NCBI GenBank assembly: GCA_016287985.1
Contig: JAEEXX010000008.1
Span: 1 to 34,072 of the forward strand
Length of the DNA: 34,072 bases
From: Candidatus Gastranaerophilales bacterium
GTDB taxonomy: Bacteria > Cyanobacteriota > Vampirovibrionia > Gastranaerophilales > Gastranaerophilaceae
Reading direction: 5' to 3'
Part shown: in pieces, positions 1-34,072 of the stretch
Layout: each line of letters opens with the position of its first letter
Numbering within the stretch: the stretch's first letter is position 1
The notes under the pieces: generated by a model
Told to the model about the DNA's origin: nothing
The model's input: only the letters and a program-made list of their open reading frames with translations
Database searches by the model: none
Program-made: the position numbers and the translations under genes

Positions 1-1208
1 ATAATAATTTCCTGATATACCGTTGCAAAAGCTCTCAATTGAACCATTGCACCGGCTGCCGACGGAGTAAGACCCATTTTTGAAGTTTCTAAGTATTCAC
101 AGAAATATGAACCGGCATCTGAATAAGACTTACTTAAAGCTCCAATGTATCCTTGAGCGTTTTCTCTTAAATTACCGCAATCTGTAGGTACTGTAAGTGC
201 AAACGCAAACTTGTTTGCCGGATTAAAATGTGCTTCAGAACTATGATGCATTGCATCCGGAACTTTTGCAATCTGCTTTAATGTGTCTTTAACAGATTCA
301 TTCTGCATTTGAGAGTGCCAATTTACTGCATCATCAAACATTGAACCCAAATACTGATGAACTGAGGAATTAATCCCATCTATTCTGGCAACTGCCCAAA
401 AAGAAGCTTCTGCGTATGGAAGATTAATATTGAAATCAGTACTTAATGCAATTTCAGACATTTTTTGAGCGGAATCAAGCATTTCTTTCATATCTGACTG
501 CAACATACCTGCGTATGCAAGAGTGAACAAAGCATGGTCATCCAGGGCAGAGAACCTTCCGCCAACATCATCATGGATATATAAATCACCAAGCCAGCCT
601 TCAGAGTTTGACATTCTTCTTAATTCACTCTTATCCGGATTTTTGTCTGTTACTGCTATAAAGTGCATTGAAGCTTTTGATTTTGCTTCTTCAGCGGATA
701 ATCCTTGATTTAAATATGCTTCTTCAAGCATTTTCTTTATTCTTAAAAATCCGTCTTTTGTTTCAAAAGTAGAGCCGGATTTTGAAGCTACAAGATAATT
801 TGACTTTGTTACATCATTTTCAATCAAATAAAGGTAACGGTTAAAGCTTGCGGAGTCAACATCCGAATAAAAAAGAACTTCGTGCTTCCCGATATTAAGG
901 CCGTTTATACTTAACATATTTTCAACGGTATGTTTAGAGCCGCCTATCCCTAATACTGTTAAATATTTAGCACCTGTTTGAGTTTTGAACTTCGATACCA
1001 TTGAATAAATATCGTCAAGTCTTAATGCTTGATGCTTAGGTAAATCTACCCAATTTAAAAATTGTCCCGGCATATTAGCTCTTGATTTTAATTCTTCTGT
1101 AGAAGCCGAAATCAAATTCGATAATCTCAACATATCGGTATTTTTGAACATAGCTGAAATCCCAAGGGATGTAGTTATACTCGTTTCATTTAGCATTGCT
1201 GATACCAT
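1..1208 (-). CDS. pgi: Glucose-6-phosphate isomerase, 3' end beyond window (partial)
   Basis: Manual reverse-strand translation from ATG at 1208 (SD AGGAGG upstream) gives MVSAMLNETSITTSLGISAMFKNT...TVLGIGGSKHTVENML...VASKSGSTFETKDG...DDVGGRFSALDDHALFTLAYAGM; SKSGST and GGRFSA are phosphoglucose isomerase signatures. Open to window start, so missing from the ORF track. Confidence 0.9.
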   Translation of the reverse strand, partial: MVSAMLNETSITTSLGISAMFKNTDMLRLSNLISASTEELKSRANMPGQFLNWVDLPKHQALRLDDIYSMVSKFKTQTGAKYLTVLGIGGSKHTVENMLSINGLNIGKHEVLFYSDVDSASFNRYLYLIENDVTKSNYLVASKSGSTFETKDGFLRIKKMLEEAYLNQGLSAEEAKSKASMHFIAVTDKNPDKSELRRMSNSEGWLGDLYIHDDVGGRFSALDDHALFTLAYAGMLQSDMKEMLDSAQKMSEIALSTDFNINLPYAEASFWAVARIDGINSSVHQYLGSMFDDAVNWHSQMQNESVKDTLKQIAKVPDAMHHSSEAHFNPANKFAFALTVPTDCGNLRENAQGYIGALSKSYSDAGSYFCEYLETSKMGLTPSAAGAMVQLRAFATVYQEII

Positions 1209-1362
1209 AAAACCTCCTATATATTAATTTCATTAAAATTATATCATTAAAATACATATTTTTATTAATAAATTTAAATTTAAAGCAAAATAGTCATTTA
1301 TCTTGAATCATAATATAAAATTTGTTATCATGAGATAAGAATAGCTTATCTTAAAGGCAAAT

Positions 1363-2412
1363 ATGAGTGCAAAAAAGAATAAGAAGATAACCCCCAAAAT
1401 AACACCTGAAAATTATTTGAAGTATTATTACGATATTCCATATGAAGGTACTACTTCTGCCGGGAAGCCTCTCAGAAAACTGAGAAATATTACCTGTCCA
1501 TACAGAGGAATAAAAATTATTCCAAGTGAAATGATTAAGGGATTTGAAAAAAATCTTGCAAAAACTAAAACAGCAATTGATGCTGTAAAATTGCTTGAAA
1601 CATACAAGAAAAACATGCTTCCGGTAGAAAAAGCGATGTTTGCTATTTTCAAAGACTTTGCACTCTTAAACCCTGATGATAATCTGCAAAACTGTCTCCA
1701 AATGATTCAAGTGAACGCATTAAACAAATTAAAACTTGAAGAACTTGAGGTTTTAGATGATGTCGATATGCTTTCAAGAAAATTGTCTCCTCAAACTGCT
1801 TTGAAACTGCGTGCAAAAACTACAAAATGCCGGCAGATAATCTTAAGTGATAACAAGCGTGATACATTTAAACGAAAAACTTTTTTGATTTCGCTTGAAG
1901 AGATTATTCCAAAAGAAAATGAACGGGAAATATTTAATGATATTAAGAACAAGGCGTTGTTTTTACCAACTTCAGAAAGCAGCAGAAATGCATTTATTGT
2001 AAAATATGCGAAAAGAAAGCAGGTAGAAATAGTTCGTCGTTTGTTTATAGCTTCAACAGGTTCTATAGAACATATTACTCCGGCATCGATGGGTGGTATG
2101 AATACAATAGGCAATTTTCTTCTAACGTCGGCAAGCGGAAATCGTTATCGTGAAAATATGCCGCTTGTTGAATATATAAAAAGATTTCCAAAAATTCCCC
2201 AATATATGCAAAAATATGTAGATGACATTATTGAAGAAATCCACAACGGCGGAATGAAAGGAAATGAAACATATCCGTATAAAATAAAGAAAAAATTACT
2301 CGAAGAATCCGAAGGGAGGATTCTCATAAGTCTTTCCAAATACAAATATACTGAAGAAGAAGCCGCATTAGCAGTCGAAGAATTTGAACACCGATGGGAT
2401 AAATATAATTAG
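1363..2412 (+). CDS. Hypothetical protein with degenerate HNH-endonuclease-like motif
   Basis: 349-aa ORF with AAAGG upstream; contains EHITPASMGGMNTIGNFLLTSASGNRYR, matching the H-x(8)-N-x(8)-N/H spacing of HNH (betabetaalpha-Me) nucleases; N-terminal CPYRG resembles a degraded CxxCG knuckle. Confidence 0.6.
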   Translation: MSAKKNKKITPKITPENYLKYYYDIPYEGTTSAGKPLRKLRNITCPYRGIKIIPSEMIKGFEKNLAKTKTAIDAVKLLETYKKNMLPVEKAMFAIFKDFALLNPDDNLQNCLQMIQVNALNKLKLEELEVLDDVDMLSRKLSPQTALKLRAKTTKCRQIILSDNKRDTFKRKTFLISLEEIIPKENEREIFNDIKNKALFLPTSESSRNAFIVKYAKRKQVEIVRRLFIASTGSIEHITPASMGGMNTIGNFLLTSASGNRYRENMPLVEYIKRFPKIPQYMQKYVDDIIEEIHNGGMKGNETYPYKIKKKLLEESEGRILISLSKYKYTEEEAALAVEEFEHRWDKYN

Positions 2413-2514
2413 GACAAAATAATAAACACAACATTGCTTATCACATTCCCCCGATTGTGGAATAAAACTTTTACTCTCAATAAATACAATTTAATTGTTA
2501 GAAGTGAGGAGTAA

Positions 2515-4641
2515 ATGTTTTATAAGAAAAATTTTATTTCAATTTTATTATTAATTCTACTTATTATTAATCCAATTTCGGCAAAAGAATATAAGATTAC
2601 AAATACACCGCCGAATGATATTCAAGCTGTTGAAACGACGCAGGAATCCAGATATCCCGATTATGCAAAAATGTATGCGGGCGATGATAAATACGAAAAA
2701 TTTAACCGCAAAATGTTTAATTTGAATTCTCGTCTTAACAAATATATTGCGCGGCCAGTTCATATCATTTGGTCTTCAATTATGCCAAAATTCGGAATAG
2801 ACAGAATAAGAGACGTCTATAATAATATAGAATACCCTAAACGCCTTGCGAGCTGCATTCTTCAGAGAGATGGTCAGGGTGTAAAAATTGAAACGATGAG
2901 ATTTTTAACTAATACAACTTTAGGGTTAGGCGGTTTATTTGACCCTGCTGACAAGATTCTTAAAATAAAACCCACAAATGAAAATATGGAGCAGGCACTG
3001 TGTAAATGTAAACTAAACCAAGGTTCGTATCTGGTTATGCCGATTCTTCATTCATGTACACCTCGTTCCTTGTGTGGCAGAGCGCTTGAGGCTGCGTTAG
3101 ATCCATCGGTATATTTGGCTACACCTATTGTTTCAGCAATAAAGTTTGGTCTTATGTTAAACAGAACTTCTTACATGCAGCCTTTGGCACATATGATAGA
3201 AACAACATATGCTGACCCTTATGACATACACAAAAAACTGTTCGGATTGGAAAACTATATAAGAAATTCAAATCTTGACCGTAAAGATTTACTCGCCGAA
3301 GAAAAAGAGCTTGTTGACGAAGGAAAGTCCGAACTCGCTGAAGAACTGATTGCAGATATTGGTGATAAACCGGCGGAGGTGCATTCCGAAAAGATTATAG
3401 AACAAGTTATTCCGAATGTTTTAAATCCTGCGTTAAAGGATATTTTACCTGTAAATACGAATTCAGTTAATCCTGATATCGTTTTGGATAATTATAAACC
3501 TCAAACTCCTGTTGTTGATTCAATGCGAACGGCTCTTTTTGAAGATCCGAAAATCCATAAATCAATGTGGAACGAACTTTCAGTTTGGAATAGGAGTTTC
3601 TTTAAAAGAATCAAAACAGGCAAAGTTTTTGTAACGGAAAATAAGCCTGAATATGTTTATAAGTACATACTTCAAAAAGACAAAACTGCACCTTTAATAA
3701 TACTGTATCCTTCTATAGGAGAAGGCGCAGGAGCTCATCATTCCGAAGTTTTTGCAAAGAAGTTTTACGATGAAGGATATTCTGTTATCATGCAAGGGAG
3801 TCATTTCCATTGGGAATTCGTAAAAAGTATGCCTGATGGATATTCTCCCGGGTTACCTATTATTGATTCTGAGAAAGTACAGCATGTTACGTCAGAAATA
3901 TTAAAGGATTTGGAGAAAAAATATGATTGTAAATTTGAATCTAAAACGATTGTAGGAACATCTTTCGGAGCATTTGCTACACTATTTTTAGCAGATAGAG
4001 AAAGCAAAGAGCCTGTCATAAATGTACAAAAATCTATAGCCATAAGTCCTCCGATTGACCTTAAATATGCTATAAGTCAACTCGATAAAAACGGAGATGA
4101 GTTTGATAAAAATTCCGATGAAGTAAAACAAAAAACGGCGGTCACAGCAGCAAAGCTTTTGCAATTATATGAACTAAAAGATAGTGGTAAGCTTAATATT
4201 GAAACTATGCCTTTTTCCGACGAAGAGGGGAAAATGATTACAACTTTTATTCTCAGACAAAAACTTTCGGATTTAATTTTTGCACTTGAAAATGTACCTA
4301 AAAATAAAAAAACGGATATATATGAGATGATAAATAACATGAGTTATCGAGATTATGCAGAAAAATATTTGGGTATAACAAATTGGGAAGAAGATGATTC
4401 TAATACAGAAAATCCGAAAAAAACTTCGCTATATTCACTCTCTGCTTTTTTAACCGATAGTGATAATTACAGTATATATGAATCATTTGATGATTATTTT
4501 ATCAATAAAAATCAACTGATAAAATTAAAAGAGCTTACGGGCAAACATTTAAAATGTTTAAATTGCGGGGCACATTTGGGATATTTGTACAGAAAAGAAT
4601 TTGAAGAAAAACTTATTAGTGATATTAAAGGTGGAAGCTAA
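2515..4641 (+). CDS. MlaA (VacJ)-family protein fused to C-terminal alpha/beta hydrolase
   Basis: Signal peptide; YEKFNRKMFNLNSRLNKYIARPV and RFLTNTTLGLGGLFDPAD are MlaA/VacJ signatures; residues after ~390 contain LIILYPSIGEGAG...TIVGTSFGAFATLFLAD with GxSxG nucleophile elbow. SD GAGGAG. Confidence 0.8.
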   Translation: MFYKKNFISILLLILLIINPISAKEYKITNTPPNDIQAVETTQESRYPDYAKMYAGDDKYEKFNRKMFNLNSRLNKYIARPVHIIWSSIMPKFGIDRIRDVYNNIEYPKRLASCILQRDGQGVKIETMRFLTNTTLGLGGLFDPADKILKIKPTNENMEQALCKCKLNQGSYLVMPILHSCTPRSLCGRALEAALDPSVYLATPIVSAIKFGLMLNRTSYMQPLAHMIETTYADPYDIHKKLFGLENYIRNSNLDRKDLLAEEKELVDEGKSELAEELIADIGDKPAEVHSEKIIEQVIPNVLNPALKDILPVNTNSVNPDIVLDNYKPQTPVVDSMRTALFEDPKIHKSMWNELSVWNRSFFKRIKTGKVFVTENKPEYVYKYILQKDKTAPLIILYPSIGEGAGAHHSEVFAKKFYDEGYSVIMQGSHFHWEFVKSMPDGYSPGLPIIDSEKVQHVTSEILKDLEKKYDCKFESKTIVGTSFGAFATLFLADRESKEPVINVQKSIAISPPIDLKYAISQLDKNGDEFDKNSDEVKQKTAVTAAKLLQLYELKDSGKLNIETMPFSDEEGKMITTFILRQKLSDLIFALENVPKNKKTDIYEMINNMSYRDYAEKYLGITNWEEDDSNTENPKKTSLYSLSAFLTDSDNYSIYESFDDYFINKNQLIKLKELTGKHLKCLNCGAHLGYLYRKEFEEKLISDIKGGS

Positions 4642-5189
4642 TGTTTAGAAATATCTTTGATATATTGTCTAATCGCAGGAGTTATCATTAAATCAGGTTC
4701 TTCGGCGCAAATATCATCCAAAATACTTATTCCTTGTGCAATTTGTCCTGTTTTGGTATACAAAAGTCCTAGTTGTATACGCTTATAAACTTCTTTTGTT
4801 TGGCTATATTCACTGATTTTTGAATTAGCAATCCCAAGTGTTATATAGCACTCAACCAAATTTATATAATATTGAAAGTTTAGCCCGTATAGTTTAATGG
4901 CTTCTTCAAAACAATCTTTTGCCATATCCGGATACCCGATAAAATTATAAGTTTCACCTAAATTATTATAAAATATTGCACTGGCTTGAGTTGAAGGACT
5001 TAATGATATTGCAATCTTAAATTCCTGAATTGCGGCATAATAAATCCTGTCCTGCAAATAATTCAGACCGACATTATTATGATAAAAGGCATTTTTTTCA
5101 GGTTGAATTGAAAATTTATAGGGCTTTCTGTAACCGGAACAAAAAACCATTATTATAAGAAGTAAAATTGTAAGAAATTTTTTTATCAT
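4638..5189 (-). CDS. TPR-repeat putative lipoprotein/secreted protein
   Basis: Hydrophobic N-terminus ending in Cys (LLIIMVFCSG), then TPR-like helices (YYAAIQEFKIAISLSPSTQASAIFYNNLGETY). ATGA overlap with upstream gene. Confidence 0.6.
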   Translation of the reverse strand: MIKKFLTILLLIIMVFCSGYRKPYKFSIQPEKNAFYHNNVGLNYLQDRIYYAAIQEFKIAISLSPSTQASAIFYNNLGETYNFIGYPDMAKDCFEEAIKLYGLNFQYYINLVECYITLGIANSKISEYSQTKEVYKRIQLGLLYTKTGQIAQGISILDDICAEEPDLMITPAIRQYIKDISKH

Positions 5190-6118
5190 AATAAGGAAAT
5201 TTCAAGTCCTTCATATGCCATTATTGCATTTTCATCAGCGTATTCTTCTGCCAATAAGTCTAGTTTTTCGTCATTATAGCTTGGGTCATAGTGGAAAAAT
5301 ACAATTTTTTTCGCCTCGATTTGATTTTTGCAATCAAGCGCCATTTCAAATGTCGAGTGTCCGAATCCTTGTTTTGGAACATAAATACTCAAATAATCCT
5401 CTGTTGAATATTGTGCATCATGTATAATTAAGTCACAACCCTTTGCGAACTTAATCAATTTTTTATCCCCACCTGCATAGCTTTCTTTATCTGTCGCATA
5501 TATAAGACTCTTCCCCTTATATTTTATTTTATACACAAAAACACCGTTTTGCGGATGAGCGTACGATTTATAGCAAGTAATTACAACATCGTCATCATTG
5601 TAATCGCCATCTTTTAAGTCATTAACACGTGTTACTCTGGGTAAATCTTCGCCATTCTTGAAAATTATATAATTTGTTTCATTTAAATCAATTATTTTTA
5701 AATCAGCAGCAATATCACCTAAATCAAGAGGGAAAGATTTTCTGAATAATAATTTTGAGAGTTCTGATTCTAAGTTTTCATCATAACCCACTCCACCCAA
5801 CAGCGCCATCTTTGTTGAAGCAAGATGCGATGGACGGAAAAACGGGAATCCCTGAATATGATCTAAATGTATATGACTCAATAATATTGAACACTTAACA
5901 GGTTTTCTGTCAGTTATTGTAGTACCGGATTGTATATATTCCTGCATAAGTTCATTTCCGAGACTTATTAAACCTGTGCCTGCATCAAGTATTATTAAAT
6001 GCCCTCCAACGTTAATTTCAACGCAGGAGGTATTTCCTCCATACTTTAAAAAATCTTTTTCAGCAACAGGATAGCTCCCTCTTACACCTCTAAACTTAAT
6101 CCTAAATTCTTCAGTCAT
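5186..6118 (-). CDS. MBL-fold metallo-hydrolase
   Basis: FRGVRGSYPV...YGGNTSCVEI...LDAGTGL...LLSHIHLDHIQGFPFF (HxHxDH) and YATDKES...HDAQYS motifs. Confidence 0.88.
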   Translation of the reverse strand: MTEEFRIKFRGVRGSYPVAEKDFLKYGGNTSCVEINVGGHLIILDAGTGLISLGNELMQEYIQSGTTITDRKPVKCSILLSHIHLDHIQGFPFFRPSHLASTKMALLGGVGYDENLESELSKLLFRKSFPLDLGDIAADLKIIDLNETNYIIFKNGEDLPRVTRVNDLKDGDYNDDDVVITCYKSYAHPQNGVFVYKIKYKGKSLIYATDKESYAGGDKKLIKFAKGCDLIIHDAQYSTEDYLSIYVPKQGFGHSTFEMALDCKNQIEAKKIVFFHYDPSYNDEKLDLLAEEYADENAIMAYEGLEISLL

Positions 6119-7110
6119 TTCTGTTCCTTTTCTTTTTTTATTTCAAAAGTATTATTTCTGTCTTCTTCTTGTCCATAGAGCAGCTCAGTGCCAAGGACTC
6201 TTAGTTTTGATCTCTTTTGGGTTTCTTTTAAATTAGTTTCTTTTAGAAATATATCAACAAGTGTTCTATTTTTGTTTGAATTTATATTTATTACCCTAAA
6301 AGCATTTGGATATGTGACCAAAGAGGGTGTAGTAATATAAACTATATTATCATTTTGTCTTGCTCTTGCACAATGATAATGTCCCTGTATAACTATAATC
6401 GGATTTTTATAGCTTTTCAAAAGACTTTTGAGTTCATATTCATTATAAAGCCTATGGTCAGAACTTGAATAAGGTTCATCAATGGGAATATGTGTGCAAA
6501 TAACGATAACATCTTTTGTATGATTATCGAGTTCTTCTTTTAGCCAAAGTATTTCTTCTTTAGAAATTTCTCCATTGGTGGTTATTTTATAGTCTATAAT
6601 TGAATCAAGACAAATAATTCTAAACCCTTTTTTGGGGGTAAATGCATAATATGATGAGTCACCGTGCATATTTCTATTGTGGGAATTTATTATTTTTTTA
6701 AATCTTGTTTTTGTTAATGTACCGCCAACGGCAATGTCGTGATTCCCAACACAAGCATACCAAGGATAATTTATTTTTTTTGTTTGGATAAGAAATTTTT
6801 CTAATTCGGATTCTTTAGGCTTATTAATTAAATCGCCCGTAAATACAATAAAATCGTAGGGGCCTGATGTATTTAACTGAAAAATTACATCATTTAAAAG
6901 CTCAGTCGAATTTTTAAGCATTTTGTAAGAAGTATTTTCTTCAAAAGATGAAAAATGTGAATCGCTTATTTGTGCAAATCTCAAGTTATTATTAGCTGCA
7001 GTGCACATTTGTGAACTTATAACGCACACTAAAACTATTGTTAAAATAAAATTAACAATTTTCTGTCCAAAGCTTTCTTTCTTCTCTTTTTTTAAAAATT
7101 TTTTAGCCAT
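6115..7110 (-). CDS. Calcineurin-like metallophosphoesterase
   Basis: Motifs AQISDSHF, FTGDLINKP, CVGNHDIA, THIPI, QGHYHCARA. Confidence 0.88.
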   Translation of the reverse strand: MAKKFLKKEKKESFGQKIVNFILTIVLVCVISSQMCTAANNNLRFAQISDSHFSSFEENTSYKMLKNSTELLNDVIFQLNTSGPYDFIVFTGDLINKPKESELEKFLIQTKKINYPWYACVGNHDIAVGGTLTKTRFKKIINSHNRNMHGDSSYYAFTPKKGFRIICLDSIIDYKITTNGEISKEEILWLKEELDNHTKDVIVICTHIPIDEPYSSSDHRLYNEYELKSLLKSYKNPIIVIQGHYHCARARQNDNIVYITTPSLVTYPNAFRVININSNKNRTLVDIFLKETNLKETQKRSKLRVLGTELLYGQEEDRNNTFEIKKEKEQK

Positions 7111-7182
7111 AGTTATTATTTATATAATAATCTATTCTCAAAAAAAAATCTATTAAGAATTAAAGCGATATATCAATTTTCA

Positions 7183-7512
7183 TTAATTAACCAGTGAGGC
7201 TTCTTTAAATTTCTTCTCTTTTACCAGCAGAAATCTCTTTAAATCATTTGGGTGAACATGTTTTCTGCCGTGAGGTATTATTACAGGAATATTTAGGTTT
7301 TCAGTTACATTTACGATGGCATGTGAGCCGCGTTTTTTAATTACATAGTAGCCAATTTCTTCATACATTCTTTCAAGTTCATCAAATGTTATTTTTACCT
7401 TGTTTAGTTGTTCGGCCTTTTCCAGTTTTTCTATTAGCTTTTTGGATTTTGAACTTAAAAAAGTAGGAAATGAATTTGTAATAGTGCTGTTGTTTATAGA
7501 AATAATTCTCAT
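7183..7512 (-). CDS. HicA-like (YcfA family) small protein with N-terminal extension, no adjacent HicB
   Basis: VKITFDELERMYEEIGYYVIKKRGSHAIVNVTENLNIPVIIPHGRKHVHPNDLKRFL matches the GSH...(I/V)P.H....L..(I/F)L layout of HicA mRNA interferases. Confidence 0.6.
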   Translation of the reverse strand: MRIISINNSTITNSFPTFLSSKSKKLIEKLEKAEQLNKVKITFDELERMYEEIGYYVIKKRGSHAIVNVTENLNIPVIIPHGRKHVHPNDLKRFLLVKEKKFKEASLVN

Positions 7513-7533
7513 AACATAGGAATATTAATAAGA

Positions 7534-8685
7534 TTAAATATCAAAAACATCGTCTTCTTTGTAATAGTTTTTCTTTTTTTGTTTAACCTTATCATTACGT
7601 TTTTTTACATCTTGTGAAACATGTTTATATGCATTATCTAATGATATTTTTGTAAGGGGCTTATTTTTTGTCCTGTCATTTACAACAAGCCAGAATGAAT
7701 GTTTAACATTATCAACTGAGAATGAAATTTTGCCGGCTTTTCTGTCACCCGGTTTGAATTGAGAAAACAAAAGTTTTGTATCTCCAAATATTGAAGGATT
7801 GTATACGGTATTATAATCGCTTACGAGAGCCAGGTCCATTCCTGCAAAACTTTTATCTGACATATTGGAAATACAGACAGAAAGTGTTATTGTATTTACT
7901 TCCCCAAACGGGTCTTTTTCGTATAAAATATTTGCAATTCTTATGTCTAATCCCGGGTATAATTGTTCCTTTTGAACCAATGCTTCTTCTCTGTACACCG
8001 GAAGTTCAACATCAGACATTATTTTAACCCTTATTTCATCACCGGGAGAAATTAAAACATTTTTACCTTTTCTATACAAAGACATGCCAAGCCCTATAGC
8101 ACCACCTACTGCAGCACCTCCTGCAAGCGTATAACCGTTAGAAGCAATTGCAGCTTCGATACCGAGTGCCTGCGCTGCAAACAGACCTCCTATGACTCCG
8201 CCTGCAGCTGTATATCCTATATCGGTCGCCGCAATTTTTGCTGCTGCTTTTACGGGATGCAGTTTGGTTGACATTTTCCCTTCTATAGGTATTTCTCTCC
8301 CATCCGGAGTAATTAATTTATCAAAGCTTAAATCAAGATATCCGTCTCGCCCTAAACGTTTTGCTTCGCCGGAATCCTTAATAAATCCATGCGCTAAACT
8401 CCCTTTAGGAATAATTACACCTTTGTTTCCGTATACATCACTGGTTATTTCCGCAAAAAACTCATCTCCCTCAAACGAAAAGCTCCCGTCAAGAACCTGA
8501 GATACTGTCATTTCAATGGTATCACGTTTTTCAAGCATTTCGGTTTTCCCGGTAAACAGTTTTTTATCAAGCTCTGTATATTCGTCATCGTATTCCGCAT
8601 GACCGCTGAAAACATCGCCCGCTGCTAAAACAGCGTTTTGCATAAGAAATATACTTAATATAAATAATGCTATTCCCCGCCTCAT
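7534..8685 (-). CDS. Secreted hypothetical protein with glycine-zipper-like segment
   Basis: Signal peptide (ALFILSIFLMQNAVLAAGD); GVIIPKGSLAHGFI...LSFDKLITPDGREIPI; Gly/Ala-rich TAAGGVIGGLFAAQALG...LAGGAAVGGAIGLGM. Confidence 0.6.
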   Translation of the reverse strand: MRRGIALFILSIFLMQNAVLAAGDVFSGHAEYDDEYTELDKKLFTGKTEMLEKRDTIEMTVSQVLDGSFSFEGDEFFAEITSDVYGNKGVIIPKGSLAHGFIKDSGEAKRLGRDGYLDLSFDKLITPDGREIPIEGKMSTKLHPVKAAAKIAATDIGYTAAGGVIGGLFAAQALGIEAAIASNGYTLAGGAAVGGAIGLGMSLYRKGKNVLISPGDEIRVKIMSDVELPVYREEALVQKEQLYPGLDIRIANILYEKDPFGEVNTITLSVCISNMSDKSFAGMDLALVSDYNTVYNPSIFGDTKLLFSQFKPGDRKAGKISFSVDNVKHSFWLVVNDRTKNKPLTKISLDNAYKHVSQDVKKRNDKVKQKKKNYYKEDDVFDI

Positions 8686-8725
8686 ATCGAAATTATACCT
8701 TCTTTTTTAAATTAAGTCCAGTGAG

Positions 8726-9304
8726 TTATACCATATCAAGCAGTTTGTTATAAATATCAATTGTTGTTTTACAAATTTTCAAATTTCTGTCGACAAGACT
8801 TTTTATAGTATTTTTATAACAAATTAAAAGAGCTTTGTTAAGTCCGTTCTCTTCAGAGAGTGCTTCTCTGATTGGTTCTGTCCATTCAGAAGGTCTGGTT
8901 TTATTTTCAATTTTATCGGCAATAAAGATAATTTTTTCAAAATCACTCATTTCTTCTTTTCCAAGGGTATGCCATCTTATTGCAGACAGAATTTCTTCAT
9001 CTTCAACACAAAATTCTTCCTTTGCCAAAATTGCACCTGCAGGTGCGTGATGAGTTTTGGGATTATCAAGTTCACCTTCGCAGAGCCCTGAACAACGGCA
9101 CATTATAGCTTCAAGTTCTTCTTTCGGAAAACATTTTGCGCAGTCATGAATAAGTCCGCAAAAATATGCTCTGTTTTTATCTAATCCGTATTTTTCGGCC
9201 AGCTCTGATGCACATTCGGCTGTGCCCAATGAATGCCGGTACCTTTCTTCATTTAAATTGTTTTTAAGCCAATTTTTGTACTTTTCAAGATTTGTATAAT
9301 CCAT
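8726..9304 (-). CDS. yqeK: HD-domain protein, YqeK-like symmetrical Ap4A hydrolase
   Basis: RYRHSLGTAECASELAEKYG...GLIHDCAK...HHAPAGAILA...AIRWHTLG...IADKIE; adjacent to nadD, the usual context. Confidence 0.85.
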   Translation of the reverse strand: MDYTNLEKYKNWLKNNLNEERYRHSLGTAECASELAEKYGLDKNRAYFCGLIHDCAKCFPKEELEAIMCRCSGLCEGELDNPKTHHAPAGAILAKEEFCVEDEEILSAIRWHTLGKEEMSDFEKIIFIADKIENKTRPSEWTEPIREALSEENGLNKALLICYKNTIKSLVDRNLKICKTTIDIYNKLLDMV

Positions 9305-9857
9305 AATTTTTTATATAGTCCTCAACTTCTTTATTAATATTATTTTTGCCTATTTTTCTTATATCTGTTGACGAAATATCCATAAGTACCGAATTCATGA
9401 GTTCGAAATCCCAGCCGCTTTTTCTGAATTCATTATAAATTTCTTTGTCTACGTCTCCTCTTCGCGGGAATACTATAAAATGCACAAGCGTTTTCAATTC
9501 ATCTGCTTTATACCAGCTGTTTAAATTTACAAATGCATCAGTGCCTATTATAAAATTTAAACGACCCGTTATTTTATATTGTTCAATAATCTTTTTAACG
9601 GTTATTAATGAATAAGATTTGCCTTCAGATTGATACTCAATGTCTGAAATTTCGAAGTGTTTGTTATTGGAAATTGCAAGCTTAACCATATTAAACCTGT
9701 GTTTTGCAAGATTTTTGTCAATCTCTTTATGCGGCGGGATATATGCGGGTATGAAAATAATTTTATCAAACCCGAATTTTTCCAAGGCAAACTCTGCCAT
9801 TTTTATATGAGCATTATGTATCGGATTGAATGTTCCCGGGAAAATACAGAGTTTCAT
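9285..9857 (-). CDS. nadD: Nicotinate-nucleotide adenylyltransferase
   Basis: FPGTFNPIHNAHI (GTFNPxHxGH), FIPAYIPPHK, FIIGTDAF, ISSTDIR. Start chosen at ATG 9857 (MKLCIF) rather than TTG 9863 because of AGAGG spacing. Confidence 0.88.
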   Translation of the reverse strand: MKLCIFPGTFNPIHNAHIKMAEFALEKFGFDKIIFIPAYIPPHKEIDKNLAKHRFNMVKLAISNNKHFEISDIEYQSEGKSYSLITVKKIIEQYKITGRLNFIIGTDAFVNLNSWYKADELKTLVHFIVFPRRGDVDKEIYNEFRKSGWDFELMNSVLMDISSTDIRKIGKNNINKEVEDYIKNYGLYKS

Positions 9858-9912
9858 TGTCAATACCTCTTATTAAGATACTACAATAAAAACAATAAAT
9901 TTACATCCTGGT

Positions 9913-10647
9913 CTAACCGCCTTGTGATGCTTGATTCAAATCATCTTCTTTGTAGATATTTTCCATATTTCTGATATATGTTTTGGTTAATTCGTCCATT
10001 GCACCATTGCCATTATAGTTTAAATCTATATCACCGTTTCTATCTACAAAGAAAGTGAACGTATCAGGATGCGTACAAGTTGAAGAATAAGAACAACTCT
10101 GCTCAGCGGTGTTTCGGGGGTTTAAATCGACAGATATTCTGTATCCTACTCTGCCTTGGTTTTGAGTAGCATCATAGAAAACTTCTTCTATATTCCATAA
10201 GGATGTATCAGCAGCCCTGCCTGATGCAACATAAGTAGTGCTGCCATTGTTGCACTCAGCTCCATCTTGCAAATTTAGCATTCCTCTCATTAAATTAGGA
10301 TACTTGCAGTGACCGCTATATTTTGTATCATGAAATTCAGGTTCTTTATCAGTTGGTTCTTCTGTGCAAAACAGCCCTATACAGCCTTCTTGTGTATGGG
10401 GTGCGGGTATGTTAGTATCTCCGAAATATGTGTCAAAATTGTCGTCCGGTGTACGTTGATAATATATATCTTCATTGTTTAATAACGCACGGTTTGTTTC
10501 AAGAATAAATTTATACGTATTAAGCACTCTGAATTTATACCTATCAGGTTTAAATCTCATATATGCAGGTGCCAACAACGCTGCAGCAATAGCAATAATA
10601 CTCATAGCTACAAGTAATTCCGCTAAACTAAATCCTCTTTTTTTCAT
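9913..10647 (-). CDS. Prepilin-type N-terminal cleavage/methylation domain protein (pseudopilin-like)
   Basis: MKKRGFSLAELLVAMSIIAIAAALLAPAY is a type IV prepilin/pseudopilin leader (G|FxxxE); SD GGAG. Confidence 0.85.
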   Translation of the reverse strand: MKKRGFSLAELLVAMSIIAIAAALLAPAYMRFKPDRYKFRVLNTYKFILETNRALLNNEDIYYQRTPDDNFDTYFGDTNIPAPHTQEGCIGLFCTEEPTDKEPEFHDTKYSGHCKYPNLMRGMLNLQDGAECNNGSTTYVASGRAADTSLWNIEEVFYDATQNQGRVGYRISVDLNPRNTAEQSCSYSSTCTHPDTFTFFVDRNGDIDLNYNGNGAMDELTKTYIRNMENIYKEDDLNQASQGG

Positions 10648-10677
10648 ATTAATCTCCGATTCTTCTTCAAAACAATG

Positions 10678-11646
10678 TTAACATATTTTTGCGGAGGTTT
10701 CAAACAAAATTCGGTCAAGAACATCAAAAATTTCTTTTTGATTATCAATCAACACCAGCATTCCCCTATATTTTGAGGCTCCCTGAAATCCGTTAACATA
10801 GTAAGGATAAAATTTTCTTGTAAATTTTATTCCAACATTTTCTCCCCTAAACTCAATTTCTTTTTTAAGATGTATTTTAATTCCTTCAATTTTTTCTTCC
10901 AACGTCGGCGGAGATAAATAAATTCCTTTATTAATATAATTTTCAATTCTTGAGATTAATGTCGGGTCGCCTAAAATCCCTCTCCCTATTGCAATACCGT
11001 CAGCTTGAGATTCTTCAAGGCATTGTTCGGCGGTTTCTATGGAAACCACATCTCCGTTTGCAAAAACGGGAATGTCCACATTGCGCTTGAGTTCTGCTAT
11101 CTTTTTCCAGTCAGCTTTACCTCCGTACATTTGAGAACGGGTTCTGGCATGAATCGTTATAAAATCAGCACCCGCCTCTTGCATTCTTTGTCCGAATTCA
11201 ACGTAATTCATTTCTTCTGCCGTATATCCAAGTCTGAATTTTACACTCAGCGGAATGGAAATACGTGCTTTGACAGCTTTAACAATTCTTTCCGCAAGCT
11301 CGGGATTACGCATGAGCGCAGCTCCGTCTGTACCTTTTACTACTTTATTAACAGGACAGCCCATATTTATGTCAATCATATCAGCATATTTTTGAAGATA
11401 TTCGGCACATGAAGCTATCATTTCAGGTTTATGCCCGCTTAATTGATAAGATATAGGGGAATGATCTTCATTGCGTGCGGTTATAACAGTATCTTTTACC
11501 TGCGTCAAAGCTTCGGAGCTAATCATTTCGGTTGTTAAAAGACAGCTCTTGGAATATTCCCTGACTAAAGAACGCAAAACATAATCCGTAATTCCGGCCA
11601 TCGGTGCAAGAGAAACTCTGCTTGAAATCAAATCCCTAACTTGCAT
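10678..11646 (-). CDS. dusB: tRNA-dihydrouridine synthase (DusB-like)
   Basis: LAPMAGITDYVLR, INMGCPVNKVVKGTDGAALMRNPEL, IHARTRSQMYGGKADW, VFANGDV, GIAIGRGILGDP. Confidence 0.9.
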   Translation of the reverse strand: MQVRDLISSRVSLAPMAGITDYVLRSLVREYSKSCLLTTEMISSEALTQVKDTVITARNEDHSPISYQLSGHKPEMIASCAEYLQKYADMIDINMGCPVNKVVKGTDGAALMRNPELAERIVKAVKARISIPLSVKFRLGYTAEEMNYVEFGQRMQEAGADFITIHARTRSQMYGGKADWKKIAELKRNVDIPVFANGDVVSIETAEQCLEESQADGIAIGRGILGDPTLISRIENYINKGIYLSPPTLEEKIEGIKIHLKKEIEFRGENVGIKFTRKFYPYYVNGFQGASKYRGMLVLIDNQKEIFDVLDRILFETSAKIC

Positions 11647-13777
11647 ACGGTTTCAACTCTTCGACTCTGGTTTTTGCGTAATTTAAGTATTCATCTTCGT
11701 TTGTATAACTTGAAATAAACTGATTATAATATTTATACGCTTCTTTATATTTTTCGATTCCGTCATAATCCACTGCTAATAAGTAATTTGCAATCGGAAT
11801 TTCTTTTGATAATTCTAATGCTTTGAGATAATCATTTATTGCTAGTTGATTTTTCTTTTGTTCATCATAAATCAGTGCTCTGTAGTAATAAGCATAAGCA
11901 TTATTTTTATCCGCTTTCAGTATATTTGTAAATTTTACAAGAGCTTTATCAAAATCTTTATTTTCATATTGAGAAATCGCTTCAGAAAGTTCATTCATTG
12001 ACAGATTTTGTTCGACGTAGGCAAGTAAAGCCTTTGCCTCTTCATTTTGATTTAAGGAAATTGATTTCTTCAAGTAAACGCTTGATTCAGCCCATTTTTG
12101 CATTTCTGAATACAAATATCCGATATAATAAGGAATTTGAGCATTTTTAGGGTTAAGGCTTTCCGCTTTTTGGTAGTATTCAATAGCTTTGTTAAAATCT
12201 TTCAATTCCTGACAACAAGCTGCGGCTCCGAGCAATGAATTTTCCGTAGCAGGATTTACATCTAAATAAAGCTTCAAAGCCCCTTTAAAATCTTTGCCCT
12301 CGTATTTTACTCCGGCATCTGCTAGTATTTGTGCGGAATTGTCACCTTGAACATCTTTTAGAGTTTTTAATACAAGTTCATTCAATGGGAACTTGGTTTT
12401 GGCGGTTTGTAAAATGCTTTGAGCATTTTTGTAATCATTTATTGAAGCATAACAAATAGCTAAATTGACGTAAGCATCTACATTTGACGGATTGCTTGTT
12501 ATAACACCGTTATATGCCGAAATAGCTTCTTGAATTTTGTTTTCTTTGTGTAACTTATATGCATAATCGTAAAGCATATTTTGCATATTTTTGTCATTTC
12601 CTGCATTTTTGGTTAAATAAGCAACAAATTCCGAAGGCGTCATTGCATCTTTCATAACACCGATTATCTCTGCTTTTGCAGTGGCATTTGCCGGATCAAG
12701 AGTCAATACTTTTCTGTATAATTCTAATGCGCCGGACTTGTTACCCATTTCTGCAAAAGCTTGAGCTTTGTATAAGTTTGCTTGTACATTATTCGGATAT
12801 AGTGTAAGAACAGAGTCGTATGATTTTATTGCTTTTTGGTAATCTTTCTTTTGCTGAAAAAGCGTACCGACATTCAGCCTTGTATTAACGTTATTCGGAT
12901 TTAGTTGTTCTGCTTTACCGTAATAACTCAATGCCGCATCAAAATCGCCCTGAGCTTGTTTTATAGCACCTATATTAGCATTTAATTCCGCATCCGATGG
13001 AGTTTGAGCAAGTTTTTTAAGATATATCCTCTCAAGTGAATACAAAACTTCCATGTCACCTTTGCTGTTCGCAAGTGCAGCATTATATTGCGGAACAGCC
13101 TCGTCGTAAAGTCCGAGTTTATCCAAAGTTCTTGCATATTTCATCCTCAAAAGTCCGTCATTCGGATTAAGGTCTAATGCTAATTTATAGTATTCTGCAG
13201 ATTTTGGCTCGTTTCCGAGGAGCTTCATAAGTTCTGCGATTTGTAGATAAGAGTTTGCGGTATAACCTTGGTCCTCCGCAGATTTTGAAAATTCATATGC
13301 AGCAGCCGAAAGATTACCCAGAGCCCTAAGTTCTTCAGCCTTTTTGTATCTTGAACCGGCACTTCTGTCAAAACCAACAACTTTAAGACATTGATTTAAG
13401 TTTTCGTTTGCAGAAGCTATCATTGCGGCGGAATTTTGTATCGTTTGGTCTTTTGCAGGAAACATTTTCAGGTAGAAAAGGGCGCTTCTGAAATCATTAG
13501 CGGAATTTTCATATTTTTTTTCCTGATTCGCATAATATGTTGCACGGGCAAGATATGAATTTATAAGTCCGATTCTTGCGGAATTATCCATGAAATTTAT
13601 GCGTAGTGCTTTTCTAAATTCAACAATTGCGGATGAATATTGACCTTTTGCTAAATATTCCTGTGCAGCATCGTAGTGCTGAGCAAAAACTCCTGTGCCT
13701 GCACCTATTGCTATCTGTTGATTAAATACAACGGACAGAGATAATAAACAAAGTATCCCTAAAAATTCTTTCTTCAT
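11636..13777 (-). CDS. Secreted multi-TPR protein
   Basis: Signal peptide followed by many TPR units (e.g. GDFDAALSYYGKAEQLNPNNVNTRLNVG, KDYQKAIKSYDSVLTLYPNNVQA); 3' end overlaps dusB start by 11 nt. Confidence 0.85.
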   Translation of the reverse strand: MKKEFLGILCLLSLSVVFNQQIAIGAGTGVFAQHYDAAQEYLAKGQYSSAIVEFRKALRINFMDNSARIGLINSYLARATYYANQEKKYENSANDFRSALFYLKMFPAKDQTIQNSAAMIASANENLNQCLKVVGFDRSAGSRYKKAEELRALGNLSAAAYEFSKSAEDQGYTANSYLQIAELMKLLGNEPKSAEYYKLALDLNPNDGLLRMKYARTLDKLGLYDEAVPQYNAALANSKGDMEVLYSLERIYLKKLAQTPSDAELNANIGAIKQAQGDFDAALSYYGKAEQLNPNNVNTRLNVGTLFQQKKDYQKAIKSYDSVLTLYPNNVQANLYKAQAFAEMGNKSGALELYRKVLTLDPANATAKAEIIGVMKDAMTPSEFVAYLTKNAGNDKNMQNMLYDYAYKLHKENKIQEAISAYNGVITSNPSNVDAYVNLAICYASINDYKNAQSILQTAKTKFPLNELVLKTLKDVQGDNSAQILADAGVKYEGKDFKGALKLYLDVNPATENSLLGAAACCQELKDFNKAIEYYQKAESLNPKNAQIPYYIGYLYSEMQKWAESSVYLKKSISLNQNEEAKALLAYVEQNLSMNELSEAISQYENKDFDKALVKFTNILKADKNNAYAYYYRALIYDEQKKNQLAINDYLKALELSKEIPIANYLLAVDYDGIEKYKEAYKYYNQFISSYTNEDEYLNYAKTRVEELKPYAS

Positions 13778-13868
13778 AAGAACATTTTACTACAATATTA
13801 AAAAAATAAATACTTGCCGATTCGGAGTACAGAAAGATTAATTTTTCTTTTGATATATAATTAATTAT

Positions 13869-15656
13869 ATGGGAAGAATCGTCCAACTATCAAAAAATGT
13901 TATTAACCAAATTGCGGCCGGAGAGGTGATTGAACGTCCTTATTCCGTTGTAAAAGAGCTTGTGGAAAACTCTATTGATGCAGGCGCCACAAGAATAAGT
14001 ATAGAAATTAGCAATGAATGCAGAGACATCAGAATTGCCGATAACGGAAGCGGTATTCATCCTGACGATATTTTACTTGCATTTTCAAAACACGCAACGA
14101 GTAAAATTCAATCTGGCGAAGATTTATATGATATAAAAACTATGGGATTTAGAGGAGAAGCTTTAGCAAGTATTATATCTATATCAAAAGTTACCTGCAT
14201 AACAAGAACCAAGGACTTTGATTACGGTACAAAAGTTGAATGCCGGAATTCCGAAGTTAAACAAACTCGAACAGGTTGTGCAGTCGGCACAGTAATGGAA
14301 ATAAAAGACTTGTTCTATAATATTCCTGCCAGATTGAAATTCTTAAAAAGTGCTAAAACGGAATTCGGTTATATAAGCGAATTTGTGCAAACTGCCGCAA
14401 TAATTCGTCCGAACATATCCTTTGAACTCAAATTTAACGGGAAAACCGTCTTTAAAACGAATTCAGCACATGAACAAATTATAACGATTAGAGAATTATT
14501 TTCGCAAGAAGTTGCTTCGAATCTCAAACCGGTTTTAAAAACGGACAAAATGTCCGGGTTAAAAATTTCCGGTTTTGTAAGCTCTCCTGACTATACAAGA
14601 GCGAGCAAAAAAGATTATTATACTTATGTAAACCAACGCCCGGTAAAATGCCCTGTTTTTCTTAAGGCTGTTGATATGGCTTACAAAAATCTTATCGGAA
14701 ACACTCGCTATCCTTTTGTTGTACTTAATTTAGAGATTCCGCCTGCAGATGTCGATGTAAATGTACACCCGGCAAAGCGTGAAGTGAGATACAAAAATCC
14801 AAACCAAATATTTAATTTTATATTTTCATCAATAAGCGATGCGCTAAAATCAAACATAGAAAAAAGCTTTGCAAGAAACATTTCGAGAGAAATTCCACAG
14901 GCAAAAGATATACCTGAAACAGAAGATATCTATGTGAGTGCTGACGTCAATATAGCTGATGTATTCCAAAAACCTGTACAAGAAATTGCTGCAGTTCAAA
15001 AAGTTGTACCGCTTAAACCTCAATTCGAGAAAAACGTTCAAGAAAATTATAAGCCGGTTGAGCACACTCAAGCTAAATTGCTAAACGAACCGGATTTTAT
15101 TCAGGAAGATATAATTATCGGTCAGTATAAAAAGACATATATTCTTATAGAAAAGGGAAACGGGTTAGAAATAGTTGATCAACATATCGCTGAAGAAAGA
15201 TATATCTATGAAAAATTGAAAGAATCCAAGAATATTGATTGCCAGCTTCTGTTTATTTCGGACGTAATTCCTGTTTCTGTTTCAGATAAAAACATTTTGG
15301 AATCCAATAAAGAAAAGTTGATGAAATTTGGATATGAAATAGATTTTATTTCGGATACAGAAGTTATTTTTAGAAAAATCCCTCAAATATTATCAAAAAT
15401 ACCACCAAAAGATATTCTGGCAGATATTTTGGGAAACATATCGGGAGACATTGATAATATTGAAGAAAAGATTATAATTACCACATCATGTAAAGCAGCG
15501 GTTAAGGCAAATACGTATTTAAATCAATACCAGATGGAAGAAATTATCAGAAATTGGCGAACCTGCAAAAACCCCGAAACTTGTCCGCATGGTAGACCAA
15601 TAGCACATTTTATTGAACACAAAGACTTGGCAAGTTTTTTCATGAGAGGGAAATAA
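13869..15656 (+). CDS. mutL: DNA mismatch repair protein MutL
   Basis: IAAGEVIERPYSVVKELVENSIDAGAT, DNGSGI, TMGFRGEALASI GHKL-ATPase motifs; C-terminal TSCKAAVKAN and CPHGRP motifs. Confidence 0.95.
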   Translation: MGRIVQLSKNVINQIAAGEVIERPYSVVKELVENSIDAGATRISIEISNECRDIRIADNGSGIHPDDILLAFSKHATSKIQSGEDLYDIKTMGFRGEALASIISISKVTCITRTKDFDYGTKVECRNSEVKQTRTGCAVGTVMEIKDLFYNIPARLKFLKSAKTEFGYISEFVQTAAIIRPNISFELKFNGKTVFKTNSAHEQIITIRELFSQEVASNLKPVLKTDKMSGLKISGFVSSPDYTRASKKDYYTYVNQRPVKCPVFLKAVDMAYKNLIGNTRYPFVVLNLEIPPADVDVNVHPAKREVRYKNPNQIFNFIFSSISDALKSNIEKSFARNISREIPQAKDIPETEDIYVSADVNIADVFQKPVQEIAAVQKVVPLKPQFEKNVQENYKPVEHTQAKLLNEPDFIQEDIIIGQYKKTYILIEKGNGLEIVDQHIAEERYIYEKLKESKNIDCQLLFISDVIPVSVSDKNILESNKEKLMKFGYEIDFISDTEVIFRKIPQILSKIPPKDILADILGNISGDIDNIEEKIIITTSCKAAVKANTYLNQYQMEEIIRNWRTCKNPETCPHGRPIAHFIEHKDLASFFMRGK

Positions 15657-15659
15657 CAA

Positions 15660-15866
15660 TTATACTTCTTGAAATACTATTTCATAGCCCAATATTTTTG
15701 CTATTATTTGACACTCTGTAAATGATATTGTATCTCTGTTTAATTTTCCATATAGTTTTGCTGCTGTATAATTTATCCCGGTTTCTTTTGACATAAGTTC
15801 AGCGAGTTTTGAAACTGACAAATGGCGCAAAGTTAAAAATATTTTGAGTTGTGTTTTAATATCCAT
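15660..15866 (-). CDS. Small helix-turn-helix-like DNA-binding protein (68 aa)
   Basis: From ATG at 15866: MDIKTQLKIFLTLRHLSVSKLAELMSKETGINYTAAKLYGKLNRDTISFTECQIIAKILGYEIVFQEV, XRE/Cro-like helix pattern. The longer ORF upstream overlaps another gene and the promoter region. Confidence 0.6.
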   Translation of the reverse strand: MDIKTQLKIFLTLRHLSVSKLAELMSKETGINYTAAKLYGKLNRDTISFTECQIIAKILGYEIVFQEV

Positions 15867-15885
15867 ATTTAAATTATATACATGT

Positions 15886-15913
15886 TTGACAAAATTTGCC
15901 GATATTGTATAAT
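15886..15913 (+). promoter_or_regulatory. Near-consensus sigma70 promoter, TTGACA-N16-TATAAT
   Basis: TTGACA 15886-15891, 16-bp spacer, TATAAT 15908-15913; ~57 nt upstream of the SD-preceded ORF at 15970. Confidence 0.65.
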
Positions 15914-15969
15914 AATTATCATATACGATATTAAATATTATATACGGTAATATAATTAAGAGGTGAAAA

Positions 15970-16290
15970 ATGAGTTTAAAATATTTAAAAAATGAATTTG
16001 ATAAATACATAGAAAGCAGTTCCGATAAATTAATTGACCAATTTCTATCAAACACAAATTTTATGGTAATCGCAAAGCCAACATTGCGTAAGATATTTAG
16101 GAAAATGCTTTTTGCAAATATAAATATAATAATTTTAATTGAAGTAATAAGAAAAATTGATAAAAATCCGAGTTTATCCAAAATAATTAACACACAGATG
16201 GAACAAAGTAAAAATCTTAACAGAAGTCTTATATTATGCGAAAACTGTATTAATACTATATGGGAAGAGCTTTACAAAATATTATATTAA
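15970..16290 (+). CDS. Hypothetical protein (106 aa), divergent from HTH gene
   Basis: ATG preceded by AAGAGGTG; promoter upstream; no recognised domain. Confidence 0.55.
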   Translation: MSLKYLKNEFDKYIESSSDKLIDQFLSNTNFMVIAKPTLRKIFRKMLFANINIIILIEVIRKIDKNPSLSKIINTQMEQSKNLNRSLILCENCINTIWEELYKILY

Positions 16291-16297
16291 TTTAATA

Positions 16298-17080
16298 TTA
16301 AACACTTTTTTTAGGCATAACACCCCAATGCAGGGAGTTTCTCAAAACAGGATAAAACTGACGTTCATTTAAAAATGCCAGCACTGCTTTTTTATCTGAT
16401 GCGGTGATAGTAATTTTATCAATACATTTTATAGTATCGTATCCGTCAATTGAAACAGATAAAAGCATATCGCTAGTCTTAACAGCAATTTGTTCTTTCG
16501 CAGGAACAACCAGCGGTCGTGCATTAAGTGTATGAGGGCATATAGGAACTATGACTATTGAATCCAGCGCAGGGTGCAATACAGGTCCTCCCGCAGAAAG
16601 TCCGTATGCAGTCGACCCTGTTGGAGTAGAAATAATTATTCCATCCGCAATGTAATTGCATACGACGTCATCATTTATTTCAAGGTAAAATTTAGATGAG
16701 CGAGACTGATTACATCCCTTTATAACAAAGTCATTCAGAGCCAAAAAAGAGCCTGAAGCAAGCATTAATCGTTCTTCAGAATAATAATTTCCATTTAATA
16801 TTGAATCGATGATATATCCTATATCTTCAGAATGTGAAAGGAAACCCAATCTTCCAAGGTTTATACCGAGTACAGGAATTTTTGTATCTGAATAGAATCT
16901 GGCTGTTCTAAGAATCGTGCCGTCCCCGCCGAGCGCAATTGTAAAATCGCCAAAAGCACTTAATTCAGCTATATCAAAAGACTTATATTCAGTATTATGT
17001 TTTTCGAGTTCTGATTCAACTTTTTTCAAAGTTTCCAAATATTCAGGGATTTTTTCGTTGTATGCTATATTTATTTTCAT
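16298..17080 (-). CDS. nadK: NAD kinase
   Basis: ALGGDGTILRTAR, GINLGRLGFLS, IADGIIISTPTGSTAYGLSAGGPV, VPICPHTLNARPLV. Confidence 0.93.
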   Translation of the reverse strand: MKINIAYNEKIPEYLETLKKVESELEKHNTEYKSFDIAELSAFGDFTIALGGDGTILRTARFYSDTKIPVLGINLGRLGFLSHSEDIGYIIDSILNGNYYSEERLMLASGSFLALNDFVIKGCNQSRSSKFYLEINDDVVCNYIADGIIISTPTGSTAYGLSAGGPVLHPALDSIVIVPICPHTLNARPLVVPAKEQIAVKTSDMLLSVSIDGYDTIKCIDKITITASDKKAVLAFLNERQFYPVLRNSLHWGVMPKKSV

Positions 17081-17157
17081 ACAACTGATTATATCACGGA
17101 AAGCTATTTTGTGGTAAAATAGTTAAATATCAGATATAAAGAGGAATTGAATATATT

Positions 17158-17667
17158 ATGATAGAAATGAAAGTAATGGGTATAGCTCTTGATGTTAGGA
17201 CAAACTCACCAATCGTAGTGCTGCACGATTTGGAGAATAGAAAAGCTTTACCAATTTGGATTGGGTCGGCAGAAGCAAGTGCAATTATAAGATGTATAGA
17301 AGGCTTAGTCGTTGCACGTCCAATGACACATGATTTAATCACAAATATAATCAAAGAAACCGGATATAAAGTTGAAAAAGTCGAAATTAACGATGTTGAG
17401 AAAGATACTTATTACGCAACTATATTTTTGGTCAAAGGAGAAGAAACTCTTGAAATAGATTCCAGACCCTCCGATGCTATTGCTGTAGCAATGAGAGCTG
17501 CTGCTCCTATTTATGTTACGGCAAATGTACTTATGAATGGTTCAGTTTCAACTGATGCTGCGAAAGATGAAGAAGAAGCTCAAGAATTTAAAGATTTTAT
17601 TCAAAATATTAAACCTTCTGATTTTGAAAAATTAATGAAGGGTAAACACGAAGAATCCGACCAATAA
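17158..17667 (+). CDS. Bifunctional nuclease (BFN/DUF151) domain protein
   Basis: PIVVLHDLENRKALPIWIGSAEASAI...ARPMTHDLI...LEIDSRPSDAIAVAMRAAAPIYV. Confidence 0.85.
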   Translation: MIEMKVMGIALDVRTNSPIVVLHDLENRKALPIWIGSAEASAIIRCIEGLVVARPMTHDLITNIIKETGYKVEKVEINDVEKDTYYATIFLVKGEETLEIDSRPSDAIAVAMRAAAPIYVTANVLMNGSVSTDAAKDEEEAQEFKDFIQNIKPSDFEKLMKGKHEESDQ

Positions 17668-17722
17668 TAGAGCATAATACACCAAAATACATATTTTGGT
17701 GTACTAAACTTTTCTTTTTCAT

Positions 17723-17752
17723 GTAACTTTCTTTGTCATCAAAGAAAGTTAC
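17723..17752. repeat. Perfect hairpin, 13-bp stem, 4-nt loop
   Basis: GTAACTTTCTTTG-TCAT-CAAAGAAAGTTAC. Confidence 0.85.
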
Positions 17753-18040
17753 GCAAAGAAACTGCCGAGCTGAACTGCGCTCATTAATCAATTGTACGGC
17801 TCAACCTAAAGCTCGCAAACTCAGGTGCTACGCACCCTCGAACATGCTCGCTCTGTTATTGTTTCGCCTACATTGTTTATTCGCTCCGTTATGCTCGGAT
17901 GAGATAGTAAGTAGCGAGCGTGTCACGTAGTGACAATAGCGAGCAATATAGTGCGGGCTTGCCAGCTACAGCAATTCGATCTTATGCCCGAAGGGCATTG
18001 TGGTTATCCATTTTATCTGCGTGTTTTTCTTTTCTCTTTC

Positions 18041-18089
18041 GTACTTTCTCTTTTCTTTCACTTCGCAATTAAAAGAAAAGAGAAAGTAC
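18041..18089. repeat. Perfect hairpin, 18-bp stem, 13-nt loop
   Basis: GTACTTTCTCTTTTCTTT / AAAGAAAAGAGAAAGTAC. Confidence 0.85.
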
Positions 18090-18216
18090 AACAAATAAAA
18101 ATGAGATAAAAATATTTATACACCAAAATATGTATTTTGGTGTATTTGGATTAGATTTATTGTTTGAATAACTAAATATTGTTTGTTATAATTTGAAAAA
18201 TAAAAGGGAGAAATGT

Positions 18217-19383
18217 ATGAAGAGGAATACAAATTACGATAATCTGGAACAGAGTTATTTATTTTCAATAATCGGGAAAAAAGTAAATGAATATAAAAAA
18301 CAAAATCCTGATAAAAAGATTATTAGGCTTGGAATCGGTGATGTTACAAAGCCTTTATGCCCTTCGGTAATCAATGCTATGCACAAAGCTGTTGACGAAA
18401 TGGGAGTACAAGAAACCTTTAGAGGGTACGGCCCAGAACAAGGTTATGATTTTTTAAGAACCGCCGTTCAAAACTATTATAAGAATTTTAGTGTAAATTT
18501 AGATTTACCTGAAATATTTATATCCGATGGAGCGAAGAGTGATTTAGGCAATATCCTTGATTTATTTGATAAAAATAATACGGTTCTTGTTCCTGATCCG
18601 GTTTATCCGGTTTATGTAGATACAAATATTATGGCAGGCAGGGTGGTAAAATTTGTTAATGCTAAAGTGGAAAATAACTTTCTTCCAATGCCTGATAACA
18701 ATGTAAAAGCAGATATAATTTATATTTGTTCTCCTAACAATCCCACGGGAGCTGCATATAACAGAGAACAGTTGAAGGAATGGGTTAAATACTCACTTAA
18801 AAATGGAGCAGTCATTCTGTATGATGCAGCTTATGAAGCATTCATTGAAGATAATACAATTCCTCACAGTATTTTTGAAATAGAAGGTGCAAAAAATTGC
18901 GCTATAGAATTCTGTTCATTATCAAAAACGGCAGGCTTCACCGGTACAAGATGCGGTTATACAATAGTGCCGGAAACTATTGGAAAATTAAATAAAATGT
19001 GGGTGAGACGCCAAACCACAAAATTTAACGGAGTCCCTTATATTGTGCAAAGAGGTGCTGAAGCTGTATTTACTGAACAAGGTCAGAAAGAAATAAAAAT
19101 AAATATAGATTATTATAAGAAGAATGCCAAAATTATTTCCGATACTTTGGCAGAATTAGGGATTTGGCATGTCGGGGGGAAACACTCACCTTATATATGG
19201 CTAAAATGTCCGAATAATATGAAATCTTGGGAATTTTTTGACTATCTTTTAAATAATGCACAGGTTGTAGGTACTCCGGGGGTAGGTTTTGGTATTAACG
19301 GTGAAGGATTTTTCAGACTGACCTCTTTCGGTTCATATGAAAATACTCTTGAAGCAATGGAAAGATTCAAAAAGTTGTTCTAA
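18217..19383 (+). CDS. dapL: LL-diaminopimelate aminotransferase
   Basis: RLGIGDVTKPL, FRGYGPEQGYDFLR, ISDGAKSD, VPDPVYPVYVDTN, CSPNNPTGA, SKTAGFTGTRCGY; ATG at 18217 with AGGGAG upstream. Confidence 0.9.
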   Translation: MKRNTNYDNLEQSYLFSIIGKKVNEYKKQNPDKKIIRLGIGDVTKPLCPSVINAMHKAVDEMGVQETFRGYGPEQGYDFLRTAVQNYYKNFSVNLDLPEIFISDGAKSDLGNILDLFDKNNTVLVPDPVYPVYVDTNIMAGRVVKFVNAKVENNFLPMPDNNVKADIIYICSPNNPTGAAYNREQLKEWVKYSLKNGAVILYDAAYEAFIEDNTIPHSIFEIEGAKNCAIEFCSLSKTAGFTGTRCGYTIVPETIGKLNKMWVRRQTTKFNGVPYIVQRGAEAVFTEQGQKEIKINIDYYKKNAKIISDTLAELGIWHVGGKHSPYIWLKCPNNMKSWEFFDYLLNNAQVVGTPGVGFGINGEGFFRLTSFGSYENTLEAMERFKKLF

Positions 19384-20033
19384 CTTCTAAGGCTGATTAT
19401 TGCTTGTTCTTCATCTTGAGTCAACAGTTTTGCACCACCAAGAATTTTTGTATTTAAAACGGTTTGAGCATAAGATTCCGCAAGTTCAAGTTTTAGGTAT
19501 GCATCTTCCATTGTTTTTGCCCCAACGATGAATCCATGGTTTTCCATTAATACTGCATCGTATTTGTCAAAATAGACAATTGTATTCTCAACCAGTTCTT
19601 TTGAAGAAGGAAGTGCATATTTAGCGAGTGGAATTCCTCCAAAGTAAAAAACATTTTCAGCCATAATAGGTTCCAACAAGTCTTTGCTTGCGGATGCAAA
19701 ACTGCTCAAAAATGGTGAATGTACGTGAATTATATAATTAATGTCAGGCCGTTTTTTATATATTTCAATATGCAAAAATTTTTCACTTGAAGGTTTTTTA
19801 CCTTTTTCCAAAGGGTTACCGTTAAAATCCGTATAAACAATATCCTTTGACTTCAAATATCCGTTTGCAGAACCGGAGGTTGTAATAAGCATTCCCTTTT
19901 TATATCTTGCAGAAATATTCCCTGAATACCCCGGTGTATAATTTTTTTCACCGCAAAGTCTCCCGTATCGGATGATTTTTTTTACCAGATTATTCTTGTT
20001 AAAACTAGAGAACATCTTCCGTATCCTTAACAT
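19380..20033 (-). CDS. Class II aldolase/adducin family protein
   Basis: TPGYSGNISAR, TTSGSANGYL, HVHSPFLSSFA, LMENHGFIVGA. True start may be the ATG at 20015; overlaps upstream gene. Confidence 0.85.
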   Translation of the reverse strand: MLRIRKMFSSFNKNNLVKKIIRYGRLCGEKNYTPGYSGNISARYKKGMLITTSGSANGYLKSKDIVYTDFNGNPLEKGKKPSSEKFLHIEIYKKRPDINYIIHVHSPFLSSFASASKDLLEPIMAENVFYFGGIPLAKYALPSSKELVENTIVYFDKYDAVLMENHGFIVGAKTMEDAYLKLELAESYAQTVLNTKILGGAKLLTQDEEQAIISLRS

Positions 20034-22161
20034 TTTCTATGACAGCTTTGTCAAGAACCCGCGATTCGGTTGGTGCCAGATTCGGGTTAACTTTTGGTTG
20101 TTTTTCGGATTTTTTTGCTTTTTTGTCTTGTGTCAATTCAAATGTGTTATACTCAACGCTGGTACCTTTTGCATCCATCATGACTTCAAACGCTGCACGT
20201 AAAATCTGTCTTTCAAAGTCGTAGCCAAGGTGGAATTTAAAATCATCAGGACCTACTGATAAATAGAAAGTATTTTCCTGAACTCTTCTGTGGTTGATTG
20301 AATCGTTAGTTGTATTAATGTTTGTAAACCAAGAAACCGTAAGCCATCTGCATATTCTGAAATACTCCCTCAAATAAATATATTGTGAGCCGTATCTGTA
20401 TGCATCAAATCTTCTCATCGGGGTATTATCCTCATAAGCATTAAACAGATATCCTATATCCTGCATCCACCTTTTGTATTGAAAACTCATGCGAGGACCA
20501 AATTTTGCTACAACTTGAGTGTCACCTGTTCCGTACAAAGCTGTGGATAATTGTGATACAGCAGCGAGAGAAAATGCTTTAAGTTTTTCTCGGTTTTCAT
20601 ATTGAAACAAATTTTGGCTCATCATTGCCATATATCTGAAACGGGTAGTTCCCATTGTACCCCCTCGTCTTACTTTTTCAAAATGGGAGTCAAAATCCAA
20701 ATCGTGGAAATAACCTGCTTCAATTCTGTGCGAAAAAGAAGATGTCATGTTGGGAATTAAAAATCCTTTTGAGTTGTATGAATCTCTGTAAATAAGGGCA
20801 ACTCCGTATTTTGGACGACGTCTTCCCATAAACCATTCATCCATATAGCTATTCATTGAATAGTTTAATGTTAACCTATCATCAAGTTGTTGAGTACCTG
20901 AAACAAATATTTTACTTGCCGCAGTACCATATGCAGCTGTTGTTTCATTAGTTCCGCTGCTGAAACGTCCCATTAAACCTGCACCAAAACCTTCATTATA
21001 ATTCAGAATTGGCATAGCTTTCAATACTGAACCCTTTGGTAGTTCAAATACCCATCCTGGACCGGTATATAAACCTAATCCTCTGTAATAACCTAATTCC
21101 CAGAAATTTGTTTCGGCATAATCATGATTTTTGTTTGTATAAATCTTTACTGCCGGAATGTATAAAATTGCGTGATCCCCTTTAGATATTTTCCCTTTTC
21201 TTATCGAGAGTACTTCTAAATCGCCTTTTTGTTTTATTTTTATGGTATCTGCACGTAATTTGATAAGACCATTTTCCAATTCTTCAGACAATGTGTCTCT
21301 TGGAGGTGTCATCATTCTAACCATTCTCGGGCCGCGTCTGCCGGAACGAAATTCTATAGGGTAGTTGTCATTAATTTCCAAACTGCCCTGTTCTTGGACT
21401 ATTTTATCACCGTATACATATCCTTTTTTTGACTGTATAGCTATTGAATCTGAAGTTGTGACAGGATTTTCAATAAGGGCATTTTCTTCGTTCATATCAA
21501 CAAATATATAATCACCCGTTACAACTCTGCCACTTTTTACTATTCGAACATTACCTTCTGCTTTAATTGTATTATTTATTCTATCAAAAGTGAGAATGTC
21601 GGACTTAACAATAGTTTTTTGGTCAACAAAATTCACACTGACGTTCCCTGTTGCTTTAATCAAGTAATTTTGAGTATCGTAATCCACATTATCACAATCT
21701 AATATAATATTTTCACCGGGGTCATTATTAGTGGTAGTTTTATCTTTTTTCTTACCTTTAACTTTTTGTCTTCCGCTTTCTTCTATAGCTTCTTCATCAG
21801 CTTCAAATCCATCAGGAGCCATTTCTTCAAAGTTGTCATTTTCTTCTTTCGATACATATTTTGTAGTTCCGATTTCTTCGTTTTCATCTTGAATTTCAGG
21901 AGCCGTAGGTGCAAATTCATTATTTTTTGCAGCATTCTCTCTCAGTGTATCCTGTAATTCCAATCGTAATTTTTTTAACGGAGGGATTGTAGGATTAGAA
22001 ACATGACTTCTTTGTTTCTTATAGTAAGAATCTTGTCCGTAATTCGGTTCAAAAAAAGCGTCGCCAGTGAAATCAGCACCGTCTGCAAATTCAAAATCCG
22101 CTTGTGCAGCAACAGTTACAGATAAAAATATTATTAACGATGTGATTATTTTTCTTTTCAA
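20005..22161 (-). CDS. LptD/OstA-like outer-membrane protein
   Basis: Signal peptide; OstA-like segment LDCDNVDYDTQNYLIKATGNVSVNFVDQKTIVKSDILTFDRINNTIKAEGNVRIV followed by beta-strand-rich barrel-like region. TTG start. Confidence 0.7.
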   Translation of the reverse strand: MKRKIITSLIIFLSVTVAAQADFEFADGADFTGDAFFEPNYGQDSYYKKQRSHVSNPTIPPLKKLRLELQDTLRENAAKNNEFAPTAPEIQDENEEIGTTKYVSKEENDNFEEMAPDGFEADEEAIEESGRQKVKGKKKDKTTTNNDPGENIILDCDNVDYDTQNYLIKATGNVSVNFVDQKTIVKSDILTFDRINNTIKAEGNVRIVKSGRVVTGDYIFVDMNEENALIENPVTTSDSIAIQSKKGYVYGDKIVQEQGSLEINDNYPIEFRSGRRGPRMVRMMTPPRDTLSEELENGLIKLRADTIKIKQKGDLEVLSIRKGKISKGDHAILYIPAVKIYTNKNHDYAETNFWELGYYRGLGLYTGPGWVFELPKGSVLKAMPILNYNEGFGAGLMGRFSSGTNETTAAYGTAASKIFVSGTQQLDDRLTLNYSMNSYMDEWFMGRRRPKYGVALIYRDSYNSKGFLIPNMTSSFSHRIEAGYFHDLDFDSHFEKVRRGGTMGTTRFRYMAMMSQNLFQYENREKLKAFSLAAVSQLSTALYGTGDTQVVAKFGPRMSFQYKRWMQDIGYLFNAYEDNTPMRRFDAYRYGSQYIYLREYFRICRWLTVSWFTNINTTNDSINHRRVQENTFYLSVGPDDFKFHLGYDFERQILRAAFEVMMDAKGTSVEYNTFELTQDKKAKKSEKQPKVNPNLAPTESRVLDKAVIENVKDTEDVL

Positions 22162-22165
22162 AATA

Positions 22166-23287
22166 CTATGTTCCTATATAACTTAAAGGATTATTCGGCT
22201 GACCGTTAACCCTTACTTCAAAATGACAATGCGGTCCTGTACTGTACCCGGTAGTACCTTCATATCCAAGAACTTGACCTCTTTGCACTTTTGTACCATT
22301 CGCAACAGCAATAGAACTCATATGCGCATATAAGGTAGTTACAGGTTTACCATTAACCATTCCGTGTTCCACAATTACCACTTTACCATATCCGCCATAC
22401 CAGCCTGTGTAAATAACTTTACCTGAATTAGAAGCTTTTATGGCGCCTAGGTTTGGGCCTCCTATATCAACACCAGAGTGGAATGTTCTTGTATTAAAAA
22501 TAGGATGGGTTCTCCAACCGAATGGAGAGGTTATCCTACCCTGTATCGGTTTCATAAAACCAGCTGCAACCGTGACCTCAGGAGTTTTACTTGCAGTTCT
22601 GTTAATATAATTGCTCAACTGTTGCGATTGATGAGCTAAGTCTCTTTCCGCTTTTTGATAAGCAGCTCTATCAGTTCGGAGCTTATTTATCATATCTTCA
22701 TTTCTGGCAATGGCTCTTTTTATATAATCTTGCTGAGTATTCATAGAAGCGACCGAGCGTTCAAGATTACGTTTTCTCTTTTGAATATTATTTCTTATTG
22801 AAGCAATTTCTGCTGCTTTATTTCTTGCAGCAAGCATTCTTTCTTCATCTTGTTGTAGTATAACTTTTTGGTAGTACCACCTGTCAACAAGCATGTTAAT
22901 ATCATCCGAATTTAACAAAATTTGAAATCTTGCATTCCGCTGAGATTTATATGCATTTCTTATATGCTCAGCAAGAACTTGATTTAGACTGTTATATTCA
23001 GAAGATGCTACTGATAACCTTGACTCTAACTGGTACAATTTTTTCTGCATTTCTGCAATCTCTGACTTTGAAGTCGTTAAACTATTTGTCGCATTTTCCA
23101 GCTTTTGTTGATTTTTATATAACTTATTAGATTCAACCGTTTCCAACCATTTTAGCTTGTTAATTTTTTCCTTGGTTTCTTTTTGCTGTTTTGCAATGTC
23201 ATCCATGGCATAAGACTGAAGACTCCCAATAGTACTAACAGTGAGTGCAATAAATATTACTAAGTTTAGTATTCTTTTTAAGTTCAA
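22166..23287 (-). CDS. EnvC-like murein hydrolase activator (coiled coil + M23/LytM)
   Basis: Signal peptide, long coiled coil, then RITSPFGWRTHPIFNTRTFHSGVDIGGPN...VEHG...TLYAHMS...GYSTGPHCHFEVRVNG. TTG start at 23287 with AGGAGG 5 nt upstream. Confidence 0.88.
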   Translation of the reverse strand: MNLKRILNLVIFIALTVSTIGSLQSYAMDDIAKQQKETKEKINKLKWLETVESNKLYKNQQKLENATNSLTTSKSEIAEMQKKLYQLESRLSVASSEYNSLNQVLAEHIRNAYKSQRNARFQILLNSDDINMLVDRWYYQKVILQQDEERMLAARNKAAEIASIRNNIQKRKRNLERSVASMNTQQDYIKRAIARNEDMINKLRTDRAAYQKAERDLAHQSQQLSNYINRTASKTPEVTVAAGFMKPIQGRITSPFGWRTHPIFNTRTFHSGVDIGGPNLGAIKASNSGKVIYTGWYGGYGKVVIVEHGMVNGKPVTTLYAHMSSIAVANGTKVQRGQVLGYEGTTGYSTGPHCHFEVRVNGQPNNPLSYIGT

Positions 23288-23303
23288 ACAAGCCTCCTAA
23301 TAA

Positions 23304-23408
23304 TTACCTCAGGAATAACAGACCTACACCCATACCTACTGTCCATATGATAAATGATATAGTTATAACGCCGACAACTAATTTTTTATGATTTCTAAAA
23401 AAGTCCAT
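23304..23408 (-). CDS. 34-aa single-pass membrane microprotein
   Basis: Manual translation: MDFFRNHKKLVVGVITISFIIWTVGMGVGLLFLR*; SD GTGAGGTAGAATATG; ends 16 nt upstream of the envC-like start. Below ORF-track length threshold. Confidence 0.6.
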   Translation of the reverse strand: MDFFRNHKKLVVGVITISFIIWTVGMGVGLLFLR

Positions 23409-23474
23409 ATTCTACCTCACTATATCATAATAATACAAAAAACATTTCAAGACAATTTTGTAAAGAGTTCTTTG

Positions 23475-23512
23475 TATCAAAAAGGACGACATTTAAGCCG
23501 TCCTTTTTGATA
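23475..23512. terminator. Rho-independent terminator, likely bidirectional
   Basis: TATCAAAAAGGACG...CGTCCTTTTTGATA 14-bp stem downstream of the 23556 gene. Confidence 0.8.
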
Positions 23513-23555
23513 TAGTTATTATTTTTTCTTTGGATTATTTCTTCATTGTAACTTA

Positions 23556-24209
23556 TTAAACGCCAAATGAATTTTTTATAAATACACGTTGAGTAAATGT
23601 GTATTTTTCTCCTTGGAAACTAAAGGTCAACCGAGCATATATACCATCCGGATTTCGGGTATATACAGGTACGTCATTTACAAATTTTGCGTCATCATTT
23701 CTTTTATCATTATAAAAATATTCAAAATCATAAGATACAAATTCAATTTCTTCAGGAAGTTCTTTTAAAGAATCACAGCCATCTAATTTACCATGCTTGG
23801 CATAATAAATACCAATATGCTCAGTAACACTTTCTAAGCGTGCGTAGAATTGTCGGTTACTTCCATAAGGATCATTCTCTTCATCATATATTCTTAATTC
23901 AACTTCATTCCCATTTTCATCTAAAACAAAATCTTCAGCATCCATAGGAAATCCCTCACCAAATTCAATGTCATTTGTCCCCGGTTTTGGTTCATTCCAA
24001 TACGTTATACCTCTATCCAGAATTTCCTTTACCTCATTACTTACTGTATTGTAAGGATTGTATGCGTATTGACTTTGTCTGTATGCTTTTGCCTGAGAAA
24101 ATATACTCTCTGACATAAGGTCATCTTTCTGACCATCAAGTTTATCAAGCGCGTGAAATTGTTCCTCGCTAATATTCAACTTTGAACGAGCTGTATTAAA
24201 ATCAATCAT
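23556..24209 (-). CDS. Hypothetical protein (217 aa)
   Basis: Long ORF, SD GAGGAG, downstream terminator; no recognised domain. Confidence 0.7.
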   Translation of the reverse strand: MIDFNTARSKLNISEEQFHALDKLDGQKDDLMSESIFSQAKAYRQSQYAYNPYNTVSNEVKEILDRGITYWNEPKPGTNDIEFGEGFPMDAEDFVLDENGNEVELRIYDEENDPYGSNRQFYARLESVTEHIGIYYAKHGKLDGCDSLKELPEEIEFVSYDFEYFYNDKRNDDAKFVNDVPVYTRNPDGIYARLTFSFQGEKYTFTQRVFIKNSFGV

Positions 24210-24402
24210 AAGATACTCCTCTTTTTACGTTACAATTTCGTTAACGGCAAATTTTTCAAAAACTTTAATGACAATATATAAAATTCAGTTGCTCTATTCT
24301 GCCATACTTCTTCGTTTATCTACATTTTAGCCAATTGTAACGATTTAAAATTTTCTTAATAATATTAAGAAATATTAAAAATTTTTAGATATTTAACTCA
24401 AT

Positions 24403-24438
24403 AAAAAAAAGATGCAGTTAAAACTGCATCTTTTTTTT
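24403..24438 (-). terminator. Rho-independent terminator of the hydrogenase operon
   Basis: AAAAAAAAGATGCAGT...ACTGCATCTTTTTTTT just downstream of the hydA-like stop. Confidence 0.85.
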
Positions 24439-24460
24439 ATCAATTGATTTAATTAATTAA

Positions 24461-26236
24461 TTATTCACCAACCGAAATGTAGCAATCTTTTCTCTTATCA
24501 ACATAAGTCGTGTGAAGAAGTTCGTGTGCCTTGTGAGAATTCGGTTTTTCCAAATGTTTTGAATACAAATCTTTGATTTCAGGATTCTCATGTGACTTTC
24601 TCCATTCGCCTTGAGCATCATCTGTATACAAACCTTGTGCCCTAAGTTCTTTTATATTGGAATCGTTGCAGCTTTGAGGTTGTCCGCCACCGTTGATACA
24701 TCCACCGGGACAAGCCATAACTTCAAGCATCTGATAATCAGCTTTGCCTTCCTTGATTTCTCTTATGCATTTTTCGGCTTCTTTCAGTGTATTAACGATT
24801 TTTACCTTAACTTTAGTTCCTTTAAGATCAAGCTCAACAGTCTTAACTCTATGAGTTCCCCTCATATCATTTATTACAACATTTTGAAGAGTTTCACCTG
24901 TTACAACTTCATAAGCTGTTCTTGCCGCAGCTTCAGCAACACCGCCTGATACACCAAAGATTGTACCTGCACCTGTGTATTTGCCGAACGGTGAATCAGG
25001 TTCTTCGCCTTCAAGAGACTTGAAATCAATACCTGCACCTTTTATCATTCTGCCAAGTTCTTGAGTTGTCAAAACGTAATCAATTTCTTGTCTGCCGTCA
25101 GCCATTTTAAATTGTTCACGTTTTGCTTCGTATTTCTTTGCCGTGCATGGCATTACTGAAACACTAACAATATTTTCTGAAGTAAATTCAGGATAGTATT
25201 GCGGAACGTACTCTCTGATAACAGCACCCAACATACCTTGAGGTGATTTACAGCTTGAAAGATGGTCAAGCATATCCGGGTGCTGAATTTCCAAAAATCT
25301 TACCCAGCCGGGGCAGCATGATGTAAACAGAGGTAATTTACCGCCATTTTTGAGTCTGTCGATGAATTCGTGAGCTTCTTCCATAATTGTTAAGTCAGCA
25401 GAGAAGTTTGTATCAAATACCAAGTCAAAGCCGATTTTCTTTAATGCAGCATTGATTTTCTTTGTTGAATTTACACCCGGTTCAAGACCAAACATTTCAC
25501 CAATCGCTACACGAACAGATGGCGCAAATTGAACAACAACTTTCTTGTTTGGATTTGTGATTGCATTCCAAACTTCATCAAGTTGTGTAGAATTAATCGT
25601 CAAAGCACCCGTTGGGCAAACTGCAGCACATTGTCCGCAATTGATACATTCACTCTTCGCAAGAGGCTTTCCTGCCATAGGTTCTACAACAGTCTTACTT
25701 CCTCTGTTTGCAAATCCCAAAACCTGCAAACCTTGATGTTCACTGCAAGCTCTTACGCAAGCTCCGCAAAGAATACATTTGTTATTGTCACGAATCAAAG
25801 CGCAAGAAGAATCATCAATCGGTGTTAATTCTTCTCTTTGAGCAAACTTCTTGACATTCTTTATACCATATTCTTCAGCATATTTTTGAAGTTCACAGTT
25901 ACCTGACTTATCGCAGGTTGTACATTCTCTGTCGTGGTTTGCAAGAAGAAGTTCCAAAACCATTTTTCTGATTTTACGAACTTTTTCTGTATTCAAATGC
26001 ACCTTTACTCCTGCTTCCGGAGGCATTGTACAAGATGAATTTATCATCCTTCTGCCATTTGGATACTCAACTTCCACAACACACATTCTGCATGCGCCGA
26101 AAGAAGTCAAATCAGGCCTGTAACATAATGTCGGAACACTCATTCCTGCTTTTCTTATTACTTCCAGAAGGTTGGGTTCGTTGGTAAATTCAACTTCCTT
26201 TCCTTCGATTATTAATGTTTTCTTTTCATCTGTCAT
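24461..26236 (-). CDS. [FeFe] hydrogenase catalytic subunit (HndD/HydA type)
   Basis: N-terminal 2Fe-2S, two 4Fe-4S motifs, H-cluster signatures TSCCPGWVRFLE, VMPCTAKKYEAKR, EVMACPGGCINGGGQP. Confidence 0.95.
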   Translation of the reverse strand: MTDEKKTLIIEGKEVEFTNEPNLLEVIRKAGMSVPTLCYRPDLTSFGACRMCVVEVEYPNGRRMINSSCTMPPEAGVKVHLNTEKVRKIRKMVLELLLANHDRECTTCDKSGNCELQKYAEEYGIKNVKKFAQREELTPIDDSSCALIRDNNKCILCGACVRACSEHQGLQVLGFANRGSKTVVEPMAGKPLAKSECINCGQCAAVCPTGALTINSTQLDEVWNAITNPNKKVVVQFAPSVRVAIGEMFGLEPGVNSTKKINAALKKIGFDLVFDTNFSADLTIMEEAHEFIDRLKNGGKLPLFTSCCPGWVRFLEIQHPDMLDHLSSCKSPQGMLGAVIREYVPQYYPEFTSENIVSVSVMPCTAKKYEAKREQFKMADGRQEIDYVLTTQELGRMIKGAGIDFKSLEGEEPDSPFGKYTGAGTIFGVSGGVAEAAARTAYEVVTGETLQNVVINDMRGTHRVKTVELDLKGTKVKVKIVNTLKEAEKCIREIKEGKADYQMLEVMACPGGCINGGGQPQSCNDSNIKELRAQGLYTDDAQGEWRKSHENPEIKDLYSKHLEKPNSHKAHELLHTTYVDKRKDCYISVGE

Positions 26237-26276
26237 TTTATTTTTCCTTTTTTCTTATTACTAAATTACTGTTTTA

Positions 26277-26360
26277 GTTAATAAGTTAATAGGTTAATAA
26301 GTGAATAAGAAAAAGTTAAAAATCTTATTAACTTATTAACTTTGTTCTTATTAACCTATT
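26277..26360. repeat. (GTTAATAA/TTATTAAC)n octamer repeat with inverted arms, locus 1
   Basis: GTTAATAA GTTAATAG GTTAATAA GTGAATAA ... TTATTAAC TTATTAAC TTTGTTC TTATTAAC CTATT between nuoF-like and hydA-like genes. Confidence 0.8.
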
Positions 26361-28209
26361 CTTTCCCTATTGCCTTGAAAGGACATGCATTCAAACAAGC
26401 CTCGCACTTGATACATTTAGACTGATCAATCTTGTGAGGATTTTTAACCGTTCCTTCAATCGCACCAACAGGACAAGTTCTTGCACATTTTGTACAACCT
26501 TTACACAAATCAGGATTGATTTGGATTTTCTTCATTGCGGTACAAACACCGGCAGGGCATTTGTGGTCACGAATGTGTGCAATATATTCATCTTTAAAGT
26601 ATTTTAAAGTTGAAAGTACAGGATTTGGAGCAGTTTTACCAAGACCGCAAAGAGAACCGTCTTTAACTGTCAAAGCAAGTTGTTCCAGCTTGTCTAAATC
26701 TTCCATTTCACCTTTGCCTGCAACAATCTTCTCTAAGATTTTAAGCATGTTTTTAGTACCTTCACGACAAGGAACGCACTTACCACAGGATTCATTCTTT
26801 GTGAAATTCATAAAGAATCTTGCAACTTCAACCATACAAGTATCTTCAGCCATTACAACCAAACCGCCTGAACCAACCATTGCGCCTGCTTTAATCAAAG
26901 AATCATAGTCCATAGAAATGTCAAGATGTTCTTCTGTTAAGCAGCCGCCGGAAGGCCCGCCGATTTGTACGGCTTTGAATTTCTTACCGCCTCTGATACC
27001 GCCTCCGATATCAAAGATAATCTGTCTTAAAGTTGTTCCCATCGGAACTTCTATAAGACCTGTATTGTTAACTTCACCTGTTAAGGCGAATGTTTTTGTA
27101 CCTTTTGATGTTTCACAACCCATTGATGAGAACCATTCAGCACCGTTCAGAATAATCAAAGGAACGTTGGCCAAGGTTTCAACATTGTTAATCAAAGTCG
27201 GTCTTCCGAACAAACCTTTGTTTGCAGGGAACGGCGGCTTCGGACGAGGCATACCTCTTTCCCCTTCTATTGATGCGATAAGAGCTGTTTCTTCACCGCA
27301 AACAAATGCGCCGGCACCTTCTTTTATATGGATTGTAAATGAAAAATCACTTCCCATAATATTTTTACCCAAGAAATGTTTTTCTTCGGCATCAGCAATA
27401 GCTTTTCTTAAACGTTTGATGGCAAGAGGATATTCTGCACGAACATATATATAAGCTTCGTCGGCACCAATTGCGAAACCTGCAATTGCCATACCTTCAA
27501 GAAGCTTATGCGGGTCGCCTTCCATGACTGAACGGTCCATAAATGCGCCAGGGTCGCCTTCGTCACCGTTACATACGACATAGGATTTGCCACCTCTGTT
27601 TGCAGCAGTAAATTTCCACTTCATACCGGTTGGGAAACCTCCGCCTCCTCTTCCTCTTAAACCTGATTTTGTAATTGTATCTATAACATTGTCAGGATTA
27701 TTTTCTTCAATAACTTTTGCTAAAGCTTCATAGCCTCTTACAGAAATTGCCTCTTCGATTGATTCTGCATTGATTTTACCGCAGTTCTTAAGAGCTGTAC
27801 GAGTTTGTTTAGCATAGAAATTAATGTCGTCATTTTTGTGAACAGCTTCACCTGTTTTCGGGTCTTTGTATAAAAGTCTTTCAACAGGTTTGTTATTTTT
27901 AACATGGCTTTCAAAGATTTCTTCGACATCTTCCACATGTACTTTGACATAAGTAACGTGTTTGTCCGGAATAATAACCAAAACACCTTGTTCGCAGAAA
28001 CCGTGGCACCCTGTCGGAACGATGGTTATTTTGTCATAATCGGTGAGTGTAGAAACATTTGCGCCGAGTTCTCTGAATTTTTCAATAACCTTCAAGGAAC
28101 CATTTGCAACGCAGCCTGTTCCTGCACAGACAAGAACTCTCAAGCCTTGTTCTTTAATATGTTCTTGAGCTTTTGTTTGCTCATCTTTAATATTTATATT
28201 CAATGTCAT
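26356..28209 (-). CDS. NuoF-like NADH-binding subunit of hydrogenase (HndC/HydB type)
   Basis: Thioredoxin-like 2Fe-2S N-terminus, GLRGRGGGGFPTGMKW, CNGDEGDPGAFMDR, ESCGKCVPCREG, C-terminal two 4Fe-4S ferredoxin motifs. Confidence 0.93.
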   Translation of the reverse strand: MTLNINIKDEQTKAQEHIKEQGLRVLVCAGTGCVANGSLKVIEKFRELGANVSTLTDYDKITIVPTGCHGFCEQGVLVIIPDKHVTYVKVHVEDVEEIFESHVKNNKPVERLLYKDPKTGEAVHKNDDINFYAKQTRTALKNCGKINAESIEEAISVRGYEALAKVIEENNPDNVIDTITKSGLRGRGGGGFPTGMKWKFTAANRGGKSYVVCNGDEGDPGAFMDRSVMEGDPHKLLEGMAIAGFAIGADEAYIYVRAEYPLAIKRLRKAIADAEEKHFLGKNIMGSDFSFTIHIKEGAGAFVCGEETALIASIEGERGMPRPKPPFPANKGLFGRPTLINNVETLANVPLIILNGAEWFSSMGCETSKGTKTFALTGEVNNTGLIEVPMGTTLRQIIFDIGGGIRGGKKFKAVQIGGPSGGCLTEEHLDISMDYDSLIKAGAMVGSGGLVVMAEDTCMVEVARFFMNFTKNESCGKCVPCREGTKNMLKILEKIVAGKGEMEDLDKLEQLALTVKDGSLCGLGKTAPNPVLSTLKYFKDEYIAHIRDHKCPAGVCTAMKKIQINPDLCKGCTKCARTCPVGAIEGTVKNPHKIDQSKCIKCEACLNACPFKAIGKE

Positions 28210-28706
28210 TAGGCTACCCCCTCTTCCTTCATTAATGTATCAAGAATGACGCTGATTGCATCAGAGGTCATTTGAGGATAAACTTTGTCGTTTATCATAC
28301 AGACAGGAGCAAGACCGCAGGCGCCGAGGCAGCTTACAATTTCAAGTGAGAACAAGCCGTTATCACAAGTTCTTTGTCCTTCTTTAAGTTTCAATTTATT
28401 TTTGATTGCGTTCAATACCGGCATTGACCCACGAACGTGACATGCCGTACCGTCACATACTCTGATTTCATATTTCCCCTTTGGTTCTAATGAAAATTGA
28501 GCGTAAAATGTGGCTACACCATATACTGTTGCCGGTGAAAGTCCGTCAACGTGTTCACCTATGTAAGTCATAGCTTCTTCAGGCAAATATTTGTAAACTG
28601 CCTGAACATTTTGAAGCATTGCAATGAGGTAAGATTTTTTGTACTCATACTTCTTCAGGATATCCTCAATTACCTGAAAATCAATCTTCGTGCTTGTTAA
28701 TGTCAT
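28209..28706 (-). CDS. NuoE-like 2Fe-2S subunit (HndA/HydC type)
   Basis: YLPEEAMTYIGEHV...VYGVATFYAQFSLEPKGKYEIRVCDGTACHVRG...EIVSCLGACGLAPVCMIND. Confidence 0.92.
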   Translation of the reverse strand: MTLTSTKIDFQVIEDILKKYEYKKSYLIAMLQNVQAVYKYLPEEAMTYIGEHVDGLSPATVYGVATFYAQFSLEPKGKYEIRVCDGTACHVRGSMPVLNAIKNKLKLKEGQRTCDNGLFSLEIVSCLGACGLAPVCMINDKVYPQMTSDAISVILDTLMKEEGVA

Positions 28707-28879
28707 CTATTCTCTCCTTGGAAACAAGTTATTATCAAACAATTACAAAGTACCATAAACAAAAAGTAGTGGCAAGTTTTATATATTTTGATTTGTTAAT
28801 TTAATAACATTTGTTCCGCTAGCAAAAAATATTTTTACGGTGTTTAAAATGAAAAATAACAATTTTACGGAGGCAAAAA

Positions 28880-29176
28880 ATGAATATTAATTTCCAACCA
28901 AGTTACTTAAAAAATCAATCAACAAATATCGCAACTAAAGATAAACCCAGTTTTAAGCAAATTAGAGTGGTTCCAACTTCCTTCGATTCTATTGAGCGTG
29001 TGTTAAGAAAACGCGATGTACATCACTTTGAAGCTATAAAAGAAAATTTAACCAGAGTATATATAGATTGCTGTAGTTATTACAATATGCGCTTTAATAT
29101 ACCGACTATTGAGTATATGTTAAATGCACCTGATGAGTACGAAGTATCGGTTGATTACCTGCACATGTACATGTAG
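28880..29176 (+). CDS. Hypothetical protein (98 aa)
   Basis: ORF with strong SD ACGGAGGC; no recognised domain. Confidence 0.6.
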   Translation: MNINFQPSYLKNQSTNIATKDKPSFKQIRVVPTSFDSIERVLRKRDVHHFEAIKENLTRVYIDCCSYYNMRFNIPTIEYMLNAPDEYEVSVDYLHMYM

Positions 29177-29235
29177 TTAGCAAGAGTGGGCAAAGTCAGT
29201 AGATATTTCTCAATTAACATGCTAAAATTAATCTT

Positions 29236-30582
29236 ATGGAAGGTGTTAATCAAGAATATCTAAATGACTTAAAAAAGAGAGCTCATACGCAAATCGAGAA
29301 TGCTGATCTATACCAGTTCAAAGGTAGTGTATCCAAATTGCTTGGCTTAACTGTTGAAGTTAAACTACCAGGTTTAAAAATTGGTGATTTGTGTTTTATA
29401 GAAGCCGCAACAGGCGAAAAAAAACCTGCAGAGGTCGTCGCTTTTAAGGGCGATGCCGCACAATTACTGCTATTGTATGATGGTACCGGAATCGGGCAAG
29501 GAAGCCTTGTAACAACAACAGGAAAACCTATAACAATTCCTGTAGGAGATTTTTTACTCGGGAGACTAATTAATCCAATGGGCGACCCGATTGATGGAAA
29601 ACCTATGGATACAACTGGCGCTCTATGGCGAACAATAGAAGGTCCGCCGCCCGGACCGTTTGAACGACCTATTATTACAGAAATGTTTTCAACCGGTGTA
29701 AGAGCAATTGATGCATGTATGACATTTGGCTGTGGTCAACGTATGGGATTATTTGCAGGCTCAGGAGTCGGTAAAAGTACGCTCCTCGGTATGATTGCCA
29801 GAAATTCAGATGCAGATGTTAACGTAGTTGCACTGATAGGCGAACGTGGAAGGGAAGTAAAAGAATTTATTGAAGACTCTTTGGGACCTGAAGGCATGAA
29901 AAAATCTGTTATTGTATGTTCAACAGGCGACCAACCGCCTTTAATTCGACAAAAATGCCTTTTAGCTGCAACTTCAGTTTGTGAATATTTTAGAGACCAG
30001 GGGAAGAAGGTTTTTCTAATGACAGACACTGTTACACGTTGTGCAATGGCAGGGCGTGAAGTCGGTCTGTCTGTCGGAGAGCCTCCTACAATGAAGGGAT
30101 ATCCACCCTCAATATTTTCATGGCTTCAAAAAGCAATGGAAAGAGCAGGAAACAGTCCAAAAGGTTCTATTACAGCTTTTTACACAGTACTGATGGAAGG
30201 TGATGATATTAATGACCCTATTGTAGATACAGTCCGTGGTATCACTGACGGTCACATTTTCTTATCCAGAAAAGTTGCTGAAGCAAACCATTACCCGGCA
30301 ATTGATGTTTTGGGAAGTATTTCACGTCTTATGTCATCAATAGCGTCATCTGAACATAAGGAAGCGGCTGCGAAGATGAGAAAAATTCTTGCAATGTACA
30401 GAGAGAATAAAGATTTAATTGATGTAGGTATGTACCAGCCCGGAACGAACCCTAAACTTGATATTGCAATAGAAATGATGCCAAAAATCAATGAATTTTT
30501 ACAACAGAAAACTTCAGATAGTGTTAATATGCAAAACACTATTGATACACTGATAAATATGATGGCTGAAGTCGATGTATAA
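29236..30582 (+). CDS. fliI: FliI/SctN-type flagellar or type III secretion ATPase
   Basis: GLFAGSGVGKSTLLGMIAR Walker A, IGERGREVKEFIED, FLMTDTVTRCAMAGREVGLSVGEPPTMKGYPPSIFSWLQKAMERAG (FliI/YscN signature). Confidence 0.85.
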   Translation: MEGVNQEYLNDLKKRAHTQIENADLYQFKGSVSKLLGLTVEVKLPGLKIGDLCFIEAATGEKKPAEVVAFKGDAAQLLLLYDGTGIGQGSLVTTTGKPITIPVGDFLLGRLINPMGDPIDGKPMDTTGALWRTIEGPPPGPFERPIITEMFSTGVRAIDACMTFGCGQRMGLFAGSGVGKSTLLGMIARNSDADVNVVALIGERGREVKEFIEDSLGPEGMKKSVIVCSTGDQPPLIRQKCLLAATSVCEYFRDQGKKVFLMTDTVTRCAMAGREVGLSVGEPPTMKGYPPSIFSWLQKAMERAGNSPKGSITAFYTVLMEGDDINDPIVDTVRGITDGHIFLSRKVAEANHYPAIDVLGSISRLMSSIASSEHKEAAAKMRKILAMYRENKDLIDVGMYQPGTNPKLDIAIEMMPKINEFLQQKTSDSVNMQNTIDTLINMMAEVDV

Positions 30583-30601
30583 TACACCGATTTTTAAACA
30601 C

Positions 30602-30637
30602 ATACAAAAGGGGCCTTTATTAAGACCCCTTTTGTAT
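30602..30637. terminator. Bidirectional terminator between fliI-like and rpoD
   Basis: ATACAAAAGGGG...CCCCTTTTGTAT 12-bp stem between convergent genes. Confidence 0.8.
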
Positions 30638-30644
30638 ACCTATT

Positions 30645-31736
30645 CTAATTTTCTACATATTCTCTTAAACGTTTACTTCTATTCGGGTGTCTCAGTTTTC
30701 TCAAAGCCTTTGCTTCAATCTGTCTGATACGTTCACGTGTAACACCAAACAACTGTCCTACTTCTTCCAAAGTTCTCTGACGACCATCATCCATACCAAA
30801 TCTCAATCTTAAAACATCTCTTTCACGGGGAGAAAGCGTACAAAGAACTTCTGCGAGATCCTCTCTTAAAAGCTCGGAGGCAACTGTTTTAATCGGTGCA
30901 TCTGCTTCTTTATCCTCAATAAAATCACCTAACCTTGAATCTTCTTCTTTACCAATAGGAGTTTCCAAAGATAATGGTTCTTGAGCTATTTTGACAATTT
31001 CTCTTAATTTTGAAATGGAAACACCCATCTCGACAGCCAATTCTTCTTCGGTTGGTTTCCTTGAAAGTTCTTGCGCCAAGCGGCGAGTAACTTTCTTAAG
31101 CTTGTTAATGGTTTCAACCATGTGTACCGGGATACGGATTGTCCTTGCCTGATCGGCGATTGCTCTTGTAATTGCTTGTCTAATCCACCATGTAGCATAA
31201 GTTGAGAATTTAAAACCTCTTTCATGGTCAAATTTTTCAGCGGCACGAATTAAGCCCAAATTCCCTTCTTGAATCAAATCCAGGAAAAGCATACCTCTTC
31301 CGACATACTTCTTAGCAATTGAAACAACCAGCCTTAAATTTGCCTGAACTAACTTACGCTTTGCTACAGCACCAGCCGCACCGCCTTGAATAATTTTTCT
31401 GGCGAGTTCGATTTCTTCACCGGTTGATAAAAGTTTAATACGTCCGATTTCTCTTAAGTATAACCTTACCGGATCTTCAACCGCAACTCCTTTCGGAGTT
31501 TCAATATCAACTTCCGAATCCGCATCGGAATCGGATGAATCCATCATATAAAAATCTTCACCCTTAATACCATCCAGCTTTGATGTTTCAATAATATCTT
31601 CAATATTATCAGTACCTAAATCTGTACCGATATAATCGTCGTTTTCGTCTTTTTCTTCATCATCAAAACCAAGTAAATCAATATTTTCGTCTTCTACACT
31701 TACAACTGATGATCTTGAATTACGTTTTTGTGTCAT
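30645..31736 (-). CDS. rpoD: Primary RNA polymerase sigma factor (RpoD/SigA)
   Basis: [101 protein letters not shown]. Confidence 0.96.
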
Positions 31737-33623
31737 TTATTTATCTCCAGTATTTAACTTTATCTTATCTCTAAGCTGCATTTGAAGCTTAAGGGCCTCT
31801 GTATCGTCATTATTGACTTCACGATAATGCTTACGAAGCTTTTCTGTATCTTGTTCAGAGTAGCATCTATCTAGTCTAAATATATTTTCCCTAACTGTTT
31901 GTTCCAATTCCTCTGCATCTAACCCGTTAAATGCTTCAGACATATCGACTATATCAGTTAATATTTGTGTTATGTTATCATCCTCAATGAATTCAGTATA
32001 TAGATTTTTTGTCAATTCCCTAACATTATTTACTGTATCAATCAATTTGTCAATTGTATTTTTTACAATTATTAATGTTTCATCTCGGATAATATTTTCT
32101 GGGAGCAATTCATTTAGTTTTTGATAGTTTTGACTACCTCCAACAGATAGAAAAACGCTCAACAAATTTTTTTGCGCTTTTATTTCGAATTGTGAAGAAT
32201 TTGTTACAGAAAATTTTTGTACTTTCGGTGAAATATGGTTGTCATAAGCATTCTCGGTACGTTTTAATTCTTTGAGAATCGCATTTTCATTAACATCCAA
32301 AACAGAAGAAACCATTTTTACATATTCGGTTTGTATAATTTTATTATTAACATCTTTAAGTATTTCTATAACTTTTGAAACCAATTCAGATTTTTCTTGC
32401 GGAGTTTTAATGTCATGCCTTTCAGAAAGAATATTATTTAATAAAAAGTCAATTAAAAGCGGAGCTTCTTTTACGAATTCATTAAAGGCTTCGCCACCCA
32501 TTGTACGTATAAATTCATCAGGATCCTTACCTTGAGGTGGCGAAATTACTCTGATTTCACAAGCATATTTATTATCAAGCGCAGTAGAAATATGACTTTC
32601 ATCGAATTGCTTAATATCACCTAAGGTGGCTAAAGTGTCCTTAATAACTTGGCTTCCGCGTTTTGTCGCATTAATTCCGGCAGAATCGGTATCAAACGAC
32701 AAATATACCCTTCTGGATTTGGTGTATCGGCTTAAAAGCTTTACATGTTCAGCCGTAAGGGCAGTCCCGCATGATGCAACCGCATTTTTTACACCATTTG
32801 ATTGCGCTGTTATTACATCAAAATAACCTTCCATAATTATTACCGAATCATCGTCTTTTATCGACTCTTTAGCGGTATAAAGCCCAAAGAGCGTTTTACT
32901 TTTGTTGTAAATCAATGAATCCGAAGAGTTCAAATACTTAGGATTTTGCCCCTCATCAACAGCTCTGGCGCCAAATGCTATGTAATCCCCGTTTTCATTC
33001 TGAATCGGAATAATAATCCTGTTTCTGAATCTGTCTATCCAGCCGCCTTGATTAGATTTAAGTATCAAACCTGCTTTTTCAAGTATTTCGTCTTTAAAAT
33101 CTTTTTTTAATTCGTTATACAAAGAGTCATGCTTATTCGGTGCCCAACCGAGAGTATACGTATCAATAATTTCGTCAGTAATATTTCTGCCTTTTAAATA
33201 AGTCATTGCCTTATTGGAATCATTAGCGGTTTTAAGCTGAAAATTATAAAATTGTGCAGCTTTTTTGCATGCTTTGAGCATTGCTTCACGCTGGGTTTTG
33301 GTTTCACTTGAAGGAGCAAATTTTTTCGGCAATTCTATGCCAAACTTTTCCGCAAGTTCAAGAATTACTTCTTTGTACTCCCGATTTTGGATTCGTACCA
33401 AAAAGTTAAGGGCATCCCCTCCGGCGCCGCAGGAAAAACACTTGTATATTCCCTTAGACGGACTTACAGACATAGATGGGTGCTTGTCGTCATGGAACGG
33501 ACAAATTCCCCAATAATTTGCTCCGCTTTTTTTCAAAACGACGTATTGTGATATTGTGTCTACTATATCCAGCCGGTCTTTAATAAGAGAAACTGCTTCT
33601 TCAAAAGAACTTGCAACAACCAT
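31737..33623 (-). CDS. dnaG: DNA primase
   Basis: CPFHDDKHPSMSVSPSKGIYKCFSCGAGGDALNFL zinc finger; RFRNRIIIPI, IIMEGYFDVI, YLSFDTDSAG Toprim motifs. Confidence 0.96.
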   Translation of the reverse strand: MVVASSFEEAVSLIKDRLDIVDTISQYVVLKKSGANYWGICPFHDDKHPSMSVSPSKGIYKCFSCGAGGDALNFLVRIQNREYKEVILELAEKFGIELPKKFAPSSETKTQREAMLKACKKAAQFYNFQLKTANDSNKAMTYLKGRNITDEIIDTYTLGWAPNKHDSLYNELKKDFKDEILEKAGLILKSNQGGWIDRFRNRIIIPIQNENGDYIAFGARAVDEGQNPKYLNSSDSLIYNKSKTLFGLYTAKESIKDDDSVIIMEGYFDVITAQSNGVKNAVASCGTALTAEHVKLLSRYTKSRRVYLSFDTDSAGINATKRGSQVIKDTLATLGDIKQFDESHISTALDNKYACEIRVISPPQGKDPDEFIRTMGGEAFNEFVKEAPLLIDFLLNNILSERHDIKTPQEKSELVSKVIEILKDVNNKIIQTEYVKMVSSVLDVNENAILKELKRTENAYDNHISPKVQKFSVTNSSQFEIKAQKNLLSVFLSVGGSQNYQKLNELLPENIIRDETLIIVKNTIDKLIDTVNNVRELTKNLYTEFIEDDNITQILTDIVDMSEAFNGLDAEELEQTVRENIFRLDRCYSEQDTEKLRKHYREVNNDDTEALKLQMQLRDKIKLNTGDK

Positions 33624-33672
33624 GCCAAACAGTTTAGCACGAATAAATTTTGGGGTAAAGAGAGGAGAGAAA

Positions 33673-33791
33673 GTTAATAATAGCTAAGTTAATAAGAGCT
33701 AAGTTAATAAGTTAATAAGCTTTGTTCTTATTAACTTATTAACTTATTAACCTATTAACCTATTAACCTATTAACCTACTAACCTACTAAC
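33673..33791. repeat. (GTTAATAA/YTATTAAC)n octamer repeat with 16-bp inverted stem, locus 2
   Basis: GTTAATAAGTTAATAA (33703-33718)/TTATTAACTTATTAAC (33728-33743) followed by CTATTAAC x4 and CTACTAAC x2. Confidence 0.85.
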
Positions 33792-33799
33792 TAAAACAA

Positions 33800-33818
33800 G
33801 GGCGGATTTCATCCGCCC
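33800..33818 (-). terminator. Hairpin terminator downstream of the repeat-containing gene
   Basis: GGGCGGAT-TTC-ATCCGCCC; minus strand reads ATCCGCCCTTGTTTT. Confidence 0.65.
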
Positions 33819-33835
33819 TAATTAAAAAATTATTC

Positions 33836-34072
33836 TTATTTATGTAGATGTTTTTCTTGATTTGTTTTGTCTGAAACATTTAGCATTTCTTCCAGCGAGT
33901 TTTGTATATCATCAAGATTAGCATTATTATTTATTTCTATCTCTTGATTCATTTTATTAATATTTTCTGAAGTATTTAGCATTTCTTTCAGCGAGTTTTG
34001 TATATCATCAAGATTAGCATTATTATTTATTTCTATCTCTTGCTTCATTTTCTTAATATTTTCTGATGTATT
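33836..34072 (-). CDS. Tandem-repeat (32-aa unit) protein, truncated at window edge
   Basis: Reading frame remains open past the ATG at 34048 (upstream codons NTSENIKK continue the repeat): NTSENIKKMKQEIEINNNANLDDIQNSLKEMLNTSENINKMNQEIEINNNANLDDIQNSLEEMLN. Confidence 0.7.
   Translation of the reverse strand, partial: NTSENIKKMKQEIEINNNANLDDIQNSLKEMLNTSENINKMNQEIEINNNANLDDIQNSLEEMLNVSDKTNQEKHLHK

Follow-up and report, generated by a model that had tools for sequence, protein, structure and literature searches.

What is the hairpin-dense island of 471 bp that separates two genes near the middle of the window, by which we mean the whole stretch of 34,072 nucleotides analysed here? The upstream neighbour is a bifunctional nuclease gene (17158-17667), the stop codon of which lies 8 bp before the island, and the downstream neighbour is a class I/II aminotransferase gene (18193-19383). 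As set out below, comparison of sequences leads us to think that the island is probably a copy of an order-wide, non-autonomous, MITE-like element with paired triplex-pseudoknot modules at its ends. The features referred to throughout are as follows.

17676..18146, no strand assigned: whole island, probable MITE-like element, left arm of type A2 and right arm of type B1
17676..17703, + strand: left terminal inverted repeat, a near-palindrome with its core at 17679-17702
17723..17752, + strand: A module hairpin, 13-bp stem (17723-17735 / 17740-17752) and 4-nt loop
17753..17762, + strand: A module third purine run, GCAAAGAAAC, matching the mirror of the stem at 8 of 9 positions
17824..17836, no strand assigned: interior hairpin GGTGC/GCACC
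17913..17944, + strand: block made of AGCGAGC, hairpin TGTCAC/GTGACA and AGCGAGC
17984..17998, no strand assigned: interior hairpin ATGCCC/GGGCAT
18018..18021, - strand: B module tail CGCA, predicted to pair with loop TGCG at 18064-18067 (pseudoknot)
18026..18040, - strand: B module third strand, GAAAGAGAAAAGAAA, a perfect 15-nt mirror of the purine arm of the stem
18041..18089, - strand: B module pyrimidine:purine hairpin, arms 18070-18089 and 18041-18060, loop 18061-18069
18119..18146, - strand: right terminal inverted repeat, a near-palindrome with its core at 18120-18143

An earlier note, made from the letters of this DNA, had described perfect 28-bp inverted ends that are themselves nearly palindromic. 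Both descriptions were borne out: the two ends are exact reverse complements over 28 bp, while the whole window, dinucleotide-shuffled 60 times, gave inverted repeats of at most 16 bp, and each end consists of two 11-bp arms around a CA/TG centre, 24 bp in all. The hairpins that it listed were all found where it had placed them, as was the repeated AGCGAGC (positions 17913 and 17938). The interior is GC-richer, as had been claimed (39.8% versus 34.8% for the window), and contains no credible coding sequence, the ORFs within the island reaching 65 aa at most. The island folds far better than its shuffles, both as RNA (z = -11.7) and as DNA (z = -11.1). No Rfam family matched above its gathering score in the window, and a permissive scan returned sub-threshold matches only, mostly to a low-complexity hairpin. 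Between the island and the aminotransferase gene, a sigma-70-like TTGAAT-17-TATAAT is present (window 18164-18192), and the real start of that gene is probably the ATG at 18218, not the TTG at 18193.

Dispersed copies and empty sites

The earlier note had proposed a MITE-like element or a large dispersed repeat, and searches of the genome of the window and of related genomes agree with that proposal. The island is not single copy: a similarity search of its own genome gave 33 local matches on about 15 contigs, with diverged relatives at no fewer than a dozen places there and also across the genus, and 28 of the 57 related genomes, all compared as draft assemblies, contained matches. Of 58 genomes in the genus, 27 contain the end motif RCAHCAAAATNNNNATTTTGDTGY (type-I ends), with up to 30 occurrences each, while the reversed control gave almost none. 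Elsewhere, too, copies are bounded by the inverted repeats: ends are paired 340-740 bp apart and, in about 20 other copies, are mostly reverse complements of each other, variable centre included. Of the two outcomes that the earlier note had named as refuting, a single copy and boundaries that fall away from the repeats, neither was observed. In two genomes (G080 and G016) many contigs terminate inside copies, so that recent multiplication is likely there. No match to the island was found in a plasmid collection, and none to the end pattern in viral contigs.

Presence and absence were then read at orthologous gene pairs. The nuclease-aminotransferase pair is readable in 29 species and only the genome of the window has the island; sister species keep both flanking genes without it. 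At a second site, the gap between pgsA and trmL, an element is present in G008 (362 bp), G009 (504 bp) and G020 (743 bp) and absent from G030, G005 and others, with different insertions in further genomes. G008, G009 and G020 share the pgsA-trmL flank, and the centres of their ends differ from one species to another while being matched, or nearly so, within each copy. Thus, the two ends of a copy evolve together in place. In G072 the two ends are apart, one at pgsA and one near aroE, as if a rearrangement through copies had taken place. Solo palindromes are also seen, as is a tandem arrangement (L161) whose middle end is shared, and both fit deletion and duplication between ends.

Several species have elements in the same conserved gene gaps, at aroE (L152, L201, L207) and at fabD-fabG (L155, L172, L193, L203), with arm types that differ, suggesting exchange of arms at old insertions. 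In three other loci (L243, L245, L247) the pgsA-trmL gap contains two small genes that look like a toxin-antitoxin pair of the HigB-HigA kind, and from these insertions the gap looks like an insertion hot spot. In G024, the same gap (L225) contains a small GIY-YIG-type ORF between inverted repeats of the ATTGCGAG/GGATTGC-like or TTCTGAA-like kind, as does L215:1463-1909; this unit looks like a further small mobile element, one that settles in intergenic sites of the same kind.

The arms themselves were sorted into types A1, A2, B1, B2 and C, a classification of our own in which the window is an A2-B1 hybrid. B arms were matched in 55 of the 193 genomes, and 17 of the 45 genera, of the order. 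A second end type, approximately AACATAAAATATGTTATT, carries similar arms in the genus of the window and in another genus (L002, L005, L009, L282, L317). Arms and ends are thus modular, and the module is not tied to one transposase. The element at L317, in another genus, also has a block similar to 17913..17944 (GCGAGC, hairpin, AGCGAGC).

Covariation within the end modules

Two features of the 17723-17752 and 18041-18089 hairpins had escaped the earlier note. Firstly, a third purine run lies on the centre-ward side of each hairpin and mirrors its stem. Secondly, the loop of the second hairpin can pair with bases beyond the third run. In the B module of the window, which as a whole spans 18018-18089, the 15-base mirror match of the third run was reached by 55 of 20,000 shuffles of that run. 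It gives 15 consecutive triplets of the A.A:T and G.G:C kinds laid down in the definition of intrastrand triplexes (ITxF); that definition also specifies a loop of 1-6 nt, whereas the B loop in the window has 9 nt (the A module loop has 4 nt).

We asked whether the third strand follows the stem as the stem changes. In 52 distinct B-type hairpins from the genus, the third run at its best placement matched the mirror of its own stem at 11.12 of 12 bases, versus 9.35 for permuted partners (maximum 9.79 in 2000 permutations), and the direct-repeat match was lower, at 9.54. For the asymmetric tracts of this set, mirror beat direct 39 to 2. In a replication set of other loci, selected on purine content and drawn mostly from outside the genus, the match to the mirror of the own stem was 10.91 versus 9.85 for permuted partners (5000 permutations, maximum 10.30), and mirror prevailed over direct 29 to 3. 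Modules share ancestry, which makes the permutation p-values optimistic and overstates independence; the mirror-versus-direct comparison is less affected by this, though not immune. A-type arms, including the A tract of the window, are too short and too symmetric for the covariation test.

The pairing of loop and tail was examined in the same manner. In 110 distinct modules the loop-tail pairing score was 10.54, versus 9.05 for permuted partners (5000 permutations, sd 0.17, maximum 9.65); these modules had been pre-filtered by mirror score, a filter that leaves the loop and most of the tail untouched. The compensatory loop:tail types are GCG:CGC, CGG:CCG, ACG:CGT, GTG:CAC, GCC:GGC and GCTC:GAGC. 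Since the third strand would, geometrically, end beside the loop, the triplex and pseudoknot findings appear to support each other. That parts of the putative fold change together in evolution suggests that it really forms and matters.

Does the module act as DNA or as RNA? Read on the inward strand, it follows the code of the purine triplex motif (A.A:T, G.G:C), which is known for DNA; read on the outward strand, it follows that of the pyrimidine motif, which RNA could adopt in the form of an H-type pseudoknot. The mismatches in the stems comprise 24 G.T and 27 A.C, some hairpins being counted on both strands, and show no strand preference. The "mobile structured-RNA cassette" put forward earlier is thus upheld in its strongly covarying structure, but RNA is not favoured over DNA. 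As an RNA element, the island would form the 3' portion of the transcript of the upstream gene, which it would stabilise or end. Its outward strand would run tail, U-rich strand, stem, loop, stem, a pseudoknot with the U-rich strand in the deep groove, as in telomerase RNA. This topology matches the outward strand exactly, the RNA fold is strong (z = -11.7), and of the 13 ends that face the 3' end of a gene, 7 lie within 13 bp of its stop codon. However, neither strand has the G.U bias that an RNA would lead one to expect, the modules occur in inverted pairs so that one is always wrongly oriented, and the cytosines of the third strand would require protonation. We regard an RNA element as possible but unlikely, and we lean towards DNA because the modules are inverted pairs beside the ends of the element. 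If the DNA reading is taken further, a single-stranded DNA fold combining purine triplex and loop-tail pseudoknot may have been kept by selection across the order as a transposon end-recognition structure. We put this forward tentatively and with more doubt than confidence; if true, it would define a class of transposons recognised through a triple helix.

The same data bear on a simpler account, in which template switching between quasi-palindromes leaves perfect hairpins and matched ends behind as side effects, with no selected function. Template switching would explain why ends stay matched in place, as they do at pgsA-trmL under different centres, yet it makes complements and not mirror repeats, and the third strand keeps to the mirror of its stem. 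We therefore consider it improbable.

How the element might move and persist

The observations drawn from comparison (dispersal, presence and absence at orthologous sites, matched ends, three-way mirror covariation and loop-tail covariation) can be joined in a single scheme. Just inside each short inverted end would sit a structured module facing inwards, consisting of a 13-23 bp pyrimidine:purine hairpin and a third purine strand that would lie alongside the stem in antiparallel orientation, forming a triple helix; in B-type arms, the tail would pair with the hairpin loop and close a pseudoknot. The modules would form when the element is single-stranded, in transposition or replication, and the pair may serve as end-recognition or end-protection structures for an enzyme supplied in trans, which would move the element. 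Insertions would survive in intergenic gaps, often a few bases past a stop codon, and the ends of old copies would be kept identical in place by conversion between both ends.

Several properties are those of a MITE: terminal inverted repeats, a short body with no transposase gene, dispersal, and presence or absence at orthologous sites. The MITE-like reading is borne out to that extent. Two further features would prove a MITE proper, and the search for them gave neither: an autonomous parent sharing the ends was not found, and no target-site duplication was seen. About 60 loci with close end pairs had no transposase gene between them, and no consistent direct repeat flanks some 20 paired copies or a recent G080 copy; the empty-site gaps at pgsA-trmL and at the window locus are too diverged to define a junction. 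An outer motif in G080, GTAACAGGTCAGCAGAAT, was set aside: it mostly adjoins copies, as part of the end of that subfamily, and is on no gene-bearing copy.

One candidate for the parent is an IS1595-type transposase, to which the ends would then belong. Outside the group, the sole match to the end pattern in GTDB species contigs is in Maribacter, shortly upstream of a frameshifted IS1595-like ORF, but this locus has no second end within 1.5 kb. The Maribacter sequence (L211:6967-7002) is a 36-bp palindrome with the same arms. IS1595 genes of the genus itself lack these ends, and their presence does not track element number: they occur in 5 of 65 genus genomes, are absent from the genome of the window, and none is flanked by the ends described here. 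We rejected IS1595 as the parent, and a MITE of this family is very improbable. Least probable of all is an invertible segment flipped by a tyrosine or serine recombinase between dif-like 28-bp sites (11-bp arms, 6-bp centre), which would account for inverted sites, matched centres and palindromic arms, but the elements disperse, also occur singly, in tandem or as solo palindromes, and vary in their arms within one genome.

Comparison with known systems

The MITE-like element with paired end modules that we favour overlaps with several known systems. Bacterial MITEs such as Correia, Nezha and RUP (PMC10969869) are likewise short, gene-less, dispersed and mostly intergenic, with inverted ends and strong secondary structure. 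They differ from the present elements in that here no parent insertion sequence or target duplication was found, and in that the ends are near-palindromic and accompanied by paired, inward-facing candidate triplex-pseudoknot modules; the word triplex is absent from the text of that review.

The intrastrand triplex motifs PIT, BoxC and TMECO (Holder et al. 2015, PMC4666352) have in common with the present modules a strand that folds twice, as a hairpin and a third purine strand, and are also intergenic and multi-copy; they have been linked to local genome instability. Here, in contrast, stems reach about 23 bp with a varied order of A and G, the loop of B modules is usually 7-11 nt, while the search of those authors allowed 1-6, and the modules have a predicted loop-tail pseudoknot and sit, in inverted pairs, within a mobile-like element. 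For TMECO no association with mobile elements was found, the text of Holder et al. is without covariation or pseudoknots, and formation of the intrastrand triplex in vivo in E. coli was not supported (PMC4666352). In an unrelated bacterium (G063), the pgsA-trmL gap (L223) contains CCCTCGCCCTGTGGGAGAGGGTTAGGGTGAGGGG, a sequence near to the TMECO triplex consensus that the study gives for E. coli.

REP and BIME sequences are also short palindromes outside genes, alone or in inverted pairs, but the end sequences here, inspected by eye, have no GTAG/CGTC tag at the foot of the palindrome, and they enclose a structured interior of 300-700 bp. A further resemblance is in topology. Telomerase RNA and some riboswitches contain H-type pseudoknots with triple helices, which combine a stem, a third strand in its groove and loop-tail pairing. 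The modules share this arrangement, but their third strand is nearly as long as the 18-22 bp stem and matches it position by position, and they match no Rfam family.

MITEs and triplex motifs are known already, and the new part is the module inside the island ends. Nowhere in the open-licence literature searched did we see a triplex pseudoknot with covariation support described as forming the paired end modules of a mobile element. Predictions of intrastrand triplexes in the genomes of bacteria go back decades, and most of them start from fixed sequences. When a third strand stays with the mirror of its stem while that stem changes, evolution supplies a kind of evidence that lies beyond ordinary hairpin covariation, because the usual routes of copying and conversion make no mirror repeats. 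If the reading holds, it offers a testable natural triplex pseudoknot, raises the question of which enzyme reads the module, and would account for a large class of intergenic islands, dense in hairpins, that these uncultured bacteria carry.
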